This document shows, in pieces, positions 1 to 64,000 of a stretch of DNA of 64,000 bases. Both the position numbers and the translations under genes were made by a program. Below the pieces are notes generated by a model. The model did not search any database, had not been told where the DNA came from, and was given only the letters and a program-made list of their open reading frames with translations. Position 1 is the stretch's first letter, and each line of letters opens with the position of its first letter. The stretch comes from Caulobacteraceae bacterium (GTDB taxonomy: Bacteria; Pseudomonadota; Alphaproteobacteria; Caulobacterales; Caulobacteraceae), in NCBI GenBank assembly GCA_947478785.1, contig CANJXI010000007.1, forward strand, positions 1 to 64,000. Direction: 5' to 3'.

Positions 1-124
1 GCATCGGCAAGCTCAAGCAGTTCCGGCGCGTCGCCACCCGCTTCGAGAAGACCGCCAGGAACTACCTCGCCGTCGTCACGCTCGCTGCCATCGTCCTATG
101 GCTGCGGTAACTGTCCACAGCTCC
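1..124 (+). mobile_element. Right end of an IS5-family insertion sequence (partial)
   Basis: The transposase tail stops at 110 and is followed at once by CTGTCCACAGCTCC (111-124), the place and spacing expected of the right terminal inverted repeat of an IS5-type element. The next bases, TAG, could be a short target duplication. The left end is outside the window, so neither the inverted repeat nor the duplication can be confirmed. The exact boundary is inference. Confidence 0.4.
3..110 (+). CDS. IS5-family transposase, C-terminal end (partial)
   Basis: Reading frame 3 is open from the window edge and gives 35 residues ending in a stop: it begins IGKLKQFRRVATRFEK and ends with a hydrophobic IVLWLR. 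This is the typical C-terminal tail of IS5-family DDE transposases, where a Lys/Arg-rich RR(V/I)ATR(F/Y) stretch precedes a short hydrophobic end. The catalytic domain lies left of the window, so intactness cannot be judged. Identification is from recalled family sequence and is fairly secure at the family level only. Confidence 0.75.
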   Translation: MGKLKQFRRVATRFEKTARNYLAVVTLAAIVLWLR

Positions 125-221
125 TAGGCGATCTCGCTGATTGAGCCGCGACGCAACGCCGCATATCCAGGATGCACGGCGTCCAACCGCGACGCCCGCA
201 ACCCAGCCGAAGGCCCAGACC

Positions 222-362
222 GTGACCAGCCCCCGCCCCGCCCGCTCCGCCGCCCCGACCAAGCGCCGCTCGCCCAACCGCGACCGCCTGCTGGCCCGTC
301 TGGCGGTGTGGACGGTGGCGCTGAGCGGCGTCGCCTTCATCGCCCCGCACGTCCTCTTCTAG
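222..362 (+). CDS. Possible small single-span membrane protein
   Basis: A GTG start at 222 with GAAGG eight bases upstream opens a 46-residue frame. It has a basic, Ser/Pro-rich N-terminus (KRRSPNRDRLLAR) and a hydrophobic C-terminal stretch (LAVWTVALSGVAFIAPHVLF), which fits a small membrane protein with a cytoplasmic basic head. A longer form from TTG at 141 is possible but lacks a ribosome-binding site. It sits between an IS end and a convergent yghU-like gene. No family was recognised, and the frame could be fortuitous in this GC-rich DNA. Confidence 0.35.
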   Translation: MTSPRPARSAAPTKRRSPNRDRLLARLAVWTVALSGVAFIAPHVLF

Positions 363-369
363 ACGGCGC

Positions 370-1254
370 TCAGGTCCCTTCGGGCGCGGGCTCCAGCTTG
401 TCCTGGGTCCGGGTCTCGAAATCGGCGGCGTCGTGGCGTTCACGCAGCTGGCTCGCGAGATCGCCGGAGGTGCGGTTGACCATCCGCCCGCGCTTCACCG
501 CCGGCCGGGCGGCGATCTCATCGGTCCAGCGCAGCACGTTCTTGTAGGACGCCACGTCCAGGAACTCGGCGGCGTCATAGGACATGCCCTTCACCAGGGC
601 GCCGTACCAGGGCCAGACCGCCATGTCGGCGATGGTGAAGTCCGCGCCGCCCAGGTATTGGCTCTCGGACAACCGGCGGTCCAGCACGTCCAGCTGGCGC
701 TTCACCTCCATGGCGAAGCGGTCGATGGCGTATTCGAGCTTGACGGGCGCATAGGCGTAGAAGTGGCCGAACCCCCCGCCCAGATAGGGCGCCGATCCCA
801 TCTGCCACATCAGCCAAGACAAGGTCTCGGCGCGCGCCACCGGCTCGGCGGGCAGGAACGCCCCGAACTTCCCGGCCAGGTGGAGCAGGATCGCGCCGGA
901 TTCGAACACCCGGACGGGCTTGTCCCCCGAGCGGTCCAGGAGCGCCGGGATCTTGGAGTTGGGGTTCACCGCCACGAAGCCCGAGCCGAACTGGTCGCCC
1001 TGGCCGATGTTTATCAGCCAGGCGTCGTACTCCGCGCCGGCGTGGCCCGCCGCCAGCAGCTCCTCCAGCATCACCGTCACCTTGATGCCGTTGGGCGTGC
1101 CCAGCGAATAGAGCTGGAGCGGGTGGCGGCCCACCGGCAGCACCTTCTCATGCGTCGGTCCCGCGATCGGCCGGTTGATGCTGGCGAAGGGCCCGCCGTT
1201 CGCCTTGTCCCACACCCAGACCTTCGGCGGGACATAGTCGGAATTGTCGCTCAC
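370..1254 (-). CDS. yghU: Glutathione-dependent disulfide-bond oxidoreductase, YghU type
   Basis: A 294-residue protein of the nu-class glutathione transferases (YghU/YfcG). These bind two glutathione molecules, reduce disulfides such as 2-hydroxyethyl disulfide, and act in the cytoplasm. The N-terminus VWVWDKANGGPFASINRP (about 12-29) is characteristic of YghU. The thioredoxin-fold domain begins near residue 47 with LYSLGTPNGIKVTVMLEEL (TPNG at 53-56), and the cis-Pro region NPNSKIPALLDRSG (97-110) and FESGAILLHLA (117-127) form the glutathione site. The all-alpha domain follows to about 265. Length matches E. coli YghU (about 288). It is monocistronic and divergent from the next gene, itself a glutathione-transferase-fold protein. 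Confidence 0.9.
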   Translation of the reverse strand: MSDNSDYVPPKVWVWDKANGGPFASINRPIAGPTHEKVLPVGRHPLQLYSLGTPNGIKVTVMLEELLAAGHAGAEYDAWLINIGQGDQFGSGFVAVNPNSKIPALLDRSGDKPVRVFESGAILLHLAGKFGAFLPAEPVARAETLSWLMWQMGSAPYLGGGFGHFYAYAPVKLEYAIDRFAMEVKRQLDVLDRRLSESQYLGGADFTIADMAVWPWYGALVKGMSYDAAEFLDVASYKNVLRWTDEIAARPAVKRGRMVNRTSGDLASQLRERHDAADFETRTQDKLEPAPEGT

Positions 1255-1418
1255 GGGTTTGCTCCTGGCGTCTGGACCTTGCCCATCCCTGCATCCCGCG
1301 CCGGACTTCGCAAGCTGCGCCGGGCCGGAGTCCGCGTGCCGGCCACTGACCGGGCGGTTTCCACGGGATGCGCGCGAGCATAGGCTCCCCGATCAGCTTC
1401 CCCCCGGTCGAGGACGCC

Positions 1419-2180
1419 ATGAACGCGCTTGACTATGTGAGCGTCGAGGCCGCGGCCGGCCTGCCTGGCCTGCGCGTCGCCTTTTCGCGCGGCGTTCCTG
1501 GACCCTGGGGTTTCGGCGCGCGCGCCATCCTCGAATACAAGGCGATTCCGTTCGTCGCCACGCCTCAGATCCCCGGCGAGCCCAACGCGGCGCTGCAACG
1601 CTGGACGGGCCAGACCTCGGCGCCGGTGGCCGTGCTGAACGACGAGCGGCCGCGCGCGTCGTGGTGGGAGATCATCCTGCTGGCCGAACGCCTGGCGCCG
1701 GAGCGGCCCCTGATCCCGAAGGCCGAGGACGACCGCGCCATGATGTTCGGCCTCTGCCACGAGCTGTGCGCCGAGGACGGACTTGGATGGTCGCTGCGGA
1801 TGATGATGTTCGGCCTGCGCGAGCCGCAGGGCGACCCGAAGGCCGCGGTCCTGACGCGCAAGTACAACTCCGGCGAGGGCTTCGAGCATTCGCGGACCCG
1901 GGTGAACGCCGTCGTCGACCTGCTCGCGCGGCGGCTGGCGGCGCAGGCCGCCCGAGGAAGCGCCTTCCTGGTCGGGGACGTCCTGTCCGCCGCCGATTTC
2001 TACTTCGCCGGCTTCTCCAATTTCCTGCGGGGCCTGCCGCAGGACGTCTGCCTGATGCCGGCCTATTACCGGGTGCTTTGCGACGACGTCCTCCCCCACC
2101 TGCGGCCGGTCCCGGAGATCCTGTTCGAACACCGCGACCGGATCGTGCGCCGCTACCTGACGATCCCGATGAGTTTCTGA
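1419..2180 (+). CDS. Glutathione S-transferase-like protein
   Basis: A 253-residue protein with a thioredoxin-like N-terminal half (FGARAILEYKAIPFVATPQI, then the cis-Pro-like TSAPVAVLNDE) and a helical C-terminal half ending in the common GST feature FLVGDVLSAADFYFAGF (positions about 185-201, an N-capping S/D box). The canonical SNAIL/TRAIL glutathione-binding signature is poorly kept, so enzymatic activity on glutathione is uncertain. The start was placed at the ATG at 1419 rather than at 1368, because the fold begins right after it and the extra 17 residues look like upstream non-coding sequence. It is divergent from the yghU-like gene, separated by about 160 bases that should hold both promoters. 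Confidence 0.7.
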   Translation: MNALDYVSVEAAAGLPGLRVAFSRGVPGPWGFGARAILEYKAIPFVATPQIPGEPNAALQRWTGQTSAPVAVLNDERPRASWWEIILLAERLAPERPLIPKAEDDRAMMFGLCHELCAEDGLGWSLRMMMFGLREPQGDPKAAVLTRKYNSGEGFEHSRTRVNAVVDLLARRLAAQAARGSAFLVGDVLSAADFYFAGFSNFLRGLPQDVCLMPAYYRVLCDDVLPHLRPVPEILFEHRDRIVRRYLTIPMSF

Positions 2181-2246
2181 CGGCTGGCGCCACGCGCCCC
2201 GCGGCGGACTTCGCAAGCTTCGCCCGGCGCCCTATGTAGCTTCCCC

Positions 2247-3188
2247 ATGCCCCTAGACAGCTTCCAGAACATCTTCTCCGGCAACCCGCTCGACCGGGCC
2301 AGCGACCGCCGCGCCGACCTCGACTGGATGGCCGGCCAGCTGGCCTCGGCCGACTCCCTCGGCGTCGCCATGTGGAACGGCCAGCCGCTCGTCGAACCGG
2401 CCTCCAACCCCGGCGCCGGCGAAGGCGCCGTACAGCTCGCCTACCTGCCGGCCAGGCTGGCCGCGGACCTGGCGGGCGGCGACGAGCGCCTTCTGTTCCT
2501 GGGCCTTTGGAAGGAGACCGCGGTCTTCGCCGTCGACCTCGAGGGCCCCGCCGATCCGGCGGACGGCGCGTTGCAGGGCCTCGGCCGGTTCCAGGACCTG
2601 CGGTCCGTGGCGCTGAAGCTGCAACCCACCGAGGCGGCCATCGCGGCCACCGCCAAGCAGATGTTCGAATGGCGCCGGCGCCACAAGTTCTGCGCCAACT
2701 GCGGCCAGCCCAGCGAGGCCCGCGACGGCGGCTGGCGGCGCCAGTGCCCGACCTGCGAGGTGGAGCACTTCCCGCGAACCGACCCCGTGGTGATCATGCT
2801 GCCCCACCTGGGCGAGCGCTGCATGCTGGGACGCCAGGCGGTCTGGCCCCAGGGCATGTTCTCGGCGCTGGCCGGCTTCCTGGAGCCTGGCGAATCCATC
2901 GAGGAGGCCTGCGCCCGCGAACTCTATGAGGAAGCGGCCCTGCGCGCCCGCAAGGTCCGTTATCACTCCACCCAGCCCTGGCCCTACCCCTCGTCGCTGA
3001 TGATCGGCCTGCTGGCCGAGGTGGAGGACGACAAGGCGGTCGCCGACCAGGCCGAGCTGTCGGAGATCCGCTGGTTCACCCGCGCCGAGGCCCGAGACCT
3101 GATCGCGGGCAAGTTCGAAGGCGCCTTCGTGCCTCCTCGCATGGCCATCGCCCACCAGCTCATCAAGGCGTGGTCGGAGGAGGGCTGA
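2247..3188 (+). CDS. nudC: NAD(+) diphosphatase / NADH pyrophosphatase NudC
   Basis: A 313-residue Nudix enzyme that splits NAD(H) to NMN(H) and AMP and, in the NudC family, removes NAD caps from RNA 5' ends. Visible features in order: an N-terminal subdomain (1-130); a zinc ribbon with Cys149, Cys152, Cys167 and Cys170 (CANCG...CPTC); a Nudix box at about 210-230 (GFLEPGESIEEACARELYEE); and the NudC-specific signature QPWPYPSSLMIG (243-254) that selects NADH over other nucleotides. Length is in the usual range for alphaproteobacterial NudC. It stands alone; six bases after its stop begins the first copy of a composite repeat element. Confidence 0.95.
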   Translation: MPLDSFQNIFSGNPLDRASDRRADLDWMAGQLASADSLGVAMWNGQPLVEPASNPGAGEGAVQLAYLPARLAADLAGGDERLLFLGLWKETAVFAVDLEGPADPADGALQGLGRFQDLRSVALKLQPTEAAIAATAKQMFEWRRRHKFCANCGQPSEARDGGWRRQCPTCEVEHFPRTDPVVIMLPHLGERCMLGRQAVWPQGMFSALAGFLEPGESIEEACARELYEEAALRARKVRYHSTQPWPYPSSLMIGLLAEVEDDKAVADQAELSEIRWFTRAEARDLIAGKFEGAFVPPRMAIAHQLIKAWSEEG

Positions 3189-3193
3189 CGACC

Positions 3194-3306
3194 TAGAGCG
3201 CGTCAGGGTGAAGTGGATACCGGTTCACCCGTCCGACGCGCTCTAAACATTTGAAGATAGACCCTTTCCGGTTCAAGTGATTCCACTTGAACCGGAAAGG
3301 GTCTAG
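3194..3306. repeat. Composite two-hairpin intergenic repeat, copy 1
   Basis: The first half is a palindrome with outer arms TAGAGCGCGTC / GACGCGCTCTA. The linker AAACATTTGAAGA follows. The second half is a palindrome with arms TAGACCCTTTCCGGTTCAAG / CTTGAACCGGAAAGGGTCTA, nearly perfect over 20 bases. The same architecture recurs at 39117-39231 and 56817-56930. It lies between the nudC stop and the terminator-like hairpin of the convergent PEP-CTERM gene. This copy lacks the four bases ATCC or similar that lengthen the second hairpin in the other copies. Confidence 0.9.
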
Positions 3307-3319
3307 CCGCACAGCAAGA

Positions 3320-3344
3320 CGCCGCCGGCCGAAGGCCGACGGCG
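3320..3344 (-). terminator. Possible terminator hairpin of the PEP-CTERM gene
   Basis: CGCCGCCGGCC (3320-3330) and GGCCGACGGCG (3334-3344) pair over 11 bases with one mismatch and a GAA loop, 26 bases past the stop codon of the gene transcribed leftwards. No U-run follows, so intrinsic termination is uncertain. Confidence 0.4.
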
Positions 3345-3370
3345 CCGCTGTTCGTTCGTGCCGGGTGTGG

Positions 3371-3925
3371 TTAGGCCGTGGCCGCCGCGAGGCCGCGGCG
3401 ACGGCGCATCACCGCGCCCAGGCCGCCGAAGCCGCCGATCATCAGGGCCCAGGTCGCCGGTTCCGGCACGCCGTCGGCGCGCAACGTGATGCTCAGGGTC
3501 GGCACCGACTGGACGTTCTCGGCGCCGACACCCGAGGCGTTCGGCCCCTCGATGCAGTACGGCGAGCCGCAGGCGTAGGCGGGGCCGACCAGGCCAAAAT
3601 CCTCGTAGAGGTTGTAGAACAGGCCGCCGGCGGTCGCGAAGCCGATGCCCAGGGAGTCGATGACGACCGGCGAGGTCGGGTACGCCTGGTTGTCGGCGCT
3701 GTCGTAACCGCTCAGCGTCACCGCCTCGCCACCGATCGTCCCGGTCGCCGAGGTCACATGGTAGGTGTCGAGAAAGACCGCATCCTGGTCGGCGGTGAAG
3801 GTGCCGCTGCCCGTAAGGCCGTTGAAGGCGGTGAAGCTCCAGTCGAGGATGGATGCATGCGCCGCGGCGGCCTGCAGGAACGCGGCGGCGGCCACGACGG
3901 CCAGAACCCTGAACTTCGAACCCAT
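3371..3925 (-). CDS. PEPxxWA-CTERM sorting-domain protein
   Basis: A 184-residue exported protein of unknown function. It has an N-terminal signal peptide (FRVLAVVAAAAFLQAAAAHA, cleavage probably after AHA at about 24) and a Ser/Thr/Gly-rich middle. The C-terminal tripartite PEP-CTERM signal comprises VPEPATWALMIGGFGGLG, a hydrophobic span and the basic tail RRRR. By established knowledge such tails are recognised by an exosortase/EpsH-type peptidase, cut, and the protein is placed at or beyond the cell surface. Two Cys residues (ACGSPYC) in the middle could form a disulfide. No exosortase gene is in the window. A second PEP-CTERM protein lies at 28349-29161 but shows no obvious similarity outside the sorting tail. 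Confidence 0.85.
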   Translation of the reverse strand: MGSKFRVLAVVAAAAFLQAAAAHASILDWSFTAFNGLTGSGTFTADQDAVFLDTYHVTSATGTIGGEAVTLSGYDSADNQAYPTSPVVIDSLGIGFATAGGLFYNLYEDFGLVGPAYACGSPYCIEGPNASGVGAENVQSVPTLSITLRADGVPEPATWALMIGGFGGLGAVMRRRRGLAAATA

Positions 3926-4020
3926 GACGGACGCCTCTCAACGTGGATGATCGGAGGCTTAACCAAGCGCGAGCCTCGCCGCAGGTCAACCACGCTCGCT
4001 CGCCAGGGGAATCCGGGCCG

Positions 4021-4866
4021 CTAGCCTCGCGTCCTGAACGGATCCGCCGGATAGACCCCCAGCACCTTGAACTCGTCGGAGAAGAAGGCGAGTTCGTCGA
4101 AGGCCAGAGCCAGGCCCCGGTCCTCGGGCCGCCCGTCGGCCTCGGCGTAGAAGAAGGTCGCCGTCCAGGCCCCGTTCTCCATGTAGCTCTCGAGCTTGGA
4201 GATGTTCACCCCGTTGGTCGCGAACCCGCCCATGGCCTTGTAGAGCGCCGCCGGCAGATTGCGCACCCGGAACACGAAGCTGGTGATGCAGGGCTCGGTG
4301 AAGGCTGGCGGCGGCGGGTTGGTCTCCGCCGTCATCACCAGGAAGCGGGTGGTGTTGTGGTGCTCGTCCTCGATGTCGCGGGCCAGGATGTTCAGCCCAT
4401 AGATCTCCGCCGCCAGGGCCGGCGAGATCGCCGCCTTGGTGGGGTCGGGGTTCTGGCTCAGCATCCGCGCGGCGCCGGCCGTGTCGCCCACCGACTCGGT
4501 CTTCAGGTTCAGGCTCTTGATCAGCCGGCGGCATTGGCCAAGCGCGATCGCCATCGAGGACACGGTCCGGAGGTCCTCGCGCTTGACGCCCGGATTGGCC
4601 AGCAGCTGGAAGTGGATCGGCTTGAACCGCTCGCCGATGATCTTCAGGCCCGAGGTGGGCAGCAGGTGGTGGACGTCGGCGACGCGGCCGGCCGTCGAGT
4701 TCTCCACCGGGATCATGCCCAGCTGGCAGTCGCCGGTCTTCACCGCCTCGAACGCCTCCTCGAAGGTGGCGTGCGGGACCGGCTCCATGTCGGGATAGGC
4801 CGCCATGCAGGCTTCGTGGCTGTTGGCGCCCAGCTCGCCCTGGAAGGCGATGCGTCCGGTGGTCAT
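4021..4866 (-). CDS. pheA: Prephenate dehydratase
   Basis: A 281-residue monofunctional prephenate dehydratase, which converts prephenate to phenylpyruvate in phenylalanine synthesis. The catalytic domain (1 to about 185) opens with IAFQGELGANSHEAC, carries the IPVENSTAGRV segment, and contains the NTTRFLVM motif (about 170-177) whose Thr-Arg-Phe is essential in the family. A C-terminal ACT domain (about 195-275) has the GALYKAL-like PAALYKAMGGFATNGVNI and KLESYM segments that bind Phe for feedback inhibition. There is no chorismate mutase domain. The gene follows kdsB by nine bases on the same strand, so the two are very probably co-transcribed. Confidence 0.95.
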   Translation of the reverse strand: MTTGRIAFQGELGANSHEACMAAYPDMEPVPHATFEEAFEAVKTGDCQLGMIPVENSTAGRVADVHHLLPTSGLKIIGERFKPIHFQLLANPGVKREDLRTVSSMAIALGQCRRLIKSLNLKTESVGDTAGAARMLSQNPDPTKAAISPALAAEIYGLNILARDIEDEHHNTTRFLVMTAETNPPPPAFTEPCITSFVFRVRNLPAALYKAMGGFATNGVNISKLESYMENGAWTATFFYAEADGRPEDRGLALAFDELAFFSDEFKVLGVYPADPFRTRG

Positions 4867-4875
4867 GAAAATCCC

Positions 4876-5613
4876 CTACTCAAGAGCGCCGGCGTGGGCC
4901 CGCGCCCGTTCCAGGTCCGCCGGGCTGTCCACCGAGATCGGCGCGCCGCCGACCACCGCCGCCCAGATCGCCAGGCCCAGCTCCAGCGCCCGCAGTTGCT
5001 CCAGCTTTTCCCGTTGCTCCAGGGCGGACGGATGGGCGGCGTCGAATTTCCACAACGCCTCGCGCCGGTAGCCATAGATCCCGATGTGCCGCCAGACCGG
5101 TCCGTCACCATAGAGCGTGGAGCGGGTGAAGTAGAGCGCCCGGCCCTGCCGACCGTCCGACTCCATGGCGAGCACCGCCTTGACCACGTCGGGGTTGGCC
5201 CGATCGGCGGGGGAGCCTTCCGGCGCCACGAGCGTGGCGATATCGCAGGCCGGCCGCCCGGCCAGCAGGCCGGCGCAGGCCGCCACCATGCCGGGCTCTA
5301 CGAACGGCATGTCGCCCTGCAGGTTGATCACCACGTCATGACGCATCCGAGGGTCCAGCACGGCCAGGGCCGCCACGATCCGGTCGGAGCCGGAAGGCAG
5401 GTCCGGGTCGGTAAGGATGGCGCGGCCGCCCGCCGCCTCCACCGCCGCCACGATCTCCGGATCGCCGGCGGCGACGGCCACGGGGCCGATGTCGGCGGCC
5501 TCGGCCCGCCGCAGCACGCGCACGATCATCGGCGTCCCCGCGATGTCCGCCAGGGGCTTCCCCGGCAGGCGGGTCGCGGCCATGCGCGCGGGGATCAGGA
5601 CGATGGGATTCAT
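4876..5613 (-). CDS. kdsB: 3-deoxy-manno-octulosonate cytidylyltransferase
   Basis: A 245-residue enzyme that activates Kdo with CTP to CMP-Kdo for lipopolysaccharide inner-core synthesis in the cytoplasm. Evidence: the N-terminal nucleotide-binding PARMAATRLPGKPLADI (8-24), the motif LPSGSDRI (about 72-79), VVINLQGDMPFVEP (about 95-108), and the C-terminal region WRHIGIYGYRREAL followed by LEQREKLEQLRALELG, all standard for KdsB. The start is the ATG at 5613; the frame runs open far upstream but that part is antisense to cytochrome c and is not coding. First gene of a probable kdsB-pheA operon, divergent from the cytochrome c gene. Confidence 0.95.
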   Translation of the reverse strand: MNPIVLIPARMAATRLPGKPLADIAGTPMIVRVLRRAEAADIGPVAVAAGDPEIVAAVEAAGGRAILTDPDLPSGSDRIVAALAVLDPRMRHDVVINLQGDMPFVEPGMVAACAGLLAGRPACDIATLVAPEGSPADRANPDVVKAVLAMESDGRQGRALYFTRSTLYGDGPVWRHIGIYGYRREALWKFDAAHPSALEQREKLEQLRALELGLAIWAAVVGGAPISVDSPADLERARAHAGALE

Positions 5614-5739
5614 GCGGTGTATGTGGGCGGGTTGCGTGAGCGCCGGTAGCGTGTAAGAGAGCCGGGCGCAACAAGGGGCGGGATTCCCGCGCTTCGCCGG
5701 CCATCCCAGCCGGCCGTCGAGAGGGCCGATTAGACACCT

Positions 5740-6459
5740 ATGAGCGACCTGACGTTCAACAAGGTCGCCGGCGCGGTGCTGGCGACGGGCCTGGTTATAG
5801 CCGGCCTCATCCAGCTCTCCGGCGGCGTGTTCAGCCCCGAGAAGGTTGCCAAGCCGGGCTACGCCGTGGAGGTCGCCGCGGAAGGCGGCGAAGGCGCGGC
5901 CGCGGCCGATGTTCCGCCCGATTGGGGAACGGTCCTGCCGACCGCCGACGTGGCGGCGGGCGAGGCGGTCTTCGCCAAGTGCAAGTCCTGCCACAACGCC
6001 GACAACGGCGGCGCCAACGGCACCGGCCCGAACCTCTGGGGCGTGGTCGGCCGCAAGCCCGGCAGCCATCCGGGCTTCGCCTATTCGACGGGCATGACCG
6101 ACTTCGGCGCCAAGCAGCCGATCTGGGACTACGAGCACATCTACGAGTTCGTGAAGAACCCGCAGAAATACATCTCCGGCACCAAGATGACCTTCGTCGG
6201 CCTGAAGAAACCGGAAGACCGCATCAACGTCATCGCCTACCTGCACAAGCAGGGCTCGAGCCTGCCGATCCCGGCCCCGAACCCGGCCGCCGCCGCGCCT
6301 GCTCCGGCCGCTCCGGCCGCCGGCGCGGCCCCGGCTGAGGCCGGCAAGCCGACCGCGACCGGCACGACGGCCGCGCCCGCCGCCGGCGCCGGCGGCCCGG
6401 CCGGCCAGGGTCCCGGAGCGGTGAAGCAGGAAGCCAGCCCCGGGCCGGCCAAGAAATAA
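5740..6459 (+). CDS. Membrane-anchored cytochrome c (CycM/c552-like)
   Basis: A 239-residue class I cytochrome c. An uncleaved-looking N-terminal membrane span (about 8-28, VAGAVLATGLVIAGLIQLSG) anchors a periplasmic haem domain with C81-K-S-C84-H85 for covalent haem and Met150 (GTKMTF) as the likely sixth ligand. The arrangement matches the membrane-bound CycM cytochromes that carry electrons from the bc1 complex to aa3-type oxidase in alphaproteobacteria. After the haem domain (ends about 175) there is a Pro/Ala/Gly-rich tail of roughly 60 residues, low-complexity and probably extended in the periplasm, which is longer than in typical CycM. Monocistronic; followed directly by a palindromic repeat. 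Confidence 0.88.
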   Translation: MSDLTFNKVAGAVLATGLVIAGLIQLSGGVFSPEKVAKPGYAVEVAAEGGEGAAAADVPPDWGTVLPTADVAAGEAVFAKCKSCHNADNGGANGTGPNLWGVVGRKPGSHPGFAYSTGMTDFGAKQPIWDYEHIYEFVKNPQKYISGTKMTFVGLKKPEDRINVIAYLHKQGSSLPIPAPNPAAAAPAPAAPAAGAAPAEAGKPTATGTTAAPAAGAGGPAGQGPGAVKQEASPGPAKK

Positions 6460-6463
6460 GCGG

Positions 6464-6612
6464 CTGTCATCCCGGTTTTCGCGCCAGCGAAAGACCGGGA
6501 CCCATACGCGCCGACCGTGGCGGAAGCGCGCCCCGGCGCCGCCCGCGGCCAGGCATCCTGACCCTGTGTTTACGGATCCCGGACAGCCGCTTCGCGGCTT
6601 CCGGGATGACAG
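6464..6612. repeat. Palindromic intergenic repeat with two internal hairpins
   Basis: Twelve-base perfect outer arms (CTGTCATCCCGG at 6464-6475, CCGGGATGACAG at 6601-6612) enclose two smaller hairpins: CCCGGTTTTCGC-GCCA-GCGAAAGACCGGG on the left and CCCGGACAGCCGC-TTC-GCGGCTTCCGGG on the right. It fills the gap between the convergent cytochrome c and NlpC/P60 genes almost completely. The outer arm resembles interspersed repeats seen widely in alphaproteobacterial genomes (recollection, not checked). It is a different family from the repeat at 3194-3306. Confidence 0.75.
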
Positions 6613-6617
6613 TCGCG

Positions 6618-7451
6618 CTATAGCCGCCGGTAATTCGTAGCCTTGCCATTCCCGGCGGCCTCGATCCGCGTGAGCGCGGTCTCCAGCGGTTCGATCGCCA
6701 CGGCCATGTGGAAGCCGTTGGCATGGACGATATGGCCCTCGCCCAGCCCGATGGCGACGTGGCCCTTCCAGAACACCAGGTCGCCGCGGCCGAACGCCCC
6801 CGGATCGATCGCCCGGCCAAGCGTCTCCTGCTGGTCGGCGTCGCGCGGACAGGCCAAGCCGCAGGCGAACAGCGCCTGCTGCACCAGGCCCGAGCAGTCC
6901 AGGCCCAGGCTCTCGCGCCCGCCCCACAGGTAGGGCGCCCCCAGATAGCGCTCGGCGACGGCGGCCGGGTCGGTCTCGAACTCGCCGATCGGCGACAGGT
7001 GCGCCGTGGTCATCCAGCCGGCGCCGGCGACTTTGCTCAGCCGCCCATCCTCGGCCTCGACGGCGACCAGGGCGCCCAGCGAATAGGGACCGAGCGCGCG
7101 CGCCTTGATGCTGGGCTCGGCGAAGGCGTAGGTGCGGATGGCGCTCACCCGATGGCTCGGCTCCGGTCCCGGCGGGCCCAGAGCCTGCGCCTCCACGAAA
7201 CCCACGTAGCCGTCGCGGCGCGCCTGGCCCCAGAGGAAGGCGCCCTCCTCCTCCAGCGCCTCGAAGGCCTCCCCGAACAGCAGTTGGTCCATCTGTTCTG
7301 CGCCCGCGTCCGGCGCCCGGCGGATCGCCGCGGCCGGGACGGCGCAGCGCTTCGCCTTCGGGTCGAGATAGACCTCCGCGCGCACCAGACCTTCCAGCGA
7401 CCGGCCGGCGATCCCGTCGCGGATCGGTGTGATGCGGGCGTCGTGGCTCAT
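6618..7451 (-). CDS. NlpC/P60-family cell-wall peptidase
   Basis: A 277-residue protein of the dipeptidyl-peptidase VI / YkfC-like group. The first 150 residues form SH3-like modules (for example LFGEAFEALEEEGAFLWGQ and DGYVGFVEA). The C-terminal NlpC/P60 cysteine-peptidase domain has the nucleophile segment GRESLGLDCSGLVQQ and the histidine in GDLVFWKGHVAIGLG. Such enzymes cut the D-gamma-Glu to diamino-acid bond in peptidoglycan peptides. No signal peptide is apparent, which points to recycling of imported muropeptides in the cytoplasm. The ATG at 7451 overlaps the stop of the upstream aminopeptidase gene (7448-7451, ATGA), implying translational coupling and a shared role in peptide breakdown. 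Confidence 0.88.
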   Translation of the reverse strand: MSHDARITPIRDGIAGRSLEGLVRAEVYLDPKAKRCAVPAAAIRRAPDAGAEQMDQLLFGEAFEALEEEGAFLWGQARRDGYVGFVEAQALGPPGPEPSHRVSAIRTYAFAEPSIKARALGPYSLGALVAVEAEDGRLSKVAGAGWMTTAHLSPIGEFETDPAAVAERYLGAPYLWGGRESLGLDCSGLVQQALFACGLACPRDADQQETLGRAIDPGAFGRGDLVFWKGHVAIGLGEGHIVHANGFHMAVAIEPLETALTRIEAAGNGKATNYRRL

Positions 7452-8821
7452 GCGAACCGCTCGCGGATCATCCGGTAGAGCGCCCGGATCGCCTGGGCCT
7501 CGGCGCCGGCGGGCGAGCCGGGCTTGCCGCGTGGATTCCAGGCCATCAGGTCGATATGGACCCAGGGCCCGGCGGGCGCGAACCGCTGCAGGAAAAGGCC
7601 CGCGGTCACGGCGCCCGCCTGCGCCCAGCCGTCTGGGTCGTTCTTGAGGTCGGCGATGTCGGAGTCCAGCGCCTCGGCGTAACCCTTCCAGAGCGGCAGG
7701 CGCCACATCGGGTCGTGCGCCACATCGGCTGCCGAGCGGATCGCCAGCGCCAGGTCGTTGTCGTCGGTGAAGAACGGCGGCAGTTGCGGGCCCAGCGCCG
7801 CCCGGGCCGCGCCGGTCAGGGTGGCCATGTCGATGGTCAGCGCCGGATCCAGCTCAGAGGCGCGGGTGAGCGCGTCGGCCAGGATCAGGCGGCCTTCCGC
7901 ATCGGTGTTGCCGACCTCGATAGAGAGGCCCTTGCGCGAGGACAGTACGTCGCCCGGCCGCATGGCGTCGCCCGAAATGGCGTTCTCCACCACCGGGACC
8001 AGGATCGCCAGACGCACCGGCAGCCTGGCCGCCATGATCATCCGGCCGAGCGCCAGCACGTGAGCAGCGCCGCCCATATCCTTCTTCATCAGCCTCATGC
8101 CGGACGACGGCTTGATGTCGAGGCCGCCGGTGTCGAAGACCACACCCTTGCCGACGAGGGCGATCAGTGGGTGCGCCGCCTCACCCCAGGTGATCTCGAT
8201 CATCCTGGGCGCGCGGTCCGGCGCCGCGGCCCGGCCGACGGCATGGACGGCGGGGTAGTTGGCGGCCAGCAGGCCCTCACCGGTTATCACGGTGATCTGG
8301 GCGGAACACCGCTCGGCGATTTCCCGGGCGATGGTCTCGATCTGCAGCGGCCCCATGTCGTTGGCCGGGGTGTTGATCATGTCGCGGGCGAGCGCGCAGG
8401 CATGGGCGATCTGGCGCACCTCGGCCACATCGACACCCTCGCAGACCAGCCTGGGCCGGTCTGCGCTGTGGACCTTGTAGCGGTCGAACCGGTAGCTCCC
8501 GAGCGCGAAGGCCAGGGCGATCTCCTCCGGCGGCAGCGTCGCGGGCGCGGAGGCGATACGGTAGACGCCCGGCGGCAACTTGGCGGCCAGCATGCGGAAC
8601 ATCATCGCCTGCGGGGCCTCGCCCAGGCCGAACAGCACCTGGGCCAGGGCGCCGTCGGCGCCCGGAACGGTGAGCACCTGGCCCGGCTTGGCCTTGAACT
8701 CCGCGGTGGCGGCCAAGGCCCGGACGAACGCGGGCTGCGCCTCGAGTTCCGCTGGGGCGAGCGCCTGGACCGGGACCGGGACCGCGGGGGCGTCCGAGGC
8801 GGCGAGGATCACTTCGGACAT
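7448..8821 (-). CDS. Leucyl aminopeptidase family (M17) protein
   Basis: A 457-residue two-metal aminopeptidase of family M17. The variable N-terminal domain occupies about 1-150. The catalytic domain shows VGKGVVFDTGGLDIKPSSGM, MKKDMGGAAHVL, and the diagnostic NTDAEGRLILADAL (Asp and Glu metal ligands plus the catalytic Arg). It removes N-terminal residues from peptides in the cytoplasm. It is shorter than PepA of E. coli (503) and belongs to the YwaD/PepB-like alphaproteobacterial branch often paired with the NlpC/P60 peptidase that follows here with a four-base overlap. The start is the ATG at 8821; no competing start is apparent. Confidence 0.9.
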   Translation of the reverse strand: MSEVILAASDAPAVPVPVQALAPAELEAQPAFVRALAATAEFKAKPGQVLTVPGADGALAQVLFGLGEAPQAMMFRMLAAKLPPGVYRIASAPATLPPEEIALAFALGSYRFDRYKVHSADRPRLVCEGVDVAEVRQIAHACALARDMINTPANDMGPLQIETIAREIAERCSAQITVITGEGLLAANYPAVHAVGRAAAPDRAPRMIEITWGEAAHPLIALVGKGVVFDTGGLDIKPSSGMRLMKKDMGGAAHVLALGRMIMAARLPVRLAILVPVVENAISGDAMRPGDVLSSRKGLSIEVGNTDAEGRLILADALTRASELDPALTIDMATLTGAARAALGPQLPPFFTDDNDLALAIRSAADVAHDPMWRLPLWKGYAEALDSDIADLKNDPDGWAQAGAVTAGLFLQRFAPAGPWVHIDLMAWNPRGKPGSPAGAEAQAIRALYRMIRERFA

Positions 8822-8890
8822 GGCGGGACGCCTTCGGAGCGGTGGGACAGGGCCCTTCCTAGGCGCATGTGCCCGCGCGCCGCAACCGCC

Positions 8891-9403
8891 TCAGCCCAGG
8901 GCGCGGATCAGCGGGGAGACCGGGAAAGCGGCGAGCGCGCCGATGGCGATCGCCAGCCCATAGGGCACGTTCTCGCCGGGTTCGGCCAGCCGGGCGAACC
9001 ACGGCGGCCCGTTCAGGACATAAGGCCGGACATAGCCGGAGCGCAGCGCGAGCAGGCTAACCGCCAGCGCGCCGCCGGCCACGCCGGTCACCGCCAGATA
9101 GGTCAGCGCCGCCGGCAGGCCCAGCCAGAGCGCCGCGGCCGCGAAGAGCTTGGCGTCGCCGCCGCCGATCCAGCCGGCCGCGAACATCCCCATGCCGGCG
9201 GCCAGGGCCACGGCGCCCACGGCCAGATTCACGCCCGCCACGTGCAGCGGCAGGCCGACGGCGAGCGCGGCCAGCGGAAACGCCGCGATCAGGGCCAGCG
9301 ATACCCAGTTGGGGATCGTGTAGCTGACCGTGTCCTTCAGGGCGGCGACGATCACCAGCACCGGAAAGGCCGCGACGGCGAGGATCTGGAAGGCGTGGAT
9401 CAT
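8891..9403 (-). CDS. cpaA: Prepilin peptidase CpaA (A24 family)
   Basis: A 170-residue integral membrane aspartyl protease that removes the leader of Flp-type prepilins. It is almost wholly hydrophobic, with about six predicted spans, and carries the first catalytic Asp in LKDTVSYTIPNW (near residue 24) and the second in the GxGD-type motif GGGDAKLFAAAALW. Like other CpaA/TadV proteins it lacks the N-methylase domain of PilD. The start was set at the ATG at 9403; the 15 extra residues of the longer frame precede the first span and are unlikely. It is downstream of the two pilin genes, but a strong terminator lies between, so its transcription may be separate or by read-through. Confidence 0.88.
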   Translation of the reverse strand: MIHAFQILAVAAFPVLVIVAALKDTVSYTIPNWVSLALIAAFPLAALAVGLPLHVAGVNLAVGAVALAAGMGMFAAGWIGGGDAKLFAAAALWLGLPAALTYLAVTGVAGGALAVSLLALRSGYVRPYVLNGPPWFARLAEPGENVPYGLAIAIGALAAFPVSPLIRALG

Positions 9404-9453
9404 GGGGACTCCTGGTCCCAGCATGCCCGGCCGGGATGAATGGAGCATTGCGA

Positions 9454-9490
9454 CAAAAGAAAACCCCCCGGCGGGTTGGGCGCCGGGGGG
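9454..9490 (-). terminator. Intrinsic terminator after the pilin genes
   Basis: On the minus strand CCCCCCGGCG and its complement CGCCGGGGGG (9464-9473 with 9481-9490) form a perfect ten-base stem with a seven-base loop, followed by a T-rich run (TTTTCTTTT). It lies 30 bases past the stop of the second pilin gene and before cpaA, so it should uncouple abundant pilin mRNA from cpaA. Confidence 0.88.
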
Positions 9491-9520
9491 CCTGGGCTCG
9501 CGACCTTGGACAGGTCTCGA

Positions 9521-9688
9521 TTAGGTCGGCAGGGCCGTCGTCACCTTGTTGAAGGTGCCTTCGAGCTTGGTGCCCATCGCGGTGAGCGCGGTGACCAGCA
9601 CGACGGCGACAAGCGCGGCGATGAGGCCATACTCGATGGCGGTCGCGCCGGATTCGTCTTTCAGAAAACGCGTAACGAACTTCGACAT
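9521..9688 (-). CDS. pilA: Flp/Fap-type pilin (distal copy)
   Basis: A 55-residue type IVb prepilin of the Tad pilus. The leader MSKFVTRFLKDESG is followed by the mature start ATAIEYGLIAALVAVVLV, with cleavage expected after Gly14 and the conserved Glu at position +5. The rest is one hydrophobic helix and a short polar tail. It differs from the upstream copy at only three positions (Glu43/Ser, Asn47/Gly, Thr51/Ala). A strong ribosome site AAGGAGAT precedes the ATG. It is 92 bases downstream of the other copy and ends just before an intrinsic terminator. Confidence 0.93.
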   Translation of the reverse strand: MSKFVTRFLKDESGATAIEYGLIAALVAVVLVTALTAMGTKLEGTFNKVTTALPT

Positions 9689-9780
9689 GGGCTCATCTCC
9701 TTGAACGAGCAGGCTGGCGGCGAGGCCGCCGGAACGGGCCCCCGGCGAATCCGCCGGAAGCCCCTGAACCAGTGTCCGAC

Positions 9781-9948
9781 CTAGGTCGGCAGAGCGGCGG
9801 TCACCTTGCCGAAGGTGCCCGAGAGCTTGGTGCCCATCGCGGTCAGCGCAGTGACCAGCACGACGGCGACGAGGGCGGCGATGAGGCCATATTCGATGGC
9901 GGTGGCGCCGGACTCGTCCTTGAGGAAACGTGTGACAAACTTCGACAT
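9781..9948 (-). CDS. pilA: Flp/Fap-type pilin (proximal copy)
   Basis: A 55-residue Flp pilin nearly identical to the next gene, with the same leader, cleavage site (Gly14/Ala15) and Glu at +5, differing only in the C-terminal tail (LSGTFGKVTAALPT). Tandem duplication is evident at DNA level as well. It is the promoter-proximal copy, preceded by an unusually AT-rich 250-base region with two CtrA-like boxes. Assembled by the Tad machinery, whose ATPase and secretin genes are not in the window. In Caulobacter the single pilA is CtrA-activated, which fits the upstream boxes. Confidence 0.93.
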   Translation of the reverse strand: MSKFVTRFLKDESGATAIEYGLIAALVAVVLVTALTAMGTKLSGTFGKVTAALPT

Positions 9949-10038
9949 GGCTCAACTCCTGTAAGCGAACAGTTGGGGTGGGGCCTCAAGCGTCCTGCCT
10001 GTTCGCCCTGAATGCACGGTCAACGTCGCATATCGCTG

Positions 10039-10053
10039 TTAATAACCAGTAAA
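10039..10053. promoter_or_regulatory. CtrA-like box upstream of the pilin genes
   Basis: TTAA-N7-TAAA, one mismatch from the Caulobacter CtrA consensus TTAA-N7-TTAA, about 90 bases upstream of the proximal pilin start in the AT-rich divergent region 9949-10198. Spacing suits activation of pilin transcription. Inference from consensus only. Confidence 0.5.
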
Positions 10054-10156
10054 CAGAAGAGTATTCGTGGAAACTTTCTATGATAAACGGGTATTAATTC
10101 TCAAATTCGGTTAACCATTCGGATATCGATTCCCTTATTTGGAGAATCGTCGGGGA

Positions 10157-10171
10157 TTAAATCTTGATTAG
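10157..10171. promoter_or_regulatory. Second CtrA-like box, near the TadE-like gene
   Basis: TTAA-N7-TTAG, one mismatch from the CtrA consensus, centred about 35 bases before the TadE-like start at 10199. It lies in the same divergent region as the box at 10039, so one regulator could control both transcription units. Inference from consensus only. Confidence 0.45.
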
Positions 10172-10198
10172 CCGCGTTGGGGTAAGCTTTGGCTGCAA

Positions 10199-10795
10199 AT
10201 GCCAGAGGTTTCCGTGCGTCCCCTCCTCTCTTCCCGCCCAGGCCGTTTCGCGGCGCGGTTCGCCCGCGCCGACCGCGGCTCGACGGCGGTGGAGTTCTCG
10301 CTGGTCGCGCTGCCCTTCGTCATGCTGATCTTCGCCACCATCGAGCTGGCGCTGGTCATGCTGGTCTGCACCACGCTCGACACCGCGGTGGAAGCCGCCG
10401 GCCGCAAGATCCGCACGGGCGAGTTCCAGGAGAGCGGCGCCGCGACCAAGTCCGATTTCAAGGCTGTCGTCTGCGCGCGGATGACCTGGCTCTCCAGCGA
10501 CTGCGCGAACAACGCCTATGTCGATGTGCGCACATTCAGCAACTTCGCGGGCCTGGCGGCCAATTCGCCGCAAGCCGCCTCGTCCTTCAACGCCGCCAGC
10601 ACCTGTTTCACGGCCGGAAACCCGACCGACATCGTCCTGGTGCGCATCTATTACAAATGGCGGCTGTTCACGCCCCTGCTGGACGTGGCCATGGAGAACA
10701 TGGGCGCGGGCAGCGGCTTCCGCCTGCTCAGCACCGCCACGGCGTTCCGCAACGAACCCTACAACGACAACCTTCCCGTAGGCGCCCATTGCTGA
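10199..10795 (+). CDS. TadE/TadG-like pilus assembly protein
   Basis: A 198-residue pseudopilin-like protein. After a basic N-terminus comes the TadE-type motif ADRGSTAVEFSLVALPFVML (about 24-43), in which a Gly-Ser junction before TAVEF resembles a prepilin cleavage site with Glu at +5. This continues as a long hydrophobic helix and is followed by a periplasmic domain with several Cys (CARM, DCAN, TCF) that may form disulfides. TadE and TadF are minor pseudopilins processed by the same peptidase as Flp pilin. It lies divergently from the pilins and overlaps the next TadE-like gene by seven bases. Confidence 0.82.
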   Translation: MPEVSVRPLLSSRPGRFAARFARADRGSTAVEFSLVALPFVMLIFATIELALVMLVCTTLDTAVEAAGRKIRTGEFQESGAATKSDFKAVVCARMTWLSSDCANNAYVDVRTFSNFAGLAANSPQAASSFNAASTCFTAGNPTDIVLVRIYYKWRLFTPLLDVAMENMGAGSGFRLLSTATAFRNEPYNDNLPVGAHC

Positions 10796-11316
10796 AATCC
10801 CTCCATCAGGACGAACGCGGCAACGCCGGCATCGAGTTCGCGCTGCTCGCCCCGATCATGCTGCTGCTCTATTTCGGCCTGGCCGAGCTGACCGTGGCCA
10901 TGATGGCCGAGCGGCGGGCGAGCCATGCGGCCTCGGTGGTCGGCGACCTGGTGACCCAGTCCAGCACCATGAACGCCACCCAGATGACCGACATCTTCAA
11001 TGTCGGCAACGCGCTCCTCAAGCCGTTCCCGACCACGCCCCTGCATATGCGGGTGACCAGCGTGAAGGCCGACGCCGCGGGCGTGGCCAAGGTCACCTGG
11101 AGCCGCGGTCAGGGCATGAGCGGGATGAGCACCGGCGCCGCGGTCGCGGGCTTCCCCGCCGGCATGCTGGCGGCCGGCGACAGCCTGGTGATGGCCGAGG
11201 TGCAGTATTCCTACACCTCCTCCCTGGGCCAGGTGCTGCCCAGCGCGCTGTCGTTCTCAAACACCTTCTACATCCGGCCCCGCAAGTCGCCCGAAGTGGT
11301 GTGGACGACGGGTTAG
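10789..11316 (+). CDS. TadE/TadG-like pilus assembly protein (second)
   Basis: A 175-residue protein with the same layout as its neighbour: LHQDERGNAGIEFALLAPIM (about 5-24) is the TadE-type processing and membrane motif with Gly before NAGIEF, then an extracytoplasmic domain rich in Thr/Ser. No ATG precedes the motif in frame. The best start is TTG at 10789, overlapping the previous stop, with CTG at 10792 as an alternative, so translation is probably coupled to the upstream gene. Its stop overlaps the stop of the convergent aminotransferase by three bases. TadG-like assignment is tentative; the long von Willebrand domain of true TadG is missing. Confidence 0.75.
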   Translation: MLKSLHQDERGNAGIEFALLAPIMLLLYFGLAELTVAMMAERRASHAASVVGDLVTQSSTMNATQMTDIFNVGNALLKPFPTTPLHMRVTSVKADAAGVAKVTWSRGQGMSGMSTGAAVAGFPAGMLAAGDSLVMAEVQYSYTSSLGQVLPSALSFSNTFYIRPRKSPEVVWTTG

Positions 11317-12083
11317 GCGGCCATCGCCTCGGCAAGCACCCGGACCAGGTCGTGGCCCGGGAAGCGGCGCCCGTCGAGGCCCTCCACGGCGCGCAGTCCG
11401 ATCAGGCTGTTGGTGATCAGCACGGCCTGGGCGCCGGCCAGCGTCTGGAGTCCGGCGGCAGTCTCCACGACCGGAACGCCCAAGCCTGACGCCGCCCGGA
11501 TCAACCGGGCGCGCGCGGTCCCGGCCAGGACGCCGCAATCCAGCGGCGGAGTGTGCAGCACGTCCCGCGACAGCCAGAACACGTTGGCCGCCGCGGCGCA
11601 GGCCACCTCGCCGTGGGTGTTGACCATCAGGGCCTCGTCGGCGCCGGCGGCCCTGGCCTCGGCGCGGGCCAGCACATTGTCTAGATAGGACAGCGTCTTG
11701 AGGCGCGAGGTGGGGGAAGCCTCATTGCGCCGGATGCGGCTGGTGACCAGCACCGCCGGACCGGCCGGCGCCGGCGCCGGCGCGGCGGACGCGAACAGCC
11801 GGGTCCCGGGCTGCGCCGGACGATCGAGGCCCCGTCCGCCCCAGCCGGCGGTCAGCGTCAGCCGGACCGCCCAGCGCCCGCCGCGCCCATCCTGGGCGTC
11901 CAGCGCGTCGGTCATGGCCTTGAGCGCCACCCCCCGCTCCGGCGGCGGCAGGCCCAGCGTCGCGCAGCCTGCGACCATGCGGTCCAGATGGGCCTCCACA
12001 TCGCGCAGTTGGCCGTCCACGGCCAGCAGGGTCTCGAAGAGCCCGTCGCCCAGCGTCAGGCCGCGATCGTCGGGGGCGATCAC
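11313..12083 (-). CDS. Class IV aminotransferase / aminodeoxychorismate lyase-like
   Basis: A 256-residue PLP enzyme of fold type IV. Evidence: GLTLGDGLFETLLAVDGQL near the N-terminus, the PLP-lysine segment SRLKTLSYLDNVLARAEA, and the cofactor-binding NTHGEVACAAAANVFWL. The family includes 4-amino-4-deoxychorismate lyase (PabC), D-amino-acid and branched-chain aminotransferases; the short length and GDGLFETLR-like motif favour PabC, which makes p-aminobenzoate for folate, but this is not certain. The start is GTG at 12083; the longer frame would overlap the upstream gene. Only 14 bases separate it from the class V aminotransferase gene, suggesting an operon. Confidence 0.8.
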   Translation of the reverse strand: MIAPDDRGLTLGDGLFETLLAVDGQLRDVEAHLDRMVAGCATLGLPPPERGVALKAMTDALDAQDGRGGRWAVRLTLTAGWGGRGLDRPAQPGTRLFASAAPAPAPAGPAVLVTSRIRRNEASPTSRLKTLSYLDNVLARAEARAAGADEALMVNTHGEVACAAAANVFWLSRDVLHTPPLDCGVLAGTARARLIRAASGLGVPVVETAAGLQTLAGAQAVLITNSLIGLRAVEGLDGRRFPGHDLVRVLAEAMAA

Positions 12084-12097
12084 GCGGCCCGCCCCGC

Positions 12098-13270
12098 CTA
12101 GGCCGCCAGCTTGGCGTCCGAGGCGGCAAGCGCCGCCTTGACGTCGGCCTTGAACCCCTGCGCGGCCAGCGCCTCGCAGAGCGCCGTCAGGCAAAGCCGC
12201 ACATGCCACGGCGTCGCCGAGGCGCCCATCAGCCCGATCCGCCAGACCTTACCCTTGAGCGGGCCCAGGCCCGCGCCCAGTTCCAGGTCCCAGTTGGCCA
12301 GGACGTGGGTGCGCACGGCGGCCTCGTCGACGCCATCGGGGACCAGAACCGTATTGAGCTGCGGCAGACGGTCCTTCGGCGCCACCAGCATCTTGAGGCC
12401 CGCGCCCTCCAGGCCGGCGACCAGCGCCTCGTGCAGGCGGGCATGGCGCACGATGGCGGCCTGCTGGCCCTCTTCGAACAGCACCACCAGGGCTTCGTGC
12501 AGGCCGTAGAGCGCATTGATCGGGGCGGTGTGGTGGTAGGTCCGGCCGCCGTCGCCGCCCCAGTAGCTCATCAAGAGGTTGAAGTCGCAGAGCCAGTTCC
12601 GGACCTTGGTCTTGCGCGCCGAGATCGCCGCCTGAGCGCGCTTCGACAGCGCGATGGGCGACAGGCCGGGAGGGGCCGAGAGGCACTTCTGGGTGCCCGA
12701 ATAGACCAGGTCGGCGTCCCAGCCGGCCACGTCCACGGCGATGCCGCCCAGCGAGGTCACGCAATCGACGATGGAGAGCGCCCCATGCCTGCGGGCGACG
12801 GCGCACAGCGAGGCCGCGTCGCTGCGGACCCCGGTCGAGGTCTCGGCGTGCACGAAGGCCAGCACCTTGGTCGGCGCCTCGGCCAGCGCCGCCTCGACGC
12901 GGGCGGCGTCCACCGGCGTTCCCCATTCGTGATCCACCGTGACCACGGTCGCGCCCGCGCGGTCGGCCATGTCGGCCATGCGCCCGCCGAACGCCCCGTT
13001 GACCGCGATCACCGCCCGGTCGCCGGGCTCGAGCAGGTTCATGATCGCCGCCTCCATGCCCGCGGTGCCCGGCGCCGGCAGCGGCACGCAGGCGTGGTCG
13101 GGGGCGTTGAACAGCCGCTGGAGGCCTGACTTGATGTCCTCCATCAGCCCCTGGAACACCGGGTCCAGGTGGCCGATCGTCGGCCGCGAGAGCGCCGCCA
13201 GCACACGCGGGCTGACGTCTGAGGGCCCCGGACCCATGAGGACCCGGCGCGGCGGCTGGAAGGATTGCAT
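12098..13270 (-). CDS. Class V aminotransferase (alanine/serine-glyoxylate type)
   Basis: A 390-residue PLP enzyme. The N-terminus RRVLMGPGPSDVSPRVLAAL and the segment APGTAGMEAAIMNLLEPGD are typical of alanine-glyoxylate and serine-glyoxylate aminotransferases. VHAETSTGVRSD and VDCVTSLGG hold cofactor contacts, and Lys in YSGTQKCLSAPPGLSP forms the Schiff base. The C-terminal domain ends in WRIGLMGASATPWHVRLCL. The likely reaction is transfer of an amino group from Ser or Ala to glyoxylate in the cytoplasm. It is upstream of the class IV enzyme and just downstream of a tyrosine phosphatase gene on the same strand (14-base gap). Confidence 0.88.
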   Translation of the reverse strand: MQSFQPPRRVLMGPGPSDVSPRVLAALSRPTIGHLDPVFQGLMEDIKSGLQRLFNAPDHACVPLPAPGTAGMEAAIMNLLEPGDRAVIAVNGAFGGRMADMADRAGATVVTVDHEWGTPVDAARVEAALAEAPTKVLAFVHAETSTGVRSDAASLCAVARRHGALSIVDCVTSLGGIAVDVAGWDADLVYSGTQKCLSAPPGLSPIALSKRAQAAISARKTKVRNWLCDFNLLMSYWGGDGGRTYHHTAPINALYGLHEALVVLFEEGQQAAIVRHARLHEALVAGLEGAGLKMLVAPKDRLPQLNTVLVPDGVDEAAVRTHVLANWDLELGAGLGPLKGKVWRIGLMGASATPWHVRLCLTALCEALAAQGFKADVKAALAASDAKLAA

Positions 13271-13284
13271 CGTAACTCCTGATC

Positions 13285-14058
13285 TTATCCGAGCAGCCGC
13301 TCGTGAAGCTTGTCGCGCAGGCCCGCATCGACCCGGAGCACATCGGTGAGATAGCCGTCCAGCGAGCCGTGCGCCTCCCGGATCACCTGGAAGGCGGTCT
13401 CCAGGTAGTCGGGATTGACCGATACGGCCACCCGCAGCCCCGCCTCGTCCACCGTCTTGCCCACCGTGTCCCGGAGCCAGGGGCCGAGGAACGCCATCTT
13501 CCGCGCCAGCCGGGCCTCGTCGTTGGTCAGCAGGTAGTCGGCCATGATGTCGTCCGGATGGACGCCGGCCAGGTGGTGGGTCAGCGCGCAGATCAGGCCG
13601 GTGCGGTCCTTGCCCGCCGCGCAGTGCACGACGATCGGCCCCTCGGCGTCGGCCAGGGTGCGGAAGTAGCGGGTGAAGAGGTCGATGTGCCGCGCCTCGT
13701 AGGGCGCGGTGCGGTAGTAGGCCATGCCGTCGCGGTAGAACCAGTCGGCGTCGACCTCGGCGTCGGCCATGGCCTGGGCCCAGTCGGCATGGTCGGAGAG
13801 GATGTCGTTCTCGACCACCGCTGCGCCGAAGCCCGGCCAGCGCCTGGAGGGTTCGCGCGCCCGCTCCTCGCTGCGGCGCAGATCGATGATCGCGGCCGGG
13901 CCCAGGTCGCGCATCCGCCGCAGGTCAGCCTCGGTGGCGTAGGCGTGGTTGGCGGACCGGAACAGCACGCCGCGCTTCAGCGGCCGCCCGGACGCGGTGT
14001 CATAGCCACCGAAGTCGCGGAAGTTCTCGATGCCTTCGAAGTCGATGTGCCGGCTCAT
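13285..14058 (-). CDS. Tyrosine-protein phosphatase (MptpB/LipA-like)
   Basis: A 257-residue protein of the single-domain Tyr/Ser phosphatase family (Pfam Y_phosphatase3). The N-terminus EGIENFRDFGGYDTASGRPL and LFRSANHAYATEADLRRM are characteristic. The P-loop HCAAGKDRTGLI (about 155-166) supplies the CX5R nucleophile and Arg, and DIMADYLLTN follows. Substrates in bacteria are unclear and include phosphoproteins and phosphoinositides. The ATG at 14058 was chosen because it begins the conserved core; the frame upstream is antisense to the POT transporter. First gene of a possible three-gene operon with the two aminotransferases. A paralogue lies at 44524-45273. Confidence 0.88.
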   Translation of the reverse strand: MSRHIDFEGIENFRDFGGYDTASGRPLKRGVLFRSANHAYATEADLRRMRDLGPAAIIDLRRSEERAREPSRRWPGFGAAVVENDILSDHADWAQAMADAEVDADWFYRDGMAYYRTAPYEARHIDLFTRYFRTLADAEGPIVVHCAAGKDRTGLICALTHHLAGVHPDDIMADYLLTNDEARLARKMAFLGPWLRDTVGKTVDEAGLRVAVSVNPDYLETAFQVIREAHGSLDGYLTDVLRVDAGLRDKLHERLLG

Positions 14059-14169
14059 GGGCGGCCATTTACCGGGCTTTTGAACCAGGATCGAGGGGTC
14101 CGCGTACATCTCCTCTCCCTCCAGCCTTCGCCAGGGTAGAGCAAAGCTGAAGCCGCGAACCGGAGCCTC

Positions 14170-15585
14170 ATGTCCCAGCCGCCCGAGCCTGCGCCGCGCA
14201 GCCCCGCCGACGACGTCGGTTTCTTCGGCCATCCCAAGGGCCTGGGCTACCTGGTGGCCGCCGAGGCCGGCTGGGCCTTCGCCTACTACGGCATGATCAC
14301 CATCCTCACCCTCTACATGACCGAACGGCTGTTCACGCCCGGGCACATCGAGCACATCTGGGGCTTCGGGTCCTACAGCACGGCGATGCAGGCGCTGTTC
14401 GGCAAGATGACGCCGCTGGCGCTGGCCTCCCAGACCTTCGGCCTGGTCACCGGCCTGGTCTACGCCACGCCGATCCTGGGCGGCCTGATCGGCGACCGCT
14501 GGCTGGGCCAACGCCGCGTGGTCGCCATCGGCCTGGTGGTGCTGGCGGCCGGGCACGCCATCCTGGTCAGCGAACGGGGATTCCTGATCGGCATGGCGCT
14601 CCTGGTGGTGGGCGGCGGCCTGGTGAAGAGCAACCTGCTGGGCCAGATCGGCCGGCTGTACGCGCCCGACGATCCGCGGCGCACGCGGGCGTTCGGCCTC
14701 TTCCTGATCGCGGTCAACGTCGGCGGCTTCGTCACCCCGCTGGTGGTGGGCACGCTCGGCGAGAAGGTCGGCTGGGCCCAGGGCTTCACCGCCGCGGCCG
14801 TCGGCATGGGTCTCAGCCTGGCGATCTACCTGGCGGGCTGGCGGCACATGCCGCGCGACGGCGTCCGGACCCCGCGCGCCGACCGGACGCCGACCGCGAA
14901 GCCGCGGCTGGCCGACGCCCGGGTGATCGGCGCCCTGCTGCTGATCCTGGTGGCCGAGGTGCTCAACGTCGGCGCCTACAACCAGGCCTTCAACATCTTC
15001 CCGGTCTGGGCCAAGGCCCACGTCGACCTGAACCTCCTGGGCTTCGAGATGCCGGTCACCTGGTTCAGCACGCTGGACGGGGTGCTGACCATCGCGGCCA
15101 CGGCGCTGGCCGTGCGCTTCTGGGCGGCGCAGTCGAAACGCGGGGTCGAGCCCAGGGAGACCACCCGCATCGCCATAGGCTGCGCCATGACCATGGGAGC
15201 CTTCCTGACGCTGGCACTGGGTTCGCTCATGGCCATGGGGGGCAAGGTGGCGATCGTCGCCCCCATCGCCTTCTTCATCCTGGCCGACGGGGCGCTGCCC
15301 TGGGTGGACACGGTGATCATGGCGCTGATCTCGCGGGCCGCACCGGCCAGCCTGACGACCACCATGCTGGGGGTCTATTACCTGTCCTTCGCCGCCGGCA
15401 ACTTCCTGGTAGGCGCGCTGGGCCGCCTCTACGAGACCATGGACCCGGCCGCATTCTGGGCCGTGCACGCAGCCCTCGTCGGCGCGGCGCTGGCCTTCCT
15501 GGCGATCTTCGGCGGCGGCATGAACCGGTTGCTCACGCCCTCGCCCCTCGCCCCCGGCGAAGCCCGGGGGAGATCAGAGCCCTAA
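14170..15585 (+). CDS. Proton-dependent oligopeptide transporter (POT/PTR2)
   Basis: A 471-residue inner-membrane carrier of the major facilitator superfamily. GHPKGLGYLVAAEAGWAFAYYGM (split here as GHPKGLGYLVAAE and GWAFAYYGM) at 21-43 is the first-helix ExxERFxYYG-type motif in variant form, and PILGGLIGDRWLGQRR is the family's loop signature. GLFLIAVNVGGFVTPLVVG corresponds to the PTR2 family motif. About 12-14 spans are predicted. POT proteins import di- and tripeptides with protons; the altered first-helix motif leaves the substrate open. The C-terminal tail (TPSPLAPGEARGRSEP) is encoded by a palindromic repeat-like sequence. The stop overlaps that of amn by four bases, convergent. Confidence 0.87.
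   Translation: MSQPPEPAPRSPADDVGFFGHPKGLGYLVAAEAGWAFAYYGMITILTLYMTERLFTPGHIEHIWGFGSYSTAMQALFGKMTPLALASQTFGLVTGLVYATPILGGLIGDRWLGQRRVVAIGLVVLAAGHAILVSERGFLIGMALLVVGGGLVKSNLLGQIGRLYAPDDPRRTRAFGLFLIAVNVGGFVTPLVVGTLGEKVGWAQGFTAAAVGMGLSLAIYLAGWRHMPRDGVRTPRADRTPTAKPRLADARVIGALLLILVAEVLNVGAYNQAFNIFPVWAKAHVDLNLLGFEMPVTWFSTLDGVLTIAATALAVRFWAAQSKRGVEPRETTRIAIGCAMTMGAFLTLALGSLMAMGGKVAIVAPIAFFILADGALPWVDTVIMALISRAAPASLTTTMLGVYYLSFAAGNFLVGALGRLYETMDPAAFWAVHAALVGAALAFLAIFGGGMNRLLTPSPLAPGEARGRSEP
15547..15572. repeat. Repeat-like hairpin inside the POT gene 3' end
   Basis: CTCGCCCCCGGC (15547-15558) pairs imperfectly with GCCCGGGGGAG (15562-15572). The sequence resembles the CCC(T/C)CCCCCG...CGGGGGAG palindrome seen in the helicase gene at 49167-49273. 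It lies within the coding end of the transporter and just before the convergent stop of amn, so it may also act as a bidirectional terminator. Confidence 0.45.
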
Positions 15586-17033
15586 CGGAACGGCGGCTCG
15601 TCAAAGCTGCGGAGTTTGCGCGAGTGCAGCGCGGGGCCTTCCTGGCGCAAAAGGTCCATGGTGGCGATGCCGATCCGCAGGTGCTGGGCGATGGCCCGGT
15701 CGTAGAAGGCGTTGGCCTGGCCCGGCAGCTTGATCTCGCCGTGCAAGGGCTTGTCGGAAACGCAGAGCAGCGTCCCGTAGGGCACGCGGAAGCGATAGCC
15801 TTGCGTGGCGATGGTGGCGCTTTCCATGTCGATGGCGACGGCCCGGCTCTGGTTGAACCGGCGCGCGCTGGACGAATAGCGGAGCTCCCAGTTGCGGTCG
15901 TCGGTGGTGACCACGGTGCCGGTCCGCAGGCGCCGCTTAAGCACCTCGCCGGTCTCGCCGGTGACCATCTCGGAGGCCCGCTGCAGGGCCACCTGCACCT
16001 CGGCGATCGGCGGGATCGGAATCTCCGGCGGCATTGCCTCGTCCATCACGTGGTCGTCGCGCAGATAGGCGTGGGCGAGCACATAGTCGCCGATGGTCTG
16101 GCTGCCGCGCAGGCCCCCGCAGTGGCCGATCATCAGCCAGGCCTGCGGCCTGAGCACCGCCAGGTGGTCGCAGATCGTCTTGGCGTTGGAAGGCCCGACC
16201 CCGATGTTGATCAGGGTGACACCCGCCCGGCCCGGCGCCATCAGGTGGTAGGCCGGCATCTGGTGCCGGCGCCAGGCGGCGGCGGCGACCCTGGCCTCGG
16301 GGTCCGGCGTGTCGGCGTCGATCAGCACCTGGCCCGCCGTCGACAGATGCGTGTAGGGGCCACCGGCCTTCAGCTGCTCGCAGCCCCAGCGGACGAACTC
16401 GTCCACGTAGCGGTGGTAGTTGGTGAAAAGCACGTACTGCTGGGTGTGGTCGGCCGGGGTGCCCGTATAGTGCGCCAGCCTGGCCAGCGAGAAATCGGTC
16501 CGCAGGCCGTCGAACAGCGACAGCGGCCGGGGCGTGTCGGCGTGGTGGCGCCAGGTCCCGTCGGCGACCTCGTCGCCGATGAAGGCCAGCTCGGTGACCG
16601 GGAAGTGCCGGGCAATCTCGGCCGCCCCGACATCGGCCAGCGCCGCGTCGGCCTGTCCGTCGAGCACATAGGCGAACGGCATCTCCTGGCCGGAGCGGCC
16701 GACCTCGATATCCACCGCGAAGTCCTGGACCAGCAGGCAGAGCTGTTCGGTCAGATAGTCGCGGAAGAGATCGGGCCGCGTCACCGTGGTCGCATACCGG
16801 CCGGGCTGGCCGATGCGGGCGTAGGCCCGGCTGATCCGCGGGAATGGCTGGCTGCTCGCCCAGGTCAGCCGCAGTTCCGGATAGGCGAAGGCGCCGGCGG
16901 CGCGCAGGGCCGGGTCGGGCGGTCCGCCACCCGCCAGGAATGTCTTCAGCGAACCCCGCAGGGCCTCGCAGGTCGCGCGGTATTCCTGCTCCAGCCGGTC
17001 GACGATGCCGGCCACGTCGTCCTTGGATGTCAT
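15582..17033 (-). CDS. amn: AMP nucleosidase
   Basis: A 483-residue cytoplasmic enzyme that hydrolyses AMP to adenine and ribose 5-phosphate in purine salvage and adenylate homeostasis. The N-terminal regulatory domain (about 1-180) includes SQPFPRISRAYARIGQPGRYATTVTRP (recognised in part as RAYARIGQPGRYATTVT). The catalytic phosphorylase-like domain has LINIGVGPSNAKTICDHLAV, MIGHCGGLRGSQ, DDHVMDEAMPPEIPIPP and MESATIATQGYRFRVPYGT with the ribose-binding Met-Glu-Ser. Length equals E. coli Amn (484). Monocistronic, convergent with the POT transporter and divergent from the dicarboxylate symporter. Confidence 0.95.
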   Translation of the reverse strand: MTSKDDVAGIVDRLEQEYRATCEALRGSLKTFLAGGGPPDPALRAAGAFAYPELRLTWASSQPFPRISRAYARIGQPGRYATTVTRPDLFRDYLTEQLCLLVQDFAVDIEVGRSGQEMPFAYVLDGQADAALADVGAAEIARHFPVTELAFIGDEVADGTWRHHADTPRPLSLFDGLRTDFSLARLAHYTGTPADHTQQYVLFTNYHRYVDEFVRWGCEQLKAGGPYTHLSTAGQVLIDADTPDPEARVAAAAWRRHQMPAYHLMAPGRAGVTLINIGVGPSNAKTICDHLAVLRPQAWLMIGHCGGLRGSQTIGDYVLAHAYLRDDHVMDEAMPPEIPIPPIAEVQVALQRASEMVTGETGEVLKRRLRTGTVVTTDDRNWELRYSSSARRFNQSRAVAIDMESATIATQGYRFRVPYGTLLCVSDKPLHGEIKLPGQANAFYDRAIAQHLRIGIATMDLLRQEGPALHSRKLRSFDEPPFR

Positions 17034-17134
17034 CGCGCCTTATAGCGCCGCTCGCGGCGCGGTGCGAGCGGCCGGGATGGACGCTGCGCCCCATCCCGGC
17101 GACAACGGTCCGGACCTAAACGCCGGGGCCATCC

Positions 17135-18385
17135 ATGAACCGCCTTTTCACGATCTTCATCGTCTCGGCCATGGTGCTGGGGGTCGTGGCCGGATGGGCG
17201 ATCAACCAGTACGCGACGCCCGACCAGGCCAAGGTGGCGGCCGAGAACCTGTCGATCATCACCGACGTCTTCCTGCGGCTGATCAAGATGATCATCGCGC
17301 CCCTGGTGTTCTCCACCCTGGTGGCCGGCATCGCCCACATGGAGGACGCCGCGGCCATCGGGCGGGTCGGCGTCAAGGCCATGGGCTGGTTCATCTCCGC
17401 CTCGCTGGTCTCGCTGACCATCGGGCTGATCATGGTCCACATCCTGCACCCGGGCGCGGGCCTGAACCTGGCGCTTCCCGACGCGGGGACGGCGGGCGCG
17501 GCGGTGGACATGTCGAAGTTCACGCTGAAGGCCTTCGTCACCCACATCGTGCCGGCCTCCATCGTCGAGGCGATGGCCAACAACGAGATCCTGCAGATCG
17601 TGGTCTTCTCGCTGTTCGTCGGCACGGCGGTGGCCGCCATCGACGACCGCGCGCCGGCCGTCCTGGCCCTGGTCGAGCAGGTCGCGGCGATCATGCTGAA
17701 GGTCACCGGCTATGTGATGAAGACCGCGCCGCTGGCGATCTTCGCCGCGCTGGCCGCCACCATCGCCACCCAGGGCCTCGACGTGCTGGGGACCTACGCC
17801 AGGTTCGTTGGCGGGGTGTACCTGTCGATGGTGATCCTGTGGGGCCTGCTGATCGCCGCCCTGGTGCTGATCGTCGGGCCCCGCGGCCTTCGCCTGGTGG
17901 GCGCGATCCGCGCGCCGGTGCTGCTGGCCTTCTCCACCGCGTCGTCGGAGGCCGCCTATCCGAAGACCCTGGAGGAAATCCAGCGCTGGGGGGTCAGCCG
18001 CAAGGTGGCGAGCTTCGTGCTGCCGCTAGGTTATTCGTTCAACCTCGACGGGTCGATGATGTACTGCACCTTCGCGACCATGTTCATCGCCCAGGTCTAT
18101 GGCGTCCACCTGTCGATCGGACAGCAGATCACCATGCTGCTGATGCTGATGATCACCTCCAAGGGCATCGCCGGCGTGCCCAGGGCCTCCCTGGTGGTGA
18201 TCGCCGCCACCCTGCCCTACTTCCACCTGCCGGAGGCCGGACTGCTGCTGATCCTGGCCGTCGACCACCTGCTGGACATGGGCCGCTCGGCCACCAACGT
18301 GGTCGGCAACTCGGTGGCCTCCGCCGTCGTCGCCAGGTGGGAGAACCAGATCGAGGAACCGGCCGCGGAGCCCGCGCCGGCATAG
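17135..18385 (+). CDS. Dicarboxylate/amino-acid:cation symporter (DAACS)
   Basis: A 416-residue inner-membrane carrier of the GltP/DctA family. Predicted eight spans plus two re-entrant loops. The first re-entrant Ser-rich motif is FSTASSEAAYPKTLEEIQ; the family's Asn-Leu-Asp-Gly motif is in YSFNLDGSMMY; ITSKGIAGVPRASLVVIA forms the second hairpin; and the final cation site is in DMGRSATNVVGNSVASAV. These proteins import C4-dicarboxylates, glutamate or aspartate with protons or sodium. The Ser-Ser-Glu in place of the commoner Ser-Ser-Ser may affect specificity. Monocistronic; 100 bases separate it from divergent amn. Confidence 0.9.
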   Translation: MNRLFTIFIVSAMVLGVVAGWAINQYATPDQAKVAAENLSIITDVFLRLIKMIIAPLVFSTLVAGIAHMEDAAAIGRVGVKAMGWFISASLVSLTIGLIMVHILHPGAGLNLALPDAGTAGAAVDMSKFTLKAFVTHIVPASIVEAMANNEILQIVVFSLFVGTAVAAIDDRAPAVLALVEQVAAIMLKVTGYVMKTAPLAIFAALAATIATQGLDVLGTYARFVGGVYLSMVILWGLLIAALVLIVGPRGLRLVGAIRAPVLLAFSTASSEAAYPKTLEEIQRWGVSRKVASFVLPLGYSFNLDGSMMYCTFATMFIAQVYGVHLSIGQQITMLLMLMITSKGIAGVPRASLVVIAATLPYFHLPEAGLLLILAVDHLLDMGRSATNVVGNSVASAVVARWENQIEEPAAEPAPA

Positions 18386-18467
18386 CAATTGTTAGGCATG
18401 TCGCTTAACGGGGCCTTCGCCTCGTTGGGGCAATATCGCGGTCCGCAGACCGAGGGCCCCCGCGCAC

Positions 18468-19880
18468 GTGTTCGATCCCACCGGCCAAATCGCGGGTCTC
18501 ACGGCGCGGATCGCCGCGCTCGAGGCCGAGCGCGAGCTGACGCTTCGCCTGGCCCAGACCGATTCCCTCACCGGCCTAGTCAACCGCGGGGCCTTCACGG
18601 CCACCCTCTGCGAGCGTCTTGAGCGCGCCAGGGCGGTCGGCCGCTCGGTGGCGCTCTATGTGATCGACCTGGACCACTTCAAGCACCTGAACGATACGTT
18701 GGGCCACCACGCCGGCGATCTCTTCCTGGCCGAGATCGGCGAGCGGCTCAGGTCCGACGCCGATCCGCTGGAGCTGGCGGCGAGGCTGGGCGGCGACGAA
18801 TTCGCCCTGATCTCCGACGGTTTCGACATTTCGCGCCGCGCCCAGCGGCTGCTGAGCCGGCTGGCGGCCCCGCACCAGATCTACGGCCGGACGGTCTCGC
18901 CCGGGGCCTCGGTGGGCATCGCGGTGTTTCCGGGCGACGCGGGCGACGCGGGGGAGTTGCAGCGTTGCGCCGACATGGCCCTCTACCGCGCCAAGATCCT
19001 CGGGGGCCGCCGCTGGTCGGCATTCGACGCCGAGCTGAGGTCTGAATCCCAGCGCCGCGCGACCCTGGAGGACGAACTGCGCCGCGCGATCCCGTCCGGC
19101 GAGATCGAGCCCTGGTTCCAGCCGGTGGTCGACTCCACGGACAGCCGCATCATCGGCGTCGAGGTTCTGGCCCGCTGGCGCCATCCCGAGCACGGCCTGC
19201 TCCCGCCGGCCGCATTCGTCCCCATGGCCGAGGAGCTTGGTCTGATCGGCCGCGTCGACGAGGCGGTGTTCCACACGGCCTGCGCCCACGCCGCGCCCTG
19301 GGTGGCCGAGGGCTTGATCGACCAGGTATCGTGCAACGTCTCCCCGCGCGACCTCTTGGACCCCGCCTTCTCGCGCAAGCTGATCGGGCGGCTGGCCCGG
19401 ACGGAGCTACCGGCCACGGCCCTGACCGTCGAGATCACCGAGACCTTCCTTTTGCAGGACCTGGCCCTCTCCCGCCGGCACATCGAGCGGCTGAACGCCA
19501 AGGGCGTGTGGGTGGCGCTTGACGATTTCGGGATCGGCTATTCGAACCTGCGCGCGCTCATGCACCTGCCGATCCAGACGGTGAAGCTGGACCGCTCGCT
19601 GATCGCCGACGTGGCGCGCGACGGGCGGGTCGCCAAGCTGGTCACCTCCATGCTCCACGCCGCCCGCGCGCTGGGCGTGCGGATCGTCGCCGAGGGCGTC
19701 GAGGACGAGGCCCAGGCGCTGTTCCTGCGCGCCGCCGGCTGCGACCGGATGCAGGGCTACTGGTTCGCCAGGCCCATGCCGGCCGCCGAGATGGAGGCCA
19801 TGCTGCGCGCCAGGACCGCCCAGGCGGGCGCTGCGCAGACGAACCCCGCCGAGGCGCCGCGACACCGCGCCCAGGGTTGA
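18468..19880 (+). CDS. GGDEF-EAL cyclic-di-GMP protein
   Basis: A 470-residue soluble protein. A short N-terminal coiled coil (about 8-30) replaces any sensor domain. The GGDEF domain (about 30-195) has DSLTGLVNRGAF and an intact LGGDEFAL (about 106-113). The inhibitory RxxD I-site is replaced by D-P-L-E, so product feedback is probably absent. The EAL domain (about 205-455) retains the catalytic set: EVL in VEVLARW, Asn in SCNVSPRD, Glu in VEITET, Asp-Asp in LDDFGIGYS, Lys in VKLDRSL, Glu in AEGVED, and MQGYWFARP. Both synthase and phosphodiesterase activities look possible. It starts with GTG at 18468; no membrane span. Its stop abuts the stop of the YccF gene. Confidence 0.88.
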   Translation: MFDPTGQIAGLTARIAALEAERELTLRLAQTDSLTGLVNRGAFTATLCERLERARAVGRSVALYVIDLDHFKHLNDTLGHHAGDLFLAEIGERLRSDADPLELAARLGGDEFALISDGFDISRRAQRLLSRLAAPHQIYGRTVSPGASVGIAVFPGDAGDAGELQRCADMALYRAKILGGRRWSAFDAELRSESQRRATLEDELRRAIPSGEIEPWFQPVVDSTDSRIIGVEVLARWRHPEHGLLPPAAFVPMAEELGLIGRVDEAVFHTACAHAAPWVAEGLIDQVSCNVSPRDLLDPAFSRKLIGRLARTELPATALTVEITETFLLQDLALSRRHIERLNAKGVWVALDDFGIGYSNLRALMHLPIQTVKLDRSLIADVARDGRVAKLVTSMLHAARALGVRIVAEGVEDEAQALFLRAAGCDRMQGYWFARPMPAAEMEAMLRARTAQAGAAQTNPAEAPRHRAQG

Positions 19881-20249
19881 TCAGACCTCGACGACCGCCT
19901 TGCCCACCGGGGCCAGGGACAGGATGGCGAGCTTCACGTGCTGCCAGGCGAACGGGATGCCGATTATGGTCACGGCCAGCGCCGCGGCCAGGAGGACGTG
20001 GTGCAGCGCCAGCCACCAGCCGGCCAGCAGCAGCCACAGGACGTTCAGGCAGCCGCTGGCCACCCCCGGTTCGCGGTCGACCACCTCGCGCCCGAATGGC
20101 CAGTAGCTGAACCCGGCGATGCGGAAGGCGGCCGGCGTCCAGGGCAGGCCGATGACGGTGACCGCCAGGATCACGCCGGCCAGCACCCAGGCCGTGCCGG
20201 ATATCCAGCCCCCGAAGATGAACCAAAGGACGTTCAGCAGAAGGCGCAT
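19881..20249 (-). CDS. yccF: YccF domain-containing membrane protein
   Basis: A 122-residue inner-membrane protein with two copies of the YccF module: NVLWFIFGGWISGTAWVLAG near residue 5 and CLNVLWLLLAGWWLALHHVL near 67, each followed by a second hydrophobic span (VTVIGLPWTPAAFR and VTIIGIPFAWQHVK) with the shared (V/I)IG(L/I)P motif. Four spans in all. Function in bacteria is not established. The ATG at 20249 was preferred; a start four codons upstream exists. It is on its own, ending directly against the GGDEF-EAL gene. Confidence 0.85.
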   Translation of the reverse strand: MRLLLNVLWFIFGGWISGTAWVLAGVILAVTVIGLPWTPAAFRIAGFSYWPFGREVVDREPGVASGCLNVLWLLLAGWWLALHHVLLAAALAVTIIGIPFAWQHVKLAILSLAPVGKAVVEV

Positions 20250-20301
20250 GGCTCGCTCCACGGGTCGGCCTCGGATATCCGATCCCGCCGCCCCTAGCTG
20301 C

Positions 20302-21504
20302 TCAATAGATCAGATGGCCCTGCCGTTCCGCCCGCCATGCCAGTTCGTCCGGGGCCGTAAGCGATTCCAAGTCGCCCGGCTCCGCGGCCGGATCATCGAC
20401 CCACTCGCGCAGGGCCGGCCCGCCGTTGATCACGTCGATCGCCAGCTTGCCGATCTCGTACTCGTAGGCGAAGTCGCGCCACAGGTCGTAATCCGGGTGG
20501 AGGCCGCGGATCGCCTTGAAGCCCAGCGCCTGCAGCCGCCAGGGCCGGAAGGCGTGGTGGCCGTAGGCCGGGCCCTCGGCATGGATCATCAGGCCCGCGC
20601 ACAACTGCCCCAGATGCTTGTGGAAGGTGGGTTCGAACCAGCAGTCGCGCAGCCGGCACCCCTCGAGCCATTGGGGCGCGAGGCGGCGCATCTCGCCCAG
20701 CACGGCGCGCGCGTCGATGTCGGGCGCCCCGAACAGCTCCAGCGGACGGGTCGTCCCGCGCCCTTCCGAGAGCGTCGTCCCCTCCAGCATCACCGTGCCG
20801 GCGTAGGCCCTGGCCATCCCGAGGTTGGGGGCGTTGGGGCTGGGGTTGACCCAGGCCCGCTCGCCAAGCGGCCAGCCGAACCCGGGCGCGGCCTCGGGCG
20901 ACCAGCCTGCCATCTCGATCACCCGGTAGTCGACGTCCAGCTTCAGCGTGGCGATGAACCATCGGCCGAGTTCGCCCAGGGTGAGGCCATGGCGCATGGG
21001 CAGCGGCCCGGCGCCCACGAAGCTTTCCCAGCCCGGGCGCAGCGTCAGGCCCTCGACGGGACGGCCCACGGGATTGGGCCGGTCCAGCACCCAGACCGCC
21101 TTGCCGTGGCGGGCGGCGGCCTCCAGCACGTAGCGGAGCGTGGTGACGAAGGTGTAGATGCGGCAGCCCAGGTCCTGCAGGTCGACCAGCAGCACGTCGA
21201 AGGTCTGCATCATCGCATCGGTGGGCGCGCGGACCTCGCCGTAGAGGCTGAACACCGGAATTCCCAGGACCGGGTCGTTGAAGTCCGGGCTCTCGACCAT
21301 GTTGTCCTGCTTGTCGCCGCGCAGACCATGCTGCGGGCCGAACGCCGCGCTGAGCGTCAGGTCGGCGCAGCCGGCCAATGCGTCCAGCGCGTGGTCGAGG
21401 CCCTCGGTCACCGAGGCCGGATGGGCGAGCAGGGCGACGCGCCGGCCCGCCAGGGGCTTGCGCAGTTCGGGCTCCGCCAGGAGCTGATCGAGGCCGAATC
21501 TCAT
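20302..21504 (-). CDS. DUF1343 / NamZ-like exo-beta-N-acetylmuramidase
   Basis: A 400-residue protein of the DUF1343 family, of which Bacillus NamZ is an exo-lytic N-acetylmuramidase. Family landmarks: FGLDQLL at the start, VALLAHPASVTEGLDHALD, AAFGPQHGLRGDKQDNMVES, PVFSLYGEVRAPTDAMM, LVDLQDLGCRIYTFVTTLRY, VLDRPNPVGRPVEG, VNPSPNAPNLGMARAYAGT and LEGTTLSEGRGTTRPLELFG. It probably acts on MurNAc-containing cell-wall fragments. No convincing signal peptide, so it would act in muropeptide recycling inside the cell. Its ATG at 21504 overlaps the stop of the DOMON-like gene by four bases, implying coupled translation. Confidence 0.87.
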   Translation of the reverse strand: MRFGLDQLLAEPELRKPLAGRRVALLAHPASVTEGLDHALDALAGCADLTLSAAFGPQHGLRGDKQDNMVESPDFNDPVLGIPVFSLYGEVRAPTDAMMQTFDVLLVDLQDLGCRIYTFVTTLRYVLEAAARHGKAVWVLDRPNPVGRPVEGLTLRPGWESFVGAGPLPMRHGLTLGELGRWFIATLKLDVDYRVIEMAGWSPEAAPGFGWPLGERAWVNPSPNAPNLGMARAYAGTVMLEGTTLSEGRGTTRPLELFGAPDIDARAVLGEMRRLAPQWLEGCRLRDCWFEPTFHKHLGQLCAGLMIHAEGPAYGHHAFRPWRLQALGFKAIRGLHPDYDLWRDFAYEYEIGKLAIDVINGGPALREWVDDPAAEPGDLESLTAPDELAWRAERQGHLIY

Positions 21505-22037
21505 GGCGCCAAGGGTGCTGGAAGTTCGAGCACAAGGCCATCGGCGTGATGGAAGTCCGGCTTTCCTAGCGGATGGGCGAGCGCCCAGTAGGAAATCCGC
21601 CCCCCCGCCTCCTCGATCACCACGGCCGCCCCGACCCGCCAGGCGGCGTTCGCCGGCAGGTCCAGGTCCCAGACGCCCGCGCAGGAGAACTGGCCCGCGC
21701 CCTCCCGCTCGATCCCGATGTCCGGCGGGCCCAGGTCGGCGTTCGCCATGCCTGCCCGATAGCCGTCGAACCGATAGGCGGCCCATTGGCCCGTGGCCAT
21801 GTTGAGTTCCCGATAACCTTGCGCGGACTGCGGGCGGACGAATGCCTCGAAACAGGTATGCCGCCACAGGCCGTCCGCGCGGCCGGACAGGGCCGGCGGC
21901 AGGACGAGGGCGTCGGTCACCCCGCTGAGGACATACCTCAGGGCCAGGCGTCCCGGCTCCGGGCGCGAGACCTCGACCGCCATGCCGCTCACGGCGGCGC
22001 AGGGGGTGTCGGGATGGCGATGCAGGGCGTGTCGCAT
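21501..22037 (-). CDS. DOMON-like domain protein
   Basis: A 178-residue protein with the features of the bacterial DOMON-like domain: GRLALRYVLSGVTDALVLP, then ADGLWRHTCFEAFVRP, YRELNMATGQWAAYRFDGYR, and ISYWALAHPLGKPDFHH. These beta-sandwich domains are related to carbohydrate- or haem-binding DOMON folds; the biochemical role of this branch is not known. No signal peptide is visible. It overlaps the DUF1343 gene by four bases, an arrangement that suggests a role linked to muropeptide or sugar processing (inference from context). Upstream lies the structured 435-base intergenic region. Confidence 0.8.
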   Translation of the reverse strand: MRHALHRHPDTPCAAVSGMAVEVSRPEPGRLALRYVLSGVTDALVLPPALSGRADGLWRHTCFEAFVRPQSAQGYRELNMATGQWAAYRFDGYRAGMANADLGPPDIGIEREGAGQFSCAGVWDLDLPANAAWRVGAAVVIEEAGGRISYWALAHPLGKPDFHHADGLVLELPAPLAP

Positions 22038-22472
22038 CGGCGCATGTTGAGGTCAGCGGCGGCGGAAAGCGAGGGGCCCCGGCCCGGGTGTGACGTCCGC
22101 GGGCCGGGGCGTTAGCTCGCGCCCCGACGACTGGAGTTAGCCGGCGCGCATTGATGACTCGGCGACGATGCGCCTTACGCGGCCCGAGCCGACCGCGCGA
22201 TCAACGGGCATAGCTTAGCATCATAAGGGGGCGGGGCCAAATCGCCCGCTCGCACGGGTCCCCGCACGGGGCGAAGCGCGGCCCTGGACGTCTCTCCACG
22301 CCAGGGCCGCGTTCGGCCATCGGCGGCGCGATGGGCTCGGGACGCGCCACGTTTGACTTAGGGCGCGGGGGTCAGCCCGCGCCGGCTTCATGCGACCTAC
22401 GCCTCTCCAGAAGTCGGCGGTCGCGGGTAGACGTCGCAGGCGGGCGCCATCCCTAGGTCGTGGCGAAAAAAC
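22038..22472. other. Structured GC-rich intergenic region without a gene
   Basis: This 435-base gap between two minus-strand genes contains no convincing coding frame. It holds three perfect inverted repeats: GCCCCGGCCCG/CGGGCCGGGGC (22076-22086 with 22100-22110), CGCGGCCCTGG/CCAGGGCCGCG (22277-22287 with 22301-22311), and GGCGCGGG/CCCGCGCC (22362-22369 with 22376-22383). No tRNA, tmRNA tag, SRP, 6S or known riboswitch signature was recognised. It could be a leader or a non-coding RNA, or an array of small palindromic repeats. Confidence 0.6.
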
Positions 22473-24797
22473 TCAGTAGGCCGCGAACAGCGTCATGCCG
22501 ACGGTCCGCGGCCGCTGCGGCGTGATCTGCCGGATCTGGCTGGGATTGAACGGGTTTCCAAAGGCGAAGGTGTCGTTGAACGCATTCAGCGGATTGCTCA
22601 GGAAGACCTGCAGTCCCAGGTTCCCGCGGCTGGCCTCCGCCAACAGCTTGGTGCGCACATAGCCGCCCATCTTCGGAAAGCTGGCGTCGAAGGTGACCCG
22701 CGAGCGGCCCACGTAGTTGGCCTCGCCCACCAGCCGCAGCAGCCAGTCGCCGAACAGCGGCCGCTCGTAGCTCAGAAGCGCCCCGCCGGAGACGGCCGGC
22801 GCGCCGGGCAGGCCATCGACCAGCTGGGCCGCGAAGTCGGGATTGACGTGGCTGGTCCGGGTCCTGGAGAGGCGGCCGTCGAGCTGCGCGGTCAGGCCGT
22901 GGCCGGCATGGTAGGTGAACTCGGTCTCCAGCCCCAGGATCCGGGCGTCGCCGACGTTGGTGGTGTAGGCGATACCCGAGGGGCGGAACTGATCGGTCTG
23001 GATGTCCTTCCACACGTCATAGAACAGGGCGGAATTCAGCGACAGGCGCCGCTCCAGGGCCTCCATCTTCAGCCCGAGTTCGAAGTTCAGCAGCCGGTCG
23101 GGCCGATAGGTCTCGCGTATGGCGGGCAGCGGCTGGGCGCCGCCAGAGTTGATCCCGCCCGCCCGGTAGCCTTCCGAGACCACCGCATAGAGCAGGTTGT
23201 CGGCGCCGAACGTCCGCTGCAGCGAAACCTTCGGCGACACCCCGCTGAGCCCGGAGCCGCGATCGAGGGTTCGCGGCGCGAACTGCTCGGAATCGACCCT
23301 CGAGCGGGTCCGTGAGTGGATGTCGAAGACCCGCGCGCCCACGGCCAGCGTCCACAAGGGCGCGATCTCGTAGGACGCCTCCCCATAGGCCGCCAACTCG
23401 CGGATGTGGTCGCTGCGGTCGTCGCCATAGACCGGCACGTTCGGCGCGCGCGGGACCTGGGCCAGGAACTGGGTCGGGGAATCCACCGTGGTGTCGGACC
23501 CATAGAGCCCCGCCAACCATTCGAAACGGCCGGCGCCGCGCGAGGTCAGCACCAGGTCCTGCACGAACATCTTGGTCCGGGTGCGCTCCGAATAGGCCGA
23601 CGTCTGGGCCAGGGCAGTATAGGCGGTCTGGACCGCGGTCCCGTCATAGAGGCTGCCATACGCGTGCCGCACATAGCCGGTGGACGAGGCGAGCTCGCCC
23701 CATCCCCAGGAGTATTTCAGGGTTCCGGTGACGAAACCGATGTCGTTGACGTGCGGCTCCGGAATCCGCACCGAGCGGTTCAGGCCCAGGCCTGGCGAGG
23801 TGTAGTGGGTGTCGTCCGAGCGCAGGTGCTGGCCGCCCGCCGTCAGGCTCGCGCTCCAGGCCTCGCCCGGCTGCAGCAGCAGCGTCACCCGGCCGCCGCG
23901 ACGCTCGGTGCGGTCGACGTTCTTGCGGTGCTGGCCGATGTCGTCGAGGTAGCCGCCCTGGACCTCGCTGTAGGCCGAGAGCCGGATCCCCGCCACGCCC
24001 CACAGCGGCGCGCTGGCGTAGCCCTCGATGCTGGCGCTGGGCGCCCCGTCCTCGGTCAGCGCGCCCGAGGCGCGCGCGCCGGCGGCGTAGCGCAGCAGGT
24101 CCGGCTTGCGCGTGACGATCCGGTAGACGCCGCTCAGCGATCCCGCGCCATAGAGCGCGCCCTGCGGCCCGCGCGCCACCTCTACCCGCTCCACGTCCGC
24201 CAGCCGCAGGTCGGGATCGGGCGCGTTGTAGTTGAGCGGCAGGTCATCGAGGTAGGTGGCCACCGTCGAGCGCGCCCGGCCGGTGAAGGCGCCGTCCGAC
24301 AGGCCCCTGAGCAACAGCTTGTTGCGGCCGGGCCCAAGGTTGGTCGCCAGCACGCCGGCGAACTGGCCCGCCGCGTCGTCGGCGTCCGTCGCCCCTGTCG
24401 CTTCCAGCTGGGTGCGGGGAATCGCCGTGACCGCGACGGCCAGCTGGCGCGGGTCGCGGTTGCGCCGGGTGGCGGTGACCAGGAGTTCGGTGACGGTCAC
24501 CGGCGGGGCGGGGCGGGCGGCCAACGTCAGCGCCAGGGGCGAGATTTCCACGGCGCCCGGCGCGATCACCTTCCAGGCGCAGGGCGCGCCGGCGAGCAGT
24601 TCGCCCAGCGCCTCCTCCAGCGTCGCCGTCGCGTCCAGGCGCCGGGCCGAGAGCCCGGTGCACGCGCCGGCCCCGATCAGGGTGACGTTGGCCTGCTGGG
24701 CGATGTCGAGCAGCGCCTCGGAATAGGGCTGCGGCGCGATATGGAACTGGATGCGCACAGGCGCCGCGGCGGCGGCATGGCCCACGCCCAGCGCCAC
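22473..24797 (-). CDS. TonB-dependent receptor with N-terminal STN signalling domain
   Basis: About 774 residues from the only canonical start, GTG at 24797. Domains in order: a signal-peptide remnant ending AAAAA; an STN domain (about 14-85, IQFHIAPQPYSEALLDIAQQ and the LSARRLDATATLEEALGELL pattern) that talks to a FecR protein; a TonB box and plug (about 98-220, VTELLVTATRR and RVEVARGPQGALYGAGSLSG); and a 22-strand barrel ending in the aromatic MTLFAAY. It lies last in a sigma-FecR-receptor row, the classic ferric-citrate-type signalling order. Substrate unknown: siderophore, haem or glycan. Translation of the bases before the GTG continues a perfect signal peptide without any standard start codon (see findings). 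Confidence 0.88.
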   Translation of the reverse strand: MALGVGHAAAAAPVRIQFHIAPQPYSEALLDIAQQANVTLIGAGACTGLSARRLDATATLEEALGELLAGAPCAWKVIAPGAVEISPLALTLAARPAPPVTVTELLVTATRRNRDPRQLAVAVTAIPRTQLEATGATDADDAAGQFAGVLATNLGPGRNKLLLRGLSDGAFTGRARSTVATYLDDLPLNYNAPDPDLRLADVERVEVARGPQGALYGAGSLSGVYRIVTRKPDLLRYAAGARASGALTEDGAPSASIEGYASAPLWGVAGIRLSAYSEVQGGYLDDIGQHRKNVDRTERRGGRVTLLLQPGEAWSASLTAGGQHLRSDDTHYTSPGLGLNRSVRIPEPHVNDIGFVTGTLKYSWGWGELASSTGYVRHAYGSLYDGTAVQTAYTALAQTSAYSERTRTKMFVQDLVLTSRGAGRFEWLAGLYGSDTTVDSPTQFLAQVPRAPNVPVYGDDRSDHIRELAAYGEASYEIAPLWTLAVGARVFDIHSRTRSRVDSEQFAPRTLDRGSGLSGVSPKVSLQRTFGADNLLYAVVSEGYRAGGINSGGAQPLPAIRETYRPDRLLNFELGLKMEALERRLSLNSALFYDVWKDIQTDQFRPSGIAYTTNVGDARILGLETEFTYHAGHGLTAQLDGRLSRTRTSHVNPDFAAQLVDGLPGAPAVSGGALLSYERPLFGDWLLRLVGEANYVGRSRVTFDASFPKMGGYVRTKLLAEASRGNLGLQVFLSNPLNAFNDTFAFGNPFNPSQIRQITPQRPRTVGMTLFAAY

Positions 24798-24868
24798 AAC
24801 GGCCCCAGCGACGCCGGCCGCGACTCGACTACTCTTGAGGATGGCCCGTTCCGCCCTGCCGTTCGGCG

Positions 24869-25834
24869 TTACTTCTTGAGAAGCAACAGCCCCCGGTCGG
24901 AGGGTACCGATCTTATGGGGAGCATCAAGGACAGACGCGCCATGACCGCGCGCGGATCGTCCAGGACGATCACCCCGGTGATCGGGATCGCGCCCAGTTC
25001 CGGATCGCCGATCTCGGTCTGCTCGACGAACTGCCGGTTGAGGTCGGCCACCACCACGGAAAGCGCCTGGTTGCGGTAGACCAGCCGCCCTATCCGCCAG
25101 CCGAACGCCTCCTGCGGATCGACCACGCGCAGGTCCTCCACGCCGGTGGCGCCGACGGCCAGTCGCTGGCCCGGGGTGAGCAGATAGTCGTGGCCCGTTG
25201 CGACGCCAGGCCGCACCTCCACCTTGCCCCGCGCCACGGTGACCGTGAGCTCGCCCTGGCGGCTGCGGACATCGAACTGGGTCCCGACGACCCGCACCGT
25301 CCGGCCGGCCGCGGCGACGGTGAACGGCCGGGCCTTGTCCGGCGCCACATCGAAGATCGCCTCACCCTCGGCCATCACCACCTTCCGCTCCGAGCGGACG
25401 AAGCTCACCTTCAGGCGGGTCTCGGCGTTGAGGTCGATGACCGAGCCGTCCTCGAGCCGCACCCGCTGGTGCTGACCCTTGCCGGTGACGAAGCTCTGGC
25501 TGGCCGTTTGCGACAGGACGCCCGGAAGGATCGCGATCGCCAGGCCGGCGGCGATGGCCAGGCCGCCGATTCCCGTGACCCAGCGCCGGCTGAGCGGGCG
25601 CGGGCGGTCTGCCTGGCGGGCCAGTTCGGCGGTGACCTCCTCGGCCCCAGCCGCGTATTCATGCCAGACGCCGAGCGACTGGACATAGGCTGAGCGGTTG
25701 GCCGGCGCGGCCGCCAGCCAGGCCTCGAACGCCAGGCCGTCGTCCTCGCCGACGTCATCGCGCTGCAGGCGCGCAAGCCAGGCGCCGGCCTCGGTGACGG
25801 CCCGGTCTTCCTGTTGCTCCGCAATGCTGGTCAT
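24869..25834 (-). CDS. FecR-family transmembrane sigma regulator
   Basis: A 321-residue anti-sigma/signal-relay protein. The N-terminal cytoplasmic DUF4880 domain (about 12-60, AGAWLARLQRDD and FEAWLAAAPANRSAYVQ) binds the ECF sigma factor. A single span at about 90-110 (GLAIAAGLAIAILPGVL) crosses the inner membrane. The periplasmic FecR domain follows (about 120-225, RVRLEDGSVIDLNAETRLKV, EGEAIFDVAPDKARPF, VVGTQFDVR), and a C-terminal STN-like segment contacts the receptor. It lies between the sigma-factor and receptor genes on the same strand, with gaps of about 90 and 70 bases. Confidence 0.92.
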   Translation of the reverse strand: MTSIAEQQEDRAVTEAGAWLARLQRDDVGEDDGLAFEAWLAAAPANRSAYVQSLGVWHEYAAGAEEVTAELARQADRPRPLSRRWVTGIGGLAIAAGLAIAILPGVLSQTASQSFVTGKGQHQRVRLEDGSVIDLNAETRLKVSFVRSERKVVMAEGEAIFDVAPDKARPFTVAAAGRTVRVVGTQFDVRSRQGELTVTVARGKVEVRPGVATGHDYLLTPGQRLAVGATGVEDLRVVDPQEAFGWRIGRLVYRNQALSVVVADLNRQFVEQTEIGDPELGAIPITGVIVLDDPRAVMARLSLMLPIRSVPSDRGLLLLKK

Positions 25835-25925
25835 CGGCTTGCCTGCTGCGCCCAGGGCGCTGAACAGGAACTGAGACGGCGCCGAATCGCCCGCCCCCTA
25901 GGTGTAACGAAAGATTCACCGACGC

Positions 25926-26471
25926 TCATGACCGCAGCCTCTGCGCAAGCTGCTTGATCGCGGCGGCGATATGGGCCTCGACCATCTTGCGCGAGATGCC
26001 CATGGCCTCGGCGGTCTGGGCCTGGCTCAGCCCCTCCAGCTTGTGCAGCCGGAACGCCCGGCCCATCTGCGGCGGCAGGGCCTGGGTCGCCTCGGCCAGC
26101 AGCCGCACCCGTTCCCTGGCCAGGATCTGCTCGTCGGCGGCCGGCTCCTCATGGACGTCCTCGCCGCCCAGGATCGCCCGCGTGTCCAGCCGCCACTGGG
26201 CGTTGCGCCGCGAGCCGCGCTGCTCGCTGCGCACCTGGTCGATCAGCAGATTGGAGGCCATGCGGTAGAGCAGCGCCGTGGGCGAACGCACCTCGGCGCC
26301 GGCGTCGAGCGTCGCGAGCTTCAGGTACAGGTCCTGGACCAGGTCCTCGGCGGCGGCCATGGAGCGCGTGCGGGCCGCCAGAAACAGCAGCAGGTTCTCC
26401 CGCTTCTCCAGGAAGGCGCGGAGCAGCGGGCTGTCTTCCCCTCGCCTCCCTGACGGCTCCGACGACGCCAA
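25926..26471 (-). CDS. ECF RNA polymerase sigma factor, FecI-like
   Basis: A 181-residue ECF sigma factor. Region 2 is ENLLLFLAARTRSMAAAEDL with VQDLYLKLATLD next to it; region 2.4 lies in LLYRMASNLLIDQVRSEQR; region 4 is LPPQMGRAFRLHKLEGLSQA with the helix-turn-helix TAEAMGISRKMVEAHIAAAI. The start is set at TTG (26471) because a strong GGGGGAG stands six bases upstream; the frame is open further but lacks a ribosome site nearer the sigma domain. It should be held or activated by the adjacent FecR and drive the receptor gene, giving substrate-induced uptake. Confidence 0.9.
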   Translation of the reverse strand: MASSEPSGRRGEDSPLLRAFLEKRENLLLFLAARTRSMAAAEDLVQDLYLKLATLDAGAEVRSPTALLYRMASNLLIDQVRSEQRGSRRNAQWRLDTRAILGGEDVHEEPAADEQILARERVRLLAEATQALPPQMGRAFRLHKLEGLSQAQTAEAMGISRKMVEAHIAAAIKQLAQRLRS

Positions 26472-26589
26472 CGCAAACTCCCCCCGGATGTTGCGGCGAA
26501 CCTGAGGCAAGGCTCCCGGGCAGGCAATAGGCAGTTCTCGCGTCCTGACGGATTGGCGAACGGGACGGGAGCGGGCAAGCTCCGCCGCC

Positions 26590-26787
26590 ATGCCTGACGA
26601 ACGCAAAGCCGACCGATTCGCGGTGCGCCCCGACGCGACGGGCTGGACGGTCTTCGAACTGTGGACCGGCAATCCCGCGGTGATCGCCACCGTCCCCCAG
26701 ACCGGCCTGTCCGAAGACGACGCCCGGCACACCGCGGGCGTGCTCAACAGCCAGGCCCGGCGCGGCGATTCCTCGATGCGCCGCTAA
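26590..26787 (+). CDS. Small hypothetical protein
   Basis: A 65-residue acidic-to-basic soluble protein (MPDERKADRFAVRPDATGWT at the start, then VFELWTGNPAVIATVPQTGL and DDARHTAGVLNSQ). The pattern of a Trp-rich beta hairpin (GWTVFELWTG) followed by a helix with ADxLN-like spacing is common in small conserved alphaproteobacterial proteins of unknown function. It is divergent from the sigma-factor gene and overlaps the stop of the convergent Nudix gene by four bases. No strong ribosome site. Function unknown. Confidence 0.55.
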   Translation: MPDERKADRFAVRPDATGWTVFELWTGNPAVIATVPQTGLSEDDARHTAGVLNSQARRGDSSMRR

Positions 26788-27410
26788 TTCCGCGTGAAAG
26801 CGGGCTGGCCGACGTCGTCCAGGCGGCTCGCCCGGCCGTGCAGCGCCACTTCCCGGAACTGCCAGAGCCAGGCCGCCGTGGGCGCATTGATCCACTGGCC
26901 GCGCACCCGCATCTGCAGGATCTGCTTGTCGCTGTCGCCGTGCGTCAGGCGACGGGGGGACTGCGGATGGTCGAGCTCGGCCAGCGGAATGCGCCAGGCC
27001 CGATGGACCTCCACAGGATCGGGGACAAGCTTCAGCACGTTATCCGACCAGAACACCACCGGGGTCACCCGGTGTCCCGCCAGGGTCTGGAAGTCGTCCA
27101 GGCGGCCCACGGCCGCGTCACGGCCGAGGGTCACCCCGAGTTCCTCGAAGGTCTCGCGCCGGGCGGCATCGAACATGTCCTCGCCGGGCTCGAAGTTGCC
27201 CCCTGGCAGGGCGAAGTTGCCGGCGTTGCGGCGCATGGTCAGCGCCCGGCGGGTCAGGAGGAAGGTGGCGCGGCCGCGAAACGGCGAGACCACGATTGCC
27301 ACGGCGGCCTGCCGCAGGCCCGCGGGGTCGATCTCCCGGCGGGGAAACGCCGCAAGGTTGGCCGCGATGCGGGTCTTCAGCCCGGCGTAGTCAGGAGGGG
27401 TCACGGCCAT
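26784..27410 (-). CDS. Nudix hydrolase, CoA pyrophosphatase-like (NudL type)
   Basis: A 208-residue Nudix protein. The upstream LLTRRALTMRRNAGNFALPGG resembles the NudL signature LLTxRxxxLRxHxGQVxFPGG that marks coenzyme A pyrophosphatases, with His and Gln replaced (quoted core: RRALTMRRNAGNFALPGG). The Nudix box follows at once: GNFEPGEDMFDAARRETFEE then LGV. CoA diphosphatases cleave CoA to 4'-phosphopantetheine and 3',5'-ADP; the changed residues leave specificity open. Two ATGs (27410, 27419) are possible, and the inner one is closer to the conserved region. It is flanked by the convergent small gene and by a co-directional sterol-desaturase-family gene. Confidence 0.83.
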   Translation of the reverse strand: MAVTPPDYAGLKTRIAANLAAFPRREIDPAGLRQAAVAIVVSPFRGRATFLLTRRALTMRRNAGNFALPGGNFEPGEDMFDAARRETFEELGVTLGRDAAVGRLDDFQTLAGHRVTPVVFWSDNVLKLVPDPVEVHRAWRIPLAELDHPQSPRRLTHGDSDKQILQMRVRGQWINAPTAAWLWQFREVALHGRASRLDDVGQPAFTRN

Positions 27411-27486
27411 TGCGCCCATCCTACATGGGCGCCCGGGCAGGGCCACGAAAAACCCCGCCGCGCCCGGTGGCCCAGCCGCATGGATG

Positions 27487-28296
27487 TCACGCGCGGGGGC
27501 CGAGGCCGAGCGGGCGCAGCAGCTGCTCGGCCATGGTGTCCGGCTGCGGCGCGTCCACGCCATAGGCGGCCGGCCAGTGGCGCGGCAGGTAGTGGGTGCC
27601 GAACAGCCGGTCGACCATGGGAAACAGCGCCGCGTAGTTATGGTCCCGGTTCTCGCAGGCGGTGTGGTGCCAATGGTGGAAGGCCGGCGTCGAGACCAAC
27701 TGTTCCAGCAGGCCCAGCCGCCAGCGCACATTGGCGTGCACGAAGAAACCCCAGATCGTGCCGAAGATGGCGATCCAGGCGGCGAGGCCCAGGCCCTGGG
27801 GCGTCGGCTGGACCAGGCCAAGGACATAGAGCGGGGTGAGCGCGCAGAACTTCTCGAACACCTGGTCCACCGGATGGGCGCGGGAGCTGATCAGCCAGTC
27901 CACGTGGTCCGGCGCGTGGTGAAGGACATGGAAGCGCCAGAGCGGGGGAACCTCGTGGCACAGGCGGTGGCCCCAGTAGCCGCCGATCTCGCTGACCAGC
28001 AGGCCGGCCGCCAGCCTGGCCCAGATGGGCAGCCCGGCCGCCGCCGATACATAGGCTTCGGGCGTCACCTGGCGCAGACCCGCGGCCAGCAGCCCGAAGG
28101 GCGGCGCCAGGATGGCCACCGGCAGCAGGCTGTTCAGGAAGTAGAAGCCGATATCGGCCGGCGCGTGGCGCAGCCGCCCACTCTGCCGGCGAAGCGCGAA
28201 GACCCGCTCCAGCGGTGCGAAGATCGCGGCCAGCAGGCCAAGCCATACCGCCAGCCGCAGGACCGCCAGGGCGAAGTCGGAGAGGCTTCCCATCAT
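27487..28296 (-). CDS. Sterol desaturase / fatty-acid hydroxylase family protein
   Basis: A 269-residue integral membrane di-iron enzyme. Four to five spans carry the histidine clusters of the superfamily: HRLCHE (about 109-114), HVLHHAPDHVDW (about 122-133) and HHWHHTACENRDHNY (about 213-227). Length and clusters match bacterial members related to fatty-acid and carotenoid hydroxylases. The substrate (sterol, hopanoid, carotenoid or ornithine-lipid chain) cannot be told from sequence. Ends 76 bases before the Nudix gene on the same strand; the PEP-CTERM gene lies 52 bases upstream in the opposite direction of reading order, also on the minus strand. Confidence 0.87.
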   Translation of the reverse strand: MMGSLSDFALAVLRLAVWLGLLAAIFAPLERVFALRRQSGRLRHAPADIGFYFLNSLLPVAILAPPFGLLAAGLRQVTPEAYVSAAAGLPIWARLAAGLLVSEIGGYWGHRLCHEVPPLWRFHVLHHAPDHVDWLISSRAHPVDQVFEKFCALTPLYVLGLVQPTPQGLGLAAWIAIFGTIWGFFVHANVRWRLGLLEQLVSTPAFHHWHHTACENRDHNYAALFPMVDRLFGTHYLPRHWPAAYGVDAPQPDTMAEQLLRPLGLGPRA

Positions 28297-28348
28297 GCGG
28301 CCGTCATCGCGCCTGGCCGCTCAAATGGGAAGCGGAAGAACGTCCCGC

Positions 28349-29161
28349 TCAGGCGGCCGCGACACGCCGGCGGCGGCGGAGCGCCACGCCCAGCCCCGCG
28401 AAACCCATCAGCATCAGCGCCCAGACGCCCGGCTCCGGAACCCGGGTCAGCGAGACACCGTCCAGGAACGCGACCGGCGGCAGGTTTCCGGCCGGCGAGC
28501 CCACCGCCAGGAACGAGAGGACCTGGCTGGTGGTGTGGGCGGTGAAATTGAAGCTCACCTGATGCCAGCCGGAGAAGTCGCCGGGCAGGTTCTGCGTCGG
28601 GCTGCCGATCGGGTGGCTGTTGAAGAAGGTGGAGGTGGCGAACGCGTCGCCGCCGAACGTGCCGGTCAGCTGGCTGGTCTGGTAGCCGGTGCGGTTGGAG
28701 AGCTCGCCCGCCGCCCACCAGAAGCTCAGCAGGTAGGACTGGCCGACCGTCAGCCCGCCTACGGTCTGTTGCAGGGGGCTCGTGAAGGTGGGATCGGCGT
28801 CCAGCACCACGAACGCGCCGCCGCCCGCCCGGGCCGTGAAGTTGCTGTTCGGGTGCTGGTCCTCGCCCGGATACCGCGAGACGGCGTTGCCGGACGTGGC
28901 CGTGGCCCCGTCAAAGAAATAGAGGTTGTAGCCGTTGGTATGGTCCGGGGCGACCGAGGGCGACGACCATCCGGTGATGGCGCCGTCGTAGAGGAAATGG
29001 GAATCGATCTCGGCGCCAACATAGGCCAGGCCCGTGCGCGCCTCGATCCCGAGCGCCGGCAGGGTGTTGGTGCTGAACTCGCCGTTGACGATCAGGTTGG
29101 CCGCCTGGGCCTGCCCGGCCATGGCCAGCACCGCGGCCGCGATCATCAGTTTCGTGCGCAT
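28349..29161 (-). CDS. PEPxxWA-CTERM sorting-domain protein (second)
   Basis: A 270-residue secreted protein. Signal peptide RTKLMIAAAVLAMAGQAQA with cleavage before ANLIVNGEFS. The body is a beta-rich galactose-binding-like (jelly-roll) domain typical of PEP-CTERM proteins, with NLIVNGEF at the N-terminus, LQQTVGGLTVGQSYLLSFWW in the centre and VAFLDGVSLTRVPEPGVWAL leading into the sorting signal, hydrophobic helix and RRRRR tail. The family is surface-anchored via an exosortase; the ligand is unknown. Two adjacent ATGs exist; the second (29161) is preferred because GGGGGA is six bases away rather than three. The pair of PEP-CTERM genes is not linked to an exosortase here. Confidence 0.87.
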   Translation of the reverse strand: MRTKLMIAAAVLAMAGQAQAANLIVNGEFSTNTLPALGIEARTGLAYVGAEIDSHFLYDGAITGWSSPSVAPDHTNGYNLYFFDGATATSGNAVSRYPGEDQHPNSNFTARAGGGAFVVLDADPTFTSPLQQTVGGLTVGQSYLLSFWWAAGELSNRTGYQTSQLTGTFGGDAFATSTFFNSHPIGSPTQNLPGDFSGWHQVSFNFTAHTTSQVLSFLAVGSPAGNLPPVAFLDGVSLTRVPEPGVWALMLMGFAGLGVALRRRRRVAAA

Positions 29162-29365
29162 CATCTTTCCCCCGAAAGCCAAGTTTGGAATTAACCATGA
29201 TGGGGGGGCCGCACATCCGGATTCTCCTCATAGGGGAATCTGCGCGTCACGGGGCGCACGGAGGTCGATGCGGCTATGCCCGCCCGCCCGGGAGCGGTCA
29301 GCGAGGCTGATCGGGGAGATGTAGCCCACCCGCCTTCAGCCAGGGCCTGGGCCCCTGGCTCCGCC

Positions 29366-29974
29366 CTACCCCACGGCCTTGGCGTAGGCGGCCAGGGCGG
29401 CGGCCATCTCGCGGGTGCGGGGCTGGACGGGCGGCGGACCGGCGGCGGCGGCCGGCGTCTGGCCCGCCAGGCGCGCCTGGGCGTCGTCCGACAGGGTGAC
29501 GCTGTCGGGGCGGCGGGGCGGCGGAACGTCGGCGGCCTTGGCGGCGTCGACGTCGGATTGCAGACGCGCCCGGTAGGCCCCGACGCTGGCCGGCTGCTCA
29601 CCCGCCTGGCCGCCCTGCATGAAAGCGACGATCTGCTGGTCGGCGCCATCCAGGTCGTCGAACGCCTTGAGCGCGCGGATCTCCGGGGCGGGCGGCACCG
29701 CCTCGGGGCCGGCCCAGGCGGCGCGCGTATAGGCGTCCAGGGTGGCGTGGACCCGGCGGCCGAAGGGTGATTCGGTAAGCGCCTGGGCGATCGACGTCCG
29801 CTCGCCACCCTGCGCGGCGCGCCAGCGGCCCGCCAGGGCACCATAGGCGTCCAGCTGGGCGCCCAAGGTGGCGCTGTTGGTGGGCTTGGCCATCACGGCC
29901 AGCGCGGCGGTCAGGCCGCCTGGGCCACCGGACACCGCCGCGGCCGCCGCGGAGCCAATTTCCGCAACACTCAT
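29366..29974 (-). CDS. Hypothetical Ala/Pro-rich protein
   Basis: A 202-residue soluble protein with no recognised domain. The N-terminal third is Ala/Gly-rich (MSVAEIGSAAAAAVSGGPGG) with possible helices, the centre has helical charged stretches (PEIRALKAFDDLDGADQQIV), and the C-terminal part is Pro-rich (AAAAGPPPVQPRT) before a last helix. No signal peptide or membrane span. The general pattern recalls small flagellar or secretion-associated proteins, but nothing specific supports that. Start ATG at 29974. It stands alone between a PEP-CTERM gene and a zinc-ribbon gene. Function unknown. Confidence 0.65.
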   Translation of the reverse strand: MSVAEIGSAAAAAVSGGPGGLTAALAVMAKPTNSATLGAQLDAYGALAGRWRAAQGGERTSIAQALTESPFGRRVHATLDAYTRAAWAGPEAVPPAPEIRALKAFDDLDGADQQIVAFMQGGQAGEQPASVGAYRARLQSDVDAAKAADVPPPRRPDSVTLSDDAQARLAGQTPAAAAGPPPVQPRTREMAAALAAYAKAVG

Positions 29975-30216
29975 TGGGCTTCACGATCCACACGGCTTCA
30001 TGCCCCGAAGGCCGTGAATTCCGGGTCAACGAAGGTGCTTAACGAGTCCCTGACGCCCCCGGCGGACGCCTTCCGGAACGCGGAAACCCCAGCGTCGGGC
30101 GCTCGCCGCCAGGGCCGCGGCGTAAGAAAGAATCACCTCGGCGCGTTGACAGACGCGGGAGCGGCGGCCATGCGTCGCTCCCACCGCGCCGGCCAGGCGC
30201 GCTTCGGAGCATGGAG

Positions 30217-30495
30217 ATGAGCGATCGGCCGAAGCGGGCGATCCTGAGCCTCAAGAATCCACCGCCCAAGCCGAAGCCGGTCGAGCGATGGAAATGCAAG
30301 CCCTGCGGCGAGACCTTCGAGGTCTCCCCGGAGCTCGCCGACGAGGACGCCGTGCGCTGTCCTGCGTGCAACGCCCGGCTGGGCCGCGCGCGCCAGTTCC
30401 GCGAGGAGACGCCCGAGGGTGGCGGCATGCGGGCCCGCCGCGTCGCCGACGCGCCGGTTCCCCCGCCGCCGATCCCCGTCATCAAGCAGCGCTGA
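30217..30495 (+). CDS. Small zinc-ribbon protein
   Basis: A 92-residue protein with a basic, Pro-rich head (AILSLKNPPPKPKPVERW) and one zinc ribbon, CKPCGETFEVSPELADEDAV then CPAC, with Cys pairs about 20 residues apart. The tail is basic and Pro-rich (VPPPPIPVIKQR). It resembles short regulatory or nucleic-acid-binding ribbon proteins of alphaproteobacteria of unknown function. The ATG at 30217 is chosen over 30211 because GGAG is then seven bases upstream rather than one. The 240 bases before it hold no other gene. Convergent with the NHL-repeat gene. Confidence 0.75.
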   Translation: MSDRPKRAILSLKNPPPKPKPVERWKCKPCGETFEVSPELADEDAVRCPACNARLGRARQFREETPEGGGMRARRVADAPVPPPPIPVIKQR

Positions 30496-30501
30496 CCGCG
30501 C

Positions 30502-31548
30502 TCAGCCCAGGCCGACGTACTTCATCAGCCTGAGGCCATAGGTGCAGGCTAGCAGCAGGTCGCCGTTGGGCTCGATGGCGAAGCGGTGCAGCAGGCCCTG
30601 CTCGGCCGGGCGGTTGTCTTCGCCCTCCCATGCCGGCTTGGTGCTGACCCAGCCGAGCACGGCGAAGCTTGCCAGGTCGATGGTCCAGACGCGGTTGTTG
30701 GAGCCGTCCGCCACCAGGATGAACTTGCCGTCGTGGGTGAACACCAGGTCGAAGGCCGAGCCGTGGGATCCGGTGCCGGGCGCGATCACCGCCTCGCGCA
30801 GGAACCGCGCGCCGCCCGGGATCAGCTCGAACTCCTGGACCCGGCCCTTCAGGCGGTCGCAGACATAGATGTGGCCGTCGGGGCCAGCGGCGACCTTGTG
30901 GACGGGACTGCCGTAGGTCTCGTCCTCGGACACCGTGGACGGCTTCTTGCCATAGGCGCCCCACATCCGGGTGAAGGCGCCGGTGTCGGAATTGAAGGCG
31001 ATGACCCGGTGGTTGCCGTAGCCGTCGGAGACGAAGACCTCGCGGGTCTTGATGTTGTGGTAGCAGGAGGTCGGCCGGTCGAGGAACTGGGTGTCGTCGT
31101 CATCGCCGATGCGGCCGCGCTGGCCGATCCGCAGCAGGAGCTCTCCGGTCGGCGAGAACTTCAGCACCGCGCCGTCGCCCTCCGCCCAGCCGAACAGCCA
31201 CAGATTGCCCTCGCCATCGCAATCCAGCCCGTCGTTGCCGGCCGGCCATTGCGACACGCCGTCGACGGCGGGCACGTGGTCGTCGCCGCCCCAGGCCTCG
31301 ATGAACTCGCCGCTCGGGCTGAATCGGGCCACCGGCCCCAGACGGTCGGCGATGTCGTCGCCCGGACCGAGCTGCCAGTTGGGCTGATGCAGGACATAGA
31401 GGTCGCCGGTCAGCCCCCGCGTCACCGCGATCACCGGGCCGAACGATTTTCCGGCCGGCAGCCGCAGGGGATAGGGCTCGACCTTTGGCGAAAACCGCGG
31501 GCGGGGCTTCGCGACGGTCTCCGGACGATCCGCTTCAGCCAAGGTCAT
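30502..31548 (-). CDS. NHL-repeat beta-propeller protein
   Basis: A 348-residue six-bladed beta-propeller of the NHL / peptidylglycine alpha-amidating-lyase-like group. Repeating blade motifs are visible: GDLYVLHQPNWQLGPGDDI, GNLWLFGWAEGDGAVLKFSP, EVFVSDGYGNHRVIAFNSDT, GHIYVCDRLKGRVQEFELIP and FILVADGSNNRVWTIDLAS, each ending in an arginine or lysine plus a phi-x-phi strand. A dibasic metal site is suggested by conserved His (CYHNIK, SPVHKV, GSHGSA). No signal peptide was found, so it may be cytoplasmic. Such proteins often lie in aromatic or xenobiotic catabolic loci. Specific role unknown. Confidence 0.82.
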   Translation of the reverse strand: MTLAEADRPETVAKPRPRFSPKVEPYPLRLPAGKSFGPVIAVTRGLTGDLYVLHQPNWQLGPGDDIADRLGPVARFSPSGEFIEAWGGDDHVPAVDGVSQWPAGNDGLDCDGEGNLWLFGWAEGDGAVLKFSPTGELLLRIGQRGRIGDDDDTQFLDRPTSCYHNIKTREVFVSDGYGNHRVIAFNSDTGAFTRMWGAYGKKPSTVSEDETYGSPVHKVAAGPDGHIYVCDRLKGRVQEFELIPGGARFLREAVIAPGTGSHGSAFDLVFTHDGKFILVADGSNNRVWTIDLASFAVLGWVSTKPAWEGEDNRPAEQGLLHRFAIEPNGDLLLACTYGLRLMKYVGLG

Positions 31549-31633
31549 TCACGCCTCCCTGCGTTAGGTTTCGAACACTAAACGCCGCCTATTGGAGGTT
31601 TGCAATTGGCCCGTGCCGGCGTCCGCCGCCGCC

Positions 31634-31771
31634 CTAGACCGGCGTGTAGCCCCGCACGACGAGCAGGACGAGAAGCGCCAGCGCCCCCAGCGCGAAGGCG
31701 CTGCTGCCCGCCAGCAGGCATTTGGCCCAGACCGAGGCGGTGGGCTTTGGAGGCGCGCTTGGCTTGGTCAT
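31634..31771 (-). CDS. 45-residue single-span membrane protein
   Basis: This short frame begins with ATG at 31771, preceded by GAGGAGC about eleven bases upstream. It reads MTKPSAPPKPTASVWAKCLL, continues with a span rich in Ala, Leu and Val (AFALGALALLVLLVV), and ends RGYTPV. A Pro/Lys head and one transmembrane helix suggest a small inner-membrane protein. The codon bias (G/C in third positions) matches neighbouring genes. It lies between the NHL-repeat gene (same strand, 85 bases downstream) and the divergent SDR gene. No function can be assigned. Confidence 0.6.
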   Translation of the reverse strand: MTKPSAPPKPTASVWAKCLLAGSSAFALGALALLVLLVVRGYTPV

Positions 31772-31946
31772 GTCCGCAACGCTCCTCAAAGGCGCCGGCG
31801 GGAGGTTGCCGGCGCCGGCGCTGAACTCGCGATGAACGGTCCTGTCAGCAAACCCGCGTGCGATGGGACATGGCCCTTGCCCGCGCCGCCGGTCGATGGA
31901 CCTATGGGGCCGGGAATCCAGGAAGCCCCAGCGAAAAGGGACGTGA

Positions 31947-32810
31947 ATGACAACGGACAGGACTGTATTGCGCGGCGGCGTCGCCGTGGTGACCGGAGGC
32001 GCCGGGCGGGGCGCGGGGCTCGGCCAGGGCCTTGTGCGCAGGCTGGCGGCCCAGGGGATGCGCGTGGCGATCCTCGACGTCGATCACGCGGCCGCCGAGG
32101 CGCTCGCCGCCGAGCTGCGGGCCGAGGGCCGTGAGGCGATCGCCTGCGCCGCCAACGTCCTGGACCACGCAACGCTGCGGGCCGCGGCCGACCAGGTCCG
32201 GACGACATACGGGGCCTGCAACGTGCTCTGCGCCCACGTGGGCGGCAGCGCCATGGGACCCGCTGAATCCATGACCCCCGATCAATGGCGGGAAGGATTC
32301 GAACTGATGGTCGTTGGCACGATGGCCACCGTCCAGGCCTTCCTGCCGCTGATGCGCGAGACCAAGGGACTGCGGCGAATCACCATCACCGCCTCGGCCG
32401 CGGCCCTGCAGCCGGGCCGCTTCCAGGGCCCCTACCGGGTCGCCAAGGCCGCGGTCACCTCGCTGGGCGAGACGCTGGACCTCGAGCTCGGCCCCGAGGG
32501 CATCGGGACCACGGTGATCTTCCCCAGCGGCATGATGTCCCCGCCCCGCGCCGATGGCCTGGAACCGGTCCAGCTGCACCCGGACATGATGTCCCACATG
32601 ACGGCGATCGCCGCGGAGATGGCCGCCTACCCCTCCGACATCACCACCGGCGACGCGGCCGCCGAGCCGGTGATCGACGCCATCGTCCAGGGCCGGCCCT
32701 ACGTCATCACCCACGGCCTGTCCGTTGATAAGGGCTATCAACGGCGCCGCGAGGCCATGGACGAGGCCTTCGCCGAACTCGCCCGGCGCGACCACCTGCC
32801 GGGCGGCTGA
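31947..32810 (+). CDS. SDR-family oxidoreductase
   Basis: A 287-residue short-chain dehydrogenase/reductase. The nucleotide-binding motif TGGAGRGAGLGQGLVRRLA (residues about 16-34) is a variant of TGxxxGxG. LDVDH at the end of strand 2 suggests NAD(H) preference. The catalytic Ser lies in ITITASAAAL and the YxxxK motif is YRVAKAAVTSLGETL. The C-terminal part is slightly longer than in classical SDRs. It opens a plus-strand pair with the GPH transporter 71 bases downstream and is likely part of the catabolic region described in the summary. Substrate unknown. Confidence 0.88.
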   Translation: MTTDRTVLRGGVAVVTGGAGRGAGLGQGLVRRLAAQGMRVAILDVDHAAAEALAAELRAEGREAIACAANVLDHATLRAAADQVRTTYGACNVLCAHVGGSAMGPAESMTPDQWREGFELMVVGTMATVQAFLPLMRETKGLRRITITASAAALQPGRFQGPYRVAKAAVTSLGETLDLELGPEGIGTTVIFPSGMMSPPRADGLEPVQLHPDMMSHMTAIAAEMAAYPSDITTGDAAAEPVIDAIVQGRPYVITHGLSVDKGYQRRREAMDEAFAELARRDHLPGG

Positions 32811-32881
32811 GCGCCCCGGCGCTCGGCCAGGATGACGAAACCGCGCCCGGCGAGAGGCGCGGTCGCAAGAGGGGGGAGACG

Positions 32882-34246
32882 ATGGCCGGGGCCAAAGCCA
32901 AGGACGCACGCCTGCCGCTGGCCACCAGCCTGGCCTTCAGCGCGACCAGCCTGCCGCTGATGGCCATGGGGATCTCCGTCTCCATCCACATGCCGGCCTT
33001 CTTCGCGGCCAACATCGGCCTGCCGCTCGCCGCCGTGGCCGCCGCCTTCGGGACGGTGCGGCTGATCGACGTGCCGCTCGAGATGGTCCTGGGGCTGGGC
33101 ATGGACCGCACCCGCAGCCGCTTCGGCCGCTACCGGATGTGGATGATGGCCGGCGCGCCGATCCTGATGCTCGGCCTCTACATGCTGCTCAGCGCCAGCA
33201 AGGGCGCGGGCGCGGGCTACCTCGTCGTCTGGCTCCTGGTGATGTACCTGGGCGCCTCGATCCTGACGCTGGCCCACGCGGCCTGGGCCTCGACCCTGGC
33301 CAGGACCTACGACGAACGCGCACGGCTGTTCGGCCTGATGGCCTTCGTCGGCGTCGCGGGCGCGCTCAGCGTGGTGATCATCCCGGCGGTCATGTCGAAG
33401 CTGGGGTACAGCGACGCCGACAGCGTGCGCGGCATGCTCTGGTACGTGGTGCTGCTGGTCCCGCTCGCCGTGGGGCTGGTGGTCGCCAGGACCCCCGAGC
33501 GGGTCGTCGAGGAGACCGCCGGACCGCGCTTCCGGTTCCGCGACTACCTCGAACTCGTCACCCATCCCAACATGCGCCGAATCCTGCTCCAGGATCTGGT
33601 CATCCAGCTGGCCGGCAACTGGGCCGCGGCGGTCTATATCTTCTTTACCCGCGACGCCCTGGGGTTCAGTTCCGCCTCGACCAACCTCCTGCTGCTGGGC
33701 AACCTGGGCGCCGGCTTCGTGGGCGCGCCGGCCATCGCATGGCTGGCCACCCGGATCAGCAAGCACCGGGCCCTGATGGTCGCGGCCGCCGGCAATGCGC
33801 TCTCCTACCTCCTGATGGCCTTCACCCCGCACGGCGAGGTCGGGCTGTTCCTGATGGCCTCGATCTTCGCGGGAACCATGTTCTCGGGCTGCAACGTCAT
33901 GACGCGGGCCATGACCGCCGACGTCGCCGAGGAGATCCGGCTGCAGCAGGGCAAGGAGCAGAGCGCGCTGCTCTACGCCATGGTCACCCTGACGTCGAAG
34001 GTCGCGGCCGGCCTTGCCGTCTTCCTGGCCTTCGGCCTGCTCTCGCGGGTAGGCTATGACCCGCAGCTTGGGAAGCACAACGCCCCGGGCGCCATCGACG
34101 CCCTGGTGCTGGTCTATGCGGCGGGGCCCGTCAGTCTGAACCTTCTGGGCCTGGCCTGCCTGCGCGGCTACAGCCTGACCCGCGCGCGGGCGGCCGACAT
34201 CAGGGCCCGGCTGGAGGCGCGGGACGCCGCTCTCCTGCCGTCCTGA
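32882..34246 (+). CDS. GPH-type MFS transporter (MelB-like)
   Basis: A 454-residue inner-membrane carrier with about 12 spans, of the glycoside-pentoside-hexuronide:cation family. Family markers: the loop after helix 2 with LGLGMDRTRSRFGRYRMWM (the D-x-x-x-D/R-T...GRxRP pattern), LTLAHAAWASTLARTYDERA in the cytoplasmic half, and AEEIRLQQGKEQSALLYAMV near the second half. Some GPH members in Caulobacterales move aromatic or terpenoid compounds rather than sugars; the neighbouring oxidoreductases make that plausible. The start is ATG at 32882, with GGGGGGAGACG just upstream. It follows the SDR gene on the same strand and abuts the convergent GMC gene. Confidence 0.85.
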   Translation: MAGAKAKDARLPLATSLAFSATSLPLMAMGISVSIHMPAFFAANIGLPLAAVAAAFGTVRLIDVPLEMVLGLGMDRTRSRFGRYRMWMMAGAPILMLGLYMLLSASKGAGAGYLVVWLLVMYLGASILTLAHAAWASTLARTYDERARLFGLMAFVGVAGALSVVIIPAVMSKLGYSDADSVRGMLWYVVLLVPLAVGLVVARTPERVVEETAGPRFRFRDYLELVTHPNMRRILLQDLVIQLAGNWAAAVYIFFTRDALGFSSASTNLLLLGNLGAGFVGAPAIAWLATRISKHRALMVAAAGNALSYLLMAFTPHGEVGLFLMASIFAGTMFSGCNVMTRAMTADVAEEIRLQQGKEQSALLYAMVTLTSKVAAGLAVFLAFGLLSRVGYDPQLGKHNAPGAIDALVLVYAAGPVSLNLLGLACLRGYSLTRARAADIRARLEARDAALLPS

Positions 34247-35878
34247 CTAGCCCCGCCCGTCCTCCAGGACGAAACGGGCGCCCCGGTCGGCGATCATGAT
34301 GGTCGGCGTGTTGGTGTTGCCGGACGTGATGGTCGGCATCACCGAGGCGTCGATGACCCGCAGGCCCTCCACGCCCATCACCCGCAGCCGCCCGTCCACC
34401 ACCGCGTGGGGATCCGACGCCAGCCCCATCTTCGCCGTCCCCACGGGATGGAAGATGGTCGTGCCGATGTCGCCCGCCGCCTGGGCCAGCGCCGCCTCGT
34501 CGTCGCCGACCCCCGGCCCCGGCAGGTATTCCTCCGGCCGGAAGGCGGCGAGCGCCGGTTGCCGCATCAACCGCCGCGTCACGCGGATCGCGTCGGCGGC
34601 GACGCGGCGGTCCTCCGCCGTGGCCAGGTAGTTGGGCGCGATCACCGGCGCCGCGGTGGGATCTGCCGAGCGCAGGCGCACCTCGCCCCGCGACGTCGGC
34701 CGCAGGTTGCAGGCCGCCACCGTCACCGCCGGGAACCGGTGCAACGGCTCGCCGAACCGGTCGAGCGACAGGGGCTGGACGTGGAACTGGATATTGGCCC
34801 GCTCGTGGTCGGGCGACGAGGTGGTGAAGATGCCCAGCTGCGAGGGCGCCATGGTCAGCGGCCCACGCTGCAGCAGCGCGTATTCCAGGCCCATCAACCC
34901 GCGCCGGAACAGCGAGTGGTAGGTCTCGTTCAGCGTCTTCACGCCGCGCACCTTGTAGATCGACCGCTGTTGCAGGTGGTCCTGCAGGTTCCGCCCGACG
35001 CCCGGCCGGTCGCGGACCACCGGCGCCCCGTGCTGGATCAGGCCCTCGGCCGGCCCCACCCCCGACAGCTGCAGAATCTGGGCCGAGCCGATCGAGCCGG
35101 CCGCCAGGATCACCTCGCCCCGCGCCCGCGCCTCAAAGACCGCGCCGTGGCGGCGGAAGCGCACGCCGCGCGCCCGCAGGCCCTCGAACAGCACCCGCTC
35201 CACCAGCACGCCGGTCTCCAGCCGCAGGTTCGCCCGCCGCAGCGCCGGCTTCAGGAACCCACGCGCCGCCGACCAGCGCAGGCCGCGCTTCTGGTTCACG
35301 TGGAAGAGGCCGACGCCGGTGTTGTCGCCGGTGTTGAAATCGTCGGTGGCCGGCACGCCCATCTCGACGGCGGCGCGGGCGATGGCGTCCAGCACGGCCC
35401 AGCGCACCCGAGGCTGCTCCACCCGCCACTCGCCGCCCGCGCCATGGTGCTCGGTCTCGCCCAGGAAGTGATCGTCCAGCCGCCGGAACACCGGCGCGAC
35501 GTCGTCCCAGCCCCAGCCGGCCAGGCCCAGCTGGCGCCAGTGGTCGTAGTCGGCGGCCTGGCCACGCATGGAGATCATGGCGTTGATCGCCGAGGAGCCT
35601 CCGACCACCTTGCCCCGCGGATATTTCAGCGTCCGGCCATTCAGCCCGGCCTGCGGCTCGGTCTCGAACATCCAATCGGACCGGGGATTGCCGATGGCGA
35701 ACAGATAGCCCACTGGCACGTGGAACCAGACCCAGTCGTCCCGCCCGCCCGCCTCCAGCAGGAGCACCCGGTTGCGCGGGTCCTCCGACAGGCGATTGGC
35801 CAGGACGCAGCCCGCCGATCCCGCGCCCACGATTATGTAGTCGTATTCACCGTCGAGGGCTGTCGCGGGCCGCGTCAT
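34247..35878 (-). CDS. GMC-family FAD oxidoreductase (choline dehydrogenase-like)
   Basis: A 543-residue FAD-dependent alcohol oxidoreductase. The Rossmann motif [18 protein letters not shown] (14-31) and LLLEAGGRD bind FAD; the first GMC signature is [21 protein letters not shown] (core [13 protein letters not shown]); the second is [20 protein letters not shown]. The catalytic pair is His in [10 protein letters not shown] and Asn in [18 protein letters not shown]. Members oxidise choline, polyethylene glycol or long alcohols. Its stop touches the stop of the GPH transporter. It belongs to the catabolic neighbourhood 31.9-44.4 kb; substrate not deducible. Confidence 0.9.
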
Positions 35879-36150
35879 GCGCCCTACCTTGCGCGAACTC
35901 GGTCCAGCGCCAAGCCAATGCCTGCAATCCTAGGGTCAAATCTCCGGTTCAGCTGGTGATGGTCTAGGCGCCCGGAGCGCCAGTTGGTGAAGCGTCGCCA
36001 AATGTTTCCAGACAGATACGCAAATCCGCCGGTTATTGATTATGCACCCCCGGCGCAACGTTAAGTCGCGCTGGGTTCTCCGACTGACCGCGCGTGCGCG
36101 CGTCGCCTCGCGGGTCCCAATCTCAAAATTAGCCTAGGAGCTTACTCTTC

Positions 36151-36453
36151 ATGCGTCTGTCATTGATCCTTTCCGCCGCCATTTCGGCGCTCTCGATTTC
36201 CTCCGCCGTCGCCGCTGAGCCTGCCGCCGCCGGCGCGCCGGTCACGGTCGCCGCCCGCGAGATGATCCGCACCACCGACGGCAAGTCGGTCGGCCGTGTC
36301 GATTCCATCAACAAGGCCAAGGACGGCTCCGTCGCGGCCGTCGGCGTCATCTACGACGGCCGCATCGTGCACATCCCGGTGAGCACGCTGTCGGCCGGAC
36401 AGAACGGCTACGTGACCAGCCTCACCAAGGCCGACCTGGAAAAGCTGAAGTAG
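36151..36453 (+). CDS. Small exported protein, PRC-barrel-like
   Basis: A 100-residue protein with a signal peptide (LSLILSAAISALSISSAVAA, cleavage before EPAAAG) and a small domain after residue 37: REMIRTTDGKSVGRVDSINK, SVAAVGVIYDGRIVHIPVST and a helical end. The strand pattern (D-G-K-x-V-G-x-V, then V-x-x-x-G-R-x-x-x-I-P) resembles a PRC-barrel. Periplasmic, function unknown. AGGAG stands ten bases before the ATG, and a perfect stem-loop follows 37 bases after the stop. The 270 bases on each side have no other gene and are less GC-rich than the genes around. Confidence 0.75.
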   Translation: MRLSLILSAAISALSISSAVAAEPAAAGAPVTVAAREMIRTTDGKSVGRVDSINKAKDGSVAAVGVIYDGRIVHIPVSTLSAGQNGYVTSLTKADLEKLK

Positions 36454-36489
36454 GCCACGTTACGCAAGGGCTTGATCGAACGAACCCTG

Positions 36490-36514
36490 GCTCCGCCGGC
36501 GTCCCCGGCGGAGC
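36490..36514 (+). terminator. Stem-loop after the small exported protein
   Basis: GCTCCGCCGG and CCGGCGGAGC pair perfectly over ten bases with a five-base loop (CGTCC), 37 bases past the stop at 36453. No T-run follows, so it may be a Rho-assisted or RNA-stabilising hairpin. Confidence 0.5.
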
Positions 36515-36721
36515 ATGCGATTCGAGGAATTCCGGGCGTCGCAACCGTCCCCCGCCGCGACGTGATTCTGGACGTCGCCGGCCCTTGGGCTCCGTATTCG
36601 ACGCCGCGTCGAAATATGGCGATTTGCAATGCGCCGACGAAACTGCAATTTTTCCACGACCGCGCGGCGGCGCTGAATTAAATTACCGTCTGAACCCAAT
36701 CCCCAGCGGAAGAGAACCATA

Positions 36722-38107
36722 ATGAACGACATTGGGAGGCCACCGCTCAACTCGGTTCCATATCGGGTGAGCAATCCCGAGCAGATACCGGTCCAGCGCT
36801 ACTACGACGAGGAATTCTACAAGCTGGAGTGCGAACGGCTGTGGCCGCGCGTCTGGCAGATGGCCTGCCGGCTGGAGGAAATCCCCGAGGTCGGCTGCTG
36901 GGTCGAATACAAGATCCTCGACAAGTCGGTGATCGTCGTCCGCACCAAAAGCGGGGTGAAGGCCTTCCACAACGTCTGCCGCCACCGCGGCGTGAAGCTG
37001 GCCATCGGCGGCAGGGGCGAGTGCGAGGCGCAGGGCTTCACCTGCCCGTTCCACGGCTGGCGCTGGAACATCGACGGCAAGAACACCTTCGTGCTTACGC
37101 CGCAGATCTTCAGCGAGGAGTCACTGCAGGCGGCCGAAATCGACCTGAAGCCTTGCCGCGTCGAATTCTGGGGCGGCTCGGCTTTCATCAATTTCGACGA
37201 CAATGCCTCGCCCCTGCTCGAATGCCTGGGGCCGGTGGCCGAGCGGCTGAGCGCGCGCAACCTCGAGGAATGCAAGATCGAGTGGTGGCGCTCCACGATC
37301 CTGCCGACCAACTGGAAGCTGGCGATGGAGGCCTTCATGGAAGGCTACCACACCCTGCGCACCCATCCCCAGTTGATGACCGCGTTCGGACCGGAGTGGA
37401 CGCGCCCGTCCGGCATGGCCGGCGGCCCGAAGGCCAGCACGCCGGCCCAGGAATTCCTGGAGCGCACCATCAGCTACATGGCCTGCCTGAGCGAAGGCAT
37501 GCAGGGCGAGATCCACCCCAGCGAGGTCGAGGTCGCCAAGACCCTGCTCGACATGGAACTGCCCGAGGACCAGAGCCAGTGGAACGATGCGTTCCAAACC
37601 AGGCTGAAGGACGAGATCTACCAGCGGGGCCTCGCCAAGGGCGTCCCCGTCCGCGACATGAAGGCGGTCGACGAAAAATATCCCTTCTCGTACGTGGAAT
37701 TCCTGTTCCCGCACTTCTTCCTGCTGCCGGTCTACAGCGCCTTCGCCGCCTACCGGATCCGGCCGCTGGGCCCCGAGAGCTGCATGTTCGAGCTGTTCTC
37801 GTTCACCCTGCGCGCGCCGGACGAGGAGTATGTGCCGGTCACCGGCCCCACCTTCCTGGCCTACGACAGCAAGGAATATCCGCAGGTCCCCATGCAGGAC
37901 TATTACAACCTGCCCCTGCAGCAGGAGGGCCTGCATTCCGGCGGCTTCGAATACATGCGCCTGTCCCGCGACGAGGAGGGGCGGATCAGCAACTATCAGC
38001 GGCTGATCGACGGCTTCCTTGGCGGCGTGGACCAGGAGAAGCTCACCAAGGGCTATCAGATCGCCAGCGGCGCCTTCAACACGCCGATCGTCGACATCGG
38101 CTTCTGA
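36722..38107 (+). CDS. Rieske aromatic-ring-hydroxylating oxygenase, large subunit
   Basis: A 461-residue alpha subunit of a Rieske non-haem iron oxygenase. The 2Fe-2S Rieske motif is C86-R-H88 ... C108-P-F-H111 (AFHNVCRHRG and FTCPFHGWRWNIDG). The mononuclear iron site is in NWKLAMEAFMEGYHTLRTH, giving the two His spaced H-x4-H, with an Asp expected near the C-terminal third. No small (beta) subunit, ferredoxin or reductase gene is adjacent, so it may act as a homotrimer with electron partners encoded elsewhere. Followed 26 bases later by an aldo/keto reductase, almost certainly in one operon. Substrate unknown; homologues attack phenylpropanoid, terpenoid and betaine compounds. Confidence 0.9.
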   Translation: MNDIGRPPLNSVPYRVSNPEQIPVQRYYDEEFYKLECERLWPRVWQMACRLEEIPEVGCWVEYKILDKSVIVVRTKSGVKAFHNVCRHRGVKLAIGGRGECEAQGFTCPFHGWRWNIDGKNTFVLTPQIFSEESLQAAEIDLKPCRVEFWGGSAFINFDDNASPLLECLGPVAERLSARNLEECKIEWWRSTILPTNWKLAMEAFMEGYHTLRTHPQLMTAFGPEWTRPSGMAGGPKASTPAQEFLERTISYMACLSEGMQGEIHPSEVEVAKTLLDMELPEDQSQWNDAFQTRLKDEIYQRGLAKGVPVRDMKAVDEKYPFSYVEFLFPHFFLLPVYSAFAAYRIRPLGPESCMFELFSFTLRAPDEEYVPVTGPTFLAYDSKEYPQVPMQDYYNLPLQQEGLHSGGFEYMRLSRDEEGRISNYQRLIDGFLGGVDQEKLTKGYQIASGAFNTPIVDIGF

Positions 38108-38133
38108 CGTCGGGCCGGCAGGAATCAGGAGCC

Positions 38134-39108
38134 ATGCCCGTGGATCAGGTCGAAATAGGAGCCTCGGGGCTGAAGATCGCGCCCCTGGTGTTCGGCGGAA
38201 ACGTCCTTGGCTGGACGGCGGACGAGAAGACCTCGTTCGCCATCCTCGACGCCTTCGTCGATCGCGGGTTCAACGCCATCGACACGGCCGATGTCTACTC
38301 CCGGTTCGCGCCCGGTCTTGAAGGGGGCGAATCCGAGACGGTCATCGGAAACTGGCTGGCGCAGGGCGCGGGACGGCGTGAACGCATCGTGCTCTGCACC
38401 AAGGTCGGGCTGGAGATGGGCCCCGACCAGAAGGGGCTCTCGGCCGCCTACATCGCGCGCGCGGTGGAGGCCTCGCTGCGCCGGCTGCGGACCGACCGCA
38501 TCGACCTCTACATCACCCACCGCGACGACCCGACCGTCCCGCTTGAGGAGACGCTGGGCGCCTACCAGCGGCTGGTCGAGGCCGGCAAGGTCCGGGCGAT
38601 CGGCGCGTCGAACTATTCGGCCGACCGGTTGGCCGAGGCGCTGGCCGCGAGCGACCGGATCGGCGCGCCCCGCTATCAGAGCCTGCAGCCGCTCTACAAC
38701 CTCTACGACCGGGGCGAGTACGAAGGCGCGCTCGAAGACCTCTGCGTGAAGAACGGACTGTCGGTCTTCCCCTATTTCGCGCTCGCCAGCGGCTTCCTGA
38801 CCGGCAAGTACCGCGACCCCAAGGATGGCGAGGGCACGGTCCGCGGCAGCATCACCAAGCGCTACCTCGACGCCCGGGGATTCCGGATCCTGGCCGCCAT
38901 GGACGCGATCTCGGCCGATCGCGGCGTGTCGCTCGCGCAGATCGCGCTGGCCTGGATGCTGGCCCGCCCCAGTGTCACCGCACCGATCGCCAGCGCGACC
39001 AGCCTGGGCCAGCTCGACCAGTTGCTCTCGGCGGTGGCGCTGCGGCTGACGCCGGAGGAACTCGCCAGTCTCGATACGGCGAGCGCCAGGGAACTGGTCG
39101 TCGGATAG
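38134..39108 (+). CDS. Aldo/keto reductase
   Basis: A 324-residue NADPH-dependent oxidoreductase with the (beta/alpha)8 fold. Catalytic tetrad visible: Asp in AIDTADVYS with Tyr in the same motif, Lys in LCTKVGLEMG, and His in LYITHRDDP. The family signature near the C-terminus is LAWMLARPSVTAPIASATSL, binding the nucleotide. The ATG at 38134 has CAGGAG seven bases upstream; the open frame before it is antisense or out of frame with the Rieske gene. It is the second gene of the Rieske operon and may reduce a carbonyl product formed in the same pathway (inference). Its stop is eight bases before copy 2 of the composite repeat. Confidence 0.9.
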   Translation: MPVDQVEIGASGLKIAPLVFGGNVLGWTADEKTSFAILDAFVDRGFNAIDTADVYSRFAPGLEGGESETVIGNWLAQGAGRRERIVLCTKVGLEMGPDQKGLSAAYIARAVEASLRRLRTDRIDLYITHRDDPTVPLEETLGAYQRLVEAGKVRAIGASNYSADRLAEALAASDRIGAPRYQSLQPLYNLYDRGEYEGALEDLCVKNGLSVFPYFALASGFLTGKYRDPKDGEGTVRGSITKRYLDARGFRILAAMDAISADRGVSLAQIALAWMLARPSVTAPIASATSLGQLDQLLSAVALRLTPEELASLDTASARELVVG

Positions 39109-39116
39109 TCCGGCGC

Positions 39117-39231
39117 TAGAGCGCGTCAGGGTGAAGTGGATACCGGCTCACGTCCGACGCGCTCTAAACATTTGAAGATAGACCCTTTTCATCCCGTTCA
39201 AGTGATTCCACTTGAACCGGAAAGGGTCTAG
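39117..39231. repeat. Composite two-hairpin intergenic repeat, copy 2
   Basis: Same architecture as the copy at 3194-3306: TAGAGCGCGTCAGGGTGAAG...GACGCGCTCTA, then AAACATTTGAAGA, then the hairpin TAGACCCTTTT...AAAGGGTCTA with ATCCCGTTCAAG/CTTGAACCGG inside. The inner part of the first hairpin is more diverged (GGCTCACGTCC). It separates two convergent genes, and its last bases (CTAG, read on the minus strand as part of GCC-TAG) provide the stop codon for the membrane protein at 39228-40007. Confidence 0.9.
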
Positions 39232-40007
39232 GCTTTCTCCGCGTTCGGACCGGGATGCACGCCGGGCCGTTGGGGCAGCAGGGCTATGCCCGCGACCAGC
39301 AGGACGGCGATGACCAGCGAGGCCAGGGGCCGGCTCAGCGCCAGGCCGCCGTGCTCGTGGGGCTTGTCCAGGAAATCGCCCACCGTCGCGCCCAGCGGAC
39401 GGGTCAGGATGAACGCGGCCCAAAACAGCGCCACCCGCGAAATCCGGGTCCGGAAATAGAGGCCGGCCACCACCAGCAGGGCGGCCCCGAACACCGCCGC
39501 GCCGCCCAGGTAGCCCAGGCCTGTGTCGTCGGCCATCCAGTCCCCCAGCGCCGTGCCCAGCGTCTGCGACAGGGTGATGGCGAGCCAGTAGAAGGCCTCC
39601 ACCCTGGGCGTGTTGACGGTGTCGACCGAGATCGTGCCCTCGGTGCGATACCAAAGGCCCAGCGCGGCCATCACCGAGACCAGCAGGAGACTCGCCCCGC
39701 CCGCGTAACCGATCCCCAGCGACCGGTCGGCGAAATCGGCCAGCGTCGTCCCGGCCGTGGTCGAGGCCACGATGGTCGCCCAGTAGAGGAACGGGTGAAA
39801 CCGCCTGGCCGCGATCTGCAGGGCGATGAGGACGACCAGCACCGCCACGAACAGCGCCGACCCGGCCAGGTAGCCCCAGTTCATGGTCATGGTGACGGTG
39901 TCGCCGCCGGTCTCGCCCAGGGTGGTGGCCAGGATCTTCAGCAGCCAGAAGCCCGCGGTGACCGCCGGGACCTTGCTGGCCACGCCTCGCGGTTCGGCGC
40001 GGGTCAT
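39228..40007 (-). CDS. COG4705-type membrane protein with four internal repeats
   Basis: A 259-residue inner-membrane protein with about eight spans. Four copies of the motif FW-x(5-7)-T-x-G-x(3)-(G/A)-D are visible: ILATTLGETGGD (25-36), VASTTAGTTLADFAD (about 79-93), LSQTLGTALGDWMAD (about 146-160) and LTRPLGATVGDFLD (about 201-214). Each is followed by a Gly-Tyr-x-x-Gly span. The family (uncharacterised membrane-anchored protein, COG4705) has no established function. The repeated intramembrane Thr/Gly/Asp set looks like an ion or metal site (inference). The stop codon lies inside the repeat element 39117-39231. The gene starts 13 bases after the small gene at 40021-40272, same strand. Confidence 0.8.
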   Translation of the reverse strand: MTRAEPRGVASKVPAVTAGFWLLKILATTLGETGGDTVTMTMNWGYLAGSALFVAVLVVLIALQIAARRFHPFLYWATIVASTTAGTTLADFADRSLGIGYAGGASLLLVSVMAALGLWYRTEGTISVDTVNTPRVEAFYWLAITLSQTLGTALGDWMADDTGLGYLGGAAVFGAALLVVAGLYFRTRISRVALFWAAFILTRPLGATVGDFLDKPHEHGGLALSRPLASLVIAVLLVAGIALLPQRPGVHPGPNAEKA

Positions 40008-40020
40008 CGCCCACCGCGGG

Positions 40021-40272
40021 TCATTCGAAATGGCCGTCCTTCAGCGCGTCCTCGAAACGGCCCACCCAGTCGAAGCCGATGCCGCCCGTCGCGGACATGG
40101 ACTTGCCGGTCTTCGCGTTGGTGATCTCGACCTCGTACATGATCGTGAACATGCCGCCGCCGTCCGGATCCGGCGGATGAAAGGTCCTGTTGAACGAGAA
40201 GTCGTCCACGTCCAGGCCACGGGCGCGGAGTCGCGCCTGGGCTTCCAGAAGTTCGCCGTCGTACATTTCCAT
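40021..40272 (-). CDS. Small hypothetical protein
   Basis: An 83-residue soluble protein: MEMYDGELLEAQARLRARGL, then a beta-rich part FSFNRTFHPPDPDGGGMFTI and EVEITNAKTGKSMSATGGIG. A Tyr-Asp-rich helix followed by a small sheet is all that can be said; no family recognised. The ATG at 40272 has GGAG six bases upstream, whereas the TTG at 40284 has none, so the shorter form is preferred. It lies 13 bases upstream of the COG4705 gene on the same strand, suggesting co-transcription and perhaps a joint role. Confidence 0.65.
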   Translation of the reverse strand: MEMYDGELLEAQARLRARGLDVDDFSFNRTFHPPDPDGGGMFTIMYEVEITNAKTGKSMSATGGIGFDWVGRFEDALKDGHFE

Positions 40273-40326
40273 GGGGTTCTCCAAGTTTGGCGCGGGCCGC
40301 CGAGGCGGGGGACGGCGCGGCTTCGT

Positions 40327-41592
40327 CTAGGGCGCGGGCGTGCTGGGCAGGCCCGCCATCATGGGGATCTCCGGCTCGGCCGCCTCGCCCCCGGCGGGCG
40401 GATAGCGTCCCGTGAGATAGAACAGGATCGCACCGACAAGGGTCGCCACGGCGCCCACGACCAGGAAGACCGTATAGGTGTCCGTCTCGTGCAGGAAATA
40501 GCTCAGGACCAGTGAGCCCAGGGCCGATCCGATCGTGATGGCGATAGTCATCAGGCTCAGCAGCAGGCTGTAATCCTTCAGGGGAAACTTCCGCGAGACG
40601 AGGTAGGCCCCGATATCGCCCTCGGCCCCCTGCGCCAGGGCGAGTAGCAGGACCGAGCCCCCCAACAGCCAGGCGGCGTTCAGCGGCGAGGCCAGGGCCA
40701 GCAGGCCCAGCGCCGGAAAGCCCAGCACGGCGATGGCCACTTTGTGGGCGGCGATCCGGTCCAGGGCCAGGCCGCTCAGGATCCGGCCGACGGCGACACC
40801 CCCCGCGTAGAGCGCGATGACCCCGGTGACGACCTCCGTCGCCACGCCCTTCTGCAACAGGATGAGCTTGAGCTGCGAGGCGGCCACCACCTGGGGAACA
40901 TTGACCAGCAGCATGCCGCCGAACGCCAGCGGGAACAGGGGCGAGCGGAACAGGGCCGCGATGTCGGCGCCGGCGAACCGCACGCGGGGCCGCCCCGGCG
41001 CCTTCGCCTTCGTCTTGGGACCTCGTCCCAGCAGCAACAGGGCGGCGCCGCCGCCAAGCGCCGCGATGAGCGCCAGCGCGCGGTAGCCGGCGCGCCAGCC
41101 GTAATCTCCGATGATCTCGGCAAGGAACGGGGTCAGGAGCGCGCCGACGATCGGGGCGCCCGTCATGACGATGGAGAGCGCGATGCCGCGGGCCGTGTCG
41201 AACCGCTCCGACGCCACCCGCGCGAAGACCATCGTCGTGGTGAATACGCCGAAGATCGTCCGGATGATCGAGATGGCGAAGAATTGGCGGAAATCGCCGG
41301 TCATGAACGTCAGCGCGATGTCGCAGAGCGGCAGGACGGTGAATCCCACCGCCGCGGCCAGCCGCGGCCCGACCACGTCGATGAACCGGCCGCCCAGCGG
41401 GATGAAGAACATGGTGATCAGCGACGCGGAGCCGATCAGCGCATACTGCGATTTCGACCAGCCGAACTCGGCGATCAGTTCCGGCGCGAACAGGCTGTTG
41501 ACGTAGAAGTTGAGCGAGAGCCCCAGCGACATGCCCACCGTGGCGCCGAGCAGGTGGCGCCAGTTGGTCCGGAATTCCGTCCTGTAGCTCAA
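40327..41592 (-). CDS. MFS transporter (oxalate/formate-antiporter-like)
   Basis: A 421-residue major facilitator with 12 predicted spans. The N-terminal GLSLNFYVNSLFAPELIAEF with GWSKSQYALIG resembles the MFS branch that includes oxalate:formate and monocarboxylate carriers. GGRFIDVVGPR carries the loop-2 motif, and the family continues in the C-terminal half with GGVAVGRILSGLALDR. The start is TTG at 41592, with AGGGAG six bases upstream; the frame is open further upstream but without support. It ends 55 bases before the small gene at 40272 on the same strand. The substrate is probably an organic acid or aromatic acid from the adjacent catabolic genes (inference). Confidence 0.85.
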   Translation of the reverse strand: MSYRTEFRTNWRHLLGATVGMSLGLSLNFYVNSLFAPELIAEFGWSKSQYALIGSASLITMFFIPLGGRFIDVVGPRLAAAVGFTVLPLCDIALTFMTGDFRQFFAISIIRTIFGVFTTTMVFARVASERFDTARGIALSIVMTGAPIVGALLTPFLAEIIGDYGWRAGYRALALIAALGGGAALLLLGRGPKTKAKAPGRPRVRFAGADIAALFRSPLFPLAFGGMLLVNVPQVVAASQLKLILLQKGVATEVVTGVIALYAGGVAVGRILSGLALDRIAAHKVAIAVLGFPALGLLALASPLNAAWLLGGSVLLLALAQGAEGDIGAYLVSRKFPLKDYSLLLSLMTIAITIGSALGSLVLSYFLHETDTYTVFLVVGAVATLVGAILFYLTGRYPPAGGEAAEPEIPMMAGLPSTPAP

Positions 41593-41771
41593 GGTCGTCT
41601 CCCTGGTCGGAGCCGGTGGTCCCGGCTTCTGGTCTTTAAGGACGTCAGGTCCGCGGGTTTTGGGTACCCCGTTTTCCCCGTCGGGTCGATCCGATGGGGG
41701 TTGGACAATTGACAGAACCATCCCGGACGCGCGCAATCAGTCCCCTGAAAGACCGCCATCGGGGAAGCGAA

Positions 41772-42347
41772 ATGTCCGAGATCGTGGCGCCCGCCAGGGC
41801 CGAGAAGACCGTCGAGGTCGTCCGCGGCCAGCTCCACAGGTTCATGCTGATTCCCGTCATGCCTCACCACGTCAAATGGTTTGACGCCGGGCCGGTGAGC
41901 TTCGGCGTCGAGGCCCGCGTTCTGGGCGACTCCAAAGGCAATATCAACGAGCGGGGCGCCAGCATCCACGTGTTCAATGCCGAACATAAGGAAGAATACG
42001 CTCGGTTCGACTGCTTCGAGAAATACCCACACTACCACTACATACTGAACGCCGATCAGCACAACATCGTCTGGGGCTACGACCCGGCCATCAACGGCCC
42101 GATGCTCGCCTGGTCGCTCGAGGTCATCCGCACCCGCCTGCCGGCGATCCTGCGCGCGTCGGGCGCCATGGCGCTGGCCGAACGGGTCGAGGCGGAGGGC
42201 TTCGACACCTCTGTTCTGCCCGGGGTGGAAAAGGCCATGACCGCGGCCTGGCAACGGACCTTCCCAGGCGCCGACATGATCCAGGAAGGCTATGAATGGT
42301 ACAACCGCTGGAAGGCGCTGCACCCGAACTTCAACACGGTGGACTGA
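41772..42347 (+). CDS. Uncharacterised protein paired with dodecin
   Basis: A 191-residue soluble protein, not recognised. It has a conserved-looking core GPVSFGVEARVLGDSKGNIN, then ASIHVFNAEHKEEYARFDCF and EKYPHYHYILNADQHNIVWG with a cluster of His, Tyr and Asp that could bind metal or a cofactor, and a helical C-terminal half (LAWSLEVIRTRLPAILRASG ... GADMIQEGYEWYNRWKALHP). No signal peptide. The ATG at 41772 has GGGGAAGCGAA just before it; the longer frame was rejected. Twenty-five bases downstream on the same strand is dodecin, so the two are probably one unit. A role in flavin or CoA-ester metabolism is only inference from this neighbour. Confidence 0.7.
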   Translation: MSEIVAPARAEKTVEVVRGQLHRFMLIPVMPHHVKWFDAGPVSFGVEARVLGDSKGNINERGASIHVFNAEHKEEYARFDCFEKYPHYHYILNADQHNIVWGYDPAINGPMLAWSLEVIRTRLPAILRASGAMALAERVEAEGFDTSVLPGVEKAMTAAWQRTFPGADMIQEGYEWYNRWKALHPNFNTVD

Positions 42348-42372
42348 CGCACAGGCCACGGGGGAGCGAAAC

Positions 42373-42597
42373 ATGAGTGTCTACCGGGTGACCGATATCA
42401 TCGGCTCCAGCGAGAAGAGCTGGGAGGACGCGGCCCGGCACGCGCTGTCGGTCGCGGCCCGCACCCTGCGCGACCTGCGGGTCGCGGAGGTCGTGGAACA
42501 GGACATCGCCCTGGGGAGCGACGGCCAGATCGAAAGCTTCCGCATCAAGCTTCGGGTCAGCTTCAAGTACGAAGCCCCCTGGGTGCAGCCGACCTAA
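42373..42597 (+). CDS. Dodecin
   Basis: A 74-residue dodecin: MSVYRVTDIIGSSEKSWEDA then ARTLRDLRVAEVVEQDI and FRIKLRVSFKYE, the beta-alpha-beta-beta fold that assembles into hollow dodecamers. Bacterial dodecins bind flavins (FMN, riboflavin) and sometimes CoA and act as storage or buffering proteins. The conserved Trp of the flavin sandwich is in KSWEDA. GGGGAGC precedes the ATG. It lies in the same direction as the uncharacterised gene before it and the secreted esterase 87 bases after. Confidence 0.9.
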   Translation: MSVYRVTDIIGSSEKSWEDAARHALSVAARTLRDLRVAEVVEQDIALGSDGQIESFRIKLRVSFKYEAPWVQPT

Positions 42598-42684
42598 GGC
42601 GCTTGGCAGCCGGCAAGCCGTGGGTCATCCTCGGAACTTCGAGGCGCGTCGGTCGGGTCACATGGCCACGCGGGGGGAACACAC

Positions 42685-43989
42685 ATGAGCAAGCTGATCG
42701 CCATTCTGGCTGGGGCGCTTTCCTGCGCCGCCGGCCTCGTGCCCATGGCCATGGCGCAGCCCACCACCCTGCCGCCCGGCGCCAACACCACCGATCCCAA
42801 CGCCCCGTTCTTCGTCGACCTGAGCGGGCTCGACATGCGCACCCGCCCGCCCACGCGCGATCCGCTGAACCCCAGGTACCCGCTGGCCACCGCCATCGCC
42901 GACGGTCAGCTGCCGCCCAAGGGGGCGGAGGGCAACTTCATCATCGGCCCCTCGCACCCGGCCGCGCCAGAGACCCAGGTCCAGGCCGGGGTCCCGAAGG
43001 GCCGGGTCATCACCTTCACCATGACTTCAACCGACAGCATCATCTACCACCCCGGCATCGTCCGCGAGGACCGCACGGCCGACGGCGCGGCCGCCAGGCC
43101 CTCCACCGCGCCGGGCGACCCGTCCAACGTCATCATCACCACCGGCCGCCCCGGCGTCTGGAGCCGCACCGTGTGGGTCTATGTTCCGCAGCAGTACAAG
43201 CGCGGGTCGGCCGCCCCCTTCATGGTCGCCAGCGCCGGCGACGCCACCTTCTTCACGGTGCTCGACAACCTCATCGCGCAACGGCGCATTCCGACGATCA
43301 TCGCCGTCGCCATCGGGCCGGGCGGCCAGGATGGGCAGGGCAGCGAGCGGGGCGTGGAATTCGACACGGTGTCGGGGACCTTCGCCCAGTGGATCGAGAG
43401 CGAGGTCCTGCCGCTGGTGGAAAAGAACGCCGGCGTCAGCCTGACCCACGATCCGGAGGGCCGCGCGGCCATGGGCGGCAGTTCGAGCGGGGTGGCGGCC
43501 TTCACCATGGCCTGGTTCCGCCCCGACCTCTACCGCCGCGTGCTGGCCTATTCGCCGACCTTCGTGAACCAGCAGTGGCCGCACAACCCGGCCCTGCCCG
43601 GCGGCGCCTGGGAATATCACAGCCCCTGGCCGGGACCGGCCCGCCCGGGGCCGAATCTGATGACCACCGGCTACAACCCGCCCGTGGCCACCGACACCCC
43701 GCCTGGCCTGCCGCTGATCCCCAACACGCCGGCCCGCCCAATCCGCATGTGGTTCGAGGTGGGCGACCGCGACATCTTCTACGGCGGCCTCACGCCGGAC
43801 GGCATGCACGACTGGGTGCTGGCCAGCGAAAACATGGCCAGGGCGCTCGCCGCCAAGGGCTACCACTACCAGTTCGTCTTCGCCCGCAACGCCGGGCATG
43901 TGGATGGGCCGACCCGCGCCCAGACCCTGCCTTCGGCGCTTGAGTGGGTGTGGCAGGGCTACAGCCCCGCGCGGAAATCCCCTCGGTGA
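42685..43989 (+). CDS. Secreted esterase, enterochelin-esterase-like alpha/beta hydrolase
   Basis: A 434-residue exported hydrolase. A signal peptide (LIAILAGALSCAAGLVPMAM, cut before QPTT) leads to a divergent N-terminal part with an immunoglobulin-like strand pattern and then a Fes/esterase-D-type catalytic domain. The nucleophile elbow is MGGSSSGVAAFTMAWF, the Asp may lie in WFEVGDRDIFYGG, and the catalytic His is in ARNAGHVDGP. RTVWVYVPQQYKRGSAAPF is the usual start of the alpha/beta fold. It probably hydrolyses ester bonds of phenolic or glycosidic compounds outside the cytoplasm, feeding the oxidative enzymes nearby (inference). Confidence 0.87.
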   Translation: MSKLIAILAGALSCAAGLVPMAMAQPTTLPPGANTTDPNAPFFVDLSGLDMRTRPPTRDPLNPRYPLATAIADGQLPPKGAEGNFIIGPSHPAAPETQVQAGVPKGRVITFTMTSTDSIIYHPGIVREDRTADGAAARPSTAPGDPSNVIITTGRPGVWSRTVWVYVPQQYKRGSAAPFMVASAGDATFFTVLDNLIAQRRIPTIIAVAIGPGGQDGQGSERGVEFDTVSGTFAQWIESEVLPLVEKNAGVSLTHDPEGRAAMGGSSSGVAAFTMAWFRPDLYRRVLAYSPTFVNQQWPHNPALPGGAWEYHSPWPGPARPGPNLMTTGYNPPVATDTPPGLPLIPNTPARPIRMWFEVGDRDIFYGGLTPDGMHDWVLASENMARALAAKGYHYQFVFARNAGHVDGPTRAQTLPSALEWVWQGYSPARKSPR

Positions 43990-43990
43990 G

Positions 43991-44386
43991 TCAAGCCGCG
44001 GCCGGTGACGGATTGCGCCAGTGGAGCTCGACCATGGCGCCGCTGGGGTCACGCACGATGATCTGGCGGCGCGGGCTGGTCTCGGTCCCGAAGGTCTCGA
44101 ACGGCAGGCCGCAGCCCTCCACCCGGGCCAGCACCGTCTCATAGTCGCCGATCGAGAACGCGACATGGTCGAGCGCGGCGCCGCGCGACTCCGCCGTCGG
44201 CTCGTCGGCGGTGCTGAGGTGGACGATGGGCCTGTCGCCGGCGTAGAGCCACGCCCCCGGCCGTCCGGACAGGGTCTGCGGCCGCCAGCCTTCGGTCAGG
44301 CCCAGCGTGTCCATGAAGAAGGCCTTCGTCGCCGTCAGGTCGGACGTGCGGATGTTGATGTGGTGAAGATCGCTGATCAGGGACAT
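43991..44386 (-). CDS. VOC-family protein (glyoxalase/bleomycin-resistance fold)
   Basis: A 131-residue metalloprotein with the vicinal-oxygen-chelate fold of two beta-alpha-beta3 units. HINIRTSDLTATKAFFMDTL (about 9-28) gives the first metal His; DHVAFSIGDYETVLARVEG (about 71-89) the second; and FIVRDPSGAMVELHW-like sequence (here IIVRDPSGAMVELHWR) the Glu ligand. The family includes dioxygenases, isomerases and drug-binding proteins; which it is cannot be decided. Its stop is one base from the esterase stop (convergent). The position at the end of the catabolic region fits a small ring-cleavage or isomerase role, but this is inference. Confidence 0.85.
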   Translation of the reverse strand: MSLISDLHHINIRTSDLTATKAFFMDTLGLTEGWRPQTLSGRPGAWLYAGDRPIVHLSTADEPTAESRGAALDHVAFSIGDYETVLARVEGCGLPFETFGTETSPRRQIIVRDPSGAMVELHWRNPSPAAA

Positions 44387-44523
44387 GGGGGCCGGCTTCG
44401 CAAAGGTTGAGGCTTCACGATACGCTGGCCTGTGGCGCCGTCAAATTTCCAACGGCCTGTCATCTCGGCGCAATGGGATCGCCATAGCTGTCAACAGCGC
44501 AACCGCGTCCAGGGAGTGAGCCC

Positions 44524-45273
44524 ATGACCGAACTCGAAATCGAACCCTTGGCCCGTTCGATCAACCTGCGGGACCTGGGCGGCATCGCCGCGATCGACGG
44601 ACGCCAGGTGCGGCCGGGCCTCGTCTTCCGCGCCGCCGCGCTCAGCGAACTGACGCCTTTCGAGCATGCCCACCTGGCGGGCCTTGGCCTGGGTTCGGTC
44701 ATCGACCTTCGCAACAACCAGGAGCGGGCCGAGCATCCCACCCCGTGGAAGGACCTCGGCGCCCGCGCCTACTGGGCGCTCGACTACGAGCCCTCGCACA
44801 CCGGGGGCCTGAGCGGCGTTTTCGGCAACGACGGGTTCACCCGCGAGATCGCCCATGCGGCCATGGTCCGGACCTACCGCGACATCGCTTTCCGTCACGT
44901 GGACTCGCTGCGCAGGCTGTTCGGCGACGTGGCGCGCGGCGCGCCGGTGCTCTTCCACTGCACCTCCGGCAAGGACCGGACCGGCGTGGCCGCGGCCATG
45001 CTGCTCACCGCGCTCGGCGTTGCGCGCGAGGCCATCGCCGCCGACTATCTGCGGAGCCTCGACTTCGACGTCCTGGCCAGCCCCGCCTTCCGCGACTGCC
45101 CGCCCGAACGCCGCGAGGCCATGGCCCCGGTCTATTCGGTCCACCGGGACTACCTGGACGCCATGTTCGAATCCCTCGACAGCCGCCACGGTTCGGCCGA
45201 GGGCTTCCTGACGGGACCTGTCGGCCTCGGCGCCGCCGACCTCTCGGCCCTGCGCGGGCGGCTGTTGGCGTAG
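44524..45273 (+). CDS. Tyrosine-protein phosphatase (second paralogue)
   Basis: A 249-residue protein of the same Y_phosphatase3 family as the gene at 13285-14058. SINLRDLGGIAAIDGRQVRP at the N-terminus, LVFRAAALSELTPFEHAHL, VIDLRNNQERAEHPTPW, and the P-loop FHCTSGKDRTGVAAAMLLTA with the CX5R nucleophile and Arg; then AIAADYLRSLDFD. The two paralogues share the framework but differ in most surface loops, so they are not recent duplicates. GGGAGTGAGCCC precedes the ATG. Monocistronic, between the VOC and methyltransferase genes. Substrate unknown. Confidence 0.87.
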   Translation: MTELEIEPLARSINLRDLGGIAAIDGRQVRPGLVFRAAALSELTPFEHAHLAGLGLGSVIDLRNNQERAEHPTPWKDLGARAYWALDYEPSHTGGLSGVFGNDGFTREIAHAAMVRTYRDIAFRHVDSLRRLFGDVARGAPVLFHCTSGKDRTGVAAAMLLTALGVAREAIAADYLRSLDFDVLASPAFRDCPPERREAMAPVYSVHRDYLDAMFESLDSRHGSAEGFLTGPVGLGAADLSALRGRLLA

Positions 45274-45309
45274 GCGGAAAACCCCTCCAGACCGGCAGGA
45301 CAGGCGAGG

Positions 45310-46065
45310 TCAGCAGATCACCATGCCCTGGCCGGTGGGCAGGTCGAGGACGAAATAGCCCCGCTCGGCGAACCAGGCCCGCTCGCGGGTCATCTGCTCG
45401 TGATAGGGCGTCCAACCGAAGTCATCCAGGACGATGACGCCGCCCGGCGCCATGCGCCCGAACAGGCCCTCCAGCGCGCCGATCTCGGCGTTGGCGTTGT
45501 TCATGTCGATGTGCAGGAAGGCGATCCTGTCGGGGGCCGCCGTGGCGAAGCTCTCGGGCACGCTCCCCTGGGTGATCACCACGTTCGGCAGGTCGGCGAA
45601 GCGCGCGCGGACGCGTCCCTCCAGGCCGGGGCCATGCGCGGCCAGGCCATGCAGCGCCACGTCATCGGCGCCGTCGAAGAGGTCGTAGAGGAACATCCTG
45701 CGCGGGCTGTCCGCCAGGGCGGCCACGTCATAGAGGATCCGCGCCGTGGTGCCCTCGTAGCAGCCGCACTCCACCAGATCGCCGTCCGTCCGCAGCGCCT
45801 GGCGCACCGCCCAGGCCAGCGTCACCGTGCGCCACACGATGGTGCGTTCCACCGGGGTCACGGCATGGGCGTTGAACGCCGTGACGAAGGCCTCGTCCTT
45901 CGTCCAGCCCTGCGACTTGCTCCAGGTGATCAGGTTGTCGCCGGCGAAGACGCCGCAGTCGGGCCTGAAGGACGCGACCAGGTCATCCAGCGCCTTAAAG
46001 AAGCCCTGGCTGTTCCGGACGGCGAAGAAGACATGCCCTTGGAAGAACGGCCACTTGAGTTGCAT
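45310..46065 (-). CDS. TylF/MycF-like class I methyltransferase
   Basis: A 251-residue protein with the SAM-dependent fold. LVECGCYEGTTARILYDVAA (about 96-115) is the SAM-binding loop, FLYDLFDGADD the following acidic strand end, and IAFLHIDMNNANAEIGALEG (about 180-199) with GGVIVLDDFGWTPYHEQM holds the acidic residues that bind the metal in the TylF/MycF family. Members methylate sugar or phenolic hydroxyls; here no glycosyltransferase or polyketide genes are near, and an alternative role on surface polysaccharide or small phenols is possible. Alone on the minus strand, 50 bases downstream of the PdeA-like gene. Confidence 0.82.
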   Translation of the reverse strand: MQLKWPFFQGHVFFAVRNSQGFFKALDDLVASFRPDCGVFAGDNLITWSKSQGWTKDEAFVTAFNAHAVTPVERTIVWRTVTLAWAVRQALRTDGDLVECGCYEGTTARILYDVAALADSPRRMFLYDLFDGADDVALHGLAAHGPGLEGRVRARFADLPNVVITQGSVPESFATAAPDRIAFLHIDMNNANAEIGALEGLFGRMAPGGVIVLDDFGWTPYHEQMTRERAWFAERGYFVLDLPTGQGMVIC

Positions 46066-46115
46066 GCCGGCGGACTAACATGGCCGCCGCCCAGCGCCCA
46101 GGGGCGAGCGGAACC

Positions 46116-47783
46116 CTAACCCCGGGACCCCTTGGCCTTCACCGGGGCCGCGCCGTCGACGTAGCTTTCGTTGAGGTAGACCTCGGCCTCCTGGGCCGAC
46201 AGCGCGGGCGCGTAACCGAAGCCCTGGCCATAGTCGCAGCCCAGCGCGAGCAGCTGGCGGGCCATGCCGGCGTTCTCGACACCCTCGGCGACGACCTCCA
46301 GCTGCAGGTCCTGGCCCAGCTTGACGACGGAGGAGACGATGGTCGCCGAGCCCTCGTTGGTGGCCATGGTGCGCACGAAGTAGCGGTCGATCTTCAGCGT
46401 GTCGAAGGGCAGGCGCGTGAGGTAGGACAGCGACGAGAAGCCGGTGCCGAAGTCGTCGAGCGCCAGCGCCGCGCCGGCCGAGCGCAGGTCGTTCAGGATG
46501 ATCGCCGCGCGGTCGGGATCGCGCATGACGTCGCCTTCGGTGACTTCCAGCTTCAACGCGCCCGGCGGCAGGCCGGTCTCGCGGCGGATGGCGGCGACGT
46601 CGGAGACCAGATCCGGCCGGTTGATCTCGCCGGTGGAGAGGTTCACCGCCACGGTGAGCTCACCGGCGGCCTTGTGCTTGAGGCGCCAGGCGGCGAGCTG
46701 GCCCGCGGCCGTGCGCATCATCATCGCGCCCAGTTCCTCCATCAGGCCCATCTCCTCGCAGAGCGGCAGGAAGACCTCCGGGGTCAAGAGGCCCCGGCGC
46801 GGGTGGCGCCAGCGGACCAGGGCCTCGAAGCCCGACAGAGCGCCGGTCGAGAGCCGCACGATCGGCTGGTAGAAGGGCAGCAGCTCGCCACGGCTGAGCG
46901 CGCCCTTGAGGTCGCCCTCCAGGGCCAGGCGGGACAGGCCGTCGCTTTCCAGGCCGCGGCCATAGGCGGCGGCCCCGCCCCGGCCGTTGCTCTTGGCCGA
47001 TTCCACGGCGAGCTCGGCGCGGCGCAGCAGTTCGGCGGCCTCGGGCGCATCGGCGCCGCCATGGGCCTCCACCGCGCCGATCGACAGCGTCGGATGGATG
47101 TCGAAGCCCGCGACCCTGAGCGGCTGCTCCAGCGCCCGGCGCAGAGCTTCGGGACCCGGGGAAGCTCCGGCCAGGGAAAGGGCTGCGAACTCGTCCTCGC
47201 CGATCCGGGCCACGATGGCCTCCGACGGAAAGGCCGCGGCCAGGCGCGAGCCCAGCGCCGCCAGCACGAGGTCGGCGCGTTCGTGGCCCAGGGCCTCGTT
47301 CAGCCGGCGCAGGCGGTCGAGGTCGGCGACGATCAGTTCATAGCGCCCAGCAGTCTGCAGCTGTTCGCGGGCCCGGGTGATGAAGCTCTGGCGATCCAGG
47401 AGACCGGTCAGCCGGTCCTGCTCGGAGGCGGCGAAGCGGATTTCGGGGGCGACCACGCCGGCGGCGCGGCAGCCCTCCTCCAGCCATACGCCCCGCCAGA
47501 TGGAGACCCCGGCGCCGCGCATGCGCAGCCGGACGGCCACCTCCGAGCCCGGCTCCTGGACACGGAGGATCTCTTCGGCGTAGGCGCGGTCCTGCGGCAG
47601 GGCGAGCGCGCGGAGCGCGGCGGAGGAACAGTCGGGGGCCAACGGCCCAAGACCGAGCGCGCGGGTCGAGCCGGTGAGCCGCATGCGGTCGCGCTCGGGC
47701 TCCCAGACCCACAGGCAGACGTCGGCCGCGCCCAACGCCTCGAGCGTCGCGGTGGCGTCCCACATCCATCGGTCGTTCGGCAT
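46116..47783 (-). CDS. pdeA: PdeA-like cyclic-di-GMP phosphodiesterase (PAS-GEDEF-EAL)
   Basis: A 555-residue protein. A PAS-like domain (about 10-115) precedes a GGDEF domain whose active site reads GEDEF (in ARIGEDEFAAL) with no I-site, and an EAL domain with every catalytic residue: FEALVRW, AVNLSTG, LEVTEGD, LDDFGTGFSS, LKIDRYF, AEGVEN and YGQGF. This is the layout of Caulobacter PdeA, in which the GEDEF domain binds GTP and activates c-di-GMP hydrolysis. The protein ends KGSRG; in PdeA the terminal Arg-Gly is part of the CpdR-ClpXP degradation signal (recollection). Start ATG 47783; GTG and TTG lie in the two codons before. It would keep c-di-GMP low in swarmer cells and be destroyed at the swarmer-to-stalked transition. 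Confidence 0.85.
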   Translation of the reverse strand: MPNDRWMWDATATLEALGAADVCLWVWEPERDRMRLTGSTRALGLGPLAPDCSSAALRALALPQDRAYAEEILRVQEPGSEVAVRLRMRGAGVSIWRGVWLEEGCRAAGVVAPEIRFAASEQDRLTGLLDRQSFITRAREQLQTAGRYELIVADLDRLRRLNEALGHERADLVLAALGSRLAAAFPSEAIVARIGEDEFAALSLAGASPGPEALRRALEQPLRVAGFDIHPTLSIGAVEAHGGADAPEAAELLRRAELAVESAKSNGRGGAAAYGRGLESDGLSRLALEGDLKGALSRGELLPFYQPIVRLSTGALSGFEALVRWRHPRRGLLTPEVFLPLCEEMGLMEELGAMMMRTAAGQLAAWRLKHKAAGELTVAVNLSTGEINRPDLVSDVAAIRRETGLPPGALKLEVTEGDVMRDPDRAAIILNDLRSAGAALALDDFGTGFSSLSYLTRLPFDTLKIDRYFVRTMATNEGSATIVSSVVKLGQDLQLEVVAEGVENAGMARQLLALGCDYGQGFGYAPALSAQEAEVYLNESYVDGAAPVKAKGSRG

Positions 47784-47824
47784 CACCAAGTTCGGCCGCC
47801 CAGACTTCCACGAGCCCGTGTCGG

Positions 47825-48436
47825 CTAGACCGACACACCTTCGTCCGGGCCATCAGGCGCGCGCAGGGGCGAGACCTGGCCGAACAGGACATGATCTCGC
47901 CAGTCGCCGTTAATTTTCAGATAAGCCTTGGCATATCCCTCCTCGGCGAAGCCCGCCTTCACGAGCAGCCGGCGGGAGGGCAGGTTGTCGGGAATGCAGG
48001 CCGCTTCCAGCCGGTGGAGGCCCAGCGTGCGGAAGGCGAAGTCGCCCAGCGCGCGGACCGCCGCCAGGGTGTGGCCGTTGCGGGCGAAAGGCTTGCCGCA
48101 CCAATAGCCTACCGAGCCCGTCTGGGCGACGCCGCGGCGGATGTTGGACAGGGTTATGCCGCCGGTCAGGGTGTCGTCGGCGGCCCGCACGACAAAGAAC
48201 GGATAGGCCGCGCCCACCTCCCGGTCGCGGGCGTAGGCGACCAGTCTGCGGCGGAACGCCGCGCGGCTGAGATCGTCGGCCGGCCAGGTCGGCTCCCAGG
48301 GCTGCAGGAAGGCCCGCGAAACGGCCCGAAGTTCGCGCCATTCCGGATAGTCCGCGGCCCTGGGCGGCCGCAGCCGCACGCCGTCGCCATCGACCCGCAG
48401 GCCGCTCTCCGGCGCGATCCAGTCCAGCAGGGCCAT
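47825..48436 (-). CDS. rimJ: GNAT-family acetyltransferase, RimJ-like
   Basis: A 203-residue N-acetyltransferase of the RimJ/RimL branch. VRLRPPRAADYPEWRELRAV at the start, PFFVVRAADDTLTGGITLSN and GSVGYWCGKPFARNGHTLAA (acetyl-CoA loop, in place of Q/RxxGxG), then LGLHRLEAACIPDNLPSRRL LVKAGF form the standard motifs (the last two quoted separately: LHRLEAACIPDNLPS, LLVKAGFAEEG). Family members acetylate the N-termini of ribosomal proteins S5 and L12; other small substrates are possible. Shares a short divergent promoter region with the DNA-repair helicase. Ends 41 bases before the PdeA-like start. Confidence 0.85.
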   Translation of the reverse strand: MALLDWIAPESGLRVDGDGVRLRPPRAADYPEWRELRAVSRAFLQPWEPTWPADDLSRAAFRRRLVAYARDREVGAAYPFFVVRAADDTLTGGITLSNIRRGVAQTGSVGYWCGKPFARNGHTLAAVRALGDFAFRTLGLHRLEAACIPDNLPSRRLLVKAGFAEEGYAKAYLKINGDWRDHVLFGQVSPLRAPDGPDEGVSV

Positions 48437-48521
48437 GGGGGAAAGGTCGCCGAATCCCGGTGGGCGTCAAGAGTCCCGTGGCGCTTGGCGAAACGGAACG
48501 GGAACATGCTATAGGACGGGG

Positions 48522-51113
48522 ATGGCCGACGCCGCGGGTCCCGCGCCCGATCTCCTGCCGCCCAGGTTCGCCGACTGGTTCGCCGGGCGGGGCTGGAGCC
48601 CGCGCGCGCACCAGCTTGCGATGATCGGCGAGGCCCGGGCCGGGCGCGACGCCCTGCTGATCGCGCCCACCGGCGGGGGCAAGACGCTGGCGGGCTTCCT
48701 GCCCAGCCTCATCGAGCTTTCCGAACGGCCGCCGGCCAACACGCCAAGGGGTCTGCACACACTCTACATCTCGCCGCTGAAGGCGCTGGCCGTGGATGTG
48801 GAGCGCAACCTGGGCGCCCCGATCCTGCAGATGGGCCTGCCGGTCGTGGCGGAGAGCCGGACCGGCGATACGGGGATTTCGCGACGCCAGCGCCAGCGGG
48901 TGAAGCCGCCGGACATCCTGCTGACCACCCCCGAGCAGCTGGCGCTGTTCTGCGCCTGGGAAGGCGCGCGGCTCTATTTCGAGAACGTCGCCTGCGTGAT
49001 CCTGGACGAGATCCACACCCTGCACGCCTCAAAGCGCGGCGACCTCCTCGCGCTGGACCTGGCGCGGCTGCAGCGGTTCGCGCCGAACATGCGCCGTGTC
49101 GGCCTCTCGGCGACGGTGGACGATCCCGAGGTGATCAAGAATTGGATGGCCAGTCACCGCTGCGCGCCCTCCACCACTTCGTGGTCTCCCTCCCCCGTCG
49201 GCACGGGGGAGGATTTCAGCACTTCAGATCCTCCCCCGCGTGCGGGGGAGGGGGACCGCGAAGCGGTGGAGGGGGCGCTGGGTCAAGGCGCCGCGTCCAT
49301 CGACCTGGTCCGCGGCCCCGCCGGCGCGGAGCCGATCGTCGAGATCCTGTTGTCGGAGGGGCGCGTGCCGTGGGCGGGGCACACGGCGCAGCACGCCATG
49401 GCCGAGGTCTATGAGGTCATCCGCAAGTCGAAGACGGCGCTGATCTTCGTCAACACACGCTTCCAGGCGGAGTTCGCCTTCCAGGAGCTGTGGAAGCTGA
49501 ACGACGACAGCCTGCCGATCGCCCTGCACCACGGCAGCCTGGCGCCCGAACAGCGGCGCAAGGTGGAGGCGGCGATGGCGCGGGGCGAACTGCGGGCCGT
49601 GGTCTGCACATCCACCCTCGACCTGGGCATCGACTGGGGCGACGTGGACCTGGTGATCCAGCTGGCCAGCCCCAAGGGCGCCTCGCGGATGGTGCAGCGG
49701 ATCGGCCGGGCCAACCACCGGCTGGACGAGCCTTCCCGCGCGCTCTTCGTGCCGGCCAACCGCTTCGAGATGCTGGAGTGCCAGGCGGCGCGGGAGGCGA
49801 TCGCGGAGAACCGGCTGGACGGCGACCCGCCCCGGGTCGGCGCGCTGGACGTGCTGGCCCAGCACGTCATGGGCTGCGCCTGTTCCGAGCCCTTCGACCT
49901 CCTGGCGCTCTACGACGAGGTGCGCTCGGCCGGTCCCTATCGCAACCTGATCTGGGAGGACTTCGAGCAGGTCGTCGATTTCGTCTCGACCGGCGGCTAT
50001 GCGCTCAAGAACTACGACAGGTTCCGCCGCATCGTGAAGGGGCCAGATGGCCTCTGGAAGGTGCGCAACGCCGAGACGGCCCAGCGCCACCGGATGAACG
50101 TGGGCGCGATCATCTCGCCGGCCATGCTGTCGGTCCGCATCGCCATGCGCGGCGGCCGGGGCGGCCGCAAGATCGGCGAGATCGAGGAAGGCATGCTGGA
50201 GATGCTGGAGCCCGGCGAGACCTTCGTGTTCGCCGGCCAGGTCTGGCGGCTGGTGGGCGTGACCAACCTCGATGTGCTGGTCCAGCCGGCGCCGGCGGCC
50301 GACCCGAAGATGCCGTCCTGGGGCGGCTCGAAGTTCGCGCTCTCCACCTACCTCGCCAAGCGGGTCCGCCAGCTGATGTACGACCAGGAACACTGGCGGG
50401 TGCTGCCCACGGACGTGCGCGAGTGGCTGGAGGCCCAGCGCGACCGCTCGGTGATCCCCGAGGAGGACGAGATGCTGCTGGAGACCTTCCCCCGGGGGAA
50501 GCGGCATTTCATGGTGGTCTATCCGTTCGAGGGCAGGCTGGCGCACACCACGCTGGCCATGCTGTTGACCCGGCGGCTGGAGCGGATCGGAGCCGCGCCC
50601 CTGGGCTTCGTCTGCAACGACTACGCGATGGCGATCTGGGCGCTCAACCCGCTGGACGGCCTCGACTTCGCCGAACTCTTCGACGAGGACATGCTGGGCG
50701 ACGACCTGGAGGCGTGGCTCGCCGAGAGCTTCATGATGAAGCGCGCCTTCAAGGGCTGCGCGATCATCGCGGGGCTGATCGAGCGGCGCTTCCCGGGCCA
50801 GCAGCAGAAATCGGGGCGCCAGATCACCTTCTCGACCGACCTCATCTACGACGTGCTGCGCCGCCACCAGCCGGACCACCTCTTGCTGCGCTGCGCGCGC
50901 GACGATGCGGCGACCGGCCTGATCGACGTGGCGCGGCTGGGGCAGATGCTGGCGCGCGTCCGGGGGCGGATCCGGCACGCGCCGCTGGAGCACCTGTCGC
51001 CGTTCTCGGTGCCGATCCTGCTGGAGATCGGCAAGGAGCGCTCACCGGGCCAGGCCGGCGAGATGATCCTGCGCGAGGCCGCCGAGGACCTGATCGCCGA
51101 GGCCATGCAGTGA
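48522..51113 (+). CDS. Ligase-associated DNA-damage-response DEXH helicase (Lhr-like)
   Basis: An 863-residue superfamily-2 helicase. Walker A is APTGGGKT (about 48-55), the DEXH box LDEIHTLHA (about 170), motif III LSATVDDPEV (about 198), motif VI QRIGRANHR (about 405). After the two RecA domains comes a winged-helix and beta-sheet core, then a long C-terminal Lhr region. Partner of PdeM (the next gene, overlapping) in a system usually linked to an ATP-dependent DNA ligase and a 3'-exonuclease, neither of which is here. An extra segment of about 36 residues (216-251), encoded by a palindromic repeat, is inserted between motif III and the second RecA domain (see findings). Start ATG 48522. 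Confidence 0.9.
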   Translation: MADAAGPAPDLLPPRFADWFAGRGWSPRAHQLAMIGEARAGRDALLIAPTGGGKTLAGFLPSLIELSERPPANTPRGLHTLYISPLKALAVDVERNLGAPILQMGLPVVAESRTGDTGISRRQRQRVKPPDILLTTPEQLALFCAWEGARLYFENVACVILDEIHTLHASKRGDLLALDLARLQRFAPNMRRVGLSATVDDPEVIKNWMASHRCAPSTTSWSPSPVGTGEDFSTSDPPPRAGEGDREAVEGALGQGAASIDLVRGPAGAEPIVEILLSEGRVPWAGHTAQHAMAEVYEVIRKSKTALIFVNTRFQAEFAFQELWKLNDDSLPIALHHGSLAPEQRRKVEAAMARGELRAVVCTSTLDLGIDWGDVDLVIQLASPKGASRMVQRIGRANHRLDEPSRALFVPANRFEMLECQAAREAIAENRLDGDPPRVGALDVLAQHVMGCACSEPFDLLALYDEVRSAGPYRNLIWEDFEQVVDFVSTGGYALKNYDRFRRIVKGPDGLWKVRNAETAQRHRMNVGAIISPAMLSVRIAMRGGRGGRKIGEIEEGMLEMLEPGETFVFAGQVWRLVGVTNLDVLVQPAPAADPKMPSWGGSKFALSTYLAKRVRQLMYDQEHWRVLPTDVREWLEAQRDRSVIPEEDEMLLETFPRGKRHFMVVYPFEGRLAHTTLAMLLTRRLERIGAAPLGFVCNDYAMAIWALNPLDGLDFAELFDEDMLGDDLEAWLAESFMMKRAFKGCAIIAGLIERRFPGQQQKSGRQITFSTDLIYDVLRRHQPDHLLLRCARDDAATGLIDVARLGQMLARVRGRIRHAPLEHLSPFSVPILLEIGKERSPGQAGEMILREAAEDLIAEAMQ
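49167..49273. repeat. Palindromic element inserted in frame inside the helicase gene
   Basis: Two arms of about 50 bases form a near-perfect inverted repeat: the left begins CCCTCCACCACTTCGTGGTC and the right ends GACCGCGAAGCGGTGGAGGG, each containing an inner CTCCCCCG...CGGGGGAG hairpin and meeting at TTTCAGCACTTCAGAT. It lies wholly inside the helicase reading frame, translated as Ser/Pro/Gly/Glu-rich residues 216-251. GC-rich palindromes of this look are abundant between genes in Caulobacterales (recollection). Confidence 0.85.
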
Positions 51114-51841
51114 GCGGGATCGCGGCCGCCGCCTTCACCTACGCCTTCGCCCAGAGCGGGTGCGGCTCGCTGCGCACCCGGCTGATGGCGGCCGAGGTGC
51201 TGCTGCGGCCGTCCGGCGCCCTATGGCTCGAGGCCGAGGGGGCGCTGGTGGTGGCCGACCTGCACCTGGAGAAGGGCTCGGCCTACGCCGCGCGCGGCCA
51301 GATGCTGCCGCCCTACGACACCCGCGACACCCTGCGACGGCTGGCCGCCGAGGTGGAGGCGCTTGCGCCGCGCGTCGTGATCCTGCTGGGCGACACCTTC
51401 CACGACCGCCGTTCCGAGAGCCGGCTGGCGGCCGATGACGCGGATCGGCTGCGGGCGCTGGCCTGTGGCCGGACCCTCATCTGGGTGATCGGCAACCATG
51501 ACGCGGACGGACCCAAGGCGCTGCCCGGGGAGCGCGCCGAGGCCTTGTCGCTGGGCGGCCTCACCTTCCGCCACGAGCCCCGGGCGGGGCTCCAGCCCGG
51601 AGAGGTGGCGGGCCACCTGCATCCCGCCGCCCTGGTCCGCGCCTCGCGCGGAAGCGTGCGTCGGCGCTGCTTCGTCACCGACGCCGAGCGCGCCATCCTG
51701 CCCGCCTTCGGCGCCTACGCCGGCGGCCTGAACGTGCGCGACGCGGCTTTCGCCGGCCTCTTCGCGCGCCCGCCCCTGGCCGGCGCCCTGGGCGCCGGCC
51801 GCGTGCATGCGGTCGGCTGGCGGTCTCTGGCGGGCGACTGA
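51110..51841 (+). CDS. pdeM: Ligase-associated DNA-damage-response endonuclease PdeM
   Basis: A 243-residue metallophosphoesterase. Metal-binding motifs: ADLHLEKGSAY (DxH), LLGDTFHDRR (GDxxxD/H), IGNHDADGPK (GNHD), and GEVAGHLHPAALVR (GHxH). It starts with GTG at 51110, overlapping the helicase stop (GTGA), so translation is coupled. In other bacteria PdeM acts with this helicase, a ligase and an exonuclease in an incompletely understood repair pathway. The remaining partners are not in the window. It ends 16 bases before the stop of the convergent Cys-motif repeat protein. Confidence 0.88.
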   Translation: MSGIAAAAFTYAFAQSGCGSLRTRLMAAEVLLRPSGALWLEAEGALVVADLHLEKGSAYAARGQMLPPYDTRDTLRRLAAEVEALAPRVVILLGDTFHDRRSESRLAADDADRLRALACGRTLIWVIGNHDADGPKALPGERAEALSLGGLTFRHEPRAGLQPGEVAGHLHPAALVRASRGSVRRRCFVTDAERAILPAFGAYAGGLNVRDAAFAGLFARPPLAGALGAGRVHAVGWRSLAGD

Positions 51842-51857
51842 GCCCGATCGGGGCCGG

Positions 51858-52430
51858 CTATTTGCAGGCGGTCTTGTTGGCGTTGCCCGCCTTCGAGCAG
51901 TCGTAGTGCACGATCTTGCCGGTCTTGGTGGTCCACTCGACCGTACGCCCGGGCTGGCCTTGCGCGACGGCGGGGCGGCCCATGGCCGACGCGGAGGCGG
52001 CGACGGCGGGACGCGGCGTGGCGGGCGGCGCCGGACGCGCGACAGGCGCGACGGCGGCCATCGGCTTGGCCGGCGGAGCCTTGGCCGCCGCCACCGGGGG
52101 CGCCATGGGCGATTTCGCCATGGCGGCCGGCGCCGCGCCCTTGCAGGCCGCCTTGTTGGCGTTACCAGCCTTGGAGCAGTCGTAGTTCATCGGCTTGGCC
52201 GGCTTGGCCGGGGTCGCGGCGGCCATGGGCTTGGCCGGCGGGGCCATCGGCGGCTTGGCCGGGGTGGCCGCCGGGGCCTTGGCGGCCGACGCCGCGCCCT
52301 TGCAGGCCGCCTTGTTGGCGTTGCCGGCCTTGGAGCAGTCGTAGGTCCGATCCGCGGCGGCGGAGGCGCCCGTCGCCGCGAGCAGCAACGGCGCGCACAT
52401 CAACAGGGCCAGTCCAAATCTTGCCTTCAT
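51858..52430 (-). CDS. Exported protein with three YDCSKAGNANK repeats
   Basis: A 190-residue protein. Signal peptide KARFGLALLMCAPLLLAATG then ASA, after which the repeat YDCSKAGNANKAACKG occurs three times (about 30-45, 83-98 and 176-190; the last has NKTACK at the very C-terminus). Each contains two Cys 13 residues apart, so a small disulfide loop or metal clip is likely. Pro/Ala/Lys/Met-rich linkers of about 35 and 75 residues (PAKPMAAATPAKPAKP and similar) join them. The region between repeats 2 and 3 is low-complexity. AGGAG lies seven bases before the ATG. Periplasmic or secreted; the family is not recognised. The neighbour 40 bases upstream is DUF937-like. Confidence 0.82.
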   Translation of the reverse strand: MKARFGLALLMCAPLLLAATGASAAADRTYDCSKAGNANKAACKGAASAAKAPAATPAKPPMAPPAKPMAAATPAKPAKPMNYDCSKAGNANKAACKGAAPAAMAKSPMAPPVAAAKAPPAKPMAAVAPVARPAPPATPRPAVAASASAMGRPAVAQGQPGRTVEWTTKTGKIVHYDCSKAGNANKTACK

Positions 52431-52467
52431 GGTCGATCTCCTGAGAATTCAAACAGCTTGCCGGCGA

Positions 52468-52872
52468 TCAGTCCTTGCGGCCGAACAGTCCCCTGGCCAG
52501 ACCGAACGCCTCGTCGACGACCGAGCCGTCCTTGTTGGCGTCGAGACCGGAGAGCAGTCCGCCCAGCGGCGAGCCCTGCATGGCGCCCATCAGGCCCGCC
52601 AGGGCGCCCTGGACGCCTTCGTTGGCGTTGTCGGCATGACCTTGCAGCAGGCCCATGACGCTGGGCAGGAACTGCTGGACCTGGGCGGGATCGACGCCTG
52701 CCTTGGCCGCCACGCCGGCGACCAGGCTCTCCATGGGCTCCCCCGCGGCGAGGTGCTGGAGCACGCCCTGCAGCGTCGCCTGGGCCTGATCGGGCGAGAC
52801 GCCGAGCTTGGCCGCGACCTCCTGGAGCGCCGGACTCGCGCCGATGCCGGCGGCTATCTCTCGAACATCCAT
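52468..52872 (-). CDS. DUF937/YidB-like protein with an EF-hand-like loop
   Basis: A 134-residue soluble protein. The body is helical with the DUF937-like pattern of Gln/Ala/Gly-rich repeats (LQEVAAKLGVSPDQAQATLQ, then AGEPMESLVAGVAAKAGVDP and LPSVMGLLQGHADNANEGVQ). The C-terminal SGLDANKDGSVVDEAFGLAR has Asp-x-Asn-x-Asp-Gly and a later Glu, the spacing of a single EF-hand calcium loop, though one lone loop may not bind. No signal peptide. GGAGG precedes the ATG. Next to the Cys-motif repeat gene on the same strand (37-base gap), possibly co-transcribed. Function unknown. Confidence 0.75.
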   Translation of the reverse strand: MDVREIAAGIGASPALQEVAAKLGVSPDQAQATLQGVLQHLAAGEPMESLVAGVAAKAGVDPAQVQQFLPSVMGLLQGHADNANEGVQGALAGLMGAMQGSPLGGLLSGLDANKDGSVVDEAFGLARGLFGRKD

Positions 52873-52959
52873 GGAGTCCTCCTACGGAGTAGGACGACAC
52901 CGAGCGACAAGGCCCTCAATCGCGCTATCCATTGGGATGGCGCGCGGCCGGGCGCGGGC

Positions 52960-53460
52960 CTACTGGACCACCACCGGCATCATGTGCGAGGCGCGCATCG
53001 CCTGGTCGAGGCAGATCGCCAGCGAGACGCAGGCCGAGCCGGTGAGCACGGTGGAGAGCTTCGGATAGCGCGCGGGGACGTCGGGTGCGTTGTGGTCGAA
53101 CAGCCACTGAAAGATGAACGCCGCGATGCAGCCGCCGATGATCCAGGGATCGGCGATGCGGTGATGGGCAAGCAGCATCGACCAGGCGACGACGGGCGAG
53201 ATGATCGAGATCACCAGCCGGGTCCAGCGCGGGTGGCCGGTGGCGGTCTCCAGCCCCCAGCGCGCGCCGCCCAGGAAGGCCAACACCACGGCCGACCAGT
53301 TGATGATCACCGACAAGGCCGGTTGCGCGATCTCGTGGGAGCCCCAGCCATAGGCCAGGGCGGCGGTCGGGAACGGGGCCAGGGCCACGAAGGCGATGAC
53401 CCACAGCGGGCCGGGCACGGCCTCGTAGGCGGCCTTGGCCTTGGCGTTGTCTCGCACCAT
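52960..53460 (-). CDS. DUF3429 membrane protein
   Basis: A 166-residue inner-membrane protein of the DUF3429 family with about five spans: LWVIAFVALAPFPTAALAYG, INWSAVVLAFLGGARWGLET, VISIISPVVAWSMLLAHHRI, WIIGGCIAAFIFQWLFDHNA, and a last span near the C-terminus. The conserved LGGxRWG motif (LGGARWGLET) marks the family, whose function is not established. Start ATG at 53460. Alone on the minus strand, with about 200 non-coding bases on its upstream side. Confidence 0.85.
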   Translation of the reverse strand: MVRDNAKAKAAYEAVPGPLWVIAFVALAPFPTAALAYGWGSHEIAQPALSVIINWSAVVLAFLGGARWGLETATGHPRWTRLVISIISPVVAWSMLLAHHRIADPWIIGGCIAAFIFQWLFDHNAPDVPARYPKLSTVLTGSACVSLAICLDQAMRASHMMPVVVQ

Positions 53461-53666
53461 TCAGTCTCTCCGGAACGCCGAGGAGGCCGCCCAGCCGGCC
53501 GCCAGCGCGAACGCCGTCGCAGCCAGACCATGGGACCATGACCTGCGATGCGCCCAAAGGTAAAGCATAGGTTCGGCCACAGCTGGAGCGGCGCGTTCAC
53601 GCTCGTCGCGGCGCAGGGGCATCGATCTTCATCCTTCAGGCCTCGCTTCCGCCAGACCCGGCCGGC

Positions 53667-56441
53667 TCAGCGCGTGAAGACGGAGAGCCGCGAAGCGGTG
53701 GCGGGATCCAGGGTTCCGGTCGCCGCCAGGCCCTGGTCGCGCTGATAGGCGGCCACCGCCAGCTTCAGGTCCCGCGACGCCGCGCCGTCGGCGGCGCCCT
53801 TGTAGTAGCCCAGGCGGCCGAGGATCTTCTGGGCCTGGGCCAGCGCTGGGCCCGAGGCCAGGCTGGCCATCTTCGGCTGGCCGGAGGCCGGCTGGAAGTC
53901 GGCCGCGGCGCGCTCGGCGGCGGCGAGCTGGACCGTGGTGAGCTGGCCTTCCAGGTCGACGGCGGCGGCGCGGGCGGCGGTGTCGCCGGCGTTGGCGGCG
54001 ATGGAGAACCACTTGTAGGCCTCGGCCAGGTCGCGTGGCACGCCGGAGCCGGCCTGATAGAGCTGTCCAAGGTTGAACTGCGAATCCACCAGCCCGCGCT
54101 CGCGGCCTTGCGGAACCAGCGGGCGGCGGCGGCGGAGTCCTGCGCCCCGCCCTCGCCGTGGAAGGCGTAGAGCGCCAGGTTATGCATGGCCGAGGGATCG
54201 CCCGCGTCGGCGGCGCGCTGGGTCCAGGCCCGGGCTTCCTTGAGGTTCACCGCGACCCCGGCCTGACCCTTCTCGTAGAGCCGGGCGAGGGAGAGCTGGG
54301 CGGGCGCGTGGCCGGCCTCGGCGATGGCCTTCAGTCTGGCGAGCGCGCCGGGCTCGCCTTGGGCGACGGCGCGCAGGGTGGTGACATAGGCCTGGGCGGT
54401 GGCGTCTACGACGGCGGGCGCGGCGGCCGGCGGAGCAATGTCTGCGACCGACGCCTCGCCCGGCAGGGGCGAGACCGGGCCGATCGGCTGCGGGGCGAGC
54501 GCCAGGGCGGCGCGCGGGGTGAAGTCGAGGGGGGCGGCGGCCGGGGCGGCGGGCCGTGCGCCGGGACCTTCCAGCAGGACGACGCCGGCCGCGCCGACGC
54601 TCAGGAAGGCCGCGCCCCCCGGCGACCATCAGCGCGGTCTGCCAGGTGGATTGCGGGCGGCTGGGCTTGCGCGCGCCGAACAGGCGGCCGCCGGCCGCGC
54701 GGGCCCGGGGCTCGTCCGCGCTGACGGTCTCGGGCCGGGCCGCGCCGGCCGAGGCCCGCGCCGCGGCGCGGGCGCGCTCGATGACGTCGCGCGTGGAGAG
54801 CTGGGCGGACTCGGGACGGGCGCCCTCGGGCGGCTCGACGAGGTCTTCCTCGCTGGTCTCGGAGATCGGGGCGAACCCATCGGCGGCGGCGAAATCTTCT
54901 TCGCCGAACGACGGGTTGCCGGGATCCAACGCCGGCTGGCTGACCGGCTCGGCGCGGGAGAACAGCTCCGGGCCGAAGACGGCGGTGGCCTCGGGGCGAT
55001 CCACCTGCGGCGCGGCGTCCTCGTCGCGCGCCTCGGGGGGACCGCGCGCGTCGACCGTCGCCCGCGCCGTCTCAAGGAGGCGCATGGTGCGCTCCTCGCT
55101 CTGGCGGATGCGTTCGGCCAGGTCGCCGGAGGCGCGCTCGTGGCGCTGCTCGATCCGTTCGGTGACCCGGGCGACCTGTTCGCCGACGTCGTCGATGGCC
55201 TGGGCGGCGCGGCGTTCGGACTGGATGATCCGGTCGGTGAGCCGCTCGGTGATGCGGCCGATCTCCGTGCCCAGGCGCTCCAGCGCCTCGGCGTGCAACT
55301 GGTCAACGCGGCCAAGGCGGCTCTCGACGGCGCCGGCGATGCGGGCGATCTCGCCGCCCACCTGCTCGATGGCCTCGGCGCTGCGCTGCTCGGCGCTCTG
55401 CACGCGGCGGCTGAGGGTCTCGGCCATGGCCAGGACCTCGCGGCCCATGGCCTCGATGGCATGGGCGGAACGCTGCTCGACGCCGCCGATCTGGTCGGCC
55501 ATGGCGCCCAGGCGGGCTTCCACCTGGCCGGCGCCGGACGTGGCGACGCGGGCCAGAATCTCCTCGCGGGCGTCCTCGACGCGCTGGGTGAGCTGGTCGG
55601 CGAGGGCCGCCAGGCGCTGCTCGATATCGCCCCGCGAGCCGTCCTCGACGGAGGCCAGGCGCTGGTCGAGCTTGCCCAAGGTGCCGCGCAGGCTTTCCAG
55701 GGCGCCGGTGGTGCGGGCCTCGGCCTGGGCCAGGCGCTGGCCCAGCCGGTCGGCCACGGCCTCGATGAGCACGTCCGGATCGCCGCCGCCGCGGGCGAGC
55801 CGCGACTCGAATTCGTCCAACGCCGCGCGGGTGGCGCGCTCGCCCTCGTAGAGGTCGCTGGCGACGCGGGTGACGGACTGTTCCAGAACCTTCAGCGCCT
55901 CGGCGGAGCGGGGCCCGGAGGTCTCGGCCTCCATGCGGCGCAGGCGATCGGCTACCCGGGCCTGCTCGGCGTCGAAACGTTCGGCGGCCGTGTCATAGCG
56001 GGCGGCGACGGCCATGTGCTCGCGCTCGGCGGCCTCGATCCGCGCCATGGCGTGGCGCACGGAGTGCTCGACGCCGGAGATCGCCAGCCCCGTGCGGGTC
56101 TCGGACGCCTCGATGCGGTCCGTCAGACGCTCCAGCGCCTGGGTCACCCGGCCCACGTCGTCGACGCGGCCATGGGCGGCGAGGCCTTGGCCGGCGGCTG
56201 TCGGGGTCGCGGCGACTTGCGGCAGGGAACTGGACATCGCGTATCGTGGCGTCGCGAACACCCCGCGATACGGCGTGGCGGCCGGGAACGGCGGCTCCAG
56301 CTCATCGACCGGATCGTCTTCGAGGATAACCCGGTTAAGCCACTCGCCGAGAGTCATTCCCGCACGACGGGCAAGCTCCTTGGCGACCTCACGGGCCTTC
56401 GGGTCTATCCCCTTGACGCTCCACGGCGCCCCCGCACTCAT
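53667..56441 (-). pseudogene. podJ: PodJ-like polarity protein, disrupted by two compensating frameshifts
   Basis: Read with two single-base corrections the gene encodes about 924 residues. N-terminus SVKGIDPKAREVAKELARRAG (quoted part: GIDPKAREVAKELARR) is typical of PodJ; a long coiled coil (about 80-480) has repeated SERRAAQAIDDVGEQVARVT-like units; a single span (ALMVAGGAAFLSVGAAGVVL) crosses the membrane at about 600-620; periplasmic SEL1-like repeats (AQLSLARLYEKGQAGVAVNL, SQFNLGQLYQAGSGVPRDLA) and a peptidoglycan-binding domain (ILGRLGYYKGAADG) follow. As sequenced, an extra base in a six-C run (54615-54620) shifts the frame, and a missing base near 54103 restores it. Without correction the product is 753 residues, ending at 54180 with a scrambled tail. 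PodJ organises pole-specific proteins and pilus assembly in Caulobacter. Confidence 0.8.
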
Positions 56442-56452
56442 CGAATCGGTCT

Positions 56453-56457
56453 CTCAA
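56453..56457. promoter_or_regulatory. GANTC site before the PodJ-like gene
   Basis: GAATC, twelve bases before the start codon, is a CcrM methylation site. In Caulobacter podJ expression responds to methylation state and GcrA (recollection). A single five-base match is weak evidence. Confidence 0.3.
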
Positions 56458-56607
56458 GCTTGAAAACGGTAGCACCGTCAATTGGGGTGTAAACGCACCA
56501 CGACCACCAGATATAGCGTGTGGCGTCCTGGCCTGTGGATAGTCTGACCGATAGCGGTAAAGGCTCTCCTTCCGTTTCGCGGAAGGGCCTGCGATATCCG
56601 GTCGCAG

Positions 56608-56811
56608 ATGAGCGCGGCCGTCACCCTTGCGATCTCGGCGGCCCTGCTGGCGCTGGCGCTGTTCGCCGGCTGGCGCGGGGCCCGGCCGCCCGACCCGATG
56701 CGGGGGCCAAGGCTCGTGCCCTGGCGCTTCATCATGCTGCTCGCGGCGACCGGCCTGCTGCCGATGATCGTCCACCTGGTGAACCTGGCGGGCTTCACCA
56801 CGGGGCGTTAG
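56608..56811 (+). CDS. Small two-span membrane protein
   Basis: A 67-residue protein with two hydrophobic stretches (AVTLAISAALLALALFAGWR and FIMLLAATGLLPMIVHLVNL) separated by a basic loop (RGARPPDPMRGPRLVPWR), so both ends should face the same side. It resembles short conserved membrane proteins of Caulobacterales without assigned function. No strong ribosome site before the ATG. It is divergent from the PodJ-like gene, and its stop is six bases before copy 3 of the composite repeat. Confidence 0.6.
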   Translation: MSAAVTLAISAALLALALFAGWRGARPPDPMRGPRLVPWRFIMLLAATGLLPMIVHLVNLAGFTTGR

Positions 56812-56816
56812 GCCCC

Positions 56817-56930
56817 TAGAGCGCGTCAGGGTGAAGTGGATACCGGTTCACCCTGACGCGCTCTAAGCATTTGAAGATAGACCCTTTTCATCCGGTTCAA
56901 GCGATTCCACTTGAACCGGAAAGCGTCTAG
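56817..56930. repeat. Composite two-hairpin intergenic repeat, copy 3
   Basis: The best-preserved copy. The first hairpin has perfect 19-base arms TAGAGCGCGTCAGGGTGAA / TTCACCCTGACGCGCTCTA around GTGGATACCGG. The linker is AGCATTTGAAGA. The second hairpin reads TAGACCCTTTTCATCCGGTT...AACCGGAAAGCGTCTA with the central CAAGCGATTCCACTTG. Two substitutions (AGC, AAGCG) set it apart from copies at 3194 and 39117. It lies between two convergent genes. Confidence 0.92.
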
Positions 56931-56946
56931 GCGGATCAAGCCGCGG

Positions 56947-57846
56947 TCAGCCCTTGACGGCCCGCTGAACCTTCTCCGCGAAGGCCCCGAACGCCTTCAT
57001 GCCGTCGCAGAAGGCTGGCGGCGCGTAGATCAGGGTGGTGACGCCGATCTCGGCGTAGCGCGGCGCGAGCGCCAGGGTCCTGTCCAGGTCCACGTCTCCG
57101 TGCTCGTCCTGGACGATGTTGGTGTAGGTCGCCACTTCCAGATCGTCGGGATTGCGTCCGGCCGCCTCGTGCGCCCGCCGGAACGCCCTGATCGGCTCGG
57201 CCAACTCCTGGAGATTGACGTTCATCGGTATCCAGCCGGCGCCGCAGTCGGCCATGCGCTGGAAATTCGCCGCCGTCCCCTTGATGCCGAGGATCACCGC
57301 AAGGTCCTTCCCCTGCGGCGGGAGGGGCCGCATGTTCAAGTCGTCGAAGCTGATGAACTCTCCATGGAAGCTCGCCGGCGCCTGGCCCCAGAGGGCTCGG
57401 CAGGCCTTCACCTGCTCCACCACCAGGTCGTAGCGCCCCTTCCAGGGGATGTTACAGGCGTCGAACTCCTCCTTTTGCCACCCGGCGCCCAGTCCCATCC
57501 ATGCGCGGCCGCCCGACAGGCAGTCCAGGGAGGAAATCTGCTTGGCCAGCAGCAGGCTCGGCCGCAATGGCGCGAGCAGGATCCCGGCGCCCAGCCGGAT
57601 GGATTTCGTGACGCCCGCCAGCCAGGCGAGCTGGACCATCGGCTCTATGAAGGTCGATTGCGGTCCGACCGGTGATTTTCCGTACCGGCGCTCGAACTGC
57701 TCGATGTTGTTGGCCATCGCCAGGTGCTCGGGCAGGGTCAGGATGTCGACGCCGAGACTGTCGAGAATCCGCGCTGGCTCGGCCAGGCCGCGATAGCCAT
57801 CCTCGAACCACCCATCCATCAAATAGAGCTGGATCGCAGATTTCAT
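56947..57846 (-). CDS. LLM-class flavin-dependent oxidoreductase
   Basis: A 299-residue (beta/alpha)8 luciferase-like monooxygenase. DILTLPEHLAMANNIEQFER lies near the N-terminus, IEPMVQLAWLAGVTKSIRLG and GILLAPLRPSLLLAKQISSL mark the flavin site, SGGRAWMGLGAGWQKEEFDA is the family signature, and the C-terminal TTLIYAPP closes the fold. Members use FMN or F420; the gene context does not say which. It belongs to the branch common in alkane-sulfonate and aromatic-compound users. Next to copy 3 of the composite repeat and downstream of the MprF-type gene on the same strand. Confidence 0.87.
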   Translation of the reverse strand: MKSAIQLYLMDGWFEDGYRGLAEPARILDSLGVDILTLPEHLAMANNIEQFERRYGKSPVGPQSTFIEPMVQLAWLAGVTKSIRLGAGILLAPLRPSLLLAKQISSLDCLSGGRAWMGLGAGWQKEEFDACNIPWKGRYDLVVEQVKACRALWGQAPASFHGEFISFDDLNMRPLPPQGKDLAVILGIKGTAANFQRMADCGAGWIPMNVNLQELAEPIRAFRRAHEAAGRNPDDLEVATYTNIVQDEHGDVDLDRTLALAPRYAEIGVTTLIYAPPAFCDGMKAFGAFAEKVQRAVKG

Positions 57847-57923
57847 CGCCTATCCCTCCGCGGCGTCGGCGTCAGGGCCCTGCGCGCCGCGGGCCAATGC
57901 TCACACCTTTCCGTCGAGCCCGT

Positions 57924-59597
57924 CTACGCGGCGTCGGCCAGCCGGGGCGGCTCTTCCGTGCGCCGGGGGCGCTTGGCCAGGCTCGAGACGCCGCCCGAGG
58001 ACAGGAGGCCCACGTCGGCCATCAGCAGCGGGATGACCCACTTGTGGGGCCCGGCGATATAGCGCGGCTGCCAGAGCGGGTCGTACTTGTCCTTGTACCG
58101 GCGGACGCCCTGGAAATTGTAGATCTCCTCGCCGCGCTCGAAGAGCAGGTTGCCGACCCGGCTCATGATCGGGGCGAGCGGGCGGTCCTCGAGGCCGGCC
58201 AGCGGGGCCATGCCGAACTCGAAGGCCTCGTAGCCCTGCGCCTGACCCCAGGCGATCAGCTCCACGAACAGGTAGTCCATGATGTTCTTGGGCGCGGCGT
58301 CCGAATAGCGCATCAGGTCCATGGAAAAGGCGCTGCGCACGGCGGTGGTCCAGAGCGTGGCGAAAGCCACCGGACGGCCGCCCTGGCGGACCAGCGCCAC
58401 CGGGAACTCGGCCACGTAGCCCGGCCAGAAGCCGCCCATGGAAAAGCCCTTCTCGCCGCCCGCGTGCTGGGCCAGCCATTCGTCGGAGATCGCCTGCAGG
58501 TCGGGGAGGAGCGCCTCCACCGCCTGGCCGTGGAGGATCTCGAAGGTCGCCCCCTCCTCGGCCGCCTTGCGCCAGGCGCGGCGCAGGTTGCCGCGCTTGC
58601 GGCCCTCGATGGAGAAGCTCTCCAGGGGCACCGCGGCGGATTCGCCCACCTTCTGGATGGAGAAGCCCAGCTCGACGATGTCGGGCAGGTCCTCGGCGGC
58701 CAGGCCATAGACGCCGGGTCGGGCGGCATGAGCGTCGGCCAGTTCGCGGAAGCGCCACAGCAGTTCCAGCCGCTCCTCGCGCCGCCCAACCGGGCCGCCC
58801 AGCGCCACCCAGGTGCGGCCGCGCACGCCGAACATCAGGAAGCTGTCGCCCGAGGCCGAGAACAGGAAGCGCTTGTCGCCGAGCAGCGCCAGGTTGGAGC
58901 CGGGCTCGGCCACCTCGGCGCGGGCCAGGATGTCGCGCACCCGCTTGAAGTCGGGGTCGGCCTCGCCCACCACGGGCGGGGTCGCCGCCGTGGCGAAGAG
59001 GTGCCACAGGCCGAAGCCGAAGAGGCCGATGGCGGCGCCCGCCCAGGCGCGCATGGCGCGGGCCGCGTCGGCGTCGGCCATCACCTTCCACCAGGGCCGG
59101 TCGGCATAGTCGCTGTGCTGGAAGGACCAGATGCCGAGCAGACCCACGCCGGCCAGGGCGCAGACGGCGGAGAGCAGCCAGCCGGGCGTGATCTCCATTC
59201 GCGTCAGCCGCGAAATCCTGGGGAACGCCCCTCGGAACGGCGCCAGCAGGACGGCCAGCACCACGAGGAACGCGGTCTCCTCCCAGTTGAAGCCCTTCAG
59301 CAGGGCCAGGCTGGCGGCGGCCAGCAGGACGCCCATGGTCGCCGCCCAGGCCGCGTCGAGCCGGGCGCGCAGGCCGAACGCCAGCATGACCAGGGCCAGC
59401 CCCAGGATCGAGGAGATGAAGTGGCTGGCCTCGATCAGATAGACCGGGGTCACCTGGATCAGGCGCATGAACCGCACGGGCTCCGACGGCGTCGCGCCGG
59501 AGGCCAGCAGCTCAACGCCGGCGGCCATCGTCAGGATCGCCGCGGTCCACGGGGCGGCGGCGAAGACGGCCGGCTTGAGGTCTCGGATGAAGCGCAT
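57924..59597 (-). CDS. MprF-type lysyl/alanyl-phosphatidylglycerol synthase, short form
   Basis: A 557-residue protein. The N-terminal part (about 1-215) has six predicted spans (VFAAAPWTAAILTMAAGVEL, ASHFISSILGLALVMLAFGL, and others), followed by a cytoplasmic aminoacyl-transferase domain (DUF2156, about 225-535) with GDSFLMFGVRGRTWVALGGP, FSIEGRKRGNLRRAWRKAAE and GYEAFEFGMAPLAGLEDRPL. Full MprF proteins (840-870) begin with a flippase of eight spans, which is absent here, and no flippase gene is adjacent. It should add Lys or Ala from charged tRNA to phosphatidylglycerol, lowering membrane charge. The ATG at 59597 starts just before the first span. Divergent from the acyl-CoA dehydrogenases. 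Confidence 0.84.
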   Translation of the reverse strand: MRFIRDLKPAVFAAAPWTAAILTMAAGVELLASGATPSEPVRFMRLIQVTPVYLIEASHFISSILGLALVMLAFGLRARLDAAWAATMGVLLAAASLALLKGFNWEETAFLVVLAVLLAPFRGAFPRISRLTRMEITPGWLLSAVCALAGVGLLGIWSFQHSDYADRPWWKVMADADAARAMRAWAGAAIGLFGFGLWHLFATAATPPVVGEADPDFKRVRDILARAEVAEPGSNLALLGDKRFLFSASGDSFLMFGVRGRTWVALGGPVGRREERLELLWRFRELADAHAARPGVYGLAAEDLPDIVELGFSIQKVGESAAVPLESFSIEGRKRGNLRRAWRKAAEEGATFEILHGQAVEALLPDLQAISDEWLAQHAGGEKGFSMGGFWPGYVAEFPVALVRQGGRPVAFATLWTTAVRSAFSMDLMRYSDAAPKNIMDYLFVELIAWGQAQGYEAFEFGMAPLAGLEDRPLAPIMSRVGNLLFERGEEIYNFQGVRRYKDKYDPLWQPRYIAGPHKWVIPLLMADVGLLSSGGVSSLAKRPRRTEEPPRLADAA

Positions 59598-59722
59598 CGG
59601 GCGTCTTATAACCGCGTTTTCGCCCCCGGTGGCGCTGCAAACGTCCGCTTGCCCGGCTTGCCCCGGCATGGCGCGCGGCTAAGGTGGCCGCCAAGCGCCC
59701 ATCGAGGCCCGGGGAGCCGCAC

Positions 59723-60949
59723 ATGACAGACACCGGCGGCGACCTCGAAGCCTTCCGAACCGATCTGCGCGGCTGGCTTGAGACCGCGTACCCGGCCGAG
59801 TTGCGCGCGGCGACCCCCAGGACCGATCCGGAAGCCATCTGGGGCGGCCGCGCCTTCCTGGGCTCGCAGGATCCGCACGCTGTCTGGATACGCCGCGCCG
59901 CGGAGAGAGGTCTCACCGCGCCCGCGTGGCCCGCGAAGTTCGGCGGCGGCGGCCTGTCGCCCGAGCAGGTCCGCGTGTTCGACCAGGAGATGGAGCGCGG
60001 CGGATACCGCCGTCCGCTGGCGTCCTTCGGCCTGTGGATGCTGGGGCCCGTGCTTATGGAATACGGCAGCGACGCCCAGCAGCGCGAGCACCTGCCGAAG
60101 ATCACCCGGGGTGAGATTCGCTGGTGCCAGGGCTATTCCGAGCCCGGCGCGGGGTCGGACCTGGCGGGCCTGGCCACCCGCTGCGAGGACGGCGGCGACC
60201 ACTGGCTGATCAACGGCTCGAAGATCTGGACCAGCTACGCCGACCGGGCCGACTGGTGCTTCTGCCTGGTCCGGACGGACGCCGCGAGGAAGCACGGGGG
60301 CATCTCCTTCGTGCTGATCGACATGGCGACCCCAGGGGTCGAGACGCGTCCGATCGCGCTGATCAGCGGCGAGAGCCCGTTCTGCGAGACCTTCTTCACC
60401 GACGTGCGGATCCCCAAGGACAACCTGGTGGGCGAGGTCAACGGCGGGTGGGAGATCGCCAAACGCCTCCTGCAGTACGAGCGGCAGAACATCTCCGGCG
60501 GGTTCGGTCAAGGCGGCGGCGCGGGCGGCGCGGCCGGCGACCTGGCCGACATCGCCCTGCACTATGTGGGCGGCCAGGACGGACGGCTGGCCGACCCCGA
60601 CCTGCGGCGGCGGATCATCGTGAACCAGATGGATTCCCAGGCCCTGCGCCAGACCCTGGCGCGGACGGCGGCGGAGGCGCGCGCCGCGAACGGACCCTCG
60701 GCGGCGACCTCGATCATCAAATACGCCGCCGCCGAACTGGCCAAGGACCGCGCCGAGCTGATGGTCGAGGCCATGGGCGGCCAGGGCCTGGGCTGGGCCG
60801 GCGACGGCTTCGGCCCCGATGAGGCGCGGGCGGTCCGAGGATGGCTCAGGACCAAGGCCAATTCGATCGAGGGCGGCACCTCGGAGGTCAACCTGAACGT
60901 CATCGCCAAGCGGGTCCTGGGCCTGCCCGATCCGAAGCCGGCCGGCTGA
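59723..60949 (+). CDS. Acyl-CoA dehydrogenase (first of three)
   Basis: A 408-residue flavoprotein of the ACAD fold. GYSEPGAGSDLAGLATRCED (about 143-162) is the FAD-binding signature, NGSKIWTSYADRADWCFCLV the next block, and EAMGGQGLGWAGDGFG near the C-terminus the substrate segment. A Glu stands in SIEGGTSEVNLN, the position of the MCAD-type catalytic base. GGGGAGCC precedes the ATG at 59723. First of three head-to-tail acyl-CoA dehydrogenase genes. Heteromeric pairs of ACADs act on steroid side-chain CoA esters in actinobacteria, so a shared substrate is conceivable here but not shown. Confidence 0.92.
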   Translation: MTDTGGDLEAFRTDLRGWLETAYPAELRAATPRTDPEAIWGGRAFLGSQDPHAVWIRRAAERGLTAPAWPAKFGGGGLSPEQVRVFDQEMERGGYRRPLASFGLWMLGPVLMEYGSDAQQREHLPKITRGEIRWCQGYSEPGAGSDLAGLATRCEDGGDHWLINGSKIWTSYADRADWCFCLVRTDAARKHGGISFVLIDMATPGVETRPIALISGESPFCETFFTDVRIPKDNLVGEVNGGWEIAKRLLQYERQNISGGFGQGGGAGGAAGDLADIALHYVGGQDGRLADPDLRRRIIVNQMDSQALRQTLARTAAEARAANGPSAATSIIKYAAAELAKDRAELMVEAMGGQGLGWAGDGFGPDEARAVRGWLRTKANSIEGGTSEVNLNVIAKRVLGLPDPKPAG

Positions 60950-61031
60950 ATCGCGCTTGGCCGCCGCCGCCGCTTTGCGGCGAAGGCGCGGGCCGATATG
61001 AAGGATTTCGGAGTTTCGGGAGCGGATTTGA

Positions 61032-62246
61032 ATGGCTGATGCTGGCGCGACGGACCTCGAGGCCTTCCGCGGCGAGGCGCGGGCGTGGATCGCGGCCAAT
61101 TTCCCGCCTTCGCTGAAGGGCGGGACGAGCCTTCTGCTGCGCGACGACGGCCGCAAGGCCACGCCGGAGCAGGACGCGTGGCGCAAGGCCGTGGGCGAGA
61201 AGGGGTGGGGCGCGCCCAGTTGGCCCAAGGCCTACGGCGGCGGCGGGCTGTCGCGCGAGGAAGCGGGCGTCCTGCAGCAGGAACTGAACCGGGTTGGGGC
61301 CTACAACCCGATCATCAGCCTGGGCACGGTCATGTTCGGCCCGACGCTGCTGGAATACGGCACGGAAGCCCAGAAGCTGGAGCACATCCCGCCGATCGTG
61401 CGCGGCGAGGTGCTCTGGTGCCAGGGGTTCAGCGAGCCCGGCGCGGGCTCCGACCTCGCCAGCCTGCAGATGAAGGCCGAGGACAAGGGCGACCACTTTG
61501 TCCTCAACGGCCAGAAGATATGGACCAGCGGCGCGCAGTTCGCCGACTGGTGCTTTTGCCTCATCCGCACCGACACCAGCAAGAAGCAGGACGGCATCTC
61601 CTTCGTCCTGCTGCCGATCCACCAGCCGGGGGTCGAAGTCCGGCCCATCCCCCTGATCTCGGGCGCCTCGCTGTTCTGCGAGATGTTCTTCACCGACGCG
61701 ATCGCCCAGAAGAAGGATCTGGTCGGGCCGTTGAACGGCGGCTGGGCGGTAGGCAAGCGGCTGTTGCAGCACGAGCGGTCGGGACTGTCCGGCGGCGGCA
61801 CCAGCACGCTCTTTGGCACGGCCACGCCGCTGGACGTCCTGGCCAAGACCTATGTGGGGACCGACGAACAGGGCCGGATCGCCGACGCCGACCTGCGCAG
61901 CCGGATCATGGCCTACGCCATCGACATGCGCGCCTATCAGCAGACCGCGACGCGCGCGATGCTGGAAGCCAAGAGCAACGCCGGCCCCAGCGCGGCCATC
62001 TCGATCATGAAGAACGCGGGCGCCCGGCTGACCAAGCGGCGCGCCGACCTGGCCATCGAGATCCTGGGCTCGCAGGGCCTGGGCTGGGAAGGCGCCGAAT
62101 ATACCGACGACGAGATCATCGCCATCCGCGGCTGGCTGTTCGGCCGCGCCTCCACGATCTTCGGCGGCACCGATGAAGTGCAGGACAACATCATCGCCAA
62201 ACGGATCCTTGGCCTGCCGGACCCGGCGAAGGGCGTCGGGCCATAA
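61032..62246 (+). CDS. Acyl-CoA dehydrogenase (second of three)
   Basis: A 404-residue ACAD closely related to the preceding gene. FSEPGAGSDLASLQMKAEDK is the FAD signature, NGQKIWTSGAQFADWCFCLI follows, and the C-terminus reads TIFGGTDEVQDNIIAKRILG, where the MCAD-type base Glu is replaced by Phe. That is common in the FadE17/26 branch, whose base is elsewhere. FEMFFTDAIAQ-type loop (here CEMFFTDAIAQKKD) binds flavin phosphate. Eighty-two bases after the first gene and 36 before the third; co-transcription likely. Confidence 0.92.
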   Translation: MADAGATDLEAFRGEARAWIAANFPPSLKGGTSLLLRDDGRKATPEQDAWRKAVGEKGWGAPSWPKAYGGGGLSREEAGVLQQELNRVGAYNPIISLGTVMFGPTLLEYGTEAQKLEHIPPIVRGEVLWCQGFSEPGAGSDLASLQMKAEDKGDHFVLNGQKIWTSGAQFADWCFCLIRTDTSKKQDGISFVLLPIHQPGVEVRPIPLISGASLFCEMFFTDAIAQKKDLVGPLNGGWAVGKRLLQHERSGLSGGGTSTLFGTATPLDVLAKTYVGTDEQGRIADADLRSRIMAYAIDMRAYQQTATRAMLEAKSNAGPSAAISIMKNAGARLTKRRADLAIEILGSQGLGWEGAEYTDDEIIAIRGWLFGRASTIFGGTDEVQDNIIAKRILGLPDPAKGVGP

Positions 62247-62282
62247 CTTGAAGACCATAAGACTTTCACGAGGAAACACCCC

Positions 62283-63371
62283 ATGGCGGTGCTGAGCGAA
62301 GAACAGAGCATGCTGCGCGACGCGGCGAAGAGCTGGGTCCAGGAAAGGAGCCCGGTCACCGCCTTTCGCAAGATGCGCGATTCCGGCGTGGCGGTGGGCT
62401 ACGACGCCGACGCCTGGAACGAGATGGCGGCCATGGGCTGGGCCGGGGTCATCGTCCCGGAGGACCATGGCGGCTCCAACTTCGGCTACCTGTCGCTGGG
62501 GCTGGTGCTGGAAGAGCTCGGCCGCACGCTGACGGCCTCGCCGCTGCTGGCCTCGGCCCTGGGGGCGGCCTCGGCCCTGATCCTGGGCGGCTCGGACGCG
62601 CAGAAGGAGGCCTGGCTGCCCAAGATCGCCGAGGGCGCGGCGGTGGGCGCGCTGGCCATCGACGAGGGGCCGCACCATGCGCCCGACCGGGCCGCGGCCA
62701 CATACACGGACGGGATGCTGAGCGGGCGGAAGGTCTTCGTGCTGGAGGGCATGGCCGCCGACATCCTGGTGGTCTCGGCCAGGGGTTCGGACGGCGTCGG
62801 TCTCTATCTCGTGCGCGGGGACGATCCCGGCGTGACGCGCAACCGCCTGTCGCTGGCCGATAGCCGCGGCGCCGCCAACATCACCTTCTCCGACGCGGCG
62901 GCCGAGCCCCTGAGCGGCGGCTACGAGCTCGTGGAAAAGGTGCTGGACCGCGTCCGCGCGGGCCTCGCGGCCGAGATGCTGGGATCGGCCACCCAGGCCT
63001 TCGAGACGACGCTCGACTACCTGAAGGTCCGCGTGCAGTTCGGCCAGGTGATCGGCTCGTTCCAGGCCCTGCAGCACCGCGCGGCCAAGATGTTCACCGA
63101 GCTGGAGCTCGCCCGGTCCGCCGTGGAGGCGGCGCTGGCGGCCATCGACGCCGACAGCCCCGAAACGCCGGAGCTGGTCAGCTTGGCCAAGGCCAAGATG
63201 GGCGACACCTTCCACCTGGTCTCCAACGAGATGATCCAGATGCACGGCGGCATCGGCATGACCGACGCCCACGACGCGGGGTTCTATCTCAAGCGGGCGC
63301 GGGCGGCGGAGGCGGCGTTCGGCAACCAGGCCTTCCACCGGGACCGCTACGCGCGAATCCACGGATATTGA
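62283..63371 (+). CDS. Acyl-CoA dehydrogenase, short partner type (third of three)
   Basis: A 362-residue ACAD shorter than its two neighbours. The N-terminal helical domain, the middle strand domain (with a shortened loop GALAIDEGPHHAPDRAAATY) and the C-terminal MHGGIGMTDAHDAGFYLKRA are typical of the smaller subunit of heteromeric dehydrogenases, which contributes to the fold and part of the flavin site. No catalytic Glu of the MCAD type is visible. The arrangement of one small and two large ACADs suggests heterotetramers. GAGGA precedes the ATG. Confidence 0.9.
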   Translation: MAVLSEEQSMLRDAAKSWVQERSPVTAFRKMRDSGVAVGYDADAWNEMAAMGWAGVIVPEDHGGSNFGYLSLGLVLEELGRTLTASPLLASALGAASALILGGSDAQKEAWLPKIAEGAAVGALAIDEGPHHAPDRAAATYTDGMLSGRKVFVLEGMAADILVVSARGSDGVGLYLVRGDDPGVTRNRLSLADSRGAANITFSDAAAEPLSGGYELVEKVLDRVRAGLAAEMLGSATQAFETTLDYLKVRVQFGQVIGSFQALQHRAAKMFTELELARSAVEAALAAIDADSPETPELVSLAKAKMGDTFHLVSNEMIQMHGGIGMTDAHDAGFYLKRARAAEAAFGNQAFHRDRYARIHGY

Positions 63372-63461
63372 TCCGCAACGGCCTCGGGAGCCTCAAGCTG
63401 CGCTGTGCGTTTGAGGAGCCGTTGCGTCCCGATAGGGGGCGCCGCAAACTTGGAGACCCCC

Positions 63462-63764
63462 ATGCGCTTTTCCCCGACCCTCGCCGCCGCAGTTGCGGTC
63501 CTGGCCCTGGCCGCCTGTTCCAAGAAGACCGAGGCTGAGGCCAGTGCATCGGCTGACCACGCCAGCGAAGCGGTCCAGTCCGCCGCCTCGGACACTGCCG
63601 CCAACACCCAGGCCGCCACAGCCAGCACCGCCGCCGCCGTGGACAGGGCGGCGGCGAACACGTCCGCGGCCGCCAACAAGGCCGCCGCCAGCACCGAGGC
63701 CGCCGCGGAAAAGGCCGGGCGCAAGATGGACGCCGCGGCGGACGCCGCCGCCGAGCAGCACTAG
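63462..63764 (+). CDS. Ala-rich lipoprotein
   Basis: A 100-residue lipoprotein. The signal ends with the lipobox LALAAC, Cys at about residue 19, followed by Ser-Lys-Lys. The mature part is more than half Ala with Ser, Thr, Asp, Lys (AASDTAANTQAATASTAAAV, AANKAAASTEAAAEKAGRKM) in a heptad-like spacing, so a long helix or coiled coil similar to murein-lipoprotein-like stalks is likely. No specific family. The ATG at 63462 has GGAG seven bases upstream. It is 90 bases after the third dehydrogenase, same strand, but its function seems unrelated. Confidence 0.8.
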   Translation: MRFSPTLAAAVAVLALAACSKKTEAEASASADHASEAVQSAASDTAANTQAATASTAAAVDRAAANTSAAANKAAASTEAAAEKAGRKMDAAADAAAEQH

Positions 63765-63835
63765 GTCCAGCCTCATCGTCGATCGTCTTGTCCGGGCGAT
63801 GACGGTCGTTAAGTCAAACCGCCGTCCCGATCAAC

Positions 63836-64000
63836 CTACCGATGGCAGGCGCCGGGCATGCTGAGGACCTGCCGGTCGCCGTCGAAGACCTCGACGTAGG
63901 ACGCGCTGGCGTGGTCGGCGGCGACGCGGGCGGCATGGTCGGCGGCGGCGGAATCGGCCGAGAGCTCATGCATCTCGAACGATGTCGCGTCGCCGTCGCC
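63836..64000 (-). CDS. Hypothetical protein, C-terminal part (5' end beyond window)
   Basis: A minus-strand frame open at the window edge gives 54 residues and a stop: SFEMHELSADSAAADHAARV then SASYVEVFDGDRQVLSMPGA and CHR at the end. The pattern of an Ala/His-rich helix followed by a VEVFDGDR strand looks like a genuine small conserved protein with strong third-position GC. The N-terminus is outside the window, so no function can be proposed. Confidence 0.55.
   Translation of the reverse strand, partial: GDGDATSFEMHELSADSAAADHAARVAADHASASYVEVFDGDRQVLSMPGACHR

Follow-up and report, generated by a model that had tools for sequence, protein, structure and literature searches.

Rickettsia palindromic elements insert in frame in protein genes. 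They are cited in PMC3733652, whose available text also describes palindromes inside DNA-repair genes outside Rickettsia, among them recB, where two Xanthomonas species carry one at nearly the same position. Short palindromic units arranged as inverted doublets are likewise found in the REPIN/RAYT system and among the GTAG/CGTC REPs (PMC3116915, PMC3733652), the CGTC type being without a transposase according to the accessible part of the latter source. A further class, the intrastrand triplex motifs (TM/PIT), consists of a hairpin plus a third purine strand, dispersed in genomes and often present as inverted pairs of two types (Holder et al., 2015; PMC4666352, citing Hoyne et al.). These motifs were counted across hundreds of genomes, one of them being present in more than 260, and their positions in E. 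coli K-12 are always intergenic; in the available parts of that paper no tie to a mobile element is made and DUF559 is not mentioned. The DUF559 protein YcjD of E. coli was placed in the PD-(D/E)XK group and tied to Vsr in 2005 (PMC1189080, as far as its accessible text goes).

In this work we analyzed a window of 64,000 nucleotides, the whole stretch under study, from a Caulobacteraceae bacterium of the genus Phenylobacterium (GCA_947478785.1, contig CANJXI010000007.1), in which a helicase gene carries a palindrome whose repeat units also bracket DUF559 genes. What spreads the triplex-motif repeats has not been known, nor what the common DUF559 family does; the association reported here connects the two. 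A DUF559 element with triplex-type ends, i.e., units bracketing DUF559 genes, was not found described: no paper tying DUF559 to these repeats was retrieved from the open-access literature, bioRxiv and most subscription journals lying outside the search, and one may exist.

Palindrome in the Helicase Gene

A sequence-only reading of the window had reported an inverted repeat of about 107 bases (49167-49273) within a DNA-repair helicase gene that stays open through it, adding residues 216-251 between motif III and the second RecA domain. All of this was borne out, with slightly wider limits for the repeat (49162-49278) and for the added residues (214-253, counted from the ATG at 48522). The features of the locus are the following:

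48522..51113, + strand: ligase-associated DEXH box helicase gene, encoding 863 aa (start at the ATG at 48522) or 892 aa (start at an in-frame upstream ATG at 48435)
49162..49278, no strand: inserted palindrome of two inverted repeat units, helicase residues 214-253 (inverted-repeat scan, frame check, folding and architecture scan)
49164..49212, - strand: repeat unit L, 49 nt, TM/PIT-type
49213..49229, no strand: spacer between units L and R, which stand head-out (tails outside, hairpins inside)
49230..49276, + strand: repeat unit R, 47 nt
49230..49251, + strand: first hairpin of unit R, arms CCTCCCCC / GGGGGAGG (read from the sequence)
49255..49267, + strand: second hairpin of unit R, ACCGC GAA GCGGT (read from the sequence)
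49268..49275, + strand: third-strand tail of unit R, GGAGGGGG, mirror image of the purine arm GGGGGAGG (read from the sequence)

The palindrome arms (49162-49197 and 49243-49278) are 36 nt each, 89% complementary and 45 nt apart, and the palindrome ranked first among the 25 listed of 35 inverted repeats in the 64-kb window. As single-stranded DNA its 117 bases folded with -56.4 kcal/mol, compared to a mean of -26.6 (sd 2.7) for 200 shuffles, none of which was as stable (z of -10.9), and the two inverted palindromic units form one larger hairpin, as is the case in REPINs.

The protein belongs to TIGR04121, the ligase-associated DEXH helicases (1062.9 bits; cut-off of 850), and the insert falls between its matches to Pfam DEAD (residues 29-200) and Helicase_C (296-397), i.e., between the RecA domains. 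The reading frame is open across the whole palindrome; four of the six frames of the insert are open, and stop codons were absent from every frame of five single units tested, which explains why an insertion readily stays open. Because the frame is open and domains are conserved to the left and right of the insert, we infer that the insert is translated, and the helicase is presumed to function with it. The AlphaFold2 model of the helicase was poor (mean pLDDT of 56.6, residues 213-256 being one of several stretches below 50) and thus says little about the insert.

Repeat Units in the Genome and the Genus

Each unit consists of a pyrimidine arm, a loop and a purine arm, followed by a small second hairpin and a tail of purines in mirror order to the purine arm (A to T changes allowed). 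Among 210 hairpins in the DUF559 flanks of the genus set, the tail mirrored the arm perfectly in 146, and for asymmetric arms the tail was the mirrored one in 127 of 188 cases vs. 34 for the unmirrored one. The second hairpin covaried in a test of 11 units from a single clade (score of 0.291, reached in 0 of 500 shuffles, vs. 0.080), the paired cells exceeding all 500 shuffles; pairs with changes on both sides were not significant in these 11 units, since 102 of the 500 shuffles were as high.

Judged by its sequence, the unit is the published orphan intrastrand triplex motif. Unit R comprises a pyrimidine/purine hairpin and then a mirror-image purine third strand, with a predicted triplex, and the units are multi-copy, dispersed and arranged in inverted pairs often of two types. 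Moreover, the published form CCCTCTCCC..GGGAGAGGG..GGGTGAGGG occurs here next to DUF559 genes. The units differ from the motifs as published in that they bracket DUF559 genes, form clade-specific subfamilies and have a second hairpin, and in that one pair lies in frame inside a protein.

A search of the whole genome with the palindrome showed that it is not unique to the helicase gene: the insert gave 53 BLAST matches (both strands counted), and the core pattern, with at most one mismatch, was present in 21 copies compared to 0 for the reversed pattern. The same units are found outside genes throughout the genome, and within the 64-kb window the architecture scan located them only at the helicase insert. 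In 60 Phenylobacterium genomes the hairpin CCTCYCC..GGRGAGG occurred 3310 times, vs. 183 for the reversed pattern, and it was present in all 60. Contigs C72 and C35 of the window's own genome (G000) both start about 72 bases ahead of a unit, which suggests assembly breaks caused by the repeats and true copy numbers above those counted.

DUF559 Genes Bracketed by Repeat Units

The search with the insert led to contig C72, where a DUF559 gene (G000:C72:151-450; PF04480, 89.4 bits vs. a gathering score of 20.6) lies between two inverted units. The unit on its left (G000:C72:74-120) differs from unit R only in the hairpin loop, and the subfamily of the insert also brackets a DUF559 gene in its own genome.

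We extended the analysis to a genus set of 109 testable loci (111 taken from 150 matches, two being dropped for too little flank) and to a wider set of 79 testable loci (80 from a protein-only scan of 84,980 species, one dropped for the same reason). The two flanks were mutually inverted at a score of at least 28 in 92 of the 109 genus loci, compared to 10.5% of mismatched loci. By architecture scan, gene-ward units were present on both sides in 67/109 genus loci and on at least one side in 98, both units pointed outward in 19, and 11 loci had no unit. The wider loci gave 45/79, 64, 19 and 11, respectively, and control windows in those same loci showed gene-ward units on both sides in 1/445 and on at least one side in 19/445. 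Hairpins alone carry no orientation (76/109 in either sense); it is the tail that orients the unit (67 vs. 19). Among the wider loci scoring at least 28 were some from records with the titles Dehalococcoidia, Nitrospiria and Gastranaerophilales, in addition to Proteobacteria, with the caution that titles of metagenome-assembled genomes may be wrong.

In 51 of the 86 genus loci with a downstream unit, the reading frame of the nuclease ends within the 3' unit of its own locus (18) or continues past it (33), so that the unit may supply the C-terminus of the protein. The C-terminus of E. coli YcjD, RRSPSP, coincides with a degenerate motif at the 3' end of ycjD. The architecture scan detected no unit at the ycjD locus of E. 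coli K-12, and published motif 9 (1/23) lies about 170 bp downstream of the gene, oriented away from it.

After omission of the 17 of 109 loci with a flank score under 28, the DUF559 proteins of the remaining 92 loci formed six clusters and a singleton. The mean cross-flank repeat score was 30.1 within clusters vs. 18.0 between them, and the Mantel correlation of protein with repeat was 0.448, the highest of 999 permutations being 0.084. DUF559 clades carry their own repeat subfamilies, and gene and ends travel together. This matching may reflect co-inheritance rather than recognition, which matching alone does not prove.

Copy number of a subfamily tracked its cognate clade best in two of four tests (0.70 and 0.70). 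It was not clade-specific for the insert's own subfamily (0.37 with the cognate clade vs. 0.44 with another) or for the CCTTCTCCC type (0.47 vs. 0.49). All of the 39 genus genomes (out of 60) with a strong DUF559 match had at least 13 hairpins, ten weak matches, one per genome in ten genomes, having been set aside ahead of the correlation. Among the 21 without one, ten had six or fewer and eleven had 17-98 (98 in G004 and 71 in G081); the hairpins of these eleven could be relics, could accompany genes missed in drafts or could owe their spread to another agent.

Presence and Absence at Orthologous Sites

Between two convergent genes, G024 has a full element of 539 bases where G081 has nothing; the flanks are 91-92% identical, and some 35 bases outside the element differ too. 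Of 15 genomes read here, two carry a DUF559 element at this site, four another unit pair, four nothing and five some other sequence. Elsewhere, where G079 has a 163-bp pair, G074 carries a palindrome of another kind, the flanks being 90-93% identical. Neither exact junctions nor target duplications were found at the three sites examined, and the helicase linker is itself variable.

A palindrome with CGTCATCC..GGATGACG ends was seen within one DUF559-type pair, in its core, and in place of another such pair at an orthologous site (L298, G074:C1:2683300-2683800; L293), as if the two repeat families shared landing sites. It appears to resemble the CGTC REPs of PMC3733652.

In E. coli the full fabI-ycjD-sapF segment was present in 3,333 of 5,426 genomes. 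Two genomes with the fabI part alone have an efflux operon at the ycjD position, an arrangement already published for that site (PMC12817139, available in part), so the ycjD site gives no clean empty site.

The Nuclease and Its Proposed Role in the Spread of the Units

DUF559 is predicted to be a nuclease with a Vsr/EDxHD-like fold. The model of its core (pLDDT of 82.3) matched 3hrl, I-Bth0305I (3r3p) and Vsr (1cw0, 1vsr), and a profile of 29 relatives matched 3hrl at 9.1e-39, 3hrl itself being DUF559 by profile. E, D, H and D positions are conserved in DUF559, a putative relative of Vsr and of the EDxHD homing endonuclease I-Bth0305I. The latter has extended DNA-binding regions (according to the accessible text of PMC3943268), whereas DUF559 domains, of about 110 residues, appear to be without them.

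Taken together, the helicase segment is almost certainly a multi-copy repeat pair that was inserted here and is associated with DUF559. Movement of the segment by DUF559 best explains the bracketing, the clade-specific ends and the site polymorphism, and we consider it moderately likely. The full element would be a small bacterial mobile element made of a unit, a DUF559 nuclease gene and an inverted unit. The units would fold into a hairpin, a second hairpin and a third-strand tail, and the cognate DUF559 endonuclease may recognize the folded units and nick or cut them. Unit-gene-unit and unit-unit segments would then be copied or moved, by a presumed strand-transfer chemistry, to new and mostly intergenic sites. 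The helicase segment itself probably represents a non-autonomous, REPIN-like pair of this element, mobilized by DUF559 and tolerated in a permissive linker, where its length fits the frame and its units bring no stops.

On a broader scale, we lean slightly towards regarding DUF559 proteins, from Phenylobacterium to E. coli YcjD, as dedicated mobilizers of bacterial triplex-forming repeats. They would define a transposon class of about half a kilobase (unit, nuclease, unit) with a Vsr/EDxHD-like nuclease and folded triplex-forming ends, whose non-autonomous derivatives may scatter tens to hundreds of units through a genome and occasionally turn into protein linkers. If DUF559 does mobilize the repeats, the system would be REP-like and would depend on a nuclease of unrelated origin.

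Alternatively, the repeats could spread unaided, by slippage during replication, by template switching or during the repair of breaks at triplex or hairpin DNA, with DUF559 as a passenger or an associated host repair nuclease. The available text of PMC4666352, which ties the motifs to no mobile element, proposes them as a cause of instability; in addition, genomes that lack a strong DUF559 match still retain repeats, and two of the four copy-number tests were not clade-specific. However, gene-ward bracketing on both sides across phyla, clade-specific subfamilies and a site that either holds or lacks the complete unit-gene-unit segment fit an element and not a passenger, which makes self-spread unlikely.

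The resemblance to REPINs (PMC3116915, in its available part) raises the question of whether the units are REPs moved in trans by RAYT, a Y1 transposase, the DUF559 link being secondary. Both systems share short palindromic units, inverted doublets, a bracketed nuclease gene and insertion in a DNA-repair gene. Here, however, the nuclease is DUF559 and not a Y1 transposase, the unit sequences are others and a third-strand tail is present. Since PF01797 had 0 matches in the window's own genome, no Y1 gene is bracketed by units there, and it was matched in only 11 of the 60 genus genomes (10 over the cut-off), yet hairpins occur in all 60 and are abundant where no Y1 gene was found. We therefore rejected RAYT as the agent, which is very improbable.

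The Insert among Same-Genus Helicases

The sequence-only reading had judged the added residues foreign to the helicase family. The comparison covered the helicase loci of 30 out of 36 same-genus genomes, 29 of them readable (L059, without an anchor, was left out), and measured linker length between fixed anchors. A short linker of 28-39 residues without any unit was found in 21/29, and a helicase-specific constraint was rejected as origin of the segment. The linker was long (68-92 residues) in the other eight, seven of which contain units; the architecture scan detected no unit in the long linker of L034.

The seven unit-bearing linkers differ in arm order (two orders) and in the type of repeat (at least three). 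By eye, a tails-outside pair is present in this genome and in G009, a tails-inside pair in G031 and G033, one unit of the window's type with one of a second type in G024 and G004, and a CCTCTCCC-type pair in G032. These patterns point to at least four insertion events, so that the linker, as far as its sequences tell, is a permissive site of recurrent insertion. The first unit of L040 is translated in a different frame from that of L033, the helicase of this genome; hence the peptide is not what is kept, and it is probably not selected itself.

An ancestral, functional helicase part, such as a regulatory linker whose palindrome is a by-product of the protein sequence, would account for the open frame and for the long linkers of eight relatives. 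It is nevertheless highly improbable, because 21/29 helicases are without the segment, long linkers hold different unit types and arm orders, the same units lie outside genes genome-wide, the first unit of L040 is read in another frame, and peptide conservation over the repeat was not seen. An assembly artefact, i.e., a repeat misjoined into the gene of a draft genome of 147 contigs, some of which start at such repeats, is hardly credible given the intact frame on either side of the insert and the similar inserts that helicases show in six more assemblies, including the 2-contig assembly of G024.

A palindromic element read in frame at a protein linker, as proposed from the sequence, therefore holds, being neither universal in relatives nor confined to this gene. 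The proposed sharing of principle with Rickettsia palindromic elements is supported, with qualifications: the in-frame palindromic insertion in a protein gene, absent from 21/29 orthologues, is shared, whereas the repeat here is of the TM/PIT type and tied to DUF559. The lineage is also another one and the repeat here has a nuclease gene with matching ends, the comparison being one by description. Palindromes in repair genes having been described in PMC3733652, in so far as its text is available, the principle is less new than had been thought. The helicase represents the by-product case, in which stop-free palindromic mobile DNA is repeatedly turned into a protein linker at one permissive site.

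Unit-spanning reading frames were also inspected elsewhere. In G009, the ImuB-like Y-family polymerase L174 (G009:C8:174000-178500), in which a unit pair precedes the Pfam IMS match, is a real mid-protein insertion and the second DNA-repair protein with such an insert. In G009, two other frames (L173 and L176) were discarded because their units lie upstream of the likely start, and the remaining flagged ones look spurious. Seven more in the loci of this genome matched nothing in Pfam, had the look of wrong frames and were rejected as further protein-coding insertions.

Other Features of the Window

The frame that follows the helicase gene (about 51150-51841, + strand) looks like a metallophosphoesterase, probably the PdeM-like partner of ligase-associated helicases. 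A second palindromic family is present in three copies of about 112 bp (3194-3305, 39117-39230 and 56817-56929), each composed of two palindromes with TAGA..TCTA ends (TAGAGCGCGTCAGGGTGAAGTGGATACCGGTTCACCCTGACGCGCTCTA and TAGACCCTTT..AAAGGGTCTA).
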